A DNA stretch of 64,000 nucleotides from Okeania sp. SIO2B3 (GTDB lineage: Bacteria; Cyanobacteriota; Cyanobacteriia; Cyanobacteriales; Microcoleaceae): positions 1 to 64,000 of the forward strand of contig NZ_JAAHGH010000012.1 in assembly GCF_010672525.1 (NCBI RefSeq). Direction: 5' to 3'. Each line of letters starts with the position of its first letter. Within the stretch, counting starts at the first letter, position 1. Below, in pieces: positions 1-64,000 of the stretch. The notes below the pieces were generated by a model, which worked only from the letters and a program-made list of their open reading frames with translations, did not search any database and was not told the DNA's origin. The translations under genes and the position numbers were made by a program.

Positions 1-1274
1 TTAGCTACACCCACTAGAATTAATAGAGAGGTAGCTCCTAATCCTCTAAAAGTAGGTACACGAGTCGCACTTTCTACTGCCGTAGGGATAATTGCTACTA
101 AACCAAGGAAAATAGCTCCTAGGAAAGTCAACCTATTCAAAACTTTCTCTATATAATCACTGGTAGTTTTACCTGGGCGAATACCTGGGATACTTGCCCC
201 CATTTTCTTCAAATTCTGCGACATATCCACTGGGTTCATAATTAGGGAAGCGTAGAAATAACTGAAGAATAGAATTAGAACAAAGTAAAATAGAGCATAC
301 AGCCAAGGAGTTGGGCCACTAGGACTTATAGAAGTAATAATCTGAGATAAAACTGGATTATTGGCAAACTGAGCTAAGGATACAGGTAATATAAGAACGG
401 CAGAAGCAAAGATAATTGGCATTACTCCACCTTGATTTAATCGTAAAGGTAAATAGCTTTTTGTTTCCCGATAAAGTTTTCTACCTACCTGGCGACGAGC
501 TGAAAGTATAGGAATTCTCCGGCTTCCCTCTTGTACAAAGACAATGCCCACAATCATTACTAGGAATACCAGAAGCAGAATAATTGCACGACCGACAATA
601 GCACGGTCTCCTCCTTCAAACAATTTAATAGTGTCGCCTAGTGATTGAGGTAACACAGCCACAATGTTGACAAATATCAACAATGATGCTCCATTACCTA
701 TTCCTCTTTCTGTAATTAATTCGGATATCCACATCACGAACATAGAACCTGCTGTAATTGCTAAAATAGTCTTAGCAATAAATAGAGGCCCTGGACTAAT
801 CGCGACACTTACCGACGATCCATTGATATTTGCAGATGAACTATTCAGAAATATTGCTAAACCAAAGCTTTGTAACACTGACCAACCCAAGGCCACATAG
901 CGAGTGATTTGAGAAATTTTACGACGTCCTGCTTCTCCTTCATTTTTCTGCAGATTTTCTAAACTTGGTAAGGCTGCTGTCATCAATTGAATGATGATTG
1001 AAGCATTAATATAAGGTATGATGCCTAATGCAAAAATACCTAATGCCGAGAAACCCCCACCAGAAAACAGATCGAGAAATCCAGTTAAAGCCTGATCTCC
1101 GATACTTGCTTCAAAAGCTCCTCTATTTATTCCTGGTACTGGTAAGTACACACCTAGACGCACCAAAAGAAGTAAACCTATTGTCACTAGCAGTCGCCCC
1201 CGCAAGCCTGCTGCTTGGGCCATCTGCAAGAATGTTTCTTGAGCAGTTGGTGACTTGTCTCTACTAATGTCCAT
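1..1274 (-). CDS. secY: Protein translocase subunit SecY (3' end cut by window edge)
   Basis: SecY is the pore subunit of the SecYEG translocon of the plasma (and in cyanobacteria also thylakoid) membrane. Reading the minus strand from the ATG at 1274 gives an open frame to base 3, about 424 codons, beginning MDISRDKSPTAQETF. It has the SecY pattern of successive hydrophobic segments, the early GIIPYINASIIIQL stretch and the late region ending ILVGVA, so only the last 10-25 residues are missing. It is the last gene of the spc-type ribosomal block, as in other cyanobacteria, but is separated from rplO by 443 bp holding a tnpB scar. Identity is secure. Confidence 0.96.
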   Translation of the reverse strand, partial: MDISRDKSPTAQETFLQMAQAAGLRGRLLVTIGLLLLVRLGVYLPVPGINRGAFEASIGDQALTGFLDLFSGGGFSALGIFALGIIPYINASIIIQLMTAALPSLENLQKNEGEAGRRKISQITRYVALGWSVLQSFGLAIFLNSSSANINGSSVSVAISPGPLFIAKTILAITAGSMFVMWISELITERGIGNGASLLIFVNIVAVLPQSLGDTIKLFEGGDRAIVGRAIILLLVFLVMIVGIVFVQEGSRRIPILSARRQVGRKLYRETKSYLPLRLNQGGVMPIIFASAVLILPVSLAQFANNPVLSQIITSISPSGPTPWLYALFYFVLILFFSYFYASLIMNPVDMSQNLKKMGASIPGIRPGKTTSDYIEKVLNRLTFLGAIFLGLVAIIPTAVESATRVPTFRGLGATSLLILVGVA

Positions 1275-1426
1275 ATTTATTTGAGATTTATATTTTATAT
1301 TTTTGATTTTAGCAAAATTAGGTAGAATCCTCCGCTTCTAGAGATTTTATTTGTTTGAGAACCAAGGTTTTTCTTCAACTAAAGCTTTTGATACTCTACT
1401 TGAGTTGACATCATCCCTACACTCCC

Positions 1427-1624
1427 TTACAGGAGAGCGGGGGATTCCCTAACATCACTGATAGGGGCTTTCTGCTTCTTAGCACCCGCCTTCCGGGATT
1501 TGCTCCCTTTGGGTCTTACAGTCGCTCCACAGACTGACACTACGAGTCCCGCAGCCAAAATGTTCTTACTTGCATTTATGTCTCGATCATGGTGAACACC
1601 ACACTCAGGACAATCGCATTTTCT
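1427..1624 (-). pseudogene. TnpB C-terminal remnant (IS605/IS1341 type)
   Basis: On the minus strand an open stretch reads CDCPECGVHHDRDINASKNI, then a Val/Ala/Lys-rich tail ending ESPALL and a stop at 1427-1429. The paired cysteines followed by DRDxNASKNI are the zinc finger and last RuvC motif of TnpB, the RNA-guided nuclease of IS200/IS605 elements. A stop (minus TAG, plus 1622-1624) lies directly upstream and the rest of the gene is absent. The sequence at 1405-1450 looks like the element's right end, and a similar 'cccttacagga' motif recurs at 1653-1664. This is a decayed insertion between rplO and secY. Confidence 0.8.
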
Positions 1625-1717
1625 AAATATTTAGAGGTGATTTTTCTACTACGATCCCTTACAGGATAGCGCTGGTCTTCTGCCAAGATTTTGATAACCT
1701 GAAAAAAACTAGAAAGT

Positions 1718-2173
1718 TTATTTGTTCGAGCCTATTTGTTGGCAACTACCACCTGCTGCTTCTATTTTGGAACGAGCTGTAGCTGTAAATCCTATAGCAT
1801 GAACATTTAGTGCAACATTCAACTCTCCATCTCCGAGGACTTTGAGCGGTCCATCATTACTTGTAATAATTCCCGCTTCCATGAGAGAGGCAAGAGTTAC
1901 CTCTGTGTTTGTTGGTAATGATGCCAACTTACCAACATTGATAATTGTATATTTTTTCCGATTTACCATCGGAAAGCTTTTTAACTTTGGCAAGCGACGA
2001 TAAAGAGGATTTTGACCACCTTCAAAACCGGGTCTAGTACTGCTACCAGACCGAGATTTTTGACCGCGCATCCCCTTACCACAGCTTGCACCTTGACCTG
2101 CTGATATGCCTCGTCCTAATCTACGAGGGCGTTTCTGAGAACCTTTTTTAGGAATTGCATCTTTTAATCTCAT
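1718..2173 (-). CDS. rplO: 50S ribosomal protein L15
   Basis: L15 is a late-assembly 23S rRNA-binding protein of the large subunit. The 151-residue product starts [20 protein letters not shown] and has the typical Gly/Arg/Lys-rich, extended N-terminal half ([24 protein letters not shown]) followed by the globular domain. Length is close to the usual 145-150. It follows rpsE directly; rpmD (L30), which sits between these genes in many bacteria, is absent, as is normal in cyanobacteria. The 158-bp gap to rpsE contains a dispersed repeat. Confidence 0.98.
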
Positions 2174-2219
2174 ATTGTTTTATCTTGCTACCTTTGAATT
2201 TGCCATTAAGATCAAGATT

Positions 2220-2331
2220 CAAATTTTATCTTTTCTTTTGCGGGTTTTATAACCCACCATCAACAGGGGTGCTTAAAACTTTTGCCTGTTACCTGTTGCC
2301 TATTCCATGTTCCCTGTTGCCTGCTATAGGA
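2220..2331. repeat. Dispersed GGGTTT..ACCCACC hairpin plus CCTGTTGCC repeat inside the ribosomal operon
   Basis: Between rplO and rpsE lies a small hairpin-like element (gcgggttttataacccacc, then caacaggggtgcttaaaa) followed by short repeats of the CCTGTTGCC type up to 2331. The same arrangement recurs between rplC and rplD (about 10447-10584), and the hairpin core recurs near 61018-61050. No gene is visible in it. It may fold in the operon transcript; an effect on expression is only a guess. Confidence 0.55.
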
Positions 2332-2865
2332 CTAAGCATATAGATGTTCCACAGGCATATCTCTTTCTTGAGCTACATCGGCCAATGTTCTCAAAGCGGA
2401 TAAGGCGTTAACAGCAGCTCTAGCATTGTTTAATGGATTATTAGACCCTAGCTGTTTGGCTAGTATATTCTGAACACCTGCTAGTTCCAGAACTGTTCTC
2501 ACAGCTCCTCCCGCAATAACTCCCGTACCTGGTGCTGCTGGACGCATGATAACTTTAGCTCCACCACCAAAACCATTTACAAGATGAGGAATAGAGTTAG
2601 ATTTTGTCAGAGGGACTTCAATCATATGTTTTTTGCCATCCGCAACTCCTTTCTTTACAGCACCTATAACATCTGCTGCTTTACCTACTCCGACGCCTAC
2701 TTGACCTTTTTCATTGCCTACGACAACAATAGCTCGGAAACTCAGGTTTTTACCACCTTTAACAACTTTAGTGACTCGGCGGATTTGGACAACCCTTTCT
2801 TGCCATTCACTTTCTTTCTCTTTTGTACGGTTATTTTTTTTACGACGCTGCTGTTGTTCTGCCAT
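2332..2865 (-). CDS. rpsE: 30S ribosomal protein S5
   Basis: S5 lies at the mRNA entry side of the small subunit and affects decoding accuracy. The 177-residue protein has a basic N-terminal extension ([21 protein letters not shown]), the double-stranded RNA-binding fold ([38 protein letters not shown]) and the C-terminal S5 fold with [13 protein letters not shown]. An AAAGGT Shine-Dalgarno-like stretch precedes the ATG. It sits between rplR and rplO in the expected order. Confidence 0.98.
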
Positions 2866-2916
2866 AGTTGTTACCTTTTGTCAAGTTCATTTTTTGTGTG
2901 TAACTTTACTAATTAT

Positions 2917-3273
2917 CTAGAAGTCTAATCCAGCTTCACGAGCTGCCTCAGCTAAAGCTTTTACACGGCCATGATAGATATTTCCACCACGGTCGAAAAC
3001 TACTTTTTCTATTCCTTTTTCCAGCGATCGCTGTGCAATTAATTTTCCTACTTGCACAGAAGCATCACAGTTAGCTCCTGAACTTGATTTTAATTCTGGT
3101 TCTACAGTTGATGCTGCAACTAAGGTATGTTGTTTAGTATCATCAATTACTTGAGCATAGATATGCAGATTTGAGCGAAATACTGACAACCTAGGGCGTT
3201 CTGATGTACCAAAGACCTTTTTTCGCACCCGACGATGCCGCTTTCTAACGGAGTCTTTACGAGTATACTTCAT
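2917..3273 (-). CDS. rplR: 50S ribosomal protein L18
   Basis: L18 binds 5S rRNA with L5 and helps place it in the central protuberance. The 118-residue product has the basic N-terminus ([18 protein letters not shown]) and the conserved core [20 protein letters not shown], ending [26 protein letters not shown]. The start codon overlaps the rplF stop by one base (shared position 3273), implying translational coupling. Confidence 0.98.
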
Positions 3274-3812
3274 TATTTCTTACCTGATTTACCTGCTTTG
3301 AGTTTAATCATTTCACCTGCATAGCGAATGCCTTTGCCTTTGTATACTTCTGGTGGACGAACAGCACGAATTCGCGCAGCAGTATTTCCTACTAATTCTT
3401 TATTTATGCCAGTAACAATTACATTAGTATTATTTTCTACTGCCACCTGAATACCTTCAGGAGGAGGCATTTCTACTGGTTTACTGTAACCTACGTTTAA
3501 GATCAAGTTCTTGCCTTGAACTTGAGCACGATATCCTACTCCTTGAATCTGTAGTCGCTTTTCATATCCCTTTGATACGCCTTCGACCATATTGGCAACT
3601 AAAGTTCGAGATAGGCCATATTGCTGACGAGCACGGCGAGTTTCAGTTCGTGGTTTAACCACAATAGTGTCTTCTTGCTCTTCAACAGCTATTTCTGGCG
3701 ATATCACCCTAGAAAGTTCACCTTTCGGGCCTTTTACTGTCACTTTTTGACCATCAATGGTAATGGTCACTTTTTTGGGAATCTTGATTGGAAGTTTACC
3801 AATTCGAGACAT
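3273..3812 (-). CDS. rplF: 50S ribosomal protein L6
   Basis: L6 binds near the sarcin-ricin loop and the factor-binding site. The 179-residue protein begins [15 protein letters not shown] and carries two repeated L6 folds, with the conserved C-terminal stretch [19 protein letters not shown] followed by a Lys-rich end. Its stop shares one base with the rplR start. Length is normal for bacteria. Confidence 0.98.
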
Positions 3813-3893
3813 AGCTTTCTTTGTATATGTATATAAGGTTGCTAGATATTGTTTTCTGTGGGTTAATGAATAGCTATTGATTCATTTTGTTCA

Positions 3894-4295
3894 CTACCAA
3901 ACATAACAAAGGACTTCTCCTCCGATGCCTCTTTTTCTAGCTTCTCTATCAGTCATAATTCCACTAGATGTAGAAATAATAGCTATTCCTATTCCACCTA
4001 AAACTCGTGGTAATTCTTTACGATTTTTATAGACCCGGAGTCCAGGTTTACTAACTCGTTTCAGATATCTAATAATCGGTTGTCGATTTTTGCCTTTGTA
4101 TTTTAAAGAAATTACTAAGAACTTCTTAATACCTTCACCTTCTTGTTCAAATCCACCAATAAAACCTTCCTCGTTCAATACTTTGGCAATACTGCGAGTC
4201 ATCTTTGTTGCTGGAACTTTTGTGGTTGTATGTTGCGCCATGCAGGAGTTGCGAATTCGCGTCAACATATCTGATATTGTGTCGTTAGCCGCCAT
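3894..4295 (-). CDS. rpsH: 30S ribosomal protein S8
   Basis: S8 is a primary 16S rRNA-binding protein of the central domain. The 133-residue product starts [20 protein letters not shown] and ends with the conserved [20 protein letters not shown] and a C-terminal CYVW. It follows rplE; rpsN (S14), found between these genes in many bacteria, is not here, as in other cyanobacteria. Confidence 0.98.
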
Positions 4296-4324
4296 TTTTT
4301 CCTTTTTTCCTTAACTACTTTAAG

Positions 4325-4870
4325 TTAATTATTCCGAAAGGGCATTCCCATTTCTTTAAGTAAGGCGCGGCCTTCCTCATCAGTGTTAGCTGTAGTAATA
4401 ATTGAAATGTCCATTCCTCGAATTTGGTCAATACTGTCATATTCTATCTCTGGAAAAATTAGCTGCTCTTTTATGCCTAAACTGTAATTGCCTCGACCGT
4501 CAAAGCTTTTAGGATTTATGCCTCTAAAATCTCTAATTCTAGGTAATGCTAAATTAATTAGTCGGTCTAGGAATTCATACATTTTTCCAGAGCGTAGAGT
4601 CACCATAACTCCTACTGGCATTCCGTTACGGATTTTAAAGCCAGCTATCGCTTTTTTTGCCCTAGTTACTACTGGTTTTTGGCCTGTAATTGTAGCTATT
4701 TCTTTGATTGATGAGTCTAGAGCTTTAGCATTTTGAGATGCCTCCCCTAAACCCCGGTTCAATGTTACTTTAACCAGTTTTGGTACCTGGTGAATATTTT
4801 TATACTTAAATTGCTCCATCATTTTGGGAACAATTTTTTCTTGGTAAAAATTCTTTAGTCTTTCTGCCAT
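4325..4870 (-). CDS. rplE: 50S ribosomal protein L5
   Basis: L5 binds 5S rRNA and contacts P-site tRNA and the small subunit head. The 181-residue protein starts [20 protein letters not shown], contains [16 protein letters not shown] and [20 protein letters not shown], and ends [17 protein letters not shown], all typical of bacterial L5. It lies between rplX and rpsH with short spacers and is of normal length. Confidence 0.98.
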
Positions 4871-4964
4871 AGTTTTGGTAACTATTAGTTTAGTAATTTA
4901 TCCAGTAAATAGTGGTTTAATTCTGGTCTTTAATTTACTAATTTTAACCATTATTTACTTATGA

Positions 4965-5336
4965 TTAATCAATAATTTCTCCTGTTTTTTTGAGCTTTCG
5001 CACTTTGCGACCATCATCTGTAAATGTATAACAAATGCGACTAGCTACCTTTTCTTTGCTAGAGTAGAGCATCACATTAGAACTGTGAATCGGAGCTTCA
5101 ATTGTAACAATCTTACCTGACTCTCCTTCTTGCTGAGGTTTAACGTGCTTTGTTTTGACGTTAACATCTTTCACTACTACTTTGCTAACTTTTGGCAACA
5201 CCTTCATAATTTCGCTTACTTTGCCTTTATCTTTTCCGGCAATTATTTGAACTGTGTCACCTTTCTTAACGTGCATTTTATAGCGTATAGGTTTTCCCTG
5301 TGCGCTCATTTGAGGTTTTTTCTTTTTAGAAGCCAT
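4965..5336 (-). CDS. rplX: 50S ribosomal protein L24
   Basis: L24 is an early assembly protein near the exit tunnel. A KOW motif is visible at about residues 21-50 ([19 protein letters not shown]), followed by the conserved [10 protein letters not shown]. The 123 residues include a short Lys-rich N-terminal extension ([20 protein letters not shown]). The start codon directly follows the stop codon of rplN. Confidence 0.98.
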
Positions 5337-5705
5337 TTATAGTACCTCCGGTGCTAGGGATACGATTTTAGTAAAATTTTTATCTCGTAATTCACGAGCT
5401 ACTGGACCAAATACACGAGTTCCTCGTGGATTTCCATCCTGGTTAATAATTACTGCTGCATTATCGTCAAATCTAATACTCATGCCGGTCTCTCGACGTA
5501 AACCTTTCCTAGTACGGACAACAACAGCTCTCACTACATCTGACTTTTTGACAGCCATATTAGGAGATGCGTCTTTGACTACAGCTATTATAACGTCACC
5601 TATACGAGCATAGCGGCGATTGCCACCACCTATTACACGGATGCACATTAATTTTCGGGCACCGCTATTATCAGCTACATTTAATATGGACTGTTGTTGA
5701 ATCAT
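5337..5705 (-). CDS. rplN: 50S ribosomal protein L14
   Basis: L14 forms an intersubunit bridge and is a docking site for silencing factor RsfS. The 122-residue product begins [20 protein letters not shown], contains the typical [20 protein letters not shown] and ends [20 protein letters not shown] plus four residues. Length and sequence match the bacterial family exactly. It abuts rplX without a spacer. Confidence 0.99.
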
Positions 5706-5798
5706 TGCTGTTTTTGTGATGTTTGATAGATGTGTTGGAATTAAAGTTAATTGATTTGTTAATTTTCATAGGTTTACAAAGGCCAATAAAACCAACCA

Positions 5799-6047
5799 TT
5801 AACTAATCTTGGAGTTGAGGATTTCAGCAAGTTGCCAACGTTTAGTACGACTCATTGGACGAGTTTCTGTAATCCGAACTCGATCGCCTTCATTGCATTT
5901 ATTTTCTTCGTCGTGAACTTTATATTTTTTAGTTTTCACAACTGTTTTGCCGTACTTCGGGTGAGCAGAGCGGTTTTCGATCGCCACCACTATTGTTTTG
6001 TCCATTTTGTTGCTGACAACTACACCTACTCTTTCTTTAGCTGCCAT
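5799..6047 (-). CDS. rpsQ: 30S ribosomal protein S17
   Basis: S17 is a primary 16S rRNA-binding OB-fold protein. The 82 residues carry the signature [18 protein letters not shown] and the C-terminal [20 protein letters not shown]. Ordinary length for cyanobacteria. It lies between rpmC and rplN. Confidence 0.98.
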
Positions 6048-6161
6048 AATTTTCCTTGTTTTATGAATAATAAAGTGTTCTTTAATTTTCCCGATAAATA
6101 CTTTTAATACAATGTAAACAATTAATAATTTACTAATTGCAACACTTATTAAAGTTTTAAT

Positions 6162-6452
6162 TTATTCTGTGTCATCTGCTGCTTCAACACTGGTAGTTAA
6201 AGATGGGTTGGAAACTGATTCTGCTACTTCTTGAGTAGAAGCTTCTGCTTCTTTTTCTAATTCTCGTTCTCTTTCTATTGTTAACAATTGAGCCAGTCGA
6301 TGACGATTGTGTTTAAACAAGTGAGGTTTTTCCAATCTTCCGGTAGCTTTTAACATTCGTAAATTGAACAATTCTCGCTTAGTTTTAACTATTTCAGCAA
6401 CAAGCTCGTCATCACTCAAATTCCTCACTTCTTCTATTTTAGGAAAAGGCAT
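6162..6452 (-). CDS. rpmC: 50S ribosomal protein L29 with acidic C-terminal tail
   Basis: L29 sits by the peptide exit tunnel next to L23. Residues 1-65 are the usual two-helix protein (MPFPKIEEVRNLSDDELVAE, LFNLRMLKATGRLEKPHLFK, HRLAQLLTIERERE). Residues 66-96 form an extra acidic Ser/Thr/Glu-rich tail ending VEAADDTE, making it longer than the 65-80 residues that are usual. The tail has no recognisable domain. The start is six bases after the rplP stop. Confidence 0.97.
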   Translation of the reverse strand: MPFPKIEEVRNLSDDELVAEIVKTKRELFNLRMLKATGRLEKPHLFKHNRHRLAQLLTIERERELEKEAEASTQEVAESVSNPSLTTSVEAADDTE

Positions 6453-6458
6453 AGATTA

Positions 6459-6872
6459 TTAATCTCCATCGCGTGTAATAAACCTAGTCTTAATTGGCAA
6501 CTTAAATGATGCTAAACGCATAGCTTCGCGAGCGATTTCTTCTGCAACCCCACCTAACTCAAACATAATACGCCCTGGTTTAACTACTGCCACCCAATAT
6601 TCTGGGGCACCTTTACCAGAACCCATACGGGTTTCTGCTGCTCGCATTGTCACGGGTTTATCTGGAAATATACGAATCCAAATTTTCCCACCCCTACGGA
6701 TATAACGAGTCATGGCACGACGAGAAGCTTCTATTTGACGGGAAGTAATCCAAGAAGGTTCTAATGCTTGGAGAGCAAATTCACCGAAGGCAATGCTATT
6801 GCCACTATTTGCATTACCTCTCATTCGTCCGCGTTGCTGTTTACGGAATTTTGTTCTTTTAGGACTTAACAT
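6459..6872 (-). CDS. rplP: 50S ribosomal protein L16
   Basis: L16 organises the A-site tRNA elbow region. The 137-residue protein begins [20 protein letters not shown] and contains [37 protein letters not shown] and [20 protein letters not shown], diagnostic of L16. It is immediately upstream of rpmC, as in other bacteria. Confidence 0.99.
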
Positions 6873-6937
6873 AGTCTACTATTTTGTGCTTAATTTAGTA
6901 TTTTCCTAGAAAGTCAGTTAAATGCTTTGATAGTTAT

Positions 6938-7666
6938 TTACCCTTCGTTAGACCTATCTTCATATTGCTGACGACGTTTTTGTTGTCTACGTTTTGGTTG
7001 ATTTACTTGAGCATTTCCCACATCTTCTTGACCAGGAATAATTTCTCCTTTGAAGATCCAAATCTTGATCCCCAGGATGCCGTAAATTGTTTTAGCAGTA
7101 CAGTAGGCATAATCAATATCCGCTCTCAATGTATGCAATGGCACACTACCTTCTCTTGTTACCTCGGTACGAGCGATTTCTGCTCCATTGACTCTTCCAC
7201 TTACCTGCACTTTTATGCCTTCTACGCCAGCCTTTTGAGATCTAGTTATAGCTTGGCGTACAACTCGACGAAAAGAAACCCTTTTCTCTAGTTGTTGAGC
7301 AATGTACTCGCCAAGAAGCATGGCATCACTGTCTACTTTTGTAACTTCAACAACGTTGATTCTGATTTGACGGTTGCTACCCAAAAGTTGTTGTAAACCT
7401 ACTCTCAAAGATTCAATACCTGCTCCACCTCTACCAACCACTACACCTGGTCTAGCAGTGCTAACTTCTAAGTCTATCTGGTCTGCCTTTCGCTCAATTC
7501 TGACTTGAGAGATACCTGCATTGGTTAGAGTTTGCTTTACATATTTACGAATTTTGTGGTCTTCTTCCAACAGATCTGGGTAGTTTTTAGCATCGGCATA
7601 CCAACGAGAGCGATGCTCTTGGGTTACGCCTAATCTAAAACCAATTGGATGTATTTTTTGTCCCAT
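6938..7666 (-). CDS. rpsC: 30S ribosomal protein S3
   Basis: S3 lines the mRNA entry channel and contributes helicase activity. The 242-residue protein starts [20 protein letters not shown]. It has a type II KH domain with GRGG at residues 78-81, and the C-terminal domain with [20 protein letters not shown] and GEIIPGQE. A basic Gln/Arg-rich tail ([19 protein letters not shown]) extends the C-terminus. Order rplV-rpsC-rplP is canonical. Confidence 0.98.
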
Positions 7667-7714
7667 TACTTCTATACTTAAATTAATGTCATCTAATCGT
7701 TCAAATTCCTTCCC

Positions 7715-8074
7715 TTACTTATCAACTACAGGAGCTACTGCAACTGTGATATGACAAGTAGGTTTACGAATTCTGTAAGCACGACCTTGAGCGCGGGGTC
7801 GGTAGCGTGGTAAACAAGGCCCTTGATCTGCAAAAGCTTTGGATACAACTAAGGTTTCTGGATCTATTCCTTGATTATTCTCGGCATTCGCTGCTGCTGA
7901 ACGCAATACTTTACGCACAGGTTCACAGGAACGATATGGCATAAATTCAAGTATGATCAATGCTTTGCGGTAAGAGATGCCGCGAATTTGATCAAGTACA
8001 CGTCGCACTTTAAAGGGAGACATTCGGATGTAACGGGCTATTGCTTTTACTTCTGCACTGGTATCTACAGGCAT
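7715..8074 (-). CDS. rplV: 50S ribosomal protein L22
   Basis: L22 spans the large subunit and its beta-hairpin lines the exit tunnel. The ATG at 8074 is chosen over an in-frame TTG at 8086 because GGAGAAAGGT lies directly before it and the product then begins [20 protein letters not shown], giving 119 residues. The conserved core [14 protein letters not shown] and the hairpin region [19 protein letters not shown] are present. Confidence 0.97.
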
Positions 8075-8111
8075 ACCTTTCTCCAATTATCAATTTCAAC
8101 AAGTTTTCTAT

Positions 8112-8387
8112 TTATCTTTTAGACTTTCTATCTGAGCCGTGACCTCGATATGTCCTCGTCGGTGCAAATTCCCCTAATTTATGGCCTACCATCTGATCGG
8201 ATATAAAAACAGGGACGTGTTGCCGTCCGTTATGTACTGCGATCGTATGACCCACCATATCAGGAATAATAGTTGAAGCTCTTGACCAAGTTTTAATTAC
8301 TTGTTTTTGATTTTTCTCGTTTAAGTCTTCTATTTTTTTCAATAGATGATCTGCGATGAATGGTCCTTTTTTTAATGATCGAGCCAT
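8112..8387 (-). CDS. rpsS: 30S ribosomal protein S19
   Basis: S19 is in the small subunit head with S13. The open frame extends upstream to 8513, but the conserved protein begins [20 protein letters not shown] at the ATG at 8387, giving 91 residues, the usual size; the upstream 42 codons have no S19 similarity. The C-terminus [19 protein letters not shown] is typical. Confidence 0.97.
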
Positions 8388-8551
8388 AATTAAATTTATG
8401 ATTGATTTAATACAATTCAAGTTAGAGAAGTTAACCAGGATTTCAAGGCTTCTTTTCCTAACTCTTGTGTTTTCAACTTCTTTGCTGTCAGAATTACTCA
8501 AGTTGATGCACAATAATTTAATATTTATCGATCATCAACCACAGACTGATT

Positions 8552-9415
8552 TTAGCTTTGCCGTCCACCTTTACCTCGTTTAGAGGATTTACGACGACGT
8601 TGTACGATTAAAGCATCACTCCGTTTTTTCTTCTTACGAGTTTTCAGACCTAATGCTGGCTTACCCCAAGGAGTAACTGGTCCGCTTCTACCGACTGGTG
8701 CCCGGCCTTCACCACCACCATGAGGGTGATCGACTGGGTTCATCACACTACCTCTAACTGTTGGTCTTTTACCTTTCCAGCGGTTCCGACCTGCTTTTCC
8801 TAAGCTGATATTTCGATGATCGATGTTGCCTACTTGGCCAATAGTGGCGTAGCAACTTGCTCTGACTTTACGCCGTTCGCCAGAAGGGAGTTTGATTGTT
8901 ACATATTCGCCTTCTTTTGCCACCAATTGAGCAGCGGCACCAGCAGCACGGACTATTTGTCCTCCTTTTCCTGGAACAAGTTCTACATTATGAACGTCTG
9001 TACCCAGAGGAATTTGACTCAGAGGTAAGGCGTTGCCAATTTCGATGGGAGCGTTGATGCCTGAAATAACAGATGTATCAACTTTTAATCCTACAGGATG
9101 AAGGATATAACGTTTTTCTCCATCTTGATAATGTAGTAGTGCTATTCTGGCGTTCCGGTTCGGGTCGTATTCTACTGATGCGACTTTGGCCGGAATATTA
9201 TGTTTGTTACGACGGAAGTCGATAACACGATATAGTTTCTTGCTACCTCCACCTCGGTGACGACAGGTAATTACACCACGGTTGTTACGACCCTTTCGTC
9301 TATGCTTGTTTTTTACCAGGGACTTTTCTGGTTTTGAGCTAGTTATCTCAGCAAAGTCTGATACACTATGTTCTCGGGTACTTGGAGTATAGGGTCGATA
9401 GGAACGAATACCCAT
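8552..9415 (-). CDS. rplB: 50S ribosomal protein L2
   Basis: L2 is close to the peptidyl transferase centre and needed for subunit association. The 287-residue protein starts [20 protein letters not shown] and contains [20 protein letters not shown] and the nearly invariant [20 protein letters not shown], whose histidines lie nearest the catalytic site. It ends with the basic [20 protein letters not shown]. Normal length and position. Confidence 0.99.
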
Positions 9416-9479
9416 AATTAATTTTCTATGCCACTTGAGATTTTACAGATTTAAAGATTTTAAATTTAGTTTAGTTTTC

Positions 9480-9791
9480 TTAGAGGTCTGGGAATAGAAC
9501 TTTCCTAATTGGTTCTCCATCTTCTAAGCTGACAATTGCTCTTTTGTATCTAGGTTTGAAGCCTTGAAATTTACCTACTCTTTTCTTTTTTCTTGGTAAA
9601 TTTAGGGTATTCATACCTATTACTTTTACTTCAAATAGTTGTTCTATTGCTGCTTTGATCATTGGCTTTGTTGCCCTTGGATCTACATCAAATGTGTATT
9701 GATTTAGTTCCATTAATCTAGTAGCTTTTTCTGTGACAACTGGGCATTTTACTATATCCACTAAGTCTCGTGAATCAACTTTTATCCCCAT
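9480..9791 (-). CDS. rplW: 50S ribosomal protein L23
   Basis: L23 at the tunnel exit is the docking site of trigger factor and SRP. The 103 residues include [20 protein letters not shown] and the loop [20 protein letters not shown]. The gene overlaps the end of rplD by 17 bp, implying translational coupling. Confidence 0.98.
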
Positions 9792-10413
9792 AGGTCTCCT
9801 GAATTTTCTCTATTGCTGCTGCTGTAGCTATGATTTTATCTGCTTCTAGAATATCGTAAATATTCAAGTTATTAGCTAGAGAGATTTTCAGTTTCGCAAT
9901 ATTACGACCTGACAGATATACATTTTCTTGTTTCTCTTCTAATACCAGCAGAACTTTAGATTCTGGTTCTACTCCCCAACGAGCGATCGCTTGGACTAAT
10001 TCTTTGGTTTTTGGTTTTGTTAATTGCTCGGAAATATTTTCGATCGCAATTAAGTCTTCTGAACGACTTTGGAAGGCAGTGCTGAGTGCTAGACGTTTTT
10101 CCTTGCGGTTCATTTTATGGGAGTAGTCTCTTGGTTTAGGACCAAAAATTACACCACCACCACGCCATAGAGGGGAACGGATGGAACCTGCTCTTGCTCT
10201 ACCTGTTCCTTTTTGTCGCCAAGGTTTACGACCTCCACCTCTGACTTCTGCTCTTGTTTTTGTGCTGGCTGTTCCTTGGCGGTTATTCGCCATTTGTAGT
10301 CTTAAGGACCTATGAACAACATGGGCTGCACTTTCTTCTTTTGCTACTCGTAAGTTGAGAGTTGCTTGTCCAACTTCTTCACCTTGCCAGTTTTTTATGA
10401 TACAATCAACCAT
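9775..10413 (-). CDS. rplD: 50S ribosomal protein L4
   Basis: L4 reaches the exit tunnel constriction and in some bacteria represses its own operon. The 212-residue protein carries the long loop [20 protein letters not shown], then [20 protein letters not shown] and [20 protein letters not shown]. The gap to rplC (171 bp) is long for this operon and filled with a dispersed repeat. Whether L4 autoregulates here cannot be seen. Confidence 0.98.
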
Positions 10414-10439
10414 CTTTTTTTCTCAAAAATTTTTTTTTC

Positions 10440-10584
10440 TTTTCCTTTATGTATGGGTTTAATACCCCACCGTCACCCGCGGTGCTTAAAATTCTTTGGG
10501 GTGAGTAGACGCGGAGTGGAAGGTCGCCCTTCTATTCCCATACAATTTTCCCTTCTGCCTCCTGCCTCCTGCCTTCTGCCTTCT
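10440..10584. repeat. Dispersed hairpin repeat plus CCTGCCT/TTCTGCC tandem between rplC and rplD
   Basis: The element starts tgggtttaataccccaccgt, continues with cacccgcggtgctta, and ends in a tandem of CCTCCTGCCTCCTGCCTTCTGCCTTC-type units (about 10555-10583). It matches the plan of the repeat between rpsE and rplO. No reading frame of note is present. Confidence 0.5.
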
Positions 10585-11268
10585 TCAATTTTGACCTACT
10601 ATGTTGGCTGGAGCAATGCTGACTAATGTGCCTGGTTTACCAGGAATGCTTCCTTTGATCAGCAATAGGTCTCTTTCTGTATCTATTCTCACGACTTTGA
10701 GTTTTCTAGTAGTGACTCGCACGTTTCCTAAATGTCCTGCCATTTTCTTACCTGGATAAACACGCCCTGGTGTTGTTCCTGGACCTGTGGAGCCAGGCAA
10801 ACGATGGTTTTTGGAACCGTGAGCCATTGGTCCACGTCTAAAGTTATGACGTTTCTGATAGCCAGCAAAGCCTTTACCAATACTTTTTCCTGTGACATCA
10901 ACGAGTTGGCCTGCTTCAAATAGATCGACTTTTATTTGTTGACCTAGTTCAAAGTTACCTGTATTTTCTACTCTGTATTCTCGTAGATGACGTAAGGGAA
11001 TACCACCAGATTTAACTAAATGTCCTTGTTGAGCATTAGTCAAATACCTATTAACTTCTTTTGGTTCTTTGATATTGAGTTGACGGGTTTTATTTTTGGC
11101 TTCTCCATATCCTATTTGAATTGAAGTATAACCGTCTGTTTGTTCGGTTTTAATTTGGGTTACTACACATGGACCAGCTTGTACTACTGTTACAGGAATT
11201 GCTGCTCCTGTTTCAGGTTCAAATACTTGTGTCATGCCTAGTTTTTTCCCAAGGATACCAACTACCAC
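10585..11268 (-). CDS. rplC: 50S ribosomal protein L3
   Basis: L3 lies near the peptidyl transferase centre and initiates large-subunit assembly. The 227-residue protein starts with a GTG at 11268 preceded by a clear AGGAGAG ribosome-binding site, then [20 protein letters not shown]. It contains [20 protein letters not shown] and [20 protein letters not shown], diagnostic of L3. It is the first gene of the block, so the operon promoter should lie in 11269-11763; I could not single one out. Confidence 0.98.
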
Positions 11269-11763
11269 TGTCGCTCTCCTATACTTTATTTATGCACTAC
11301 AAAAATAATGTTTTTTTTACTAGCTGTCAGCTATCAGCTATTAGCTATCAGCCTAAAAATTTGTATTAGGTATCTGTTTGCGGAGCATTCCGTCAGGAAA
11401 CGCTTTTTAGTTGAAATAATTGATTTTTTTAACAGATTTGTACCTAATAATTAATAAATCATATTATTTACACATAAATAATAGTTTAAACTTATCCCTA
11501 TATCTTAATTACAACAGTGGTTAATTTCATCACTATTTCTTAGGAGCGATCGCCCTAAGTCTATTGTTAGTAATAGTTAACTTCTGTTTGATTGTATTAG
11601 GATAGGTTTTACTGCTTTAACCAAGTTTATGATCAACTTTGATGCTTTTTAAAATAACATCAGAATTAAACATATTATTAGTATTAAACCAGTAGCGTTG
11701 CTAGATTTAACTAATGACTTAAGCTTGTATTAGTCTTGATTGTGACATACTCCCACGCCAACC
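11269..11763. other. Leader region of the ribosomal block, no gene
   Basis: About 495 bp upstream of rplC without a credible reading frame. It contains repeats of the agctatcagctattagc type (11318-11352), a family F element (tttgcggagcattccgtcagg, about 11377-11402), and at 11735-11775 the right end of the neighbouring tnpB remnant. The rplC promoter is expected here. Confidence 0.4.
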
Positions 11764-12200
11764 TTAAGGTATGGTGTGGGCTTCTCGTTTCCCAGTCCCG
11801 CTATTGCGTCGGACTCCACAAGCTTTAAGAACGGAATGCCCTACCGCCCTATTTTTGATATTTATTGCTGCATTCAAATCGCAGTCAATAATCACACTGC
11901 AATTGGCACAAGAATGAGTTCTTTCTGATAATTTTTTGGGGACTTTTTTACCACAATTTGAACAATTTTGGCTGGTCTTTTGAGGATTCACAGCTATAGT
12001 CTTCTATCCAGCATTTTCAGCTTTGACAGTTAAAATAGTTAGAATTTGTCCCCATCCAGTTGATTGCCCAAGTTTTAAGCTTGATTTTCCCACCAGAAAC
12101 AGAAATTTTTAAATTAAATAATGGTGAAAAACTCCAGAATGGCATTGTCAATCAATTGGACTTGGACATCGAATCCAATTAATTTACCACCGATTCATCT
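11764..12200 (-). pseudogene. TnpB C-terminal half, disrupted
   Basis: The minus strand 11991-11764 encodes NPQKTSQNCSNCGKKVPKKL, then SERTHSCANCSVIIDCDLNA, AINIKNRAVGHS and a tail: the four-cysteine zinc finger and final RuvC motif of TnpB. Upstream, still in register, one reads GWGQILTILTVKAENAG, then a TAG stop, then KTIAVNP, so the frame is broken and the N-terminal two thirds are gone. Direct repeats and a hairpin at 11745-11790 look like the IS right end. It is a different tnpB lineage from the one at 1.4 kb. Confidence 0.82.
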
Positions 12201-12739
12201 CACACCAATTTTTCAAATATGGCGTGAGGCTTCTCGGCGATGTAGCTAATTTTTTCTCTTAAAGTACTAGAGAATTTATAGAACTAATACTCTGCATGAC
12301 AATAAGATATCATCGTTTAATAACAACGATAATATTTATATTTACCAGCTATTATTTTTTAGCTTTTTGTCTTTAGCTCTAGTTCTTAGCTTTATTGTCG
12401 CCAGGACTTGAGTAGCTTGCTAATCAGTATCCTTTTTTTTCTAGGAAGTGTAGAAACTTACAAAACTGACTATTTCTTCATTCTTAGAGTTGAAATAGAT
12501 AGCTAAGTAATCGTTTATTAACCTTGGTACAACCCCGATAGGAGTTAACATAGGTCATACTTACCTAGTATTTCACTTTTTTCGGCGACAATATATAATT
12601 ATATAGTATTTACTAAGACTTGTCTAGTAGTTTAAATAATTTTTTTTTCAGGTTGCTAGGAAGACAAGTATCTTTGATTTAAACAACTATAATCCAGATA
12701 TAACCACCTACAATTTAAAAATTAGGGACAAGATTGAGC
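12201..12739. other. Intergenic, A+T-rich, no gene seen
   Basis: About 540 bp between the tnpB remnant and ndhN. A short copy of the tnpB right-end motif (atggcgtgaggcttctcgg) lies at about 12219-12238. The rest is A+T-rich with no supported reading frame. The ndhN promoter is presumably here. Confidence 0.4.
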
Positions 12740-13216
12740 ATGGCACTAATTACTACTGGTCGAGGAATGATTAAAGATTTGGAGAAGTCTGGGTCTTTGG
12801 CCGTTTATGTTCCTTTGGAAGGAGGTTTTGAAGGGCGTTATCAACGTCGTTTAAGGGCTTCTGGCTATGTAAGTCACAATATTACTGCTAGAGGTCTTGG
12901 GGATTTGGCCATGTATCTGACAGGGGTGCATGGAGTCAGACCTCCTCACTTAGGTAAGAAAAGTACAGGTAATGGCCCAGCAGTTGGTTATGTTTACTAT
13001 GTACCGCCAATTGTTAGCTATCGATTGGAACAATTACCACCTAAAGCTAAGGGTTTGGTTCTGTGGATTATAGAAGGCCAGATTCTATCTAGTCAAGAAA
13101 TTGAGTATTTAACTGTCCTACCTAAATCAGAACCACGAGTTAAGGTGATAGTAGAAATGGGAGGCGATCGCTTCTTTAGATGGACACCACTTCAAGATGC
13201 TTTGGTACCTGGCTAA
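12740..13216 (+). CDS. ndhN: NAD(P)H-quinone oxidoreductase subunit N (NDH-1)
   Basis: NdhN is a peripheral, oxygenic-photosynthesis-specific subunit of the thylakoid NDH-1 complex, which takes electrons from ferredoxin for cyclic flow and respiration. The 158-residue product begins MALITTGRGMIKDLEKSGSL and contains YVPLEGGFEGRYQRRLRASG, GVRPPHLGKKSTGNGPAVGY and KVIVEMGGDRFFRWTPLQDA, matching the family along its length. The ATG at 12740 is preferred over the TTG six bases upstream because homologues start MALITTG. ldpA follows 67 bp downstream on the same strand. Confidence 0.97.
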   Translation: MALITTGRGMIKDLEKSGSLAVYVPLEGGFEGRYQRRLRASGYVSHNITARGLGDLAMYLTGVHGVRPPHLGKKSTGNGPAVGYVYYVPPIVSYRLEQLPPKAKGLVLWIIEGQILSSQEIEYLTVLPKSEPRVKVIVEMGGDRFFRWTPLQDALVPG

Positions 13217-13283
13217 AGAGTTTTTAAGCTAACATTATTCATTGTACTTCAAATTTTTTTGAGCTAAAGGCTACTATATAAGC

Positions 13284-14507
13284 GTGAGAGAACGCTATTA
13301 TCCCCTAATTTCCCTAAAAAAAGGCCACTGGTTCAAGTTGATCTGTGGGGCCAGCTTTCAACATCTGCCAACAGTAAGAAATTTAACATTAGCTTATACT
13401 TTGGCAGGTGCGGATTGTATTGATGTGGCTGCCGATCCAGCGGCGATCGCTTCTGCTGGGCAGGCTTTGCAGGTAGCAAGGGCTCTCAAACATTGGGCCA
13501 ATAGTCAGGGATTTGGCTACCAAACAGTACCATGGATAATGGTCAGTATCAATGATGGAGAAGATCCTCATTTCCGGAAAGCTGAGTTTGACCCTACTGT
13601 TTGCCCCACAGACTGCTGGCGACCTTGTGAGAGAGTCTGTCCGGCAGATGCTATAGTTTTTTCGGAAGATAGAGATACTATAACTTCTGGTAATTCAGGG
13701 GTTATTGATGAACTTTGCTACGGTTGTGGAAGATGTTTGTCTGTATGTCCTAAGCAGCTAATACAGGCTCGCTCTTATGTATCCACTCCTACTTCTATTG
13801 CATCATTAGTATTGCAGACTGGTGTAGATGCCATTGAAATTCATACTCAAGTGGGAAGAGAAACTGATTTTAGGCGACTCTGGAAAAGCATAAAACCTTG
13901 GGTAAGTCAATTAAAACTAATTGCTATTAGTTGCCCTGATGGAGAAGGGCTAGTAGAATATTTACAAAGTTTGTATGAAATTATTTCTCCTCTTCCTTGC
14001 GCTCTAATCTGGCAAACTGATGGTAAACCGATGAGTGGAGATATTGGGGCAGGTAGCACAATGGCTGCGATCGCATTGAGTCAAAAGGTTTTGAATGCAA
14101 AACTACCAGGGTATGTACAGCTAGCAGGAGGCACAAATAATTCTACTGTAGCCAAGCTTGTTGCTAAAGGTTTGCTAGCTTCTGAGAATAACAAACAAGA
14201 AAAATCTACTAAAAATTTAAATACTTATATTCCGGAAAATAGATTTGTTTCTGGTGTAGCTTATGGTAGCTATGCCCGCGTTTTGTTGTCACCAATTTTG
14301 GAAAAATTAGAAAAAATGCACAAATCACAGCTGCAGGCAATTGAATCTGTCTACAGTACAACTACCGCTAATGCCAAAGCACTCACTAATGATTCCCAGC
14401 TAACAAAGCTGGAAGTTTTACCGGAACTTCTTTGGGAAGCAGTCAGTTTAGCGAACTCTTTAGTTTCCCAAATCAAAAAATCGGATCTAAGTAAAATGAG
14501 GAATTAG
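13284..14507 (+). CDS. ldpA: LdpA, iron-sulfur redox sensor of the circadian clock
   Basis: LdpA in Synechococcus elongatus copurifies with clock proteins and adjusts period to redox or light state. This 407-residue product starts at a GTG and opens LISLKKGHWFKLICGASFQH. Two cysteine clusters, CPTDCWRPCERVCP (about residues 110-123) and CYGCGRCLSVCP (about 148-159), fit binding of two 4Fe-4S clusters. The N-terminal part (ADCIDVAADPAAI) and the C-terminal part (QLAGGTNNSTVAKL, GVAYGSYAR) are characteristic of LdpA. It follows ndhN and may share its transcript. Confidence 0.93.
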   Translation: MRERYYPLISLKKGHWFKLICGASFQHLPTVRNLTLAYTLAGADCIDVAADPAAIASAGQALQVARALKHWANSQGFGYQTVPWIMVSINDGEDPHFRKAEFDPTVCPTDCWRPCERVCPADAIVFSEDRDTITSGNSGVIDELCYGCGRCLSVCPKQLIQARSYVSTPTSIASLVLQTGVDAIEIHTQVGRETDFRRLWKSIKPWVSQLKLIAISCPDGEGLVEYLQSLYEIISPLPCALIWQTDGKPMSGDIGAGSTMAAIALSQKVLNAKLPGYVQLAGGTNNSTVAKLVAKGLLASENNKQEKSTKNLNTYIPENRFVSGVAYGSYARVLLSPILEKLEKMHKSQLQAIESVYSTTTANAKALTNDSQLTKLEVLPELLWEAVSLANSLVSQIKKSDLSKMRN

Positions 14508-14733
14508 TAATGAATTTCCATAAGAGAATTTTCTTTGATACCAACATGGAAATAGAAGGCGGGTTGAAATCAGGGTAAAAACGCTTAAACTTCAGTATGT
14601 ATGTGTTAAGCTCGCCCCCTCAAGATTTATAATTCGGTCAGTCGCCGGAATTGATATAAATCATAGTTTCAGTTTTTGCCTCAAAAGCTTTTTTCTCACC
14701 CACCAGTAGAATAGAAGTCACTTTTAACAAAGT

Positions 14734-16506
14734 ATGCAGATAACAGACGACCTTAATAGATTACTAGAAATTGTACCAGACCAAGTTAGACGGCCTCTAC
14801 TGCAACATCAACAGCGAAATAACCTGATCGAAATTGTGATGGATCTGGGTCGCCTCCCAGAAGCTCGTTTTCCATCCCATGCAGAATACCTGGGCGAAAT
14901 TCCTATTTCTAGAAAAGACCTCAATTATTCCATAGAACGAGTTGGTCATTTTAGCAGCGATAATCGAGCAGGTATTGAGCAAACGCTACACCGGATTAGT
15001 GCTATTCGCAATCGCACGGGAGAAGTTATTGGTTTGACTTGTCGAGTAGGGCGGGCAGTTTTTGGCACAATTGGTATGATTCGCGAGTTAGTGGAAACCG
15101 GAAGGTCGATTTTGATGCTCGGTCGCCCTGGTGTAGGAAAAACAACGGCACTACGAGAAATTGCACGGGTGCTGGCTGATGATTTAGAAAAACGGGTGGT
15201 GATTATTGATAGCTCTAATGAAATTGCTGGGGATGGAGATGTTCCTCACCCTGCTATTGGTCGTGCCCGTCGGATGCAAGTTGCTCGCCCGGAACAACAG
15301 CATCAAGTGATGATTGAGGCGGTGGAAAATCATATGCCAGAGGTAATTGTGATTGATGAGATTGGTACGGAATTGGAGGCTCTGGCAGCGAGGACTATTG
15401 CAGAGCGTGGCGTACAGTTAGTGGGAACTGCTCATGGTAATCAGATGGAAAATTTGGTAAAAAATCCGACTCTATCCGATTTAATTGGGGGTATTCAGGC
15501 TGTAACTTTGGGAGATGACGAAGCACGACGTCGGGGTTCTCAAAAAACTGTTCTGGAACGTAAAGCGCCGCCAACTTTTGAAATTGCTGTGGAAATGTTG
15601 GAAAGACAGCGTTGGGTAGTTCACGAGCAGGTGGCTGATACTGTTGATGCTTTGCTGCGGGGGCAGAAACCTAATCCACAAGTGAGGACTGTGGATGAGA
15701 ATGGTGAGGTGAAGATAACACGAGAGTATAATAGTACTCCAAGATTGGGTGGGGGTGTTAATCAGAATGCGGGAGCGCTATTGGGACAGTCAGGGGGAAT
15801 GTTGACTTCTCGTAGTGGTTTTCGTGATTCTGGTTATATTATGCCATTGCCTAATAAAGCTCAAGTTAATCAACCAGTAGAGTTTTCTGAGTCTAAGTCT
15901 TTTGAAGAATTATTGGATGAGTCTTTCTCGGGAAATGGGATGTTTTCTAATGGAAATTCAGGGCGTTGGGAAGCTCAGGCGACGGGTCCGAATGGTGAGG
16001 ATTTGCCTTTGCATATTTATCCTTATGCAATTCCACGTCATCAAATGGAACAGGTGATTAGTACTTTGGGTTTGCCTGTGGTTTTGACTAAGGATATTGA
16101 TAGTGCGGATGTGGTGTTGGCTTTGCGAACGCATACCCGGAAACAATCTAAGTTACGACATATTGCTAAAGCTCGTCATGTGCCTATTCATGTGATTAAA
16201 AATAGTGGTTTGCCTCAAATTGCTAAGGCATTGCGACGGTTATTGGATATGGAAGATCCTAGCACTCCTGAATTTGCTGATTTGAATTTGTTTGCTGCTT
16301 CAGCTTCGGAAGATGAGATGGAGGCTTTGGAGGAAGCACGGTTAGCAGTGGAACAAATTGTGATTCCAAAGGGGCAACCTGTGGAACTTTTGCCACGGTC
16401 TCCAAAGGTGCGGAAGATGCAGCATGAACTTGTGGAACATTATCGCTTGAAGTCTGCTAGTTTTGGAGATGAGCCTAACCGACGTCTGCGAATTTATCCT
16501 GCGTAA
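14734..16506 (+). CDS. ycf45: Ycf45-type AAA ATPase with C-terminal R3H domain
   Basis: This 590-residue protein has a P-loop ATPase domain related to SpoIIIAA-like and Ycf45 proteins: Walker A GRPGVGKTT at residues 130-138 and Walker B VIVIDEIG at about 204-211. An Arg-rich sensor-like stretch (GDDEARRRGSQKT) follows. After a Gly/Asn-rich linker, a second conserved block (LPLHIYPYAIPRHQMEQVIS) leads to an R3H-type nucleic-acid-binding end (RKMQHELVEHYRLKSASFGD). The function is not established; single-stranded nucleic acid binding is expected. The 226 bp upstream show no gene. Confidence 0.9.
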   Translation: MQITDDLNRLLEIVPDQVRRPLLQHQQRNNLIEIVMDLGRLPEARFPSHAEYLGEIPISRKDLNYSIERVGHFSSDNRAGIEQTLHRISAIRNRTGEVIGLTCRVGRAVFGTIGMIRELVETGRSILMLGRPGVGKTTALREIARVLADDLEKRVVIIDSSNEIAGDGDVPHPAIGRARRMQVARPEQQHQVMIEAVENHMPEVIVIDEIGTELEALAARTIAERGVQLVGTAHGNQMENLVKNPTLSDLIGGIQAVTLGDDEARRRGSQKTVLERKAPPTFEIAVEMLERQRWVVHEQVADTVDALLRGQKPNPQVRTVDENGEVKITREYNSTPRLGGGVNQNAGALLGQSGGMLTSRSGFRDSGYIMPLPNKAQVNQPVEFSESKSFEELLDESFSGNGMFSNGNSGRWEAQATGPNGEDLPLHIYPYAIPRHQMEQVISTLGLPVVLTKDIDSADVVLALRTHTRKQSKLRHIAKARHVPIHVIKNSGLPQIAKALRRLLDMEDPSTPEFADLNLFAASASEDEMEALEEARLAVEQIVIPKGQPVELLPRSPKVRKMQHELVEHYRLKSASFGDEPNRRLRIYPA

Positions 16507-16514
16507 TGGAATGT

Positions 16515-16792
16515 AATTAGGGCTTGCTGAAAAAGTCTTTTAGTAGGGGTAGGAGACAACCCACCCCTAACCCCTCCGGTGGAGGGGAAGACAGGAGACA
16601 GGAGACAGGAGAAATGGGAATTGTAGAGGAGGTAGGAGGAATTATTGTCCCAAGATTGTTCTGCCATAATCGCCCCAAAATACTAGCGTGCATGAGCTTG
16701 AGCAACCGAAAAGCTTGCACTTTTTCAAGGCAAAAAAAGGCAGCAAATCAATATCAGTCAATGCTTTGATATTTAATCAGCAAGCCCTAATT
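16515..16792. mobile_element. Family B MITE-like element with perfect 16-bp inverted ends
   Basis: AATTAGGGCTTGCTGA at 16515-16530 is repeated as its exact reverse complement at 16777-16792. Inside are the dispersed motif gtaggggtaggagacaaccc, a G/C-rich palindrome (ccctccggtggagggg) and GACAGGA tandem units. No transposase is encoded. Single-ended or altered copies of family B lie at 17041-17060, 19330-19412, 21891-21990, 38553-38690 and 40110-40223. Confidence 0.75.
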
Positions 16793-16901
16793 AAGATTCA
16801 AAAGTCAAAGTTCAAAGCTCAAAATCAAAGTATGTTTTGAGGGAAGGTATTTTAATTTTGACTAAAGAATTTTGGCTTTTGATTTATATAGAACCCATTT
16901 G

Positions 16902-17030
16902 ATATCATGTCCGGTTGAATAATTAGACTTTGGTGGAAGGAAGGCAGGAGGCAGGAGGCAGGAGGCAGGAGGTTTTCTCAAGAGTGTCACCTTAATTTTA
17001 TACACGCTCCGATGCTACCGGACATGATAT
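16902..17030. mobile_element. Family A MITE-like element with 13-bp inverted ends
   Basis: ATATCATGTCCGG at 16902-16914 is matched by CCGGACATGATAT at 17018-17030. The interior has a GGCAGGA tandem repeat and no reading frame. The best other copies are at 24515-24688 and 33448-33602; degenerate ones are at 21771-22077, 28547-28723 and near 56838. Confidence 0.75.
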
Positions 17031-17079
17031 GAGATATATCTAGGGTTTGCTGAAGAAATCTTCATAATATAAGTCCTGG

Positions 17080-17290
17080 ATTATTTAAGTTGATAGGCTT
17101 AAAGTAAATGTGGATTTATGAGGGGCTGCGTGCGGAATTTACTTCCGCACTTAAAACGCCCCGTCCCATTTGTGGTGGGTTAACCACATAATCCAGGGTG
17201 TTTCAACCCCTGGATATGTCAAATGATATTATTCCTTGATTAAGTCAATGCTCTCTCGCGAGAGCTATTGACTTTAATCTTGGTAGATTA
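17080..17290. other. Highly structured non-coding segment
   Basis: Three strong hairpins follow each other. GTGCGGAA/TTCCGCAC (about 17129-17150) is closed by GGGGC/GCCCC outside it. AACCCC-type stems lie around 17165-17215. At about 17234-17286 GTCAAT-GCTCTC-tcgc-GAGAGC-t-ATTGAC forms a long stem extended by an imperfect TTGATTAAG/CTTTAATC arm. No reading frame is supported. It could be a small RNA, a terminator region for the flanking genes or element debris. Confidence 0.4.
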
Positions 17291-17472
17291 ATTTAGCTTG
17301 AGCTTACCCTGCTACCACACCATAAAGTCTGCGGACAATTTGCTGCTGACACTCTTGCTAGAAGCACCAAACAGAAAAATATAATCCCAGATTTTACTAA
17401 TTATGTAGGTTTCTGATCAAGGTGGAAAATTTAAAGTTATTTTTTAAATTCTTCTTCTTTAGACTCAAAAAA

Positions 17473-18471
17473 TTAAGCGTGTTTTTTCAGCCAGCTAAAC
17501 ATAGCGCGCAAGTCTTTACCCACTTCTTCAACAGGGTGTTCTGCTTGTTGGCGACGCATGGCGGTAAATACAGGTTTGCCTGTTTGGTTTTCCATGACAA
17601 ATTCGCGGGCAAATTGACCAGATTGAATTTCGCTTAGGATTTTCCGCATCTCGGCACGAGTTTGGTCATTAACGATGCGAGGGCCACGAGTATAGTCGCC
17701 AAATTCAGCAGTATTGGAGATACTGTCGCGCATTTTTGCTAGGCCACCTTCAACAACGAGATCGACAATTAGTTTGACTTCGTGGAGACATTCAAAGTAA
17801 GCTAATTCTGGCTGATAACCTGCATTTACTAGAGTTTCAAACCCGGCTTTGATTAATTCACTTAGGCCACCACAGAGAACAGCTTGTTCGCCAAAGAGGT
17901 CAGTTTCAGTTTCTTCCCGGAAGCTGGTTTCGAGAATACCTGCGCGAGTTCCACCTATACCTTTGGCATAAGCCATGGCGCGATCGCGTGCTTGACCAGA
18001 AGCATCTTGGAAGATGGCAAATAGACAAGGTACTCCTTCTCCTTGTTCATAAGTGCGTCTAACCAAATGTCCAGGTCCTTTGGGGGCAACCATAACGACA
18101 TCTACGTTTGATGGAGGTATAATTTGAGCAAAATGAATATTAAAGCCGTGGGCAAAGGCTAGAATTTTTCCTTCTGTGAGATTAGGTTCAATTTCGTTTT
18201 TATAGACGGTTTTCTGCACTTCGTCTGGCAAAAGAATCATAATTAGGTCTGCTTTTTCGGCAGCTTTGTCTACTGGGTAAACATCTAGACCTGCTTCTTT
18301 TGCTTTGTGGGCAGACTTACTGCCTGGATATAGTCCTACAATTACTTTTGAGCCACTATCTTTGAGATTTAGCGCGTGAGCATGACCTTGGGAACCATAA
18401 CCAATGATGGCAATAGTTTTGTTGTTTAAGATGTCCAGGTTGGCATCGGTATCATAGTACATTTTGGCCAT
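17473..18471 (-). CDS. ilvC: Ketol-acid reductoisomerase
   Basis: IlvC converts acetolactate or acetohydroxybutyrate to the dihydroxy acids of valine, leucine and isoleucine synthesis, using NADPH and Mg2+. The ATG at 18471 has AGGAG eight bases upstream and gives 332 residues starting [20 protein letters not shown]; seven upstream in-frame codons are not needed. The Rossmann motif [18 protein letters not shown] is near residue 25. The C-terminal helical domain holds the metal ligands in [16 protein letters not shown] and the E-rich [16 protein letters not shown]. Class I length. It is flanked by repeats and stands alone. Confidence 0.98.
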
Positions 18472-18817
18472 TATTTTGTCTCCTGTCAGCAACTATATAT
18501 TATTTATGCAAAACTTCTATTGTATCAAATATCGGTAAAATTTTCTACTCTACACTCTATAACCAAGTGGTGGTGCATTGTCATGGTGGTTTATCTCAAC
18601 GTTGGTCCTTGACCCGCGCTCTCCCGTTTTGCTGGCGCATAACTTTCCTAACGGAATGCTCCGCAAACGTTAACGGCTGTCGCCGACATGGAAAGCGGAG
18701 CATTCCGTCAGGAAAAGGCGGAGCAAGTGCGGCAGCTATTAGGGGAGCGGAGGGATGGGAATGCGAGCGCATTCCGGAGGAAAAACCAATCAATTTTGCG
18801 GCCCATGCCAATAGTAT
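18472..18817. other. Upstream region of ilvC with family F repeats
   Basis: The first 80 bp hold the ilvC leader. From about 18640 two copies of the family F motif (gcggagcattccgtcagg and its inverse) flank a cggctgtcgccgacatgg stretch, followed by a G+C-rich piece. Overlapping open frames here are antiparallel mirror frames in repeats and are not taken as genes. Confidence 0.4.
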
Positions 18818-19326
18818 CAGGATTTACGCAAAGACACTATATATAGCGCATAGAAAATAGAGCGATTGCTGACGCAAAGCTCCGCTAACGCCTAAAAAAT
18901 TATAGCCATCGCCCAGCTTTGCTGATTCTAAACAATCCAGAAAAACTTAAATGACTGTCATTTTAATTGCCGGATATTTGAGTTCAGAGACTAGATATTT
19001 AGATAAACAAAATCTCTGCCCCGTGTTTCAACATTTTTCAAATAACGATTAATTTGATCGTGGCTAACTTCTTCCAGATGATCGGCAAGATTTGTGAGAG
19101 TATAATTGTTCTGAGTTCTTATTACATACTGACAATATTTTATATAATTAAAATTCATCTTAAAGTATTGACAAGTAATTGGTCTGATACTAACCTATGA
19201 TACCAAGTAATTTATAGTAATTTTTGGTTGATTTTTAAGGTTTTTATATTTTGTTGTTCAAGCGATCGCCAAATAGAGAAATCCGGGTAAGGTACAACAC
19301 TATATATAGTGTCTTTGCGTAAGTCC
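18818..19326. mobile_element. 509-bp element with ~27-bp inverted ends carrying a transposase stub (family C ends)
   Basis: The left end at 18818-18846 (caggatttacgcaaagacac, then tatatatag) is matched by its reverse complement at 19300-19326 with one mismatch. The outermost part is the CAGGACTTACGCA terminus also seen in the short family C elements. Between the ends is the start of a transposase gene (18991-19158). It is a deletion derivative of an insertion sequence that could have been mobilised in trans. Confidence 0.78.
18991..19158 (-). pseudogene. Truncated transposase N-terminus (IS701/IS4-like DDE family)
   Basis: A 55-codon frame starts MNFNYIKYCQYVIRTQNNYT and continues LTNLADHLEEVSHDQINRYL, ending at a TAG. 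The YTLTNLAxHLxxxSHDxINRYL stretch is the N-terminus of a cyanobacterial DDE transposase family; the catalytic domain is absent. It lies inside the 18818-19326 inverted-repeat element. The family name is from memory of the motif and is tentative. Confidence 0.65.
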
Positions 19327-19329
19327 AAA

Positions 19330-19458
19330 GTCCAAGGTCGGGGGAGAGGCGAGGGGTGGGTTGTCTCCTGTCTCCTCCCCTCACCCAATAAGACTTTTTC
19401 AGCAAACCCTAATTATTAATTATTAATTATTAATTATTAATTATTAATTATTAATTAA
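19330..19458. repeat. Family B end fragment followed by 7-bp tandem repeats
   Basis: The inverted form of the family B end (ggttgtctcctgtctcc ... gactttttcagcaaaccctaa) ends at about 19412. Seven or so copies of a 7-bp ATTATTA unit follow to 19458, running up to the stop codon of the pentapeptide gene. Such short tandem repeats are common in filamentous cyanobacteria. Confidence 0.65.
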
Positions 19459-19980
19459 TTAATACCCATTAGGTCCAATAGTAGTGTCGTTGTATTCTGC
19501 CATGGATAAATCAACTTTTTTAGCTCGAAATAAATTACACCATCCCAATTTAGCATTATCTAATTTTGCCTTCTCTAGATTAGCTTTTCTTAAATCTGCA
19601 TGCCTTAAATCTGTGTCTGTGAGGTCAGCATTATATAAATTTGCACCTTGTAAATTGACTTGATTCAAATTTGCACCACTGAGGCTAGCATTACGCAAAT
19701 TAGCTCTCGATAGATTTCCCAGGGAAATATTGGTATTAGATAAGTTAGCTTGATAAAGTTTAATATCTCCCATTTCTACTTCTTGCAAATTACATCCTTT
19801 AAGATTAGCTTGATTCAAATTTGCATAAGGCATATAAGCTCTTGTTAAATCACAACCTTTTAAATTAATTCCTTCTAAATCAGCCTCAAATAATTCAATA
19901 TTACTCAAATCAATATCACAAAATTCTCTTTGACCTTCCGCGTATCTTGCCAGTAATTCCTCTGCACTCATTTTCTCCAT
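19459..19980 (-). CDS. Pentapeptide-repeat protein
   Basis: The 173-residue product has a short helical N-terminus (MEKMSAEELLARYAEGQREF) followed by about 23 tandem A(D/N)LxX pentapeptides from CDIDLSNIELFEADLEGINL to KANLEKAKLDNAKLGWCNLF, predicting a right-handed quadrilateral beta-helix. No signal peptide or membrane segment is seen, so it is probably cytoplasmic. Cyanobacteria have many such proteins, mostly of unknown role. Its stop codon lies at the edge of a 7-bp tandem repeat. Confidence 0.88.
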   Translation of the reverse strand: MEKMSAEELLARYAEGQREFCDIDLSNIELFEADLEGINLKGCDLTRAYMPYANLNQANLKGCNLQEVEMGDIKLYQANLSNTNISLGNLSRANLRNASLSGANLNQVNLQGANLYNADLTDTDLRHADLRKANLEKAKLDNAKLGWCNLFRAKKVDLSMAEYNDTTIGPNGY

Positions 19981-20190
19981 CTTAATATTTTTAGAGCTAC
20001 TTGATTAGCAGTTGATAACTATCATTTATATATTAAATTGTGAGTATTTATACTCACTTGTTTTTATTAAGCTTAATATTAAGATTGCCTTATAAAAATT
20101 ACTGCGATTCTAATCCTTTTTTAAGATTTGTAAAATTTTTATTTAGGAATGTCAAAATCATAACTATATCTAATAATACCTAACAAGAAT

Positions 20191-21720
20191 ATGACAGAAG
20201 TTAAACAATCCATCGCTCAACATTACCATGAGCGGACAAAATATGACCCAGAAACAATAGGAAGTAAAAATCGCCAACTAGACTGGGAAAAACAACCAGT
20301 ACCATTCAAAAAATATAAAGTCGGGACAACTATTGACCTCAAACCCTATCTGCAAGAACAAATTAATCAAGAAAAAGATTTAGGAGAAGGAGAAAGGCTA
20401 TCTAATTTATTTTTATGTAGCTATGGCTTAACTGGTAAAGTGGCAACAATGATGGGAAATCATTACTTAAGAGCTGCTCCCTCTGCTGGAGGTTTGTATC
20501 CTGCGGAGGTTTATTTAATTTCCCGTGGCACACCTCTATTACCTGCCGGACTATATAATTATCAGGCCAAAACTCATTCCTTACTCAGATTTTGGGATAA
20601 TAGAATCTGGCCAGAATTGCAAGATGCTTGTTTTTGGCATCCAGCTTTAGAAAGTACAAAATTAGCGATCGCCATAACTACTATTTTCTATCGCTCTGCT
20701 TGGCGTTATGAAGACCGAGCATATAGAAGAATATTTTTAGATACAGGTCATTTACTAGGTAATATTGAATTAGCTTCTGCTTTTACCAACTACCGACCTC
20801 ATCTAATTGGTGGGTTTACTGATGAAGCAGTAAATCAAATACTTTATCTAGATACTCAAGAAGAACAGGCGATCGCTATTGTTGCTCTGGCAGATCTACT
20901 AGATATTGAACAAAATCTCTCACAATGGGAAAGTGCTCTACCTTCTGGCACTCAAACAAATTATCCTCCAATTCCAGATGGTGAATTGCTAAAACATTTA
21001 CATCAAGCTGCTCACATCAACTCAAATTCTCCAAAAGTACCTACCTGGAAAACAAGAGAAACTCCTGAATACTCAGAAGATAAATACAACTTCCCATTCT
21101 GTACAAAAGTTTCTACTGTCACTCCCTCTATTTCATGGGGCAAAGACTTAGGAGCTTTAAGAAAAACTATTCTCAAAAGACGCTCTACTCGGGAGTATAC
21201 TGGGGAACCAATTGCTTTAAAGGAACTATTAGCGGTATTAGATTTTACTTATCAACCCGATCATTATATTAATCAAGGTTTAGATCGTAACCCTGATTAT
21301 TTTGACCTGAGTTTAATCGAAACATTTATTGCTGTTTCAGGAGTAGATGGTTTAGAAGAAGGTTGTTATTATTATGCTCCAGTAGCTCAAGAGTTACGAC
21401 AAATTAGGTTTAAAAATTTTCGACAGGAGCTACATTTTCTATGCTTGGGGCAGGAATTAGGGAGAGATGCTGCTGTTGTGCTATTTCATACCGCTGACCT
21501 CAAAAAAGCTGTAGCAAAATATGGCGATCGCGTTTACCGTTACCTTCATGCAGATGCAGGCCATCTTGGGCAAAGACTAAATTTAGCAGCTATTTATCTT
21601 GATTTAGGTGTTAGTGGTATCGGTGGTTTCTTTGACGATCGTGTGAATGAAGTTTTAGGTATTCCTTTGGATGAAGCTGTTTTGTATATTTCTACTTTAG
21701 GTCAACCGCGATCGCAATAA
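20191..21720 (+). CDS. Tandem SagB/ThcOx-type nitroreductase-fold oxidoreductase
   Basis: The 509-residue protein contains two copies of the FMN-binding nitroreductase fold. The N-terminal copy (about residues 75-245) has YLRAAPSAGGLYPAEVYLIS and AWRYEDRAYRRIFLDTGHLL; the C-terminal copy (about 325-505) has ILKRRSTREYTGEPIALKEL and YRYLHADAGHLGQRLNLAAI. SagB/ThcOx enzymes oxidise azolines to azoles in RiPP biosynthesis, but no precursor peptide, cyclodehydratase or protease gene is near, so a RiPP role is not supported here. The two copies are diverged, suggesting an old internal duplication. Confidence 0.85.
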   Translation: MTEVKQSIAQHYHERTKYDPETIGSKNRQLDWEKQPVPFKKYKVGTTIDLKPYLQEQINQEKDLGEGERLSNLFLCSYGLTGKVATMMGNHYLRAAPSAGGLYPAEVYLISRGTPLLPAGLYNYQAKTHSLLRFWDNRIWPELQDACFWHPALESTKLAIAITTIFYRSAWRYEDRAYRRIFLDTGHLLGNIELASAFTNYRPHLIGGFTDEAVNQILYLDTQEEQAIAIVALADLLDIEQNLSQWESALPSGTQTNYPPIPDGELLKHLHQAAHINSNSPKVPTWKTRETPEYSEDKYNFPFCTKVSTVTPSISWGKDLGALRKTILKRRSTREYTGEPIALKELLAVLDFTYQPDHYINQGLDRNPDYFDLSLIETFIAVSGVDGLEEGCYYYAPVAQELRQIRFKNFRQELHFLCLGQELGRDAAVVLFHTADLKKAVAKYGDRVYRYLHADAGHLGQRLNLAAIYLDLGVSGIGGFFDDRVNEVLGIPLDEAVLYISTLGQPRSQ

Positions 21721-21770
21721 TTAGGATTGGGTAGCATAATTAAAAACGTTTGACTGTGCTACCTTTCTAT

Positions 21771-22077
21771 AATATCAAATCCGGTTGAATACTTATTAGA
21801 GTTGTTGGGAGTAGGGCAGTAGGGTACCCTCCCCTCGCCCCTCCCCCGACCGTGGAGGGGAATGTGGGGAGTGGGGAAGTAGGGAAGATTAAATAGGGTT
21901 TGCGCTTCACTAGTCTTTTAGTAGGGGTAGGAGACAACCCACCCGCGGGGCCCGACCATGGAGGGGAAAGACAGGAGGAGCGAGTCAGGAGGGAAGAAAG
22001 AGGAATAGAAGGAGAAAGTTTTTTCATCGGGTAAAGGTCACGGAGTTCTATAAAGCTCTTATCCGGATATGATATCA
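21771..22077. mobile_element. Degenerate family A element containing a family B segment
   Basis: The left end reads AATATCAAATCCGG (21771-21784) and the right end CCGGATATGATATCAT (22062-22077). A family B start (atagggtttgcgcttcacta, gtaggggtaggagacaaccc) is inside at 21891-21950, so two families are nested or recombined. Tandem GGGAGTAGGG-like units and a ggagaaagttttttcatc stretch typical of family A right halves are present. Confidence 0.6.
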
Positions 22078-22082
22078 TACCT

Positions 22083-22166
22083 CAAATTACCAACGCCGCA
22101 TTGGAGCAAATAGAAAGACATAAACCTGACTTAATCATCTTGGACATTGTGATGCCAGAGACTTGA
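22083..22166 (+). pseudogene. Response-regulator receiver domain scar
   Basis: In frame from 22083 to the TGA at 22164-22166 one reads QITNAALEQIERHKPDLIIL, then DIVMPET. HKPDLIILDIVMPE is the classic phospho-acceptor (Asp) strand and following loop of a receiver domain. Nothing else of the domain is left on either side. It is a fragment of a former response regulator. Confidence 0.65.
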
Positions 22167-22321
22167 TCTGATTTGTATTTTTTGGCAATTGCTAAACTAT
22201 TGAATGGCAAATATTTGATATTCTTCAAGTTTTTTATTTTCATACCTTGATTTAGCAACGCCGCCGTATTTTGCTCCAAATTGTTTATATTCCGTTAGCT
22301 TCAGCTTAATTTGCTAGTTGG

Positions 22322-24016
22322 TTATTCATCTTCTTCATCTTCTTCATCCTCTTCATCTTCTTCATCCTCTTCATCTTCTTCATCTTCATCCTCTTCCTCC
22401 TCTTCCTCTTTATCCTCGGGGTCTTGATCTTCTAGACTATTCTTACCTTTGCGACCGCCACGATGGGGAATTTCAATCCCTGCTTCTTCAAAAGCATCTA
22501 CAATCATTGTACGCAAACACAATTCTACATCTTCGTTTGCGCCCGGTTTAACTTGTGTCGTCGTCTGAATTACTAACTGATATCTATCAAACTTTTCAAC
22601 CCCGTCTACCTCAGTCGCTTCTAAAACATCCTCATTATTTTCCTTTAATTTTTGCCCCACTGCTTCTATCACTTTGTAAACGTGTTCGAGATTAGCATCA
22701 TAAGCAACACCGACGCTTACCGCAGCTTCACTATATCTGGAATAGTTAACAATATTACCAATTTCGCCGTTGCGAATAATATAGTTTTTATCCTCAAAAC
22801 TAATACGGGTAGTTTTAAGTTCGATCGCTGTCACATAACCTTTTATGTCATCAATTTCCACAAAATCACCTACTAAGTAGTAGCCTTCAAATAAATTAAA
22901 CAACCCAGCTACTACATCTTCAACAATACTCTGTGCTCCCATGCTCACACCAAGACCAAGAATACCAGCACTTGCGAGTACAGGAGTAGAGTCAATCTCG
23001 AGGACATTGAGAATAGCGATCATTGCACCAACGTAGGTGAGATATTTGAGAGTACTCTCGAACAATGGTAAGAGAGTCTCTCGTCTCTTTCTGTCAATTT
23101 CATCTAATTCTTTGTCGTCACCAAGGAGAAATTTTCTGGCCAAAAGTTTGCCTATCTCTTCAATCACACGACTAATATAAAATATGCCGACGATCTGAAT
23201 AACTATAGGTCCAATAGTTGCTAGATACTTAATAAATTCTAGTTGCTGAAACACTAGAGTTGCCATAGACAAGTAGATTACATACTCAAGACATCGTTTT
23301 GATAGGGGGATGAGATGGCGGAGACTATCGTATAAGCGCAGCAGTTTGTTAGGACTGGAGTATTTTTCGCTGAGAGCATCTAGTGTGTCGATAATTATGA
23401 TGTTGGCTTTGACCAGAATTATGCCTACTGTAATAATGACATATATCCTCAGAGCAATATACATATATTGCGGAATTACTTCTGGTAGTTGGATAAATTG
23501 AGTACATAAGGTTAGACTCAACAGCCAAATAATGTTAATTAGGTTGAGACTGAGAAAGTCAAAGAAAGATTCTATACTTTCATCATTAGCTGTAATATAT
23601 TCAAATCTTTTGGTGCGGTCGGACAGGTTATCTATTGAACGTTGGATGTAAGGTTGGGTAATGGCGACGAAGAGTAATAAGAATAAACTTCTGCCTACTC
23701 CCATACCTAGATTTTCCCAGAATTCTTTGGGAATACTATTAATAAATGATTTGGTGTATTCTAGTAGATTTTCTCCTTGATATATTAACCAACTATTAAA
23801 TCCTAATATCAGAATTCCGAGTAATCCACCACTTAGGGTTAATACAGTCTGGATATTCTTTTGGGTATTTTGAATTGTGATTTTAACTTTCTTGCTTGAA
23901 ACAGCTTTGGTTAGTTGTTTTAAAATTTCTCCAGCTAACCAATTAATTATGCTGAAAATCACGAGTAGCAAACCAATTTCTGCTACTATAACCAAGAAAT
24001 TTTGTACTGCCAGCAT
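22322..24016 (-). CDS. MscS-type mechanosensitive ion channel with poly-acidic C-terminus
   Basis: The 564-residue protein has several N-terminal hydrophobic segments, then the MscS pore and beta domain: LGLGVSMGAQSIVEDVVAGL (pore-lining helix, about residue 350), EGYYLVGDFVEIDDIKGYVT and IRNGEIGNIVNYSRYSE. MscS channels release solutes on hypo-osmotic shock from the plasma membrane. After the conserved end (EEAGIEIPHRGGRKG), the last 35 or so residues are almost only Glu and Asp in EDE repeats, coded by tandem TTCATCTTC-type units. The tail probably varies in length between strains. Confidence 0.93.
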   Translation of the reverse strand: MLAVQNFLVIVAEIGLLLVIFSIINWLAGEILKQLTKAVSSKKVKITIQNTQKNIQTVLTLSGGLLGILILGFNSWLIYQGENLLEYTKSFINSIPKEFWENLGMGVGRSLFLLLFVAITQPYIQRSIDNLSDRTKRFEYITANDESIESFFDFLSLNLINIIWLLSLTLCTQFIQLPEVIPQYMYIALRIYVIITVGIILVKANIIIIDTLDALSEKYSSPNKLLRLYDSLRHLIPLSKRCLEYVIYLSMATLVFQQLEFIKYLATIGPIVIQIVGIFYISRVIEEIGKLLARKFLLGDDKELDEIDRKRRETLLPLFESTLKYLTYVGAMIAILNVLEIDSTPVLASAGILGLGVSMGAQSIVEDVVAGLFNLFEGYYLVGDFVEIDDIKGYVTAIELKTTRISFEDKNYIIRNGEIGNIVNYSRYSEAAVSVGVAYDANLEHVYKVIEAVGQKLKENNEDVLEATEVDGVEKFDRYQLVIQTTTQVKPGANEDVELCLRTMIVDAFEEAGIEIPHRGGRKGKNSLEDQDPEDKEEEEEEDEDEEDEEDEEDEEDEEDEEDE

Positions 24017-24514
24017 TTTGGAAAACTCCTAGTTATCTTTTTAGATCAAAATTTTAACTTTAATGCACCTAAAACAAGAATTTAGAAAAATTATTTTCCA
24101 ATTAATTATACCAGTTCTTAATGTTTTACAAACTTTATATTAACTATTGGTCAAAAGTTATTCTTTCTCTAATAGGCAGGTATCTGAATCTAAAATCTAG
24201 TTTATAGTATTTCTCATGGAGGTGAGATATACCAATTGCATAAAATATTGCTAAACTCACAGAATAGACATCTCCGATAATTCACTTAAACCTCTGTAAA
24301 AAATTGTTAAATCTTAAATTTATGCAGAGGTATAATACCTATATAACCCCTCAATAATTCGTATTTTTGCTTCACTTGGGGAGACCCTAAGACCGCACTA
24401 AATAACTGCGTCGGCGACAGACAGTAAGCAGTCAAGGGATGGCGTTTATTGTGCCATAGGCAACTGCTTCCTCGCCATCTCTCGATCAATAGATAAGTAT
24501 GTAAAAAAGGTATA
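24017..24514. other. Intergenic upstream of the MscS gene, no gene seen
   Basis: A+T-rich sequence with the motif aatagacatctcc (family H, see 26461) at about 24263 and a gtcaagggatggcg fragment related to family E at about 24430. Short frames here lack ribosome-binding sites and are not credible. Confidence 0.35.
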
Positions 24515-24688
24515 ATATCATGTCCGGTTGAACAGTTATAAATAAACGACGGAGTCCTCAGGAGTCAACCCACCCCTCGCCCCTCCCCTCCTGGGAGGGG
24601 TTAGGGGTGGGTTGGGAGAAAAAAAGAGGGAAGAAGAAGGAAAAAAAAGGAGAAAGTTTTTTCATCACTAATTATCCGGACATGATAT
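24515..24688. mobile_element. Family A element, best intact copy
   Basis: Perfect 13-bp inverted ends: ATATCATGTCCGG (24515-24527) and CCGGACATGATAT (24676-24688). Inside is a near-perfect palindrome around cctcctgggagggg flanked by cccacccctcgcccctcccc and ttaggggtgggtt, then a purine-rich ggagaaagttttttcatc stretch. No coding capacity. Confidence 0.78.
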
Positions 24689-24798
24689 AACTATTATAAT
24701 TATTCTAGTTGGATAGATAGTACTACAGATGTCAGAATGTTGGTTAGTATATTCCTTTAATTGTGAGGACTTAAACTTCAAAAATTATGACTTATTTA

Positions 24799-24985
24799 CC
24801 GAATAATTAATAATTAAATAATTAAATAATTAAATAATTAAACAATTCGGCTTACTCTGCCTCCCCTTTCAAGGGGAAAAAAGCGGTCGAGGGATGGCGA
24901 GGTTTCCTCGCCATATCCAATCGACCAAGAGAATAAATTTTTTCCTTATGGGTCAATTCTCTCCCTAAAAGGGAGAGGTAATTAT
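24799..24985. repeat. Family E dispersed repeat (copy 1)
   Basis: It starts with 9-bp AATTAAATA tandem units, then cctcccctttcaaggggaaa, aaagcggtcgagggatggcg, catatccaatcgaccaagag and a closing ctccctaaaagggagaggta. The same order of blocks appears at 52310-52505 (inverted), 52838-52920 (partial) and 59158-59382, and partly at 45690-45786. The aagggg/cccctt blocks can pair over the element. Confidence 0.6.
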
Positions 24986-25109
24986 CAATTATCAATTATC
25001 CATTAATAAACATGACCATTGGAGTATTTTATACCATTTATCCTAACTTATAACTATAGGTCGCCAATGCAACGGCGACCCTACCTAACTACTAATTATT
25101 TAGCTTAAA

Positions 25110-25844
25110 TTATTTTGACTCTTTTTCCCTTTCTAATCTACTACTAACTGCCCTATAGTTAGTACGGTAGACATCTAATCTTTCTACTGCTTCAGCAGCA
25201 ACAAAAGTATCTTGAGGTATTTCTTGGAGTAAATCTATAGCCTCTTGCCATTGAGCTTGAGCTTCTTGCCATACCTTCGGTGGATGAGGCGGGTTCTGCA
25301 CAATTACACTTGCTTCTGTGGCTAACTTTTTAGCAGTAACTAACTTAGAGGTTGCTGTTTTTTCTACAATCAGTTTTTCTCGGAGAATATTATAATCTTG
25401 GCGGTAAGTTTGAAGCTGTTTACTCGCCTCTTTTTCAACAGTAGTATCATCAGGAATTTCTTCTAATAATTTAATCGCTTCGAGTAACTTTGCTTCTGCT
25501 TCTTCCCAAGTCGCTAAAGGGAGTGGTGGATATTTAACCATATTCTTACCTTGAACATTTAGTTTTTGAGCATCTTTTAAATCTTTTTCGGCTTTTTGTT
25601 GTTCTAAAAGAGTTTTTTCTTCAGGAGAAACAATTACTATTTTTTGACTAGCTTGTAGAGCATAGACAACGATGCCAACTTCTATCATTAGAATAGATAA
25701 TAATAAGATTATTAAACGTTTCTGGGAAAAAGATTTTTCTTCAGAAAGTTGTTCTTCCTGTTCTTGTTGTTGTTCTATTTGTTGTAGTAACTCTTCAGAA
25801 TCTAAACTTTCTTCAAGTTCACTTAAAAGTTGATTTGGTTCCAT
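25110..25844 (-). CDS. Single-pass membrane protein with coiled coil and duplicated domain
   Basis: I do not recognise a named family. The ATG at 25844 (MEPNQLLSELEESLDSEELL) is preferred to an upstream one at 25901. A Gln/Glu-rich coiled-coil N-terminus (QQIEQQQEQEEQ) precedes one membrane helix at about residues 44-64 (LIILLLSILMIEVGIVVYAL). After it come two copies of a 50-residue helical unit: PPLPLATWEEAEAKLLEAIK and PPHPPKVWQEAQAQWQEAID, each followed by LLxEIPxDT. The repeats probably lie outside the cytoplasm. Function unknown. Confidence 0.8.
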   Translation of the reverse strand: MEPNQLLSELEESLDSEELLQQIEQQQEQEEQLSEEKSFSQKRLIILLLSILMIEVGIVVYALQASQKIVIVSPEEKTLLEQQKAEKDLKDAQKLNVQGKNMVKYPPLPLATWEEAEAKLLEAIKLLEEIPDDTTVEKEASKQLQTYRQDYNILREKLIVEKTATSKLVTAKKLATEASVIVQNPPHPPKVWQEAQAQWQEAIDLLQEIPQDTFVAAEAVERLDVYRTNYRAVSSRLEREKESK

Positions 25845-25901
25845 AACTAAATTAAGTATCTGTGCAAGATTACAGCGCTTTTCATTTAAGTAGACTACCA
25901 A

Positions 25902-26582
25902 ATTCTTTTGGCATTAGGGAGTAGGGAGTAGGGAGCAGACAGTAGGATAAAATACTTTGGCCACTGTAGTCTATCTATTTAAAAACTGCTACAATTTAAC
26001 ATTTAGAGGTAGGGGATAGGGGACAGAAAATATATCTGAGTATAAAAGTATAAATATACAGTAGTTTCCTACTTTCTAGCAGTACATATATTTATAGTTT
26101 TAAGGGAGTAGGGAGTAGGAAGATGGGTTGGAGGATAGGGAGCAAGCAAAAAATTATTTACGCCATTACGCCATTATTTGTACCACATTAATCGCTGAAT
26201 CTGCTGTATATACAAATAATTGTGCCCAGTAACTTATTAGAAATTTCCAAATAATCAAAAAGAAAATCAATGTAAGCATCCAGCTATTAGCAAAAGAAGA
26301 GGGTTTTAATGAATATAGGCTTTAAAGTCAGCTTTTAGGCATAAGTATAAATTCTGACTCAATTAATAAAGCTTTTATCTCAAACTAAAAGCAATAGCTG
26401 ACGACTGAATTCTTACAAATCAATTATTTCGCCCTACTCCCTACTCCCTATTTTGGTGGAGATGTCTATTAGACATCTGGTAAAAATCAAAAATCAAATC
26501 AATTCTTATCCATAAATTATCAATTATTTCTCCCTGTTGCCTGTTGCCAGATGAGCTGTTGCCTCTTTTCTGGAGATGTCTA
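25902..26582. other. Intergenic with short tandem repeats, no gene
   Basis: GGGAGTA tandem units at 25916-25940 and 26104-26120, and an exact palindrome GATGTCTA-t-TAGACATC at 26461-26477. The half motif ggagatgtctatta recurs at 24263, 26571, 27440 and 55256 (family H). No supported reading frame. Confidence 0.45.
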
Positions 26583-27365
26583 TTAACTAGAAGCACTTGT
26601 ATAGTAGCGCAAAGCCAGCCTCCAAAATTTCATAGAAACAAATAACAACCCACTTGCCAAAACAAAAGAACCTATTATCCAAGTTCCTCCAATTCTACCT
26701 AAGATTGCTTCAGTTGGAACTGTTGTTAAAAATGCAACTGGTACTAGAAAAGTAAAAAAGAAACGATAAGCATTAGGATAGGCAGCCATTGGGTATCTTC
26801 CTGCTTCTAATAAACCTTTAAGAACTTCTGTCACATTATAAATTTTTACGAACCAAATACTTGTTGAACCCAAAATAAACCACAGACTATAAAGAGTAAT
26901 TATTCCACAAACAAGGGGTACTAAACTAAGTAAATAATTATCTATTCCTAAGCCTAATTTACTACCAGCATATCCCAATAATAGAATACCGAAAATCACA
27001 TCTGGTATTCCCCAAGGAGAAACTGTACGAGTAGAAAGCCAAAATTGACTACTAATGGGTTTTAGTAGTACAAAATCTAGAGTGCCTTCTTGTACTTGTG
27101 TGACAATACGATTTAGATTTGGAGTCAAAAAAATAGCAGATATACCTTGTAAAATAGTGAAAATTGCTAAGACAATTAAAGCTTCTTCCCAATCCCAATT
27201 CTCAAATTTATAGCCGTTTCTATAAAATAAAAATAACCCAAATAAGCTACCTAATAAATTCCCTAAACTGCTAATTGCTGTTATCAAAAAATTGAAGCGG
27301 TATTCTAATTCAGCAGCGATCGCTGCACCCCAAAATAATTTTAGTATTTGTAGGTATCGTTCCAT
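26583..27365 (-). CDS. ABC-2 type transporter permease (DUF990-like)
   Basis: The 260-residue protein has about six membrane helices and the pattern of the cyanobacterial ABC-2 permeases: MERYLQILKLFWGAAIAAEL at the start, then EYRFNFLITAISSLGNLLGS, QEGTLDFVLLKPISSQFWLS near the middle and PVAFLTTVPTEAILGRIGG near the end. Such permeases work in pairs with an ATPase, commonly for export; neither the ATPase nor a second permease is in this window nearby. The substrate cannot be inferred. Confidence 0.87.
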   Translation of the reverse strand: MERYLQILKLFWGAAIAAELEYRFNFLITAISSLGNLLGSLFGLFLFYRNGYKFENWDWEEALIVLAIFTILQGISAIFLTPNLNRIVTQVQEGTLDFVLLKPISSQFWLSTRTVSPWGIPDVIFGILLLGYAGSKLGLGIDNYLLSLVPLVCGIITLYSLWFILGSTSIWFVKIYNVTEVLKGLLEAGRYPMAAYPNAYRFFFTFLVPVAFLTTVPTEAILGRIGGTWIIGSFVLASGLLFVSMKFWRLALRYYTSASS

Positions 27366-27565
27366 TGTTATTTGATTTCACCAGAAAGTTTTCATCTTTC
27401 AAATCATATCAGAAGGAAGATGGAAGATGGAAAAATCTTAATAGACATCTCCAATAATCCCAAAAAAAAGTCAATTATCGTACATAAATTATCAGTTATC
27501 TCCCCCTATTTCCTATTCATTCTTTTCTGGAGATATCTAATATTTAGTTTTTATTTTTCTCTTCT

Positions 27566-28231
27566 TCAATGAATCAAACTTGGAGAAGTCAGAACAAATA
27601 CATCTCGATATCCTGCTGATTCAGTTACAGGTTTAATTGGAGTTGTAAAGTGGAAAAATTCATGGTCATTTACTAATAATAAATCCCCAGGATTGAGAAT
27701 TTTACTAAACACAGGTTTTTCTTTTTTCGCAGTATAAAGATGGGTTGCACCTCCTTGAATATTATGTCGATCTACTGCAAATATGCCAATAAAATCTGTG
27801 CCATCTCTATGAATACCTTCCGGTGCTGGATTACCTGAATTATTAGGTGAACAAATAGTTCTTATTTGATGAACTCCAATATCTGCTTCTGGATGTAGTT
27901 TACAGGAATCACAGAAAGCTAAAATCATTTTTTTAAAGTTATCTAAGACAATAAGTCCGTCGTCTATTTCAGCAAATTCTCTTTTAATATCTCCTGCTAG
28001 GGGATTATAATTTTTAGTCTGCAAAAGATAGCCATGAGGCTGTTTTATTAATTCTTCTCCAGACACAATAAAACGAGAAAGTCTTCTGGAACGATATTTA
28101 GCTTTCATGTAGGGATCGACTGGAAGATCGGCAAAAAACTTTTCAAAGCCTTCCATACTAATAGAATTTACCTTTTTGTAGGTAAACATAAAAGCGTAGT
28201 CTAAATGAATTGATTCTAAAACTTTTTGCAT
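27566..28231 (-). CDS. 2-oxoglutarate-Fe(II) dioxygenase family protein (PF10014 type)
   Basis: The 221-residue protein matches the L-isoleucine dioxygenase-like family: an EGIHRDGTDFIGI motif gives the iron ligands His141 and Asp143, His194 (EFFHFTTP) is the distal ligand and Arg209 (GYRDVFVLTSP) is placed to bind 2-oxoglutarate. Family members hydroxylate free amino acids such as isoleucine, leucine or methionine; the substrate here is unknown. It lies between an ABC-2 permease and an HpcH/HpaI aldolase, all on the minus strand, though with gaps of 200 and 759 bp. Confidence 0.88.
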   Translation of the reverse strand: MQKVLESIHLDYAFMFTYKKVNSISMEGFEKFFADLPVDPYMKAKYRSRRLSRFIVSGEELIKQPHGYLLQTKNYNPLAGDIKREFAEIDDGLIVLDNFKKMILAFCDSCKLHPEADIGVHQIRTICSPNNSGNPAPEGIHRDGTDFIGIFAVDRHNIQGGATHLYTAKKEKPVFSKILNPGDLLLVNDHEFFHFTTPIKPVTESAGYRDVFVLTSPSLIH

Positions 28232-28404
28232 AAATATTTCTCCCTATTTTTATAGAGCAAAATTTTAGTTTTGTAGTAAGCATTCAGCGTTCAGCTATCA
28301 GCTATCAGCTATGAGTTATTAATTCATTATTTTGGCAGGAAGAATTAGTCTCAAAGAAGAATGAAAAGTTATTAGGGAAATTAGTCATCAGCGAACCTAA
28401 CAAA

Positions 28405-28860
28405 AGCTGTTTGTGCAGCATTCCGCAGGAAATGTTTACGTTTTATACAACTATATTTTTAATATAGCTCAGATTTCTGAGAAGTGTTGCTAAGTAGAAT
28501 ACAAAGTGTGAATTTTTGTTAAAAAATGTGGCGTTGTGAAGGGCGTGTATGATATTAATCTTAATTATTTAGGAGTCAACCCACCCCTAACCCCTCCCAA
28601 GCCACCCCTAACCCCTCCCAGGAGGGGAGGGGGAGTCAGGAGTCAGGAGGAAAGAAAGAAGAATAAAGAGGAATAGAAGGAGAAAGTTTTTTGTTTGCAC
28701 TCTTATCTGGACAAGACATCATAACTCAAATTACCAACGCCAAAAATGTATAATACCAATTGAATAAATGTTGGCTAAAAATAGCTAGACTATTTATTAG
28801 GAGTAAACCCACCCCTAACCCCTCCCAGGAGGGGAAGTCAGGAGTCAGAATGAATGGTTT
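28405..28860. repeat. Repeat cluster: family F motif, degenerate family A element and CCCACCCCTAACCCCTCC blocks
   Basis: A family F motif (tttgtgcagcattccgcagg) is at about 28410-28435. A degenerate family A element runs 28547-28723 (left tatgatatt, right ctggacaagacatcat), with a duplicated cacccctaacccctccca block. A second block with cacccctaacccctcccagg is at 28808-28850. The bases just after the A element (28724-28741, actcaaattaccaacgcc) also follow the A element at 22.08 kb. Confidence 0.55.
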
Positions 28861-28990
28861 TTATACTATTTAGTCAAAGGGACATTTCCTGTAAAATCTT
28901 TTAATCACTCCAATTATTTATAACATTCTTAGATTAACTTCTTTCCTCTTCCTTCTTCCTTCTTCCCTCTTCCTTCTTCCTTCTTCAAAA

Positions 28991-29752
28991 TTAACCTCTT
29001 ACAGCTCTGACCAAAGCTTGACAACCTTGTAAGAAAATACTGACATCTATACCTAATCCAATATATTGAACTCCACAGTCAATCCATTTTTTAGCAGTCT
29101 CAGAATTATTGGTAAAAGTACCGACAGTTTTTCCAGAACTCCGGATAATTTCTACTGCTTTTTGCATTAGTTCAACAACTCGAATATCATCTACCTCTCC
29201 AGGAATACCTAAAGATTGAGATAAATCATAAGGACCGAGAAAAATAACATCAATGTGAGGAACTGTAACAATTTCTCTCAGATTTTCGATACCTTTTGTA
29301 CCTTCTACATGAACTACAACTAAAGATTCTGCATTCAATTTATCAGTGATATTACTACCTGCTGAAGTGTAAACTCCTGCACGAGTTCCGAATGATAAAC
29401 CACGGCAACCAATGGGATTATATTTTGCACTTTGCACTACTATTTCTGCATCAGTTATTGTTTCTATTTGTGGAACTTGTACACCCGCACTACCAATATC
29501 AAGAGCGCGTTGAATTTGTGCAGCATCATTTTTACTGACTCTGACAACGGGAGCAATACCTACACAGTCAGCAGCACGACAAAGGTCTTCTGCTACTAGG
29601 ATATTTAGAGGTCCGTGTTCGAGGTCAATGACTGCAAAATCAAATCCTGCTAGACCACAAATTTCTATAAATGCAGGGTAAGCACAGTTCATAAAAGGTC
29701 CGAGTACAACTTCGCCGTTTTTGAGTTTTTGTTTGAGTTGATTTTTTTGCAT
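28991..29752 (-). CDS. HpcH/HpaI family aldolase
   Basis: The 253-residue protein is a metal-dependent (class II) 2-keto acid aldolase of the HpcH/HpaI/GarL family, cleaving or forming 4-hydroxy-2-oxo acids with pyruvate as a usual partner. Visible: VIDLEHGPLN with His46, VVRVSKND with Arg71, GCRGLSFGTRAG, the metal-binding Glu in VHVEGTKGIENL and the Asp in IFLGPYDLSQSLG. Length is usual. It is the next gene upstream of the dioxygenase on the same strand, though separated by a repeat cluster. The true substrate is not evident. Confidence 0.92.
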   Translation of the reverse strand: MQKNQLKQKLKNGEVVLGPFMNCAYPAFIEICGLAGFDFAVIDLEHGPLNILVAEDLCRAADCVGIAPVVRVSKNDAAQIQRALDIGSAGVQVPQIETITDAEIVVQSAKYNPIGCRGLSFGTRAGVYTSAGSNITDKLNAESLVVVHVEGTKGIENLREIVTVPHIDVIFLGPYDLSQSLGIPGEVDDIRVVELMQKAVEIIRSSGKTVGTFTNNSETAKKWIDCGVQYIGLGIDVSIFLQGCQALVRAVRG

Positions 29753-30276
29753 GGTTGGTTGATTGAATATATAGAAAAGTGGGAGTAGGGAGTAGGGGAG
29801 TAGGGGAGTAGGGGAGTGGGGGAGTGGGGGAGATTAAATAGTAAGAGTAATTTAAGAAATTATCAACATATTACTATACAACCGGATTCTATATAAAACT
29901 CCGCCTTTTAAGGCGAAATGCTTTTGGAGCGAAGCTCAAATCCCCTACTTCCCCTCCTGGGAGGGGTTAGGGGTGGGTTAACTTCTGACTTTTGACTTCG
30001 TTAAACATTATCCGGGTTAATTTCTCTTTCCTTGAGCATTTATACTGCTCTGTCTGCACGTTGTTTTTCCTGAATAGTTTTGTAGAATGAGCGTCTTGCC
30101 TTTTAGTTGTTTTATCCTGAACAAACACTCAGCTGTTGGTATTAGCGGTTAAAGAGATGATTTTTTGCTAGGGGTAACATTCTTAGTCGGGTATTCAGGG
30201 CGATCGCTTTGGATGACATTTAAATTTTCACCTCTTGATTTACTAATACTCAAAATTAACACTATAGTTACAAATT
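29753..30276. other. Intergenic with GGGAGTAGG tandem and CCCCTCC palindrome, no gene
   Basis: GGAGTAGGG/GGAGTGGGG tandem units at 29781-29832, an incomplete family A-like stretch (caaccggattctatata at 29880, cccctcctgggaggggttag at 29951, attatccgggtt at 30009), and an A+T-rich lead into the next gene. No supported reading frame. Confidence 0.4.
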
Positions 30277-31311
30277 ATGCCCACTCAACAAAATCCAAAT
30301 CATCAAAACACTCAACAAAATCCAAATCATCAAAACACTCAACAAAATCCAAATCATCAAAACACTCAACAAAATCCAAATCATCAAAACACTCAACAAA
30401 ATCAAAACAATCAAAATACTCAACAAAATCCAAATCATCAAAACACTCAACAAAATCAAAACAATCAAAATACTCAACAAGATCAAAACAATCAAAATAC
30501 TCAACAAGATCCAAATCATCAAGACAATCCTGAAAATCAACCCCATCGTAATTTATTTCAGAGATTTATCCAACCTATCCTTAACAATAGTAAGGTGATT
30601 TTTGCTGGAACTATTGCTGGCGCTATTGGTGGTTTTATTGTTTCTACCATGGGATTTGTTGTTGATTTTGTAGAATTTCAACAACTTCTCAAAAGAGATA
30701 CCAGCAATTATAAATCGGGCTGGGTTTTGGTCAAAATCACAGGATCGTCTGTCACATCTTATGATTCCGCTGAACAACAAGGAACAGATGGACTCAAAGC
30801 TTTTTTTGTTCAGAAATTAAAAGGAACATCTAAACTAACTCGTATGATTTATACAGATGATCAACCTACGGATGAACTGCTAAATCAAGGTGTATCTCCA
30901 GAGTATGATATTAGTGTTCTAAAAAATGTAGATTATGTAGGTGAAATTGATGGTTTTGCTAACACAATACCCATATCAAAAAGAAATTCTGAAACGCTCA
31001 ATGCACGACTCATTCAGGCGAGTAGAAATGAAGAACCTGTTTGTCTTTTTGTTTATGGTATACGTGATAATGAGAAGTCTCAATTCTTAAACATTTTAGA
31101 CTTGAAAACAGTAGACAAAGAATATCAAGATCAATATAATAATCTTAAAAAAGAAGAGAATTCACAAGAAGAGAATTCACAGAATAAATTGGTTGAATTA
31201 GTTGAATTAACTGAGGGTGCTTGCCCTAATAATATCAAACCCGATATCTTGTTAAAGCAATTACCAAAATATCAATCCTTGGTTGATAGATACTTTGACT
31301 CTCGAATATGA
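30277..31311 (+). CDS. Membrane protein with Asn/Gln-rich nonapeptide repeats
   Basis: No family recognised. Residues 1-90 or so consist of about nine tandem copies of a 9-residue TQQNPNHQN unit (27-bp DNA repeats at 30283-30530), drifting to NQNNQN and DQNNQN, a prion-like low-complexity composition. One hydrophobic segment follows at about residues 108-132 (VIFAGTIAGAIGGFIVSTMG). The remaining 210 residues form a polar domain of unknown fold, with an EENSQ duplication near the end. All frames of the repeat are open because the unit lacks stops, but only this one continues into a long unique domain. Confidence 0.72.
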   Translation: MPTQQNPNHQNTQQNPNHQNTQQNPNHQNTQQNPNHQNTQQNQNNQNTQQNPNHQNTQQNQNNQNTQQDQNNQNTQQDPNHQDNPENQPHRNLFQRFIQPILNNSKVIFAGTIAGAIGGFIVSTMGFVVDFVEFQQLLKRDTSNYKSGWVLVKITGSSVTSYDSAEQQGTDGLKAFFVQKLKGTSKLTRMIYTDDQPTDELLNQGVSPEYDISVLKNVDYVGEIDGFANTIPISKRNSETLNARLIQASRNEEPVCLFVYGIRDNEKSQFLNILDLKTVDKEYQDQYNNLKKEENSQEENSQNKLVELVELTEGACPNNIKPDILLKQLPKYQSLVDRYFDSRI

Positions 31312-31450
31312 GCTTTCGTTAATTAGCAGAAACCTCGTTTTTTAACAACCATTAATATTTTGAACGAATAGAGAAAATAGGTAACAGGGGAGTTTGGGGG
31401 TTTGGTGACTAAACCCCTAGAATGAGCCACATTGAAAAAATGATAACCCT

Positions 31451-31541
31451 CAGAACTTACGCATAATGTGAAAATATACACTACCTGTAAGGACGAATGC
31501 CATTCGCCCCTACTAGATATGCTGGCTGTGCGTAAGTCCTG
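31451..31541. mobile_element. Family C short inverted-repeat element (91 bp)
   Basis: Left end CAGAACTTACGCA (31451-31463), right end TGCGTAAGTCCTG (31529-31541). The middle contains gacgaatgccattcgcccct, a small palindrome also present in the copies at 33.3 and 40.9 kb. Too small to code. The remainder of the gap 31312-31659 holds no gene. Confidence 0.72.
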
Positions 31542-31659
31542 AACCCTGTAAAGACGTTGTATGCAATGTCCCTACTTTTTAAGGCGAAATGTTTTTGGAG
31601 GGTTTCTCAAAATTCCCATTAAAAAAACAACTTCTAAATTCTGAATTCAAAATTCTAAC

Positions 31660-33192
31660 TTACTGCAGTCTTACTACTTCTTCTAGACTTTCATTTGCTA
31701 ACCTGTCTACTGCGCGCAAAACATAAGTTCCTGGCGTAACTCTCACCGCATTAGTAGCAGAATTTAATACTTGTACAAGTGCCCATTGATTACCTGTTTG
31801 CTGATACAACGCCCAAGACCGAACATCACCAGTATTATCAGCACTCCAACTAATAACATCAGAATTAACTTGTATTCCTGTAGGTGGTGCGGGAGGTTGG
31901 TTATCTAACCACGGCATCGCTGGAGGTAATGCTGGAGTTGGATAAACTGAACTTTTGAACACATTATTCACACCTGCGAAATTATCTCGAAACATCTTCA
32001 TACTAAAAAAGATATTTCCTAAAGAAAGTTGACTTGCTCTCTGACGAGAAATAGCAACTTGTCTCTCAAACTCAGATACTGACCAACCCGCACCTTGCAA
32101 CTGACTTAAATAGTTTCCGGCATAAATATGACGACGTTGTGGGTTTTGTTGTAACCACCAATTTAACAAAACTGGATAACTTTGTTGAGGGGGGTCGATA
32201 CGCCAATACAGTTGGGGTGCTAAATAATCTACCCAACCCTTCTCCATCCATAATTTCACGTCAGCATATAAACTTTCATATTGATCTAACCCGACAATAC
32301 CAGGAGGGTTTCCTGGGCGATAAATGCCAAATGGACTAATGCCAAATTTTACATAAGGTTTCTCAGCGTGAATACCTTGGTAAAGACGTTGCACCATGTT
32401 ATTCACATTCTGTCGTCGCCAGTTAGATAAAGAGAGAGTACCACCAGATGCTTTGTATGCGTTATAGGTTTGGTAGTCGGGGAACTCTTGTCCCCGTTTA
32501 GGGTAGGGGTAGAAATAATCATCAAAGTGAATAGCATCAACGTCATAACGACGGACTACATCCATAATAGTGTTGAAAGTTTGGTCTTGAATAACTTTCG
32601 CCCCTGGGTCCATCCAAATGTTGTTGCCGTATCTATAAGCATATTGGGGATATTTGACTGCCATGTGATTTCCAGCAAAGGAACCATCATTGGGACTAAG
32701 TTGAGCGCGGTATGGGTTAAACCAAGCATGGAGTTCGATATTGCGTTTATGACTTTCGGCGATCGCGAATTCTAGTGGGTCGTAATATGGTTCTGGTGGG
32801 GTTCCCTGTTTGCCTGTCATCCAACCACTCCAGGGTTCGATGGGAGAATCATACAAAGCGTCTCCATTGGGTCGAACTTGCAAGACTAAAGCATTGAGGT
32901 TAAGTTCTTGCATCCGGTTGAGGATGTTGAGTAATTCTGATTTCTGTTGCGCGACAGATAGACCACGTTGGGAAGGCCAGTCAATATTGGCAACGGATGC
33001 TACCCATACTCCTCGAAATTCTCTGGGGGAAAAGGAGGAGGGTTGTTGAGCAGTGGCGGTTGGTAGATAAGTGTAGATTTGAGTGAGGGTTAGTCCAAAT
33101 ATTATTAGGGAAACCCAGAGGAGGTTTTTGGGTCGAAAGCGAATATTCGGAGGGATGTTAATTTTGGAAAATAGTTTGCTGATTAAGTTCAT
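31660..33192 (-). CDS. Glycosyl hydrolase-like 10 (GHL10/DUF187) secreted protein
   Basis: From the ATG at 33192 (MNLISKLFSKINIPPNIRFR) the product has 510 residues; an upstream ATG at 33246 is possible. A signal sequence (NLLWVSLIIFGLTLTQIYTY) ends near TATA-QQ. The catalytic-type domain begins FRGVWVASVANIDWPSQ and includes ALVLQVRPNGDALYDS, HAWFNPYRAQ, DAIHFDDYFYPYP and DYLAPQLYWRIDPP, the signatures of the YngK/GHL10 family, thought to act on polysaccharide or peptidoglycan. A fibronectin-like C-terminal domain (PAPPTGIQVNSDVISWSADN) follows. Probably periplasmic or secreted. Confidence 0.9.
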   Translation of the reverse strand: MNLISKLFSKINIPPNIRFRPKNLLWVSLIIFGLTLTQIYTYLPTATAQQPSSFSPREFRGVWVASVANIDWPSQRGLSVAQQKSELLNILNRMQELNLNALVLQVRPNGDALYDSPIEPWSGWMTGKQGTPPEPYYDPLEFAIAESHKRNIELHAWFNPYRAQLSPNDGSFAGNHMAVKYPQYAYRYGNNIWMDPGAKVIQDQTFNTIMDVVRRYDVDAIHFDDYFYPYPKRGQEFPDYQTYNAYKASGGTLSLSNWRRQNVNNMVQRLYQGIHAEKPYVKFGISPFGIYRPGNPPGIVGLDQYESLYADVKLWMEKGWVDYLAPQLYWRIDPPQQSYPVLLNWWLQQNPQRRHIYAGNYLSQLQGAGWSVSEFERQVAISRQRASQLSLGNIFFSMKMFRDNFAGVNNVFKSSVYPTPALPPAMPWLDNQPPAPPTGIQVNSDVISWSADNTGDVRSWALYQQTGNQWALVQVLNSATNAVRVTPGTYVLRAVDRLANESLEEVVRLQ

Positions 33193-33232
33193 TTTTGGAC
33201 GATTTGGATAATTTAACCTCATTCTAGTTATA

Positions 33233-33349
33233 CAGGACTTACGCACGGAGGCTAAATCGAGTGAGGGTGCCTATTCGGCAGCTCTGCGGAGCGCAAATGC
33301 CATTCGCCCCTACATCTGGTGGTTTCAAGGTCAATTTGCGTAAGTTCTG
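33233..33349. mobile_element. Family C element next to the GHL10 gene
   Basis: Left end CAGGACTTACGCA (33233-33245), right end TGCGTAAGTTCTG (33337-33349). The interior has caaatgccattcgcccctac and atctggtggtttca, shared with the 40.84 kb copy. It sits just upstream of the GHL10 gene and could affect its promoter. Confidence 0.72.
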
Positions 33350-33447
33350 TTATAATAATTATTCATATTTTTATAATTCCTCTGCTCCCCTGCTCCCCCA
33401 CTCCCTCCACCCAAGAAAATGTAGCAAAATTTTTGAGATTTGGTATT

Positions 33448-33602
33448 ATATCATGTTCGGATCGTCAGTGATCAAAATCCGTTCCGCTGACGCGGTCTAA
33501 AAACTTTACTTCCTTCTAGCCTTTTCTTCCCTTCAGCATAGCAGCATAGCTGCTCTCTGCCTTCCTTGCTGCAAAGTATCACTATTCAAACGGACATGAT
33601 AT
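33448..33602. mobile_element. Family A element
   Basis: ATATCATGTTCGG at 33448-33460 pairs with CGGACATGATAT at 33591-33602 (one mismatch). The interior lacks the CCCACCCC block of other copies and carries gcatagcagcatagctgctc instead. No coding capacity. Confidence 0.7.
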
Positions 33603-33683
33603 TACTCTCTCACCATTTATGGCTACAAACAAAATCATCAAGCTCTCACTCCATAGCAAGAGCTGGATAATTTGAACGCTTAC

Positions 33684-33893
33684 TTAGTCAAAAATTCCTT
33701 TGCTTTTACTTTTTTTCCTGACCATTATAATTATAGGTTGTGCATCTTCTGGGGTTTTACCTGTTGCTTTCAGTTGTTCTAGTATTTTGCCTATGTTCTT
33801 GAATATCTTACCTTGACCCTTCCGCAAATTGCGGATATCTTTACTTTTAGTCCCATTCATCTGTAAAATAATGGTGTTTGTTTTTTGCTTCAT
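33684..33893 (-). CDS. Small basic hypothetical protein (69 aa)
   Basis: A 69-residue basic protein beginning MKQKTNTIILQMNGTKSKDI and containing RNLRKGQGKIFKNIGKILEQ and AQPIIIMVRKKSKSKG. AAGGAG eight bases before the ATG makes it a likely real gene. The pattern (a beta strand, an RxLRxGxG motif, a helix, then a QPxxxxVRxKS end) recalls a family of short bacterial proteins, possibly DUF6200, but this is only an impression. It begins just after the decayed 3' part of a tnpB pseudogene on the same strand. Confidence 0.6.
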   Translation of the reverse strand: MKQKTNTIILQMNGTKSKDIRNLRKGQGKIFKNIGKILEQLKATGKTPEDAQPIIIMVRKKSKSKGIFD

Positions 33894-33904
33894 TTTTTTT
33901 CTCC

Positions 33905-34400
33905 TTGTTAAAGGTGACTTTATTTTTCTGAACTTTTTTGTACACAGGAATCAAATCATTATCTATAAAACTCGCTTTTGAGGTGTAAGATTATTCTGTA
34001 ATAATTACATCTATTCCTACTATCTCGGCTTGATAAGATAACATTTCTATTAACTTATTATAGGGGACAGATACAAAATTTTGATTATTTCTTTTCCCTG
34101 AGTTTATCTCCTGTTTCCACTCTTCATTGTAACCTATTATCAATGTTCCTATTTGATGATTAATCAGGGTATTAATAATCAAACGAGATGCTTTATGGAG
34201 GTAATCATTGATTTTAAATTCTCTTTTATTGCAAAGCTTTTTCAGTCTCAGACTTGATTGATTTTCCCGGAGTTGAGATTGTCGGAAGCTTTTAACTTTA
34301 TTATAGTATTGATTGATAGATTTTAATGGTCTGCCACTTATCACTCTTGGGTTTTATTCCGGCGCTTATTAAAAGTTTCGGCTGTCGCCGACATGAAAAT
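33905..34400 (-). pseudogene. TnpB internal fragment with frameshift and nonsense codon
   Basis: On minus, 34344-33991 reads SGRPLKSINQYYNKVKSFRQ ... LHKASRLIINTLINHQIGTL and VGIDVIITE, the central RuvC region of TnpB. After ITE comes TAA where homologues have Glu, and the frame continues SYTSKASFIDNDLIPVYKKV to about 33905. Upstream of the GTG-like position 34344 the continuation is out of frame. So this is a third, independent tnpB remnant in the window. Confidence 0.8.
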
Positions 34401-34630
34401 GTAGCTAAATTGTTTAATCCTCTATCAATAGTGGCGCAACGATTTTTCTCTAGCTCGTATTGTTTTTCGCATTTCTTCATAAATCACCTCAATCTGTCTC
34501 CTTTCTCCTGTCTTCTGTCTCCTTTCTCTTGTCTTCTGTCTCCTAGCTAAAAAAACGCGCATATTTATGAAGATACGATCGGGGGTTCTATATGACTATA
34601 TTTATGTACAATGTTTATTATACTTAAAAA

Positions 34631-36703
34631 ATGAATTTAATTGGCCAAGAATTTCCACAAATAGCAGCGATCGCCACAACTCCTGCAGCAACAAAATTAT
34701 TACAACCTATTTGCCAAACATTGGGGGCAACTCTATGGATGCCAGAGTCTTGTCAACAGGCAATAAATTCTACTGTTAACGCCGAAATTTACACCGACTC
34801 TCTGAAAAATCATCTAGCAAATATTTGGCAAAACTATAGTGCTATAGTTTTTTGTCTCGCCAGTGGTGCAGTTGTACGTTTAATCTCTCCACTTTTACAA
34901 GATAAATATCATGATCCAGCAGTAGTTGTTGTGGATGAAGCAGGTAAATTTGTCATTAGTTTATGTAGTGGACATCAAGGTGGTGCCGATAAAATGACTA
35001 ATGTACTTGCTCGCCTCCTGAACGCCACCCCAATTATTACAGGGGCATCCCATAATTTAGGATTACCTGGTATTGATATTTTGGGTAAACCTTTTGGTTG
35101 GCGACGAGGGAAGGGAGATTGGAATAGAGTCAGTGGAATAGTTGCTAGAGGAGAAGCTGTACAAGTAATTCAGGAAGTGGGTTCGAGGTTGTGGCAAGAG
35201 CATCTACCCCAGAATCATCCATTTGATTTTGGATTTCCAGAAATAGGCGATCGCTCATCCCCTACTCCCAAGGCCAGAATTTGGATTAGTTTTACTCAGC
35301 GTCAGTTTGCTCCAGATTCAGATTTACCGAAAGTGCAATGGCATCCACGAGTTTTGTGGATAGGGGTTGGTTGTGAAAGAGGTACTTCTAAAAAATTAAT
35401 TGCAACTGGTATTCAGCAAGTATTTCAAGCTAATCATTTAGCTGAGGGAGCGATCGCTGGAATTGTTACTATTGATATTAAAGCTGATGAAATAGGGTTA
35501 GTAGAATTTTGTCAGGAACAAAATTTACCTTTGCTGACTTTTCCTGCTGAGTTATTAAGCTGTGTTGAAGTACCTACTCCTTCTAATGTTGTTGCTCAAG
35601 AAGTAGGAACTCCTAGTGTGGCTGAAGCTGCTGCAATTTTAGGGGCAAAAGAAGGAAGAAGGAAGAAGGAAGAAGGAAGAAGGAAGAAGGAAGAAGGAAG
35701 AAGGAAGAAGTGGATAGAGACTCAAGCTCCAACCAATTATAAATACTGTGTAGAAGGCGGGATATTAAACCCAAAAGAAGAAGATAATTTTAATTCTGAA
35801 TTAAAAGAGAATACCGATAATTTATCCTCAAATTTTCAGGGAATTAATGAAGGTAATTTATTAGTCCGCAAACAAATATTCCGTTTAGAAGGAGAACCAG
35901 GAGCAGCAACTATTGCTGTTGCTTTAGCGCAAAAAGAATATACAGGAAGAACTGGAAAATTATTGTTAATTGGCACTGGTCCAGGAAAATTAGAACAGAT
36001 GACACCCGCTGCTCAAACTGCTATTAGTTATGCTGATGTTGTCATTGGTTATTCTCTTTATATTGACTTAATTCAACCCTTATTAAATCCTGGGCAAATA
36101 GTAGAAAAACTACCTATTACTCAAGAAAAGGAACGAGCAGAAAGAGCAATTGAATTGGCAAATTTTGGCTTAAATGTTGCAGTAGTTTCTTCTGGAGATT
36201 GTGGAATTTATGGCATGGCAGGATTAGTTTTAGAACAACTTCGAGCCACAGGTTGGGATGGCAAAATTCCCATGGTAGAAGTATTTCCTGGAGTTAGTGC
36301 TTTACAATCTGCTGCTGCTAGAGTTGGTGCGCCTTTGATGCACGATTTTTGTGCTATTAGTTTGAGCGATTTATTAACACCTTGGGAGGTAATAGAAAAA
36401 CGTTTAAATGCTGTAGCAATGGCAGATTTTGTCGTGGCACTTTATAATCCTAAATCCCAGAAAAGAACAGAACAATTAGTTAAAGCTGTGAATATCTTTT
36501 TAGAATATCGTAAACCAGAAACTCCAGTAGCAATTGTCAGGTCTGTTTATAGAGAAAATGAGGAAATTACCTTGACAAGTTTGGATAAATTATTGGAATT
36601 TTCTATTGATATGTTGACAGTAATTTTGATTGGTAATGAATCTACAGGTATTTATAATAATTGGATGATTACACCGAGGGGTTATTCAACAATTAATAAT
36701 TAA
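34631..36703 (+). CDS. cobJ: CbiG-CobJ fusion: cobalt-precorrin-5A hydrolase / precorrin-3B C17-methyltransferase
   Basis: The 690-residue protein fuses two steps of corrin ring synthesis. Residues 1-338 are CbiG-like (SAIVFCLASGAVVRLISPLL, VISLCSGHQGGADKMTNVLA, LWIGVGCERGTSKKLIATGI), which opens the lactone ring. Residues about 430-690 are the SAM-dependent C17-methyltransferase (KLLLIGTGPGKLEQMTPAAQ, VSSGDCGIYGMAGLVLEQLR, VEVFPGVSALQSAAARVGAP, DFVVALYNPKSQKRTEQLVK). The fusion is known in cyanobacteria. The linker carries an in-frame EGRRKK/EEGRRKK repeat at about residues 340-362, coded by a purine tandem repeat of an intergenic type. The last codons (STINN) and stop fall in a 7-bp tandem repeat. 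Confidence 0.95.
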   Translation: MNLIGQEFPQIAAIATTPAATKLLQPICQTLGATLWMPESCQQAINSTVNAEIYTDSLKNHLANIWQNYSAIVFCLASGAVVRLISPLLQDKYHDPAVVVVDEAGKFVISLCSGHQGGADKMTNVLARLLNATPIITGASHNLGLPGIDILGKPFGWRRGKGDWNRVSGIVARGEAVQVIQEVGSRLWQEHLPQNHPFDFGFPEIGDRSSPTPKARIWISFTQRQFAPDSDLPKVQWHPRVLWIGVGCERGTSKKLIATGIQQVFQANHLAEGAIAGIVTIDIKADEIGLVEFCQEQNLPLLTFPAELLSCVEVPTPSNVVAQEVGTPSVAEAAAILGAKEGRRKKEEGRRKKEEGRRKKWIETQAPTNYKYCVEGGILNPKEEDNFNSELKENTDNLSSNFQGINEGNLLVRKQIFRLEGEPGAATIAVALAQKEYTGRTGKLLLIGTGPGKLEQMTPAAQTAISYADVVIGYSLYIDLIQPLLNPGQIVEKLPITQEKERAERAIELANFGLNVAVVSSGDCGIYGMAGLVLEQLRATGWDGKIPMVEVFPGVSALQSAAARVGAPLMHDFCAISLSDLLTPWEVIEKRLNAVAMADFVVALYNPKSQKRTEQLVKAVNIFLEYRKPETPVAIVRSVYRENEEITLTSLDKLLEFSIDMLTVILIGNESTGIYNNWMITPRGYSTINN
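35648..35710 (+). repeat. In-frame AAGGAAGAAGG tandem repeat inside cobJ
   Basis: Three units of a 21-bp gaaggaagaaggaagaaggaa-type sequence encode the basic/acidic EGRRKKE repeats of the CbiG-CobJ linker. The complementary TTCCTTCTTCC repeat is intergenic at 28944-28986 and 57844-57871. Confidence 0.8.
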
Positions 36704-36790
36704 TAATTAATAATTAATAATTAATTATTACCTCTACTTGAAGGCAGATAGGATGTAAGCATTTTCTGCAGAATGCTGCGCAAACAGCTA
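36694..36790. repeat. 7-bp TTAATAA tandem repeat and family F motif after cobJ
   Basis: The 7-bp units run 36694-36727 across the cobJ stop codon. A family F motif in inverse orientation (gtaagcattttctgcagaat, then gctgcgcaaac) is at 36757-36785. Confidence 0.65.
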
Positions 36791-36966
36791 TTAGCACTCA
36801 GCTATCAGTAATGAGTAATTACTTCTAAGGTTTAGGAAGAGGACTTTGCCAGTAAATTTTATTCAAACTCAATTTCAAAGGTTGCTTTATCTTCCTCAAA
36901 ATTAATAGCTGTTAACGCAGTTCCTCCGATAGGAGGCTAGCTAATAGCTGACGGCTAAATGCTTAC

Positions 36967-37368
36967 CTAATTACCACCAAAAGTAGGAATTGAATCAGAA
37001 GGAGGAGCTGTCATTACTGATGAATTATAGGGATTAACTAAATCAGGAGTTCTAATGACTGGTGTACTAGAAAACTGTCGCCTTTGCTCCTCTATATAAA
37101 GCTGGTTGACTTGGCGTAAGTCGTCAGAAATAGCTTCATCAGGAAACCTTAAAATACCAAAATAACGACCTATTTGGTGCAAAAACTCTGTTTTATCAAA
37201 AAAGTTACCAGAATATCTTTGACTTGCTTCGTTAAACTCTTCTGCAAAAGGTTGATATGTACGAACAGGAGCTTCAGGATGTCCCGCTTGAGCAATTTGG
37301 ACAGATGTTAGAGTGGCGATCGCTGAAAAAATCATTATGCCACTGAGGCTTTTCAAGTTCATGGCCAT
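36967..37368 (-). CDS. Small secreted protein of unknown function
   Basis: The 133-residue product starts MAMNLKSLSGIMIFSAIATL and has a signal peptide ending at about residue 28 (VQIAQA-GHPE). The mature part is polar, with YQPFAEEFNEASQRYSGNFF, an IGRYFGILRFPDEA segment and a Pro/Ser/Thr-rich C-terminus. Not recognised as any named family. It is divergent from pyrE with 105 bp between the starts. Confidence 0.7.
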   Translation of the reverse strand: MAMNLKSLSGIMIFSAIATLTSVQIAQAGHPEAPVRTYQPFAEEFNEASQRYSGNFFDKTEFLHQIGRYFGILRFPDEAISDDLRQVNQLYIEEQRRQFSSTPVIRTPDLVNPYNSSVMTAPPSDSIPTFGGN

Positions 37369-37473
37369 ACTTTACTATGTTATTTTGGGTTATTACTGCT
37401 AAATTGCCCATATTATAGCAGTGAGATTATAGGGCAAAAAGTTATATATTTTGGAACTATTTTAATTAAAAGT

Positions 37474-38085
37474 ATGACAAATCAAATTTCATCCTTAGCT
37501 ACTGTTGATTTAACCACTATCAAACAAGAATTACTCGATTTGTTATGTCGGTTAGCTTATCGCGAAGGGGATTTTATCTTATCTTCTGGACAACGTAGCT
37601 CCTATTACATCAATGGTAAATACGTTACTCTTCATCCCCAAGGTGCTTTAGCAATTGGACGGTTATTATTGTCCATGTTACCTGAAGATACTCAAGGTGT
37701 AGCAGGTTTAACTTTAGGTGCAGATCCAATGGTTACTGCTGTTAGTGTGGTCTCAGCTTATGAAAATCGTCCAATACCAGCTTTAATTATCCGAAAACAA
37801 GCTAAAGGACATGGCACAATGGCTTATATAGAAGGACCAACACTAGAAGCTAATGCCAGGGTTATTGTTTTGGAAGATGTTGTCACAACTGGAGCTTCAG
37901 CAATGCTAGCTGTTAATCGACTGCGAGAAGCAAACTATCAAGTCGATCGGGTTTTTGCCCTTGTAGATAGGGAGCAAGGAGGTAGAGAACTTTATCAAAA
38001 AGAAGGTCTTCAGTTTGAGTCAATATTTACTATATCAGAGCTACAAGAAAATCTGAAAAATATGAGTCAGAAAAATGACGACTAA
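37474..38085 (+). CDS. pyrE: Orotate phosphoribosyltransferase
   Basis: PyrE joins orotate to PRPP to give OMP in pyrimidine synthesis. The 203-residue protein has FILSSGQRSSYYINGKYVTL, GLTLGADPMVTAVSVVSAYE, the flexible loop RKQAKGHGTM and the PRPP-binding motif VIVLEDVVTTGASAM at about residues 130-144. Length is normal. The 3' end overlaps the next gene by 11 bp. Confidence 0.97.
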   Translation: MTNQISSLATVDLTTIKQELLDLLCRLAYREGDFILSSGQRSSYYINGKYVTLHPQGALAIGRLLLSMLPEDTQGVAGLTLGADPMVTAVSVVSAYENRPIPALIIRKQAKGHGTMAYIEGPTLEANARVIVLEDVVTTGASAMLAVNRLREANYQVDRVFALVDREQGGRELYQKEGLQFESIFTISELQENLKNMSQKNDD

Positions 38086-38548
38086 AGCAGATTATACAAA
38101 TTCAGAATGGGGGTTATTGTTACAAGCAATTACTTTAGTTTCGATGATAATTATTGCCTCTGAATTTACACTTTTTTCGGCTGTAAAAGAAGTATTTACT
38201 TTTAACAAAGAAGTTAAGCACGCTAAGTTAAATTATCAGGATAATCAACTGATTCAGAATTTGTTGGTAGATATTGCAGAAAAAACAACTCGAATAAATG
38301 AGATAGAAAATGCGGTAAATTTTACAGACTTTCTGGAAGATGCACAAGAAAAAATTAAAGCTGCAGTAGCGATCGCTCATCTAAAAGCGACTCCGAAAGA
38401 AGCTCAAGAATACAAAGAATTTCTCTTTGAAATAGCTACTCAAATAGCTAATGCTTCTGGAGAAGGCATATTTGGTACAGGACCTAAAATTAGTCAACAA
38501 GAAGCTATAGTTTTAGAAAGACTCAAAATGCTTCTTGAGCTGGATTAA
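38075..38548 (+). CDS. Hypothetical membrane-anchored protein coupled to pyrE
   Basis: The 157-residue product starts at an ATG inside the end of pyrE (11-bp overlap), which implies translational coupling. It has one hydrophobic segment at about residues 14-38 (LLLQAITLVSMIIIASEFTL), then a helical polar domain (NLLVDIAEKTTRINEIENAV, EKIKAAVAIAHLKATPKEAQ, EFLFEIATQIANASGEGIFG). I do not recognise the family. The overlap and good codon structure argue it is real. Confidence 0.72.
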   Translation: MTTKADYTNSEWGLLLQAITLVSMIIIASEFTLFSAVKEVFTFNKEVKHAKLNYQDNQLIQNLLVDIAEKTTRINEIENAVNFTDFLEDAQEKIKAAVAIAHLKATPKEAQEYKEFLFEIATQIANASGEGIFGTGPKISQQEAIVLERLKMLLELD

Positions 38549-38700
38549 TTTAATTAGGGTTTGCGCTCAAAAGTCTTTCAGTAGGGGTAGGAGACAACCC
38601 ACCCCTCGCCCCTCCCCCTTCCAGGAGGGGAAGACAGGAGACAGGAGAAATAGCTCGGGAGCCAGGAGGTAGGAGTAACAATGGCTTTGTTCCATGAAAG
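38549..38700. mobile_element. Family B element, single-ended copy
   Basis: Begins taattagggtttgcgctcaa (about 38552), then gtaggggtaggagacaaccc, the cccctcgcccctccccc block and gacaggagacagg tandem. No clear opposite end; the direct-repeat array starts soon after. Confidence 0.6.
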
Positions 38701-38900
38701 TAGTGTTCTTAACATCCATTCCGCAGCTATATCACTGTGTTTGGCGATGGCTTGATGTTGTATCGATACTATTGTCCAATAGTTATTGCTGTGCACTGCA
38801 AAGCGTTGGCGGAGCAAGTGCGGCAGCTATATCGCTGTGTTTGGCGATGGCTTGATGTTGTATCGATACTATTGTCCAATAGTTATTGCTGTGCTGATTA

Positions 38901-39001
38901 CAGCGCTTTTCAAATTGATGAACCACATCTTCATACATCAAACCTTGTAGGGACGTTCCATGGAACGTCCCTACTGGGGTTTATCCAAATGAAAACCGCT
39001 G
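38901..39001. mobile_element. 101-bp MITE inserted at TA within the repeat array
   Basis: Ends CAGCGCTTTTCA (38901-38912) and TGAAAACCGCTG (38990-39001) are inverted repeats with one mismatch. TA lies on both sides (38899-38900 and 39002-39003). Uninterrupted copies of the array at about 39595-39607 read gctgat-TA-aacctc, giving the empty site. The centre is a perfect 28-bp palindrome at 38947-38974 (core gttccatggaac). TA duplication is typical of IS630/Tc1-mariner transposition. Confidence 0.85.
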
Positions 39002-40078
39002 TAAACCTCAAAGCTTTTACAGGTAAAATTTTCAGCCTTTTTCACATCAAACATTGATATTGTATCGATACTATTGTCCAATAGTTATTGCTGTGCACTG
39101 CAAAGCGTTGGCGGAGCAAGTGTGGCAGCTATATCGCTGTGTTTGGCGATGGCTTGATATTGTATCGATACTATTGTCCAATAGTTATTGCTGTGCACTG
39201 CAAAGCGTTGGCGGAGCAAGTGTGGCAGCTATATCGCTGTGTTTGGCGATGGCTTGATGTTGTATCGATACTATTGTCCAATAGTTATTGCTGTGCACTG
39301 CAAAGCGTTGGCGGAGCAAGTGCGGCAGCTATATCGCTGTGTTTGGCGATGGCTTGATGTTGTATCGATACTATTGTCCAATAGTTATTGCTGTGCACTG
39401 CAAAGCGTTGGCGGAGCAAGTGCGGCAGCTATATCGCTGTGTTTGGCGATGGCTTGATGTTGTATCGATACTATTGTCCAATAGTTATTGCTGTGCACTG
39501 CAAAGCATTGGCGGAGCAAGTGCGGCAGCTATATCACTGTATTTGGCGATGGCTTGATGTTGTATCGATACTATTGTCCAATAGTTATTGCTGTGCTGAT
39601 TAAACCTCAAAGCTTTTACAGGTAAAAGTTTCAGTTTTTTTTACCTCAAACATTGATGTTGTATTGAGCTATTGTCCAATAGTTATTAGTCTGCACTACA
39701 AAGCGATCGCTGTGTTTGGCAATTATTGATGTTGTATTGAGCTATTGTCCAATAGTTATTAGTCTGCACTGCCAAGCGATCGCTGTGTTTGGCAATTATT
39801 GATGTTGTATTGAGCTATTGTCCAATAGTTATTAGTCTGCACTGCCAAGCGATCGCTGTGTTTGGCAATTATTGATGTTGTATCGATCTATTGGACAATA
39901 GTTATTGCTGTGCTGATTAAACTTCAAAGCTTTTATAGGTAGAAGTTTCAGCTTTTTTCACCTCAAACTATTGATGTTGTATTTATCTATTGTCCAATAG
40001 TTATTGCTCTGCACTGCAAAGCGATCGCTGTGTTTGGCGATGGCTTGATGTTGTATTGATCTATTGCCCAATAGTTAT

Positions 40079-40223
40079 ATCATGTCCGGATAATTAGTTA
40101 TAAAAAAACTTTCTCTTTCAACTCCTCTTTCTTCCCTCCTGAGTTCCCCTCCTGGGAGGGGGAGGGGCGAGGGGTGGGTTGTCTCCTACCCCAACAAAAA
40201 GACTTTCCATACGCAAACCCTAG
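40079..40223. mobile_element. Chimeric family A/B element inserted in the array
   Basis: One end is the family A terminus (atcatgtccggataattag), the other the family B terminus (acgcaaaccctag). TTAT flanks both sides (40075-40078 and 40224-40227), while intact array units read caatagTTATtgctg, consistent with a 4-bp target duplication. Inside are the tttccc/cccctcctgggaggggga block and gggtgggttgtctcctaccc. Confidence 0.7.
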
Positions 40224-40347
40224 TTATTCTCTGCTGATTAAACCTAAAAGCTTTTACAGGTAAAAGTTTCAGCCTTTTTCACCTCAAACATTGATGTTGT
40301 ATTGATCTATTGGACAATAGTTACAGCAGTTTCGGCGCATTATGAAG

Positions 40348-40479
40348 TATAGCGCTGTGCGCAGGCAACAGCTCCGGAAAGCAACAGCTCATCTGGGGGA
40401 ATAAATTGCTTATCATACAAGACTTTTAGCTATTTTGCCTTTCCTGTAATTTGTAAATATACCAGCGCTCATTGCTATA
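40348..40479. mobile_element. Family D element, copy 1
   Basis: Left end TATAGCGCTGTGCGCAGG, right end CCAGCGCTCATTGCTATA, an imperfect inverted repeat of 18 bp beginning and ending in TA. Internal tail tttgtaaatataccagcgct. Other copies at 40578-40700, 52921-53057 and 61051-61174, and a short one at 61371-61469. Confidence 0.75.
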
Positions 40480-40577
40480 GATATGCACAAGCAAGTGCGG
40501 CAGCTATATAGTTTCATGCAACAAAGCCAGTAAGAATTGTAAGAATGATTTTTCTGCCATAGTCTTGCCTAAAATAC

Positions 40578-40700
40578 TATAGCGCTGTGCGCAGGCAACA
40601 GGCAACAGCTCATCTGGGGGAATAAATTGCTGATAATATAAGGCTTTTAGCTATTGGGCACCTCCTGCAATTTGTAAATATGCCAGCGCACATTGCTATA
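40578..40700. mobile_element. Family D element, copy 2
   Basis: TATAGCGCTGTGCGCAGG at 40578-40595 and CCAGCGCACATTGCTATA at 40683-40700. The interior has ggcaacaggcaacagctcat and a tttgtaaatatgccagcgca arm. The following bases to 40808 resemble the interior of the family B element at 16.7 kb (tcaatgcttt, aaaaaggc). Confidence 0.75.
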
Positions 40701-40837
40701 ACTTTTTGAGCATAAAGAGCTGAAAAATTTGCACTGCAATTCGACAAAAAAAAAAGGCTAAAGCCTTTATATGTCAATGCTTTTATATCAGAACGGTAAG
40801 CCATAATTAAAATAGTTCCTATACAAAACTATTTATG

Positions 40838-41015
40838 AGGACTTACGCAGACACTCTACTTATTAGGGCGAATGCCATTCGCTTATTAGGGCGAATGCCA
40901 TTCGCCCCTACAGATGGTGGTTTCACGCCCCTACAGATGGTGGTTTCACGCCCCTACAGATGGTGGTTTCACACCCCTACAGATGGTGGTTTCACAGTCA
41001 ATTTGCGTAAGTCCT
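40838..41015. mobile_element. Family C element expanded by internal 23-bp repeats
   Basis: Ends AGGACTTACGCA (40838-40849) and TGCGTAAGTCCT (41004-41015). Inside, a 23-bp unit ttattagggcgaatgccatt... occurs twice (40860-40905) and another 23-bp unit cccctacagatggtggtttc... occurs four times (starts 40905, 40928, 40951, 40974). Family C copies elsewhere have single units, so this one has grown by tandem duplication. Confidence 0.8.
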
Positions 41016-41023
41016 GGTAACTA

Positions 41024-42582
<1,559 letters not shown>

Positions 42583-42970
42583 AATTTTCTAATATAGCAT
42601 TTTTTTGGGATCGATGGAAAGAAAGTCAAAAGTCAAAAGTCAAAAGTTAAAAGTCAAAAAAAAAAAGATATTAATTCTAAGTTATTGTTGATCATTCCGG
42701 AAAGTTGTATATTAAAATTTTTGTTTATTGATAACGAATTATTAAATTTGACAATTCTAGAGAATTTTTGGTTTATTGTTGATCACAGTGCATCTATGTG
42801 ACCGTAATTTGAAATAGCTGGAAGACCCAGAAATGCGGTCGGGCAAGACCCTTCAATATCTATGGAAGTCTAGCTGCGGAGTATTCGTAGCAGGAAATCA
42901 ACATTAATTTTTCATACTGTGATGTTCTTAACGTAGATCACAAAAATAACCAAGGAGACTAATTTCGATT
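42583..42970. other. Intergenic between thiC leader and VCBS gene
   Basis: A 9-bp GTCAAAAGT-type tandem repeat at 42624-42660, an A+T-rich stretch and a family F-like motif (tgcggagtattcgtagcagg) at about 42875-42895. Promoters for thiC (minus) and the downstream gene (plus) must lie here; I could not place them with confidence. Confidence 0.4.
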
Positions 42971-44665
42971 ATGACATTTTCAAGATGGCTACAGAAAACA
43001 AATGTGACTGAAACTACGATGGCGAATGAATTTAATTCTTTACCACAACTGAAACAAACTTTGGGTAAATGTTTTCGGGTTGTGCTGGCAGTGGTAATGG
43101 CAGTTGTGATGTTTGCCATGCCGATAACAACAGTCCATGCTGCTCCGACTATTGAGTTCATTGACTCTGGGCAAGCTTTGGGGAATTTCAATAGCAGGGA
43201 TGTAAGTTTAGCAGATGTGGATGAAGATGGCGATATCGATGCTTTCGTTGCTAATGGCGCTCAGTCCAACAAAGTTTGGTTAAATGATGGTAGCGGTAAT
43301 TTCACTGACTCTGGCCAAGTTTTGGGGAATTTCCTTAGCAATGATGTGAGTTTAGCAGATTTGGATGGAGATGGTGACTTTGATGCTTTTGTTGCTAACG
43401 GTAGTATTTCCAGCAAAGTTTGGTTAAATGATGGTAGCGGCAATTTCACTGACTCTGGGCAAAATTTGGATCGTTCCAATAGCATAAGTGTGAGTGTAGC
43501 AGATGTGGATGGAGATGGTGACATTGATGCTTTTAGTACTATGTATTATAATAACAAAGTTTGGTTAAACGATGGTAGTGGCAATTTCACTGATTCTGGC
43601 CAAGCTTTGGGGGACTCCAAGAGCTTAGGTGTGAGTTTAGGAGATGTGGATGGAGATGGTGACTTTGATGCTTTTGTTACTAATTACGAAGAGCCTAACA
43701 AGGTTTGGTTAAATGCTGGTAGTGGCAATTTCACTGACTCTGGGCAAAATTTGGGGAATTCCAAGAGCAGAGATGTAAGTTTAGCAGATGTGGATGGAGA
43801 TGGCGCTCTTGATGCTTTTGTTGCTAATGTGGAGAATCAGCCTAACAAAGTTTGGTTAAATGATGGTAGTGGCAATTTCACTGACTCACAGCAAGCTTTG
43901 GGGAATTCCAAGAGCGAGGATGTGAGTGTAGCAGATGTGGATGGAGATGGCGATATTGATGCTTTCGTTGCTAATTACGAAGAGCCTAACAAAGTTTGGT
44001 TAAATGATGGTAGCGGCAATTTCACTGACTCACAGCAAGCTTTGGGGAATTCCAATAGCTTAGATGTGAGTTTAGGAGATGTAGATGGAGATGGTGACTT
44101 TGATGCTTTTGTTGCTAATCTTGATCAGCCTAACAAGGTTTGGTTAAACAACCTAGATGAGTACAACCTTTGCGACAACGTAGCACCAGATAACTTAGTA
44201 GTCAATGGCAGCTTTGAAACACCAGAAATTCCAACAGTCCCTGGTGTTAGTTTTGAAAGAGCGATCGAAGGTTGGGAGCTAGTTACCGGGCCATTTATCG
44301 AAATTGATAACAGATTAGTCACCAGTCCCTACGATGGGTTACAACTTGTGGATCTAGATAGTTTAAATGCAACGACTAAAATTTCTCAGACAATTTCTAC
44401 CCAACCAGGAGAAACCTACAAGCTAACTTTTGCATTTAAAGGTAATGATGATTCCACTATAGTGGAAGATAACACAATGGATGTATATTGGGGTTCGGAA
44501 TTAGTTGAAGCATTTGATCAAGTTGACAGTGATACATGGGAGGTGAAAACCTACAACCTGGAAGCAACAAGCACTGAAACTGTTCTCAGCTTTGATAACC
44601 TCAATGACATAACTGATGGTGCTGGTACTCGTCTGGATGCAGTAAGCGTTAACTTGTGTCAGTAG
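42971..44665 (+). CDS. Secreted VCBS/FG-GAP repeat protein with C-terminal carbohydrate-binding-like domain
   Basis: The 564-residue product has a long N-region and hydrophobic signal (VVLAVVMAVVMFAMPITTVH, cleaved near AAP); an alternative ATG at 43019 gives 548 residues. Seven or eight tandem repeats of about 50 residues follow, each with SLADVDGDGDIDAFVAN and NKVWLNDGSGNFTDSGQ, typical of FG-GAP/VCBS beta-propeller blades with DxDxDxD calcium loops. Residues about 410-564 (NLVVNGSFETPEIP ... LDAVSVNLCQ) resemble the DUF642/carbohydrate-binding jelly-roll type. Likely extracellular and Ca-binding. A fragment of a related 3' end lies downstream. Confidence 0.88.
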   Translation: MTFSRWLQKTNVTETTMANEFNSLPQLKQTLGKCFRVVLAVVMAVVMFAMPITTVHAAPTIEFIDSGQALGNFNSRDVSLADVDEDGDIDAFVANGAQSNKVWLNDGSGNFTDSGQVLGNFLSNDVSLADLDGDGDFDAFVANGSISSKVWLNDGSGNFTDSGQNLDRSNSISVSVADVDGDGDIDAFSTMYYNNKVWLNDGSGNFTDSGQALGDSKSLGVSLGDVDGDGDFDAFVTNYEEPNKVWLNAGSGNFTDSGQNLGNSKSRDVSLADVDGDGALDAFVANVENQPNKVWLNDGSGNFTDSQQALGNSKSEDVSVADVDGDGDIDAFVANYEEPNKVWLNDGSGNFTDSQQALGNSNSLDVSLGDVDGDGDFDAFVANLDQPNKVWLNNLDEYNLCDNVAPDNLVVNGSFETPEIPTVPGVSFERAIEGWELVTGPFIEIDNRLVTSPYDGLQLVDLDSLNATTKISQTISTQPGETYKLTFAFKGNDDSTIVEDNTMDVYWGSELVEAFDQVDSDTWEVKTYNLEATSTETVLSFDNLNDITDGAGTRLDAVSVNLCQ

Positions 44666-44689
44666 TAGGATTTTAGGCGTTGCTGATTC

Positions 44690-44926
44690 TGGGTATGATG
44701 CAAGCCCCCCTACCCCCCCAAAATTGGGGGGAATAAGACTCTAAAAGTCCCCCTTAATCCCCCTCCCGTCCCCCTTGGAAATCCCCCTCCCGTCCCCCTT
44801 GGGAATCCCCCTCCCGTCCCCCTTGGGAAGGGGGAAGCCAGAGGATGCTTCGCTTTTGAACGATGGGGAAGCCAGAGGATGCTTCGCTTTTGAACGATGG
44901 GGAAGCCAGAGGATGCTTCGCTTTTT
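44690..44926. repeat. Two tandem repeats (24 bp and 34 bp), G+C-rich
   Basis: A 24-bp unit (ccccctcccgtcccccttgg plus aaat) occurs three times at about 44757-44829. A 34-bp unit (ggggaagccagaggatgctt plus cgcttttgaacgat) occurs three times from 44831, 44865 and 44899. Preceded by cccccctacccccccaaaat and its inverse. Much richer in G+C than the surroundings. Confidence 0.75.
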
Positions 44927-44987
44927 GAGGAACCTAATAGTTATGGTACTCATCTAGATGGAGTCAGCCTTAACTTATGTCAGTAGT
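44927..44987 (+). pseudogene. 3'-end scar of a second VCBS/DUF642-type gene
   Basis: In frame before a TAG at 44985-44987 one reads GTHLDGVSLNLCQ, nearly the C-terminus GTRLDAVSVNLCQ of the upstream VCBS protein. The preceding bases aacctaatagttatggtact parallel aacctcaatgacataactga. So a duplicated copy was lost except for its last codons, and the tandem repeats mark the deletion. Confidence 0.65.
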
Positions 44988-45044
44988 GAGATTTAGCTAA
45001 AGATTTGAGGCGATCGCCTTGAGTAGATCAAATAGGGCGATCGC

Positions 45045-45269
45045 CTAAATAAATGTACAAGGTTTGCTCAAGAATTCAAATTCAATTACTTGAATTTGAG
45101 ATTCAGCAACTTCTACTGTATCTTGAAAAATTAAACCTTCTACACTATAGCCATCTTATCCTTCAGAAATAGCATAATATTCAACAATTACCCCAATACT
45201 ACCTTTTTTGAGATTAAACTCAGGAATATCTTGAATTAATTGAACTTGAGAAAATAGAGGAAATTTCAT
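45045..45269 (-). pseudogene. DUF4926-family gene with one nonsense codon
   Basis: On the minus strand from the ATG at 45269: MKFPLFSQVQLIQDIPEFNL, KKGSIGVIVEYYAISEG, TAA, DGYSVEGLIFQDTVEVAESQ, IQVIEFEFLSKPCTFI, stop. The pattern (VxLIQDIPEFNLKKGSIGVI ... YSVE) fits the small DUF4926 proteins. A single TAA, probably from GAA, interrupts an otherwise intact 74-codon frame. It is divergent from the HigA-like gene with only 17 bp between the starts. Confidence 0.72.
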
Positions 45270-45286
45270 TAAGGAAAATTGGAAAA

Positions 45287-45664
45287 ATGACGATTGGTTT
45301 CAAAACTCCTAACAATTATTATCTAGAATTAATTACCACATTTCCGCCTCGCCCTATAACTAACGAAGCTGAATTAATTGCTACTCAAAATCGGATTAAT
45401 TCTATTTTAGATAAAGGTTCCCTGACAAAAGACGACCGCGATTATCTCAAAGTATTAGGAATGTTAGTCTATGAATATGAAGAAAAACACGAACCAATTC
45501 CTACTATTCGTGGTGTTGAACTCCTGAAAGCTTTATTAGAAGAATCTCAGATTTTTCCTCAAGATTTAATTCCTATTTTGGGCAGTGAATCTATTATTTT
45601 AGAAGTATTGAATGGCAACTATAAACTTTCAGAAAATCAAATTCAAGAGCTGATTCAACAATGA
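45287..45664 (+). CDS. HigA-like helix-turn-helix regulator/antitoxin
   Basis: The 125-residue product matches the COG5499-type antitoxin: ITNEAELIATQNRINSILDK, KVLGMLVYEYEEKHEPIPTI, then a Cro/C1-like HTH in which GVELLKALLEESQIFPQDLI, PILGSESIILEVLNGNYKLS and ENQIQELIQQ form the helices. HigA antitoxins normally accompany a HigB RNase toxin; no HigB is visible within 1 kb on either side, so it is either an orphan or partnered elsewhere. Upstream, divergent, is a broken DUF4926 gene. Confidence 0.85.
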   Translation: MTIGFKTPNNYYLELITTFPPRPITNEAELIATQNRINSILDKGSLTKDDRDYLKVLGMLVYEYEEKHEPIPTIRGVELLKALLEESQIFPQDLIPILGSESIILEVLNGNYKLSENQIQELIQQ

Positions 45665-45956
45665 ATAATGAATAATGAATAATGAATAATTACCTCTTCT
45701 TTTCAAGGAGAGGATTGACAAAGAGATGAAAATTTTTCTTTATTATCCCCTTAAAAGGGGAGGCTTTAAACCACAATTTTTCGGTAAATTTTTCCATATT
45801 TCTCCTTCTTTATTCATAGATATGTAGTAGGTAGGATTTTCCTTTTGGTTAATCTTTTTTGATAAAGGTCTCTCAAAAATAAATATAGGGAAGTTCCATG
45901 GAACCTCCCTAATAAAGGTAAAGATTTGTCTCTACTACTTGAAAGATGTTACCTTC
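45665..45956. repeat. Short tandem, family E fragment and CCATGG palindrome
   Basis: TGAATAA 7-bp tandem (45662-45690), a partial inverted family E copy (ttcttttcaaggagaggatt ... ccttaaaaggggaggcttta, 45690-45786), and an almost perfect 24-bp palindrome at 45887-45910 with the same core ttccatggaa as the MITE at 38.95 kb. Confidence 0.5.
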
Positions 45957-48900
45957 TTACCTAATTTGGAAATTATCCTCAGTAATAGTAGGTGCACCAT
46001 CAAGTTCAGCAAATATAGTCAAGTCACCACCTAAATTACCTTCATAGAAATAGAAAAGAAAACCAGAATCTTCACTGTAGACGATTAAAGCATCTGATGC
46101 AAATGCGTCGTCATCAGTAGCAACTATTTCAAAATCACTATTATCACTGAAACCTATTCCAGCAGAACTATTAAGGTCGCTAAAAGTTGACTTATCTAAA
46201 AGAATTAAGTCGCCTTGGTTTCCTGGTTCTTCTGGTCTGAGGTCTGGTTGGAAATCAGTGATCGAATCAATACCGAAATTATTGGGGTCGAATGGTTCAC
46301 TACCACTATAGATGAAAAGGTCAATACTTGCTCCACCAGTCAGCAAATCAAATCCCGGACCACTATTAATGCGATCGCGACCTTGACCACCATTCAGGAC
46401 ATCATTTCCATCACCACCAAACAAGAAGTCAAAACCAGGACGACCTTCTAGTGTATCATCTCCATCTTGCCCGTATAGGAAGTCACTGCCACGACCACCA
46501 ATTATTTCATCGTCACCAAAACTACCTGCTAAGGTATCCGCGCCATTCAATCCCGAAATAGTATCGTCACCAGTGTCACCATTGAGAACTTCTGGTTGAG
46601 GAGTACCTTCAATTAACTGGTCTTCCTCAGGAGGTGTATCTTCAATAACGATTTGAGCTTCTTGATTTTCTGGATCTACCTCATAATCATCTTCTGGTTG
46701 CAACTCAATAGTTGTGGTTTCATTTCCTTCCTCCTCACCATCAAAAAGAGTTGTCCAGGTAACGGTTGCTGTGGTTGCCCCTTCCTCAATGGTAATTGCC
46801 GAACGTGCGAGTTCATCACCAACTGGGTCCAGAGATTCCAGGTTAGAAGCATTAGTTAGCTCAGGAGGAAAATCTATATCGCCGAAAGCATCATCAGAAT
46901 CTGTTTCTGACCAAACTACCCGTAAACCTCCTTCTGGAGCAGGTTGACTTAAGTTGAAAGTTAAGGTGTATTCATCCCCATCTTCATCAACAGTATCAGG
47001 TTCAACCTCAATACCGACTGTAGGAATTTCTATTTCTATTCCTATTCCTTCTGCTAATTCCAGAGGTTCATCTAACTCCAACAGAATGATTTCATTATTA
47101 TCAATTGCCGGAGGTCGCCCTTCAGAGAAAGGATAGTTGTTGTCATTGGCAACTAGAATGGTGTCTTCATCAATAACTAACACATCCTCAATTGTGAAAA
47201 AGGGGAAGTCAAAGGTAGTGTCGCCATCATTGTTGAGGTCGTTGGGGTCGTCAATATCTAGTAAGTCTACAACTTCTTCTTTGGCAACAAAACCTTCATC
47301 GTCAACTACAGAAATGTCAATCTTAAAGATTTTCTTGAATTGAGCTTCATCCCCTTGACGACCATCTCGTTCAATAACTAAAAATTCATCGTCATTGATG
47401 GGAGTAAAATCACCAATGGCATGACCGACTACATCGGTAGGATAGAAACCAATTAGATCGGTGAAAGAGCTAGACTCAGGATCGAACTCATAGATCCGGA
47501 GAGCATTATCTGGATCGCCAACAACTGCACCCTCTAATAAAGGATAGAAAGTTTGGCGATCGGGACTGAATGCCATACCTTCATAACCACGGGAAGTCCG
47601 TATATTTGGTTCATCAATAAATTGCTCTACAACTATGCTGCCAGTAGCAGGGAAGTCAGTAAAGAAACCATCTGCACCAATTTCGATGAGTTGTTCAAAT
47701 TCTTCTCCAGGTGTTTGAGGTGTACCATCGGAGTTGAGAGTAAGGAAACTTTCTTCATCACGCAAAGTGTAGGGATGAACCTGTAAACCTGCATCATGTG
47801 CCCAATCTATTATTGGTAATACTTCCCCAGTTAATTGAGTGGTAATTTCCGCGTTACCGTCACCGTCACCATCAACAGGTGTATCTATATCATCCCGGAG
47901 CAAGAAACTATTTTTCCAAGGTCCTAAACCGTCAGCGTAGGCACCGATCAGTTCGATTACTTCCGGGTTTGCTAGGTCGGCGTAGGTAGGAACACTAGAG
48001 AAGTCGATTAGGTCAGCTAGGTTGCCGTAGATAGCACGAGTATTAGCCGTTTCTAAGAGAGGTTGTAGCCTTTCAGGATCAAAGGAAATGTCTGCTTGAG
48101 TTTCTCCCACAGGAGCAATTCCACTAACTTTAACTATCATGTCGTCAAAGTCTTGATTGGAATTAGCAAAGGGCAACTCCTCGGCGGCAATGATGAATTC
48201 GTTTTCAACTTCGGAATAAATAGCAAACTGAGGATCGCTCTCTGGATTCAGAGTATTGTTAGTTGAAAAGGTGTAGCTTTCGGCTCCTAATCCGGTAGGA
48301 TCGCCAATGGGTAAGCTGTTTATTAGGCCAAAGTGAACTTGCTGGCTAAAGTTATTGGCGACTTCATCGCCATTAATGGTAACTGTACCTGCCTCGCTAA
48401 TGGTAACTTCGATGGACTTAGGTGCGCTGTCTGGACCAGCAAATAGAACGACAGTGTTATCGGGATTGGTGGCATCCTGTAGAATAAATTGGTTAGTATC
48501 TTGGAGGTTGCCAAACTGATCGAGTATCTCTTGGGGAGCTCCAGGTCCGGGATTTTTCTCAGCTAAAAGGGTTACGGTAAAAGCACTACCGGTGAAAGTG
48601 GCATAGTTGACCTGGTCTACGATCGCATCAATACCAGTGGGTTCAAACTCCTCAGCATTAGCAACGAAGTCGAAGGGTACTGAGAACCCACCGCCACCTT
48701 CGTTGATGAAGTCATCTTCAGTGTCACCGAGTAACTGCACTAACTTTAGGTTTTCGAGACCTTGAGCAGGTAATATTTCGTTGCGCAGCTCAAGTAGGTT
48801 TTGAACTTCAAAGGACTGGATAAAAATACGGTCAGGGTCTGTGAAACCTGTATCTTGCAGGGTTTGAATTAAAGGTTCTTCTAAGGATAAATTCTGCTCA

Positions 48901-51674
48901 TCGAAGAATGTGGGGTGTTTGGTTTCAGGATAGATACCAACTTCAAACCCGAATTCTTCCATTTCTTGTACTAACTCGATAACTTCTTGGAAGGTAGGAA
49001 TTTCAAACTCACCATTGAAAGATTGGTCGCGGATGTCACGAGATTGAACAGCACGCAGTTGTTTGATTTCTGCTAGGGTAAAGTCTTCAGCAAAATAACC
49101 AGTTTTTTCTTCACCGTCAAGAATTTTGGTGCTTTGGCGTTCTGGACCAAATACTTCAGCAACGTTGGTGGTATCGTCTAGTAATGGTTCGTGTCTGGCA
49201 ATAAGAACACCATCGGAAGTAGTTACGAGGTCTGGTTCAACGAAGTCTGCACCTTGAACGATCGCTAGACGATATGCTTCTAGAGTATGTTCTGGGAAGT
49301 CACCACTTGCACCTCGGTGTCCGATAACTATTGGTGCGCTACCGTCGAGGGTATTGAAATTATTGAGGTTAGGATTTTGGGGTGCTCGTACTTCGTCAGC
49401 AACAATAGCATCCCGAACGGGAATTCCTGTACGTGTGAAGTCGGTAAAGAAACCATCTGCACCAATGTCTATCAGTTGTTCAAATTCTTCTTCAGGAGTT
49501 TGAGGTGTTCCTGTTCCTAAAATTTCAAAGGAAATACTTCCCTCAGCAACATAAGCTCCTCCTGTTGGAATAAGTAACCCTGTATCTGGGTCTGTTATAA
49601 AACTGACGTCGGAATCTTCTGACAGAGGAAAACCAAATCCCACGAAACCAGAAGTGTCAACTTCAGTATCAATTGGATCGACTGTACCACTTCCTTGAAC
49701 AATATCTAGATCGTTATCATTCAAAAAGTCTTCGGATATAAAGACGCTGTTGAAGCTACCTGAGTCTGGACCACCAACTATGACAAACTCACCTGTTTCC
49801 TCATTCTCTTCTAACAAAAAGTTGTCAATAAAGAAACCTGCTTCTTCACCTGCTAACTCAGGTTTAGCTATTTCTTCAGCAAATTCGGGAGCAACCAATA
49901 AGGGAATAGCTGGCGTAGAAACTATTCCTGTATCTGGGTCTAAGACTAAATCTGCTGGAGTGAATGTAAAGTCAAAGAATGGTTCTAGATTATTACCTTG
50001 TTCGTCAGTTTGAGTATTATCAATACGACTATAAAGAGCAGCATTTCCACCGGGACGTTCTATACCTATTAAGGCGTTGACAATTAATTGCGGGCTGTCA
50101 AATTCCTCAGTATCATTAGGGTTGAGTGTGAGGAAACTTTCTTCATCTCGCAAAGTGTAGGGGTGAACTTGTAAACCTGCATCGTGTGCGTCATCAATAA
50201 AGGAAGTAATTTCTCCTGTCAACTGATCGTCAATTTCTGCTTCTCCATCTCCATTTACATCAACTGGAGTATCTAAAGAGTTGCGCAACAGAATATTATT
50301 TTTCCAAGGTCCTGCACCTTCTGCATAAAGGTCGCCAATAACTTCTAGAAATTCTGCACTGTCCAGGTCTGCATAAACTGTATTTTCAGAGAGAGGAGTA
50401 TCTAGTGCATCTAGGAATTCTTGACCGTAAATAGCTGCTAAGTCGTTACCTTCAGCAACATTAAACCGGATATCGAAGGGGAAGGAGAACCCAGCTTCAG
50501 GATTAGCTCCTTCAGTAGTATTTCCATATAGTTGAACTAAAGGAATATCTCCGAGTTCTGCATCATCTAACTGTTGTTGTAAGTCAATTAAGTTGGCAAA
50601 CTCAAACGACTGAATAAAAATGCGATTTGGGTCTGTGAAACCTGTATCTTGCAGGGTTTGAATTAGGGGTTCTTCTAAAGATAAATCCTGTTCGTCAAAG
50701 AATGTAGGGTGTTTGGTTTCGGGATAGATGCCAACTTGAACACCTGTTTCTGCTTCTACTCTTTGAACAAGTTCGATGATTTCTTCTAATGTCGGAATCT
50801 CAAATAACCCATCAAACTCAGGGTCGCGGAAGTCACGAGATTGAACTGCGCGTAGTTGTTTGATTTCTGCAAGAGTAAAGTCTTCAGCAAAATAACCAGT
50901 TTTTTCTACACCATCAAGAGATTTAGTGCTTTGGCGTTCTGGACCGAATACTTCAGCAACGTTGGTGGTATCATCTAGCAGTGGTTCGTGACGAGCGATA
51001 AGTACACCGTCAGATGTTGTTACCAAGTCAGGTTCAATAAAATCAGCACCAGCGGCGATCGCTGCTTCATAAGCTACTAGGGTATGTTCTGGTAAGTCTC
51101 CACTTGCACCCCTGTGGGCAATAACTAGAGGATCTTGGCCGTTAAGGGTATTGAGTTCAATAGGGTTGGGAGTGGCAATAGGAGCTTCTAATAAAGTTCC
51201 GATACTATCGAAGTGTAGGATATAAGGTCCGAATTCTTCTCCAATCCAAATATCGCCATTATCCGCGATGACAAAAGACTCGAGATCGAAGTCTGCTCCA
51301 GTGAGGAGGCGATCGCTTGTATCTTCATTAACAATATCGAAAGGTATCAGATTATTAGGATCTGCTAGTTGAATAAAATCTTGAACCTCAACACTAGCAT
51401 TGCCATCTTCAACTCCAGCAAAGTCGGGGTCAACTTGATATAGTCTGAGCAAATAATCTGCACTATTTCCTTGAGAACCGAAACCGTTATCAGAGAGAAA
51501 CCAATAGGTGCTGCCATCTTCGCTACCAGGAGCAAATTGAACGCCACTAAATCCTTGTACTGGTTGACTGTCAAATGGCGTGGGTCGGTTATCTGTATCA
51601 ATGAAGTTTCCTGATGGGGGACCTTCTGCAAATGTGTCTGCTGGTAATACAGCAAATCCTGTTAATTCTGCCAT
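45957..51674 (-). CDS. Giant RTX exoprotein: split phytase-like domain with two nested GDPD domains and Calx-beta
   Basis: A 1905-residue protein without a signal peptide. Residues 1-165 (GFSGVQFAPGSEDGSTYWFL, TGADFDLESFVIADNGDIWI) and about 1360-1540 (RGYEGMAFSPDRQTFYPLLE, FFTIEDVLVIDEDTI) look like the two halves of one esterase-like phytase domain. Between them are two glycerophosphodiester phosphodiesterase domains: VIAHRGASGDLPEHTL from residue 184 and VIGHRGASGDFPEHTL from about 781. Each contains EPDLVTTSDGVLIARHEPLL and GIYPETKHPTFF, and each carries a different 150-200-residue beta-rich insertion. A Calx-beta-like domain (about 1545-1660) and RTX nonapeptides (GDDTLEGRPGFDFLFGGDGN, about 1700-1790) follow. 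Likely exported by type I secretion and Ca-dependent; a role in organic phosphorus use is inferred. Confidence 0.9.
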   Translation of the reverse strand: MAELTGFAVLPADTFAEGPPSGNFIDTDNRPTPFDSQPVQGFSGVQFAPGSEDGSTYWFLSDNGFGSQGNSADYLLRLYQVDPDFAGVEDGNASVEVQDFIQLADPNNLIPFDIVNEDTSDRLLTGADFDLESFVIADNGDIWIGEEFGPYILHFDSIGTLLEAPIATPNPIELNTLNGQDPLVIAHRGASGDLPEHTLVAYEAAIAAGADFIEPDLVTTSDGVLIARHEPLLDDTTNVAEVFGPERQSTKSLDGVEKTGYFAEDFTLAEIKQLRAVQSRDFRDPEFDGLFEIPTLEEIIELVQRVEAETGVQVGIYPETKHPTFFDEQDLSLEEPLIQTLQDTGFTDPNRIFIQSFEFANLIDLQQQLDDAELGDIPLVQLYGNTTEGANPEAGFSFPFDIRFNVAEGNDLAAIYGQEFLDALDTPLSENTVYADLDSAEFLEVIGDLYAEGAGPWKNNILLRNSLDTPVDVNGDGEAEIDDQLTGEITSFIDDAHDAGLQVHPYTLRDEESFLTLNPNDTEEFDSPQLIVNALIGIERPGGNAALYSRIDNTQTDEQGNNLEPFFDFTFTPADLVLDPDTGIVSTPAIPLLVAPEFAEEIAKPELAGEEAGFFIDNFLLEENEETGEFVIVGGPDSGSFNSVFISEDFLNDNDLDIVQGSGTVDPIDTEVDTSGFVGFGFPLSEDSDVSFITDPDTGLLIPTGGAYVAEGSISFEILGTGTPQTPEEEFEQLIDIGADGFFTDFTRTGIPVRDAIVADEVRAPQNPNLNNFNTLDGSAPIVIGHRGASGDFPEHTLEAYRLAIVQGADFVEPDLVTTSDGVLIARHEPLLDDTTNVAEVFGPERQSTKILDGEEKTGYFAEDFTLAEIKQLRAVQSRDIRDQSFNGEFEIPTFQEVIELVQEMEEFGFEVGIYPETKHPTFFDEQNLSLEEPLIQTLQDTGFTDPDRIFIQSFEVQNLLELRNEILPAQGLENLKLVQLLGDTEDDFINEGGGGFSVPFDFVANAEEFEPTGIDAIVDQVNYATFTGSAFTVTLLAEKNPGPGAPQEILDQFGNLQDTNQFILQDATNPDNTVVLFAGPDSAPKSIEVTISEAGTVTINGDEVANNFSQQVHFGLINSLPIGDPTGLGAESYTFSTNNTLNPESDPQFAIYSEVENEFIIAAEELPFANSNQDFDDMIVKVSGIAPVGETQADISFDPERLQPLLETANTRAIYGNLADLIDFSSVPTYADLANPEVIELIGAYADGLGPWKNSFLLRDDIDTPVDGDGDGNAEITTQLTGEVLPIIDWAHDAGLQVHPYTLRDEESFLTLNSDGTPQTPGEEFEQLIEIGADGFFTDFPATGSIVVEQFIDEPNIRTSRGYEGMAFSPDRQTFYPLLEGAVVGDPDNALRIYEFDPESSSFTDLIGFYPTDVVGHAIGDFTPINDDEFLVIERDGRQGDEAQFKKIFKIDISVVDDEGFVAKEEVVDLLDIDDPNDLNNDGDTTFDFPFFTIEDVLVIDEDTILVANDNNYPFSEGRPPAIDNNEIILLELDEPLELAEGIGIEIEIPTVGIEVEPDTVDEDGDEYTLTFNLSQPAPEGGLRVVWSETDSDDAFGDIDFPPELTNASNLESLDPVGDELARSAITIEEGATTATVTWTTLFDGEEEGNETTTIELQPEDDYEVDPENQEAQIVIEDTPPEEDQLIEGTPQPEVLNGDTGDDTISGLNGADTLAGSFGDDEIIGGRGSDFLYGQDGDDTLEGRPGFDFLFGGDGNDVLNGGQGRDRINSGPGFDLLTGGASIDLFIYSGSEPFDPNNFGIDSITDFQPDLRPEEPGNQGDLILLDKSTFSDLNSSAGIGFSDNSDFEIVATDDDAFASDALIVYSEDSGFLFYFYEGNLGGDLTIFAELDGAPTITEDNFQIR

Positions 51675-52309
51675 TTGATTCTCCTCTCACCTTAAAATTG
51701 ATGTTTTAGATTGATTTTTTATTTGGAAATTTGATAAAAAAAAGTTTTATCTAAGGCATGAAAATACAGTCAAGAAATATGCCTCGTAGTTGATTTTGAG
51801 GAATCAATCTAAATCCAAATGTCTGAACAAGCTGAAATGTCTATTTGACTCTTTCAGCTTTGATATATAAATCAATTGGAAATTTTTACTAATTCCCAAG
51901 ACATCTTATTGGGTGAAGATTAAATAAATATTTCCAGGAGGTTAAGAAAAGATTTTTTTTCGGTTAAAGAAATAAAATAAATAGTTTAAGTTACAGAAAA
52001 TAGGAAATATCTTATCTATATTTTTTAGGCTACAAAAAGAAAACAGGATTTACACAAAAGATGAAATTATACACCATTTGTAGGAGGTTAACGGCCGTTA
52101 ATTATATCTGGTGGTTATGCCTAAGTCCTGAAAAAGTTTAGTATAGGTACTTCAGCAAAATTAATTGTTTAGCAGAATAAAAAAGGAAGAATATTGTTGT
52201 CTGAGTTTTAAGCTTTTGACCTGTGTGTGCCCTTTTCTTTGACTGCGATATTAACTTCTCTCTCTCTAAGGGTTTACAGAGGAAGTTATATTTCATTAAT
52301 AGATAATGG
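51675..52309. other. Upstream region of the giant gene with a family C element
   Basis: A+T-rich DNA without genes. A family C element lies at 52044-52130, with left end CAGGATTTACACA and right end CTAAGTCCTG and internal ttatatctggtggttatgc. The promoter of the giant gene should be in the first few hundred bases; none is clear. Confidence 0.45.
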
Positions 52310-53200
52310 ATAATTACCTCGGGTTTTAACCGTTACGGAATTGAATATAAGGAAATATTATTTCTTCTCTTGGTCCATTGGATATGGCGCAGGTTTCGGA
52401 GCCATCCCACCCTACGGGAAGCTGCGCTAACGACCGCTTTTTCCCCTTAAAAGGGGAGGCTTCAAGGCGCGAATTATTTAATTATTAATTATTAATTATT
52501 CGGTAAGCATTCCACAGGAAATACTTACAGTTATATACAAATTTTTTGCACTACTACTTAAGTTAGTTATGAAAATTAAGTTAGTCGCTTAACATCAAAA
52601 TTTTTTTGCTAATCTTCATGGAAATACTAAATAATTTTGGTGAGCTGAAAAATGACTAACTTGATAAATCAATATTGTTTTTTTGTCAATCAATAAAGAT
52701 TAGTCTTTTAGGTTAATTTATATCAACTTACTGCCATGGTAGAGATTTTTTTTAATGTCTGACTATAGAAATTTGCACCTCAGCTATTAGTCTGATTTTT
52801 TCTATCTTGAAAGATATAGAGATAACTTAATTTTTACCGAATAATTAAAGTTTAAAGCCTCTCCTTTAAAGCAGAAAAAAGCGGTCTATCTTCGGAAATT
52901 CCCGTAGGGTGGGATGGCGATATAGCAATGTGCGCTGGCATATTTACAAATTGCAGGAATTGCCCAATAGCTAAAAGCGTTATATTATTCCCACGGAGAT
53001 GCTGCGCAAACAGATTTTTATTCCCCCTATTGCCTATTGCCTGCGCGCAGCGCTATATATCTTCGCTGGCCGACCATCACCAAGAAAAGAAAAAATTTTC
53101 ACGCTCCGCATCAATCATCTTTTTTTCAAGAAGAGGTAATTGTTAATAATTAATAATTAATAATTAATTATTAATTGTTAATTGTTGAACACTTCCCTTT
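52310..53200. repeat. Family E copies flanking family D copy and 7-bp tandem
   Basis: Inverted family E copy at 52310-52505 (ggttttaaccgttacggaat, tccattggatatggcg, accgctttttccccttaaaa), family F motif at 52505-52532, partial direct family E at 52838-52920 joined without gap to a family D element at 52921-53057 (TATAGCAATGTGCGCTGG ... gcgcgcagcgctata), and TTAATAA 7-bp tandem at 53146-53180. No gene. Confidence 0.6.
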
Positions 53201-53861
53201 GTAGCGATATTCAGGAAAGAGTATACTTTTATATTTTAACTTATTGGCATCAATGAGTAAGTATTAAAAGAAACAATTTTGGATTTAATATTTGAAATTA
53301 TTAGTCAATATATTTTGATGTAAGAATATGGAAATTTTTATTGCTAGAATAAAATTAGACTATTATAAACCCTCTTTTTCTAAAAGCGCAGCGCCAAAAA
53401 AAATGCGTACCAAAAAAAATCCCTAAACCCCTATGCTTAATTCACGGCGCTACGGAATTTATAGCACTACATAAATATTCCTCTATTTCCTACTTCCTAC
53501 CTCCCTACTCCCTACTCCCTTTTCACTCAGATTTATTGTCAAACGCCAAAGAACGTACTGCTATATTTATCAGAATTTTCTTACTTCTCCTGATGTACTA
53601 CCAGTTACTTTTAGCTTCTGATAAAGGAGCTAAAGCGCTTTGTCTACCCTAGTGCAGGATGGCGGAAATAACTGACCAGTTACAAAATCCTAAAACAATT
53701 ACAAATCAAAAATGATTGACTGTCTTGAGTGCGTCTTACATTCTGAGGGGACCTCAGAATTACGCACTCGCTTTTAACTTCCGCGTAGCGGCACTAGGTC
53801 ATACCGCTATTCCATATTCCCTTCTTAAAATTGCAGAAAAAAATCAATGTAAACATTAACT
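53201..53861. other. Intergenic before the channel gene, no gene seen
   Basis: A+T-rich, with GGGAGTAGG-type repeat in inverse (tccctactccctactccct, about 53500-53521) and a palindromic ctgaggggacctcag at 53742-53756. That hairpin could be a terminator or regulatory stem, but there is no adjacent upstream gene. Confidence 0.35.
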
Positions 53862-53879
53862 TTGTTAGTAAAAAAAATT

Positions 53880-54938
53880 ATGAAAATAGAGAAAAAACGT
53901 AAATCTTTGAAAGAGCAAATTTACTATATTTTTGAATATTCAGACCAGAAAAATTTTTTTAGTTTGCTAGATGATTTGCTGATTACTATTTTAACAAGCA
54001 TTAGTGTCAGTGCGTTTATTTTGGAAACTTCTCCCACATTTTCAGATATTTATTCTGAAGATTTAGAATTAATCGAAATAATGATCACAGGATTGTTTAC
54101 TTTAGAATATTTTATCAGAATATGGGTATGTACAATTAATCCTAAATATCGTCATCCTATTAGTGGGAGATTAAAATATATAATTACCCCCTTATCCATA
54201 ATAGACCTGATAGCTATTTTGCCATTTTATTTGCAAGTATTATTTCCCAGTTTAGGATTTATAAAGTTTACATTATTACTGCGTTTATTTCGCTTATTTA
54301 AAATTAGTAGATATTCTGAGTCATTGCGGACTATTATTAAAGTTATAGTTCTCAAAAAAGAGGAACTAATAGCTACATTGCTAATAGTAATTTTTGTATT
54401 AGTCTTTGTTTCAAGCCTCATGTTTTTTGCTGAAAATGAAGCACAACCAGAAAAGTTTTCTAGCATTTTAGAGACTATGTGGTGGGGAGTAGTAACTTTA
54501 ACAACTGTGGGTTATGGAGATGTTTATCCTACGACTAATGTAGGCAAATTATTAAGTGCTGCTGTAGCATTTTTAGGTATCGGAATTTTTGGTCTACCAG
54601 CAGGTATAATTGCATCTGGTTTTGCAGAAGAAGTTCAAAAAAGAAGGGGTAAAAAAATAGTTCATCCAGTAGGAAAAGATATTAAAATAAGTGCAGAAAC
54701 TACATTTCCCTTACATTCAGAACTCAGACATCATATACACCCAGACTTTAGACATCATCATACAAAACAAGAGCAAAAGCAGGCGATGGTTGACTATATT
54801 GAGGAATCATCTGAGATTATGAAAATTTGCATCGAAACCGCAAAGAAAAAGTACGGAAATTATTTTCAAAATGAGGAAATTATTAAAGATTTTGCTATGG
54901 TTCTTTATCAAGAAACAATGCGCAAATTTCATCGTTAA
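53880..54938 (+). CDS. Voltage-gated K+ channel-like ion transport protein
   Basis: From the ATG at 53880 the product has 352 residues (a TTG at 53862 is also in frame). It has the six-segment layout of a Kv-type subunit: S1 near LLITILTSISVSAFILETSP, S2-S3 (EIMITGLFTLEYFIRIWVCT, IITPLSIIDLIAILPFYLQV), a positively charged S4 (LLLRLFRLFKISRYSE), a pore loop with the K+ filter TTVGYGD and S6 (AVAFLGIGIFGLPAGIIASG). The cytosolic C-terminus is His-rich (ELRHHIHPDFRHHH), which might bind metal. Plasma membrane; stands alone in its transcript. Confidence 0.93.
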   Translation: MKIEKKRKSLKEQIYYIFEYSDQKNFFSLLDDLLITILTSISVSAFILETSPTFSDIYSEDLELIEIMITGLFTLEYFIRIWVCTINPKYRHPISGRLKYIITPLSIIDLIAILPFYLQVLFPSLGFIKFTLLLRLFRLFKISRYSESLRTIIKVIVLKKEELIATLLIVIFVLVFVSSLMFFAENEAQPEKFSSILETMWWGVVTLTTVGYGDVYPTTNVGKLLSAAVAFLGIGIFGLPAGIIASGFAEEVQKRRGKKIVHPVGKDIKISAETTFPLHSELRHHIHPDFRHHHTKQEQKQAMVDYIEESSEIMKICIETAKKKYGNYFQNEEIIKDFAMVLYQETMRKFHR

Positions 54939-55266
54939 AAGTCAGGAAGGAGTGAGGTAATAATTAATAATTAATAATTAATAATTAATAATTAATAATT
55001 GTTGAACACCTACCACTTTAACAAGCTATCAGCTAAAATTGGCGGGTTCGGTGTCCCGCACGCTTAGGGTGAAAAAGCGCGTGGTGTGCGTGTTCTTGGT
55101 GTGATAAGACGCGGATCGGCTTTTCTTGAGTATCCCCCATATTATGCCTTGAAAGCTGACCGCTGAAGTGCTGAATGCTGACTGCTATTTTCAATCAGAT
55201 GTAATTATCAATTATCCATTATCAATTATTAATTATTTCCGCCTACTCCCTCTTTTCTAGAAATGT
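54939..55266. repeat. TTAATAA 7-bp tandem and spacer between convergent genes
   Basis: Six or so 7-bp units at 54957-55000, then a G+C-rich piece (gcgggttcggtgtcccgcac, gaaaaagcgcgtggtgtgcg) and a family H half motif (tagaaatgtctaataat) at the end. Not a tRNA. No gene. Confidence 0.5.
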
Positions 55267-56001
55267 CTAATAATCAATAGGTAAACCGTAATATTCAAGA
55301 GTTGAACTATCTTGAATAATATTTTCAGTAGAAGTATCTACTTGAATTTGACCAGATTGCAAAATCAAAGTACGTTGAGTTACTTTAGCAACCCAGTTTA
55401 AATCATGGGAAGCAATTAATATAATTTTAACTGGTAATTGTAAGATAATTTTAGCTAAATTTTTTCGCCATAAAGGATCTAGACCATTAGTCGGTTCATC
55501 TAATATTAAAATTTCTGGTTTTAATGCTAAAACAGCGGCTAAAGCAGCCAATTTTTTTTGACCTCCTGAAAGTTCATATACAGATCTATCTGCATACTTT
55601 TCTAAACCAAATTTTACTAACAAATCATTAGCAATTTCTGTAGCATTTTCTGGAGATAAACCATAGTTAAGCGGACCAAAAGTTATATCCTCTAAAATCC
55701 TAGGCATAAATAGTTGGTCATCAGGATTTTGGAAACAAAAACCTATTTGACGACGTACTTGAGATAAAGTTTTTTCTTCTAGGAGAATTCCTTGAATCCA
55801 AACTTCACCAGATACAGGTTTTTTTAAGCCTACCAAAGTTTCCATAAAAGTACTTTTTCCTGTACCTGTAGGTCCTAACAAAGCGACTTTTTCTCCAGGC
55901 TTAATTGTCAATGAAAGATTCCGTAAAATCGGTTCATTTTGTGGATATTCAAACAATAAATCTTTAACATAGACTCCAGCTTGTGGGTAATCGTCTTGCA
56001 T
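55267..56001 (-). CDS. cbiO: Energy-coupling ATPase of Ni/Co ECF transporter
   Basis: The 244-residue ABC ATPase has Walker A LLGPTGTGKST (about residues 41-51), a Q-loop GFCFQNPDDQLFMPRILEDI typical of CbiO/EcfA, signature ELSGGQKKLAALAAVLAL and Walker B ILILDEPTNGLDP. It powers uptake by the CbiM/CbiQ complex in the plasma membrane. The gene follows cbiQ by 11 bp. Nickel and cobalt versions cannot be told apart from this subunit. Confidence 0.95.
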   Translation of the reverse strand: MQDDYPQAGVYVKDLLFEYPQNEPILRNLSLTIKPGEKVALLGPTGTGKSTFMETLVGLKKPVSGEVWIQGILLEEKTLSQVRRQIGFCFQNPDDQLFMPRILEDITFGPLNYGLSPENATEIANDLLVKFGLEKYADRSVYELSGGQKKLAALAAVLALKPEILILDEPTNGLDPLWRKNLAKIILQLPVKIILIASHDLNWVAKVTQRTLILQSGQIQVDTSTENIIQDSSTLEYYGLPIDY

Positions 56002-56012
56002 TTGATCTATGA

Positions 56013-56813
56013 CTAATTATTAACAGTAAAAAAAAATATTTCTGCCATGACAAAACTAGCAGCAATTATCAGACAGAGGAATAGATATATTGAGTCAGTT
56101 CTAGATTTAAGATTGTTTCTAGAGCTAGAATATATTCTATTATTTTTATTATGTAACACATTGCCATAACCGCGCAACAACATTGCCTGATAAACTCGTT
56201 CTGATTGTTGATAACTTCGGACTAAAAGACTACCTGCAAGAGCAGCATAAACTGATAGATTTCTCAAACTAATTTTGCTGCGTTGAAAACCTCTTAATCT
56301 AGTCGCTTTAAGCATCATACTCAGTTGATTAGATATTTCAAAAATATAACGATAAGATAACAACAGTATGTCGGTAAGAATGGGAGAAATTCCTAACTGT
56401 CTCATTCCTTTTATTGTTGTTAGAAACGAACTTGTACCGAATAAAATCAAACAAGTAGTCATAATAGCAAAAAAACGACTAACAATTAATATAACTGCCA
56501 GACATCCTTCCTGGCGAATTGTCAAAAATCCGTATTGCCAAATAATTGTTTGACCAGATAAAAAAGGTAATAATACGATTACTCCTAACAAAAAAAATCC
56601 TGGATAACGTAATCGACTAATTAAAAATGATAAAGGTAGCTTTGAAACTCCATAAAGCAGAATAGTTACTAAAAGCATTAGTGGAATTAAATACCAACTA
56701 TTCACAGTAGCAAAAGCAAACATTAATGCCATTAAAGCGATAAGTTTATATCTCACATCCCACTGATGTATTGGAGAGTTTAAATTGGCATATTCATCTA
56801 GGGCAAATTTCAT
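56013..56813 (-). CDS. cbiQ: Ni/Co ECF transporter transmembrane T-component
   Basis: The 266-residue protein starts MKFALDEYANLNSPIHQWDV (the DxRxK-type start of CbiQ) and has 5-6 membrane helices. The coupling helices with the Ala-Arg-Gly motifs are visible as KATRLRGFQ and QAMLLRGYG. It couples CbiO to CbiM. It is 11 bp from cbiO, but 1431 bp of repeat DNA separate it from cbiM. Confidence 0.93.
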   Translation of the reverse strand: MKFALDEYANLNSPIHQWDVRYKLIALMALMFAFATVNSWYLIPLMLLVTILLYGVSKLPLSFLISRLRYPGFFLLGVIVLLPFLSGQTIIWQYGFLTIRQEGCLAVILIVSRFFAIMTTCLILFGTSSFLTTIKGMRQLGISPILTDILLLSYRYIFEISNQLSMMLKATRLRGFQRSKISLRNLSVYAALAGSLLVRSYQQSERVYQAMLLRGYGNVLHNKNNRIYSSSRNNLKSRTDSIYLFLCLIIAASFVMAEIFFFTVNN

Positions 56814-58244
56814 TACTATAAATAGGTGCTAGGTGTTATATTATATCCGCTTGAATACTTATAAATAAGGGAGTAGGGTTAACGAAGTCAGAAGTCAGAA
56901 GTCAACCCACACCTAACCCCTCCCAGGAGGGGAAGTCAGAAGTTATTTTTGTAACGAGGATTTGAGTAAGACTCCAAAAATATTTCGCCTTAAAAGGTGG
57001 GGTTGCGCAACCCAATTATTTTGATAATAGGAGTATTTGATCTGTGTAAAAGGATAGATTTTTTCCAAATCCCTATTATCCAGACTTGTAGGTAATAAAT
57101 TTTCAACAATTAATAGGACTCGTGTAAAAATAACCCGAACAGTTTTTTTGATGGAAGCCATATTTCACAATTTATTTCAGATAAAACCAGATAAAATTTG
57201 TACAACTTATTTTTATATGGCTGCATAATTAATTGTTACCGATAAATTGTGGTCTAAAGCCTCCCTTTTTAAGGAGATAAAAAAAAGAAAATATTCCATA
57301 TTTCAAGCCTCCTTATTGCAAGAGTTACTGTTAACGTTTGCGTAGCATTCCGATAGGAAAGTTCCTCCGATAGGAGGCTAACTGATAACTGAAATGACCT
57401 CTCCTTAAAATAGATAAGATTGGCATAATTGTTATTTTTTCTTGATTTATTTTTTAAAGAAGAGGACTTAAATCTTACAGAAAATTCTAGCAAGGGTGAG
57501 GTATACCTCGAAGCGAGCAAGATGCCCACACTGGAATCATTAAATTGTTAATTTCTGTACTTCAGAACTTCGGAAACTGCTGTAATTATTCAGTAAATTT
57601 TTAAAAGTTTTCCTCACTTACCTAATACTTTATGTTAACTGTTATTTGCTGTATACGATAAAAGTTTACTGCTCTATCTAACACCTAACTTTGAAAGCAA
57701 AGAAACAAATAACAAAAGAAGGAAAAACTTGTAGTTAAAAATTTGACTAACTAATAGTTATTCAAGATTAATTTGAAGGATATAGTAGTCGAAGAAAAGG
57801 CGAGGACATATCAAAAGCTTAAAACTCAGACAATGCCAGATTTTTCCTTCTTCCTTCTTCCTTCTTCCTTCTGCGTATAACCTATGAAATTTCCTCCCTC
57901 ACCTATTTTCCATCACGATATTTCCTAGTAAGAGTTTCATATAGAATCTGGTTATATAGGTAAGCATTCAGCGGTCAGCGTTCAGCTATCAGCTTTATTA
58001 CCTTTAGTGGACAATTTCAGCTCGTTGTTCTTGTGCTTCAATTCTTTGTTAAAAAATGTAGTAGAAGTTAAGCAAATACTTGGTTCATTCATTAAAAAGC
58101 TGTTTGCGCGGCAGTCCGCAGGAAATGCTTACTTATATAGCTTATATACATGTTGATAATTCTATAATTACTTCAATATTTAATCTCCCCCTACTCCCCT
58201 ACTCCCCTACTCCCCTACTCCCCACCCCTAACTATACAACAGTC
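56814..58244. other. 1.4 kb repeat-rich gap inside the Ni/Co cluster
   Basis: Contains a family A-like end (ttatatccgcttgaatactt, 56838), CACCTAACCCCTCCCAGGAG block (56910-56935), a family E fragment (gtctaaagcctccctttttaagg, 57251-57273), family F motifs at 57330-57362 and 58098-58135, a palindrome gaggtatacctc (57497-57508), TTCCTTCTTCC tandem (57844-57871) and CTACTCCC tandem (58183-58220). Short frames here lack support. Confidence 0.5.
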
Positions 58245-58889
58245 CTAAGAAGGTAAAAGCTCTGGCATAACTCGACGCAAAAAACTAATAATCATTGCAG
58301 TCAAAATACCTTCTATTCCCATCAAAGGAATATGAGAAATCATTAATCCATAAATTACTCTCTGCTCTAAGACAGTATCAAACCCAGAAGGTACATTTGT
58401 AATAATTATCGTAAAAAATATTAAACTAGAAACTCCAATAGCACTAGCTCCAGCAATAAATCCAAAAATACTCATAGATAAATTTTCCTTAATTCCATTT
58501 CCTAAAATATGACGTAGCTGAAATATTTGATAAGCCAAAAGTGCAGGTATTCCCATAATTAAAGCATTAATTCCTAAAGTAGTTAAACCACCATGCCCAA
58601 ACATTATTGCTTGAAAAAATAGACCAACCAATATAGCTGGAAAAGCATAATAACCCAAAACAGTTCCTAACAAACCATTGAGTACTAAATGAACGCTAGC
58701 TGGTGGAATAGGAATATGAATACTAGAAGCCACAAAAAAAGCTGCTGTTAATAAAGAAGCTTTAGGAATGCTAGCTTGAGGATTTGGTAAACGATTAATT
58801 TGGCGTAGAGAATACCAGGTAATTAAAGAAGTAATTCCATAGCCACTAATACAGAGTTGAGCAGGCAAAATGCCTTCTGAAATATGCAT
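58245..58889 (-). CDS. cbiM: Ni/Co-binding S-component of ECF transporter
   Basis: The 214-residue membrane protein starts MHISEGILPAQLCISGYGIT. The invariant MHISEG N-terminus, whose His2 supplies the metal ligand in CbiM/NikM, is present, as are SSIHIPIPPASVHLVLNGLL (with further metal-site histidines) and AIMFGHGGLTTLGINALIMG. It binds Ni2+ or Co2+ at the membrane. Upstream on the same strand are a NikL-like protein and a lipoprotein. Confidence 0.96.
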   Translation of the reverse strand: MHISEGILPAQLCISGYGITSLITWYSLRQINRLPNPQASIPKASLLTAAFFVASSIHIPIPPASVHLVLNGLLGTVLGYYAFPAILVGLFFQAIMFGHGGLTTLGINALIMGIPALLAYQIFQLRHILGNGIKENLSMSIFGFIAGASAIGVSSLIFFTIIITNVPSGFDTVLEQRVIYGLMISHIPLMGIEGILTAMIISFLRRVMPELLPS

Positions 58890-59388
58890 TATTAAAGATT
58901 TAAAATTATCCTGACAAAGGTCAAATATGAAAGAAGATTACTGCGTTATTTATCAGCATTTCCTGCCGAATACTTCGCAAACAACCGTCAGCTATTAGCT
59001 AGCCTCCTAGGTCAGAACTGCGGACTTCAGCTATTAATTTTCGGTCCGCGTAAAAGCAACCTTTGAAATTGAAAAAGACTAAAAAGTTATTGTCAAAGTC
59101 CCAGGACAAAACCTGAGAAGTAATTATTCATTACTAATTACTGATAGCTGAATGCTTACCGAATAATTAATAATTAATATAGTAATTAATAATTAAATAA
59201 TTCTGGTTTAAAGCCTCCCCTTTTAAGGGAAAAAAAGCGGTAGTTTGCGGAGCATTCCGTAGGATGGGATGGATGGATTTCCTAACCATATCCAATCGAA
59301 TAAGAGAAGAAATAATATTTCCTTATATTCAATTCCGTAACGGTTTTAACCAGAGATAATTATCAATTATCCATTAATAAACATTATT
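58890..59388. repeat. Family F motif and family E copy between cbiM and the NikL-like gene
   Basis: Family F motif (cagcatttcctgccgaatac, ttcgcaaacaaccg) at 58957-58990. Family E copy at 59158-59382: taattaataattaaataatt, cctccccttttaagggaaaa, aaagcggtagtttgcggagc, ccatatccaatcgaataaga, ttccgtaacggttttaacca. It carries an internal family F piece. No gene. Confidence 0.55.
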
Positions 59389-59895
59389 CTAATGTTCTTC
59401 TTGCGGTCGGTCTTGAGTTTTAAATCGCCAAAAAAATAAACCAGTTCCCACAAAACCCCACATAGTACAACCAATCATTAATCCTTTTTGTAGTGGGTTA
59501 TAATCATTAGAAATATTTGCTAAATACTTGTGGTTTTTGCTGACATTATGATGATGATAATTGTTAGATTCGTCTACTTGAAAAGGAATACTGACTAGCC
59601 CACCGTGACCAGCTTGACGCACCTTAATTTCCCAAGTTCCAGACAGAGAAGAATCAGGGTAAAAAATAAAATTTCCTTGCTCATCAGTTGTACCTTTTAA
59701 CCAAACTTTATTTGGTTCGATAGGAGCATAAACTGTGACAGAAGCATTAGGTAAAGGAGTGCCAGTATCGTAAGTAGCATTAATCTTAATTGCCTGAGTA
59801 ATTTGATGCTGAATTTTCACTCCATGAGCGATGGCTTTTCCCTGTAAACTTACTGAAGATAAAAATATTAAAGGAATAACAAATTGCCATTTCAT
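59389..59895 (-). CDS. NikL/CbiL-like accessory protein of Ni/Co transporter
   Basis: The 168-residue protein has a signal peptide (MKWQFVIPLIFLSSVSLQGK) probably cleaved at AIA-HG, leaving an N-terminal His, then a CnaB/DUF4198-like beta-sandwich (YDTGTPLPNASVTVYAPIEP, KGTTDEQGNFIFYPDSSLSG, WEIKVRQAGHGGLVSIPFQV). A His-rich segment (NNYHHHNVSKNHK) and a single C-terminal membrane helix (GLMIGCTMWGFVGTGLFFW) follow. This layout fits the NikL-type extra component of nickel ECF transporters and, with His residues on the outside, suggests metal delivery to CbiM. It favours nickel over cobalt, but not decisively. Confidence 0.75.
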   Translation of the reverse strand: MKWQFVIPLIFLSSVSLQGKAIAHGVKIQHQITQAIKINATYDTGTPLPNASVTVYAPIEPNKVWLKGTTDEQGNFIFYPDSSLSGTWEIKVRQAGHGGLVSIPFQVDESNNYHHHNVSKNHKYLANISNDYNPLQKGLMIGCTMWGFVGTGLFFWRFKTQDRPQEEH

Positions 59896-60099
59896 ATCTT
59901 ACCTATGGATAATTTTTACCTTAGCAATCTTGCCATTATTTACAATTAAATTGGATTTATTTTATAGAAATTCCCGAATTACTAAAATTAGCCAATTTAA
60001 TTGATTAGATTTCTTACAAGGCTAAAAGTCCAATAAATTACCGTAAGCATTTCCTACGGAATGCTTAAAAATTACCAGACAAAAATTATCTTTGACTTT

Positions 60100-60927
60100 T
60101 TAATTTTGACTGACTAATGACTCATAACAATGGCCTTCACCTACATGACCCAAACTGGGTAAAATTGCCATTAACTTTTGGTAGTCATCAGCAGAAAGTT
60201 TGCTTTTCAATGTAGCCATATCTGCTTCAACTTTTCCTGCTTCAGCGATCGCTGCTAGAGGTGCAAAACCTAATGCTTCTTGATTAATTTCTTCATCTAA
60301 GGCCACATTACCATCACCGAAAAGATGGTCAAAATGGAATGTTGCTTCCAATTCAGCAGTATCTCCACCTTGGAGAATACCTTTGCGCTCATCCCCAACA
60401 AAATCTCCACAGGTAAATTCTAGCTCCTGGTCAACTTTCAAGGTGAAAGGTATAGTCTGACCATCTTTAGTTGCTGTGCCATCGATTAATAAAGAATAAC
60501 CCTGAGCTGGGCCAACTGTTGCTTTGAGCATTTTCCAAGAGAGAGCATTGTAGCGACCTGGAGGTGCAGATACCTCGCTTACCAAAATAGCTTCCGCAGT
60601 TTCATCCCCCTCTGCCAAGTCTACTGTTTTAGTTTGAGCAAGAATGACTTTTTCTTTTGCCTCTGGTTTTCCTCCCGTTTCAGCATTATAGGGTGGGTCT
60701 GTTTGGTAGGCAGTGACTTCGACTAAATTCGCGTAGAGTTGGTCAAATGTTACTTTCCACCCATCTTTAGTAACGAAACCTTCTCTGACAAAGTCTTCTC
60801 CATTGGCACGAAGTTGGAGAGTGCCTGGAGTATTTTCAGTTGTTTGGGTTTGACAACTGCTCAGTAGGACACTAGGGATGACAAAGGCCAATTTTAACCA
60901 TATTAAAAGCTGTTTTCTCATCTTCAT
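60100..60927 (-). CDS. Lipoprotein associated with the Ni/Co transporter (DUF4382-like)
   Basis: The 275-residue product has a lipoprotein signal with lipobox LLSSC (Cys25). The mature part contains WKVTFDQLYANLVEVTAYQT, PPGRYNALSWKMLKATVGPA, CGDFVGDERKGILQGGDTAE, LEATFHFDHLFGDGNV and a C-terminal LPSLGHVGEGHCYESL. The conserved His and acidic residues could bind metal. It is first in the minus-strand run lipoprotein, NikL-like, cbiM, cbiQ, cbiO. The family name is tentative; a role in capturing or sensing the metal is inferred only from position. Confidence 0.75.
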   Translation of the reverse strand: MKMRKQLLIWLKLAFVIPSVLLSSCQTQTTENTPGTLQLRANGEDFVREGFVTKDGWKVTFDQLYANLVEVTAYQTDPPYNAETGGKPEAKEKVILAQTKTVDLAEGDETAEAILVSEVSAPPGRYNALSWKMLKATVGPAQGYSLLIDGTATKDGQTIPFTLKVDQELEFTCGDFVGDERKGILQGGDTAELEATFHFDHLFGDGNVALDEEINQEALGFAPLAAIAEAGKVEADMATLKSKLSADDYQKLMAILPSLGHVGEGHCYESLVSQN

Positions 60928-61857
60928 TACTTATTACTTAGTTCTATGGATAGGATTTTGAAAGTAAGCAAATTTTTAGGTATGGCATTTTGATTTACAG
61001 AGAATTATCTTTTCTGTGGCGGGTTTAAGACCCCACCCTCAAGGGGGTTATATAGTGCTGCGCGCAGGCAACAGCTCCGGAAAGCAACAGGGGGAATAAA
61101 AAGTTTATCATATAAGACTTTTAGCTATTGGACACCTCCTGCAATTTGTAAATATGCCAGCGCACATTGCTATAGCAGTGGAAGGAAAGGTGAGGACAGA
61201 TCAAAAGCTGAAAACTCAGACAACGCCAGATTTTCCCTTCTGCCTTTTTCAAGGACACCAGTGACCATTTTTCTCAAATATTGCTGATTTTTTTGGCCTT
61301 GATGATTTACATATCTATGTTATTTAGTAAACACTTTTTTACAAAAATTAACAATCCCCAGGGAGGGCATTATAGCGCTACGCGCAAGTCAGAAGTCAGA
61401 AGTCAGAAGCAATCCCTGACTGAGTTTAAGTGTTTATAATTTCCCTAACCTATTTTGTGTAGTGCTATATGTGGACAAAATAATAATTAAGTTTTAAAAT
61501 TTTTTTTGAATGAGGCAGAAGGCATTCCCCCTTTCAAAGCTATCCCTTACCCATAAGTATTAGTAGAAGTATTGCAGGGTGGAGAGATGGTTATAGTAGC
61601 AACGCCAGAGAAATCAAATAGCACACCCATTCGTTATTCACTTTTAGCCACCTCTGTCATTATTTATCTTTTAAAGATTTAAAATTACTTTTAAACTTTG
61701 AGTTAATAACTATTACTATCAAAAATAAGATGATAGGATTATGACTTTAATAAAGATAAAATAAAAAAAACTAATATGTAAAAAATTGTCAATATTTTTA
61801 AGACCCCTTACAATATTTAATTGTCTTAGCATGAGCCAAAAAACTTACTTAACTCAT
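60928..61857. repeat. Intergenic with two family D elements
   Basis: Hairpin ggcgggtttaagaccccacc at 61018-61038 (same type as in the ribosomal operon). Family D copy at 61051-61174 (TATAGTGCTGCGCGCAGG ... CCAGCGCACATTGCTATA). A short variant at 61371-61469 (TATAGCGCTACGCGC ... gtgtagtgctata) filled with AAGTCAG tandem units. No B12 riboswitch is visible upstream of the lipoprotein gene. No gene. Confidence 0.65.
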
Positions 61858-62247
61858 ATGATGAATCACTTTCGTTTTCTATCCTTATCTGGAATCATTG
61901 CTAGTTTAATCGCCATGAGTTCCTGTGCAAATACAACTACTCCAACTGTAGATCCTAACGCTAGTCCTAATAGTTTAAATTCATCAGTATCTACTGCTAC
62001 TGACAACATGAGCAAAATAGATATAAATGATGCTTCAGACTCAGACTTAAAAAAATTAGCAATCAAGTTAAACATACCGGAGCTACCAGAAAAAATTAAG
62101 GAAAATCGTCCTTACAAAGATATTAATGAACTGGCGGTCAAAGAAGTTATTAGTCCTCAACAATTAGACTTTGTGAAGAATGATATAACTGTTGCAAAAC
62201 CCAGCCCATCACCAGAAGAAGAAGAAGAAGAAGAAGAAGAAAATTAA
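61858..62247 (+). CDS. Lipoprotein with ComEA-like helix-hairpin-helix segment and poly-Glu tail
   Basis: From the ATG at 61858 (MMNHFRFLSLSGIIASLIAM) the product has 129 residues; an upstream ATG at 61786 would add 24 without benefit. IAMSSC is a lipobox. After a Ser/Thr/Asn-rich linker, IDINDASDSDLKKLAIKLNI and ENRPYKDINELAVKEVISPQ resemble the helix-hairpin-helix fold of ComEA-type DNA-binding proteins, though the glycines of the hairpin are not obvious. The C-terminus is PSPSPEEE followed by nine more acidic residues, coded by a GAA run. DNA binding is only a possibility. Confidence 0.68.
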   Translation: MMNHFRFLSLSGIIASLIAMSSCANTTTPTVDPNASPNSLNSSVSTATDNMSKIDINDASDSDLKKLAIKLNIPELPEKIKENRPYKDINELAVKEVISPQQLDFVKNDITVAKPSPSPEEEEEEEEEN

Positions 62248-62485
62248 TATAAGCATTTCCCAGGAAATGCTGTGCAAACAGCCATCAGCTATTAGCTATC
62301 AGCAATTAATTTTGGGGAAGGTAAAAGCAACCCGATCGACATCTGAAAAAAAATCTGCTGATTGCTAACTGCTGAGTGCTGAGTGCTTCTTTAAATAAAA
62401 GTTAAAATCATGTATTTTTGGGATTAAATATATATAATTCAGAAGTGACAATTAAGCTGAACAAATTAAGAATTGAGACACTAAA

Positions 62486-62920
62486 ATGATAGAACTTAAT
62501 ACAGAAAAAGCTGTAGAGTTATTAAACTCTATTATGGAATTTGAACTAGCAGGTGTGGTGCGCTATACTCACTACTCCCTCATGGTAACAGGACCTAATC
62601 GCATACCAATTGTACAATTTTTTCAAGCCCAAGCAAATGAATCTTTACTTCATGCTCAACAAGCAGGAGAAATATTAACAGGTTTAGAAGGTCATCCCAC
62701 ATTAAAAGTCGCTCCAATTGAAGAAACAAATCAACATTCAGTACCAGACCTTTTAAAGGAAAGCCTTAACCATGAAGCTAAAGCTTTAGAACTATATAAA
62801 AGCTTCTTACAAATTGTAGAAAACGCAAGTATATATTTAGAAGAATATGCTCGCACCATGATTGGTCAAGAAGAGTTACATAACATGGAAATCAAAAAAA
62901 TGTTGCGTGACTATAGTTGA
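62486..62920 (+). CDS. Bacterioferritin-family (ferritin-like di-iron) protein
   Basis: The 144-residue protein is a four-helix ferritin-like polypeptide: NSIMEFELAGVVRYTHYSLM (first Glu of the iron site in helix A), QANESLLHAQQAGEILTGLE (helix B with Glu and His), LNHEAKALELYKSFLQIVEN (helix C) and IGQEELHNMEIKKMLRDYS (helix D with ExxH). Bacterioferritins store iron as ferric mineral. The usual Met52 haem ligand of classical Bfr is not evident (ESLLH instead of EMKH), so haem binding is doubtful. Upstream 62248-62485 carries a family F motif and no gene. Confidence 0.88.
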   Translation: MIELNTEKAVELLNSIMEFELAGVVRYTHYSLMVTGPNRIPIVQFFQAQANESLLHAQQAGEILTGLEGHPTLKVAPIEETNQHSVPDLLKESLNHEAKALELYKSFLQIVENASIYLEEYARTMIGQEELHNMEIKKMLRDYS

Positions 62921-63314
62921 TTAATTTAACTTAGAGTAGATATCTAAAATTATCATAGCAATCCGTCTAAAAAATGTGAATATCTGCCCAGAAATTACAT
63001 ATTATTTAGGACTAGAGAAAGAGCAATCGGATTGCTTCATTTTTATCCAATACTAAAGAAAAATATCAACTATTTTGATTAAAAAAAATCGATTATTTAC
63101 CAAAAATTATCCGCTTTTTTATTGCTAAATATTTATTCATCTTAATTAGGTATAGCAATCAGGAATTAGTTGTGAGAATTGAGATATTCCTTAAAAGTAT
63201 AGAATATAGCAATTATTATTTTTATATGATACGTTTTTTTCTTCTTCTGTGTTCCCTGTTCCCTGGTCTCTGTTCCGTAAAAGTTTTCAATATCTCACAA
63301 CTAAAATCATATTG
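62921..63314. other. Intergenic after the ferritin gene
   Basis: A small hairpin AGCAAT-cgg-ATTGCT at 63022-63036 followed by tcattttta might terminate the ferritin transcript (weak). A TTCCCTGTTCCCTGG short repeat lies at 63252-63270. No gene. Confidence 0.35.
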
Positions 63315-63788
63315 CTATAAAGAAGGAAAAGATTTAATCCACTTTTGATTAATACTCCAATCCAAAACAAGGCCAACCACAGCAAAAGCCACTACACTTT
63401 CTATTCCCAAGACCATTAAAGGCCATAAATCAAGAAATGTATCCCCATAACTTAATCCCACATCAATTTGTCCCAAACCTCTGACACTACCAAAGGCCAC
63501 TACTGCTCCAGATTTTAGATGGGGGTTGCTATCCTGACGGATAATATAACGATAAGTCACGCCAAACAGAAATCCACTAATAAAAGCGATCGCCCCCTGA
63601 AACAAAACATTCCAGCTTAGAGCTATTGTTTCTAAATCTGCCAATAACTCAAACTTATGGGCCAAAAATAGGCTGTTGCCGAAAGCGATCGCCCCAGAGG
63701 TTAAAAATAGGGAAATACCAGCTATAGTTCCTGCTTTGAGAGATTCTATTCTTTCTGTGAAGGTAAAATTTGATGAGTTATTGACCAT
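63315..63788 (-). CDS. Conserved cyanobacterial-type membrane protein
   Basis: The 157-residue protein has four predicted membrane segments: AGTIAGISLFLTSGAIAFGN, LFQGAIAFISGFLFGVTYRY, SGAVVAFGSVRGLGQIDVGL (amphipathic) and LMVLGIESVVAFAVVGLVLD. The pattern, with RIESLKAGTIAG near the start and DSNPHLKSGAVVAFG in the middle, resembles uncharacterised membrane proteins I associate with cyanobacteria. No function can be assigned. The remaining 212 bases to the window end are A+T-rich without a gene. Confidence 0.75.
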   Translation of the reverse strand: MVNNSSNFTFTERIESLKAGTIAGISLFLTSGAIAFGNSLFLAHKFELLADLETIALSWNVLFQGAIAFISGFLFGVTYRYIIRQDSNPHLKSGAVVAFGSVRGLGQIDVGLSYGDTFLDLWPLMVLGIESVVAFAVVGLVLDWSINQKWIKSFPSL

Positions 63789-64000
63789 ATATTATATCTT
63801 TTTATTGATTACCATCAGTTTTTTGTCTCACTTAATCTTATCTTGTTTTTCAGACGGCTTGACATACTTAAATTTATACATAAATTGCGATAAACTTAAT
63901 ATTATTATCCTGTTTGATACTTTTGATTTTTTCATCTAGTCAAAATACCCTAAATCAAATATTATAAAGTTTGGAGTAAATGTTTATCTTTTTCTAAATT

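Follow-up and report, generated by a model that had tools for sequence, protein, structure and literature searches.

A tandem palindrome array in Okeania is the interior of a small transposable element and carries predicted operators of an HTH protein family

A tandem array of palindromes in the window (the whole stretch of 64,000 nucleotides from Okeania sp. SIO2B3 that was analysed) is the interior of a small non-autonomous transposable element with the ends GGCTTTGTTGCATGAAA. The palindrome, a dyad site TAACTATTGTCCAATAGTTA, is common to transposon arrays, to the centre of a second MITE and to the starts of HTH genes, and the HTH protein of the adjacent gene is the natural candidate binder. 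From these sequence comparisons, we consider it probable that a non-autonomous IS5-like element displays the operators of a self-regulating HTH family.

The element in the window and its relatives

The pattern CTATTGnnCAATAG matches the window 15 times, always inside 38769-40320, with the consensus CTATTG(TC/GA/CC)CAATAG and a centre of TC in 12 copies, GA in two and CC in one. Successive palindromes are spaced by 100 bp six times, by 98 and 99 bp once each, by 73 bp three times and by 74 bp once, and two further spacings, of 202 and 246 bp, span two inserted stretches. A sequence-only reading of this DNA had reported the 15 occurrences and two unit spacings of about 100 and 73-74 bp, and the pattern matches, counted spacings and TRF arrays bear out both. 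The linker AACCTCAAAGCTTTTACAGG that it noticed at block borders is real; it belongs to the element's middle module, which is a third type of unit. The extent proposed there, 38724..40330, placed the array rightly and was slightly too narrow for the element (Table 1). By TRF, the units within the element are almost identical to one another.

Inverted repeats bound the array and delimit an element of 1846 bp at 38683-40528 that contains all 15 palindromes. As expected of a MITE, its terminal inverted repeats (17 bp, one mismatch) are flanked by a 9-bp target-site duplication, with eight of nine bases equal between AGTAACAAT and AGTAAGAAT in the window copy, and it holds no transposase gene, the ORFs found inside it at a floor of 80 aa being repeat-made frames of 89-106 aa. 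All 77 query bases of the right-end module are matched by 24 other copies in the same genome.

Table 1. Parts of the element in the window, with window coordinates
Feature	Position	Strand	Remarks
Left target-site duplication AGTAACAAT	38674..38682	.	8/9 bases equal to right flank
Left terminal inverted repeat GGCTTTGTTCCATGAAA	38683..38699	+	1 mismatch to GGCTTTGTTGCATGAAA, the end common to other elements
Left-end module, reaching first palindrome	38683..38768	+	79-118 bp in 7/9 other elements; of the other two, one composite, one read in reverse
Two 14-bp palindromes, 38769 and 38869, at 100-bp spacing	38769..38882	+	
100-bp unit block; palindromes 39071, 39171, 39271, 39371, 39471, 39571	39071..39584	+	TRF 100-bp array 39054-39596 (98% matches)
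Middle module with aaacctcaaagcttttacagg (the earlier linker)	39585..39668	+	Found again in other elements
73-bp unit block; palindromes 39669, 39742, 39815, 39888 (39888: centre GA)	39669..39901	+	TRF 73-bp array 39652-39906 (96% matches)
Palindromes 39987 and 40061, 74 bp apart (40061: centre CC)	39987..40074	+	
Final palindrome, bordering right-end module	40307..40320	+	Same border in other elements
Right-end module TTACAGCAGTTTCGGCGCATTATGAAGTA... with inserted stretch; usually ~77 bp	40321..40528	+	Window copy matched as two segments, 40321-40349 and 40490-40528
Right terminal inverted repeat, GGCTTTGTTGCATGAAA on the - strand	40512..40528	-	
Right target-site duplication AGTAAGAAT	40529..40537	.	

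The modular plan is common to nine other elements that we compared and to further ones, with exceptions: a left-end module, a palindrome, palindrome-bounded units and, closing the element, one more palindrome followed by the right-end module TTACAGCAGTTTCCGCGCATT.... The units are of two kinds, a left-type unit, which is expanded in the window element, and the middle module AAACCTCAAAGCTTTTACAGG.... Among the exceptions, L014 is composite and some elements have another left end. The examined DNA, with loci chosen partly by palindrome or ends, contains 31 distinct inverted-repeat pairs, 28 of which enclose at least one palindrome and 21 of which show flank duplication in at least eight of nine bases (for shuffled flanks the mean is 2.0 and the maximum 8). 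The smallest palindrome-bearing pair spans 267 bp and two palindromes. The sequence-only reading had counted scattered single copies at homologous loci among the findings that would speak against it; copies of the element family mostly carry at least two palindromes instead.

Searched for alone with at most one mismatch, the element ends gave 30+33 matches in the genome of the window and none in the reversed control. A broken relative of 1076 bp (L096) has similar ends and a 159-aa frame matching DDE_Tnp_1, and lacks a target duplication; the frame points to an IS5-type helper, IS5 being the family name that we assume for it. Around 13 elements, judged by ORFs of at least 120 aa, neighbouring genes are tandem in six cases, convergent in four, divergent in one and of unknown orientation in two; an argument from these orientations for a promoter role was dropped, 13 elements being too few.

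A second palindrome-bearing family is a MITE of about 89 bp with the ends AGGACTTACGCA, and no sequence common to it and the first family was seen beyond the palindrome. We read 30 copies from the genome of the window, located by a single arm and taken as the first 30 among 129 such matches, all 30 without mismatch in the arm; both half-sites at the centre were intact in 24, and the other six had one mismatch there. Four of these six centres are CTATTGTCCAACAG, a form also common at HTH genes. The outermost palindromes lie about 80 bp from the ends in the large family and about 37 bp from them in the MITE, and the similarity of this distance speaks slightly for a function in the life of the element itself. 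In the window, 178 bp at 40838-41015 are enclosed by AGGACTTACGCA and TGCGTAAGTCCT and hold 23-bp repeats without any HTH sites.

Copies of the palindrome and their match to HTH gene starts

When at most one mismatch is allowed, the genome of the window (10.0 Mb) holds 164+175 palindromes as against 1+2 matches to the reversed pattern, which excludes chance. Exact copies of CTATTGKMCAATAG number 270 there (reversed control 0) and 65-383 in each of the other four genomes of the genus, which the genome of the window shares with O. hirsuta (G002). Among the other genomes, G016 and G021 are Okeania MAGs and G011 is a Microcoleaceae MAG. Of the 98 genomes searched, 23 have a palindrome match, and at least 16 exact copies were found only in the window's own genus (5/5 genomes), in g7 (4/7, up to 138) and in g8 (30). 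Matches to the HTH family number 22 in the genome of the window and up to 53 in G016; a profile search found the family in 23 of the 98 genomes, its counts being lower bounds with at most 39 candidates scored per genome. All ten genomes with at least 16 exact copies have at least seven HTH matches, and G073 and G093 have five HTH matches each and no palindromes. The 14-mer had no match in the literature text searched.

We classified 113 exact copies from the window and 30 loci of its genome, drawn from the first-listed places rather than from the whole genome and mostly picked by palindrome or ends: 85 lie in the element family, 25 in the ~89-bp MITE and three elsewhere. Beside 24 right ends, located without using the palindrome, identity is 91% in the half-sites, 71-75% in the centre and 62% in the 30 bases to the left; two of the 24 lack the palindrome. 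Retention of the half-sites while centre and left flank drift fits binding by a dimer. The bases to the right of the palindrome are as conserved as the half-sites, at 95% identity, which is partly due to selection of the ends. A single conserved operator or dif-like site was considered from genus g3, in which eight genomes have one or two copies, and was rejected; seven of the nine g3 sites read sit in one conserved stretch, with flanks unlike those of the elements.

The N-terminus of the HTH proteins looks like a small winged HTH with a weak Pfam assignment: at E<=0.1, HTH_17 matches 25 of the 33 members, with 6.6e-5 as the best value and 0.098, below the cut-off, for the first member, and an excisionase-like PHROG matches 21 of 33. 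The C-terminus matches phrog_8676, an uncharacterised phage family, in 33 of 33 members. Phage relatives, in 21 records, share only part of the protein, and among the 20 phage matches listed 18 cover residues from 63-71 on and two the N-terminal part. In the clade I HTH protein of Trichodesmium erythraeum (L224:3001-3477), residues 68-134 match phrog_8676 and phage proteins. A search of solved structures with the HTH protein gave no match, and no recurring partner gene stands beside the HTH genes at eight loci except in the syntenic pair L222 and L223.

Trichodesmium erythraeum GBRTRLIN201 (G010; G025 is also Trichodesmium) has four exact palindromes genome-wide, one of them 14 bp before the ATG of a gene for a 159-aa HTH protein; two others that we read are not at HTH genes. 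Across 92 upstream stretches from 88 loci, a CTATTGnnCAAYAG-like site precedes 40 of 41 clade I HTH genes, a CTATTGnnCAATGG-like site 11 of 11 clade II genes and a CTATAGnGCTAnAG-like site 25 of 26 clade III genes; these counts leave out HTH matches lacking the N-terminus or with less than 60 bp upstream, L336 (short upstream) and L301 from alignment A2. At 18 of 19 clade IVb genes the site is 18 bp long, AACTnnnACGTTATAGTT or a related form, and it abuts the ATG in 15 of them and stands three bases away in three. The looser TTCCGRAAYAGTT was found at 16 of 25 clade IVa genes, and none of the tested site classes at the six of clade V (Moorena rows).

In most upstream stretches, 28 or 29 bases separate the start of the site from the first aligned residue, but its place relative to the start codon differs between clades. 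In clade I the aligned residue is the start methionine and the site ends about 14 bp short of the ATG. The ATG of clade III is probably nine bases upstream of that residue, leaving about 5 bp between site and ATG, and the clade II gene L204 has its first in-frame start within the site. A palindrome at a fixed place by the gene start, with a sequence that varies by clade, as that of an operator would, is found in clades I, II, III and IVb. Site and clade agree in 76 of 76 genes of clades I-III that have a site (maximum of 20,000 shuffles 46), although close paralogs share upstream DNA by descent and the 76 matches are not independent events. On a tree of 118 proteins, for which the bootstrap had not settled, 12 changes suffice to account for the site classes (minimum 5; shuffles average 73.4, with 0/200 as low). 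As judged from these alignments, site and protein change together between clades.

The clade I HTH genes in the genome of the window were seen only as contig-end fragments, L207 and L208 with the site and N-terminal half and L209 with the C-terminal half. At L201 (776-1500) and L242, tandem partial HTH 5' ends, each with a palindrome, stand ahead of a full-length copy. TATAAA-like hexamers with at most one mismatch directly precede the site in 15 of 20 clade III, 10 of 15 clade IVb and 0 of 36 clade I cases, in AT-rich DNA where the A-tract may belong to the site, and the idea of promoter overlap at HTH genes was set aside.

Sites of other clades recur in repeats as well. Clade III sites form regular arrays and small elements in G021 and in Hydrocoleum CS-953 (G034); the genome of the window has seven, three at HTH genes, and none was seen in arrays there. 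The ~89-bp MITE carries a clade I site at its centre in the genome of the window and a clade III site in G021 (L306, L307), and of 43 distinct short stretches with AGGACTTACGCA-type ends, 26 have a clade I site, one a clade III site and 16 neither. The clade IVb site with at most two mismatches, perfect palindromes being counted on both strands, occurs 181 times in the genome of the window (reversed pattern 11) and 149-375 times in seven relatives (control 5-12).

In 20 loci picked because clade IVb sites cluster there, many of the sites stand in arrays with periods of about 61 to 170 bp and unlike spacers. The pattern used to choose these loci was drawn from the gene site of L215 and a similar repeat in L313, so that their likeness to clade IVb sites is partly due to selection. 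Three of nine exact gene variants (AACTAAGACG..., AACTCAAACG... and AACTCCAACG...) were found in arrays, and the other six were not found in the 22 array loci examined. Inverted-repeat ends were not found in three of four clade IVb array loci, and none bracketed the array in the fourth. L364 and L370, from two genomes of the genus, share one clade IVb-site array and match in its left flank, with nine and eight sites found, and the locus is probably length-variable. Clade II sites number eight in eight genomes, all eight at HTH genes. At L017 (2625-2850), tandem units of about 76 bp carry the clade I palindrome without either transposon end.

Proposed mechanism and competing explanations

These data allow us to propose that each tandem unit carries one palindrome as a predicted operator of the clade I HTH protein. 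Dimers of the HTH protein would bind at the start of the gene that encodes them, on the palindrome, and control that gene; we infer both DNA binding and autoregulation. The mobile and tandem repeats, in high copy, would compete for the protein as a sponge, and bound protein may silence the element or help to bring its ends together. Among effects on the regulator or on the element, we regard titration as the most likely, with modest confidence. Of the two ideas offered by the sequence-only reading, protein binding at the palindromes gains strong indirect support from their fixed place at HTH gene starts and their clade versions, and a structured RNA found no support, there being no Rfam match and no excess of folding.

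Plain repeat expansion inside a MITE would make the palindrome inert, spread by transposition and unequal crossing-over, with its presence at HTH genes an old co-option or an accident. The near-identity of the tandem units within the window element suits this explanation, as does the lack of clade I and III sites in 16 of the 43 stretches bounded by the ends of the second MITE, and a MITE-with-minisatellite layout is already known (PMC4596501). We nevertheless think it unlikely, given that the same 14 bp recurs in three contexts with no other shared sequence seen, that half-sites are retained although the left flank diverges, and that two other HTH clades are likewise paired with repeats of their own sites.

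It is still less likely that the palindrome works as RNA, forming a hairpin in the 5' leader of HTH mRNAs and, where arrays are transcribed, a repeated structured or small RNA similar to NsiR1. NsiR1 of Anabaena comes from a tandem array of near-identical repeats, and the array described here likewise consists of near-identical tandem repeats in a filamentous cyanobacterium; unlike NsiR1, the Okeania units are part of a transposable element. Points in favour are that the start codon follows the site by only a few bases in clades I and III, that the changes between clades are compensatory (CTATTG/CAATAG to CTATAG/CTATAG), and that the one copy of the ~89-bp MITE that was folded forms a single long hairpin (z -7.43). 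Against this, the two-base centre would leave an RNA stem of at most 5 bp, mostly A-U, clade IVb sites abut the ATG and a clade II start falls inside the site, and palindrome copies are found on both strands. One array unit of each type, on both strands, folded no better than shuffles (z -0.54, -1.30, -0.81, -1.61), and Rfam at gathering thresholds gave no match over the array; the idea of a small-RNA gene was abandoned on these results.

Plasmid centromere-binding proteins have a layout that combines an autoregulator with iteron arrays. This likeness and the presence of arrays at many chromosomal places could suggest a general nucleoid or chromosome-partition protein bound to centromere-like arrays, with the HTH genes as one target only, an explanation that we consider very improbable since the sites vary with HTH clade in step with the protein, as a single binder would not need.

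Operators displayed by the element remain the reading that we favour. As a tentative extension of it, which we hold possible and somewhat doubtful, Okeania, Trichodesmium and Hydrocoleum may contain co-diversifying repeat-binding regulators: dozens of paralogous HTH autoregulators, with several clade operators grown into genome-wide satellite sets of arrays and MITEs and the operator an exchangeable MITE module. If true, this would be a bacterial counterpart of zinc-finger/transposon or centromere-protein/satellite pairs, in which either the repeats determine how much of each regulator is free or the regulators police the repeats. Repeats in large filamentous cyanobacterial genomes are usually credited to transposons alone. 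The clade-specific sites tie these repeats to one uncharacterised regulator family and give a testable claim on what they bind. If it holds, bacterial regulators and repeats would be diversifying together, with a natural set of presumably orthogonal HTH-operator pairs, and there would be a reason for palindromes to stay intact while spacers decay.

Related systems and further observations in the window

BrickBuilt of Porphyromonas gingivalis is described as a MITE with an internal minisatellite (PMC4596501). It shares with the Okeania element small inverted-repeat ends, leader and tail modules, an internal tandem array, an intergenic position and multiple copies. Its repeat is of 23 nt and spacer-less, whereas the Okeania units measure 66-100 bp (100 and 73 bp in the window), and unlike BrickBuilt as there described, the Okeania element keeps a 14-bp palindrome that matches the site at resident HTH genes (PMC4596501). 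In BOX elements of Streptococcus pneumoniae, two end modules enclose middle modules that are repeated in tandem and vary in number; in layout, which was compared rather than sequences, they resemble the Okeania element in their two end modules, variable tandem middle and varying array length, and the accessible portion of the source states no link of a module to a paralogous regulator, unlike the case made here (PMC3049150).

Correia elements, as described in a review, are MITEs with a site for IHF, a host DNA-binding protein (PMC10969869). The Okeania element would similarly be a MITE carrying a host-protein site, binding being predicted here. IHF is one general protein (PMC10969869), whereas the Okeania sites match clade-specific ones at the genes of a family whose matches exceed 20 in each genome of the window's own genus. 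In listings and abstract openings, with most subscription papers outside that scope, we recognised no literature on this element or HTH family, and in listings alone none that connects modules of tandem repeats with the clade-specific operators of a family of HTH paralogs.

To its right, the element has as neighbour a 486-aa ORF at 41024-42484 (-), which we take to be ThiC-like. It is led by a TPP riboswitch at 42492-42587 (-) (Rfam RF00059, 69.7 bits). The 690-aa ORF at 34631-36703 contains about nine AAGAAGG heptamers at 35649-35710, read in frame as EEGRRKK repeats, and one heptamer more or less would shift the frame; the same ORF includes a clade III type site, CTATAGTGCTATAG, at 34834-34847, probably by chance. 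A 564-aa ORF at 42971-44665 (+), presumably FG-GAP-like, has about seven internal repeats of 144 bp.
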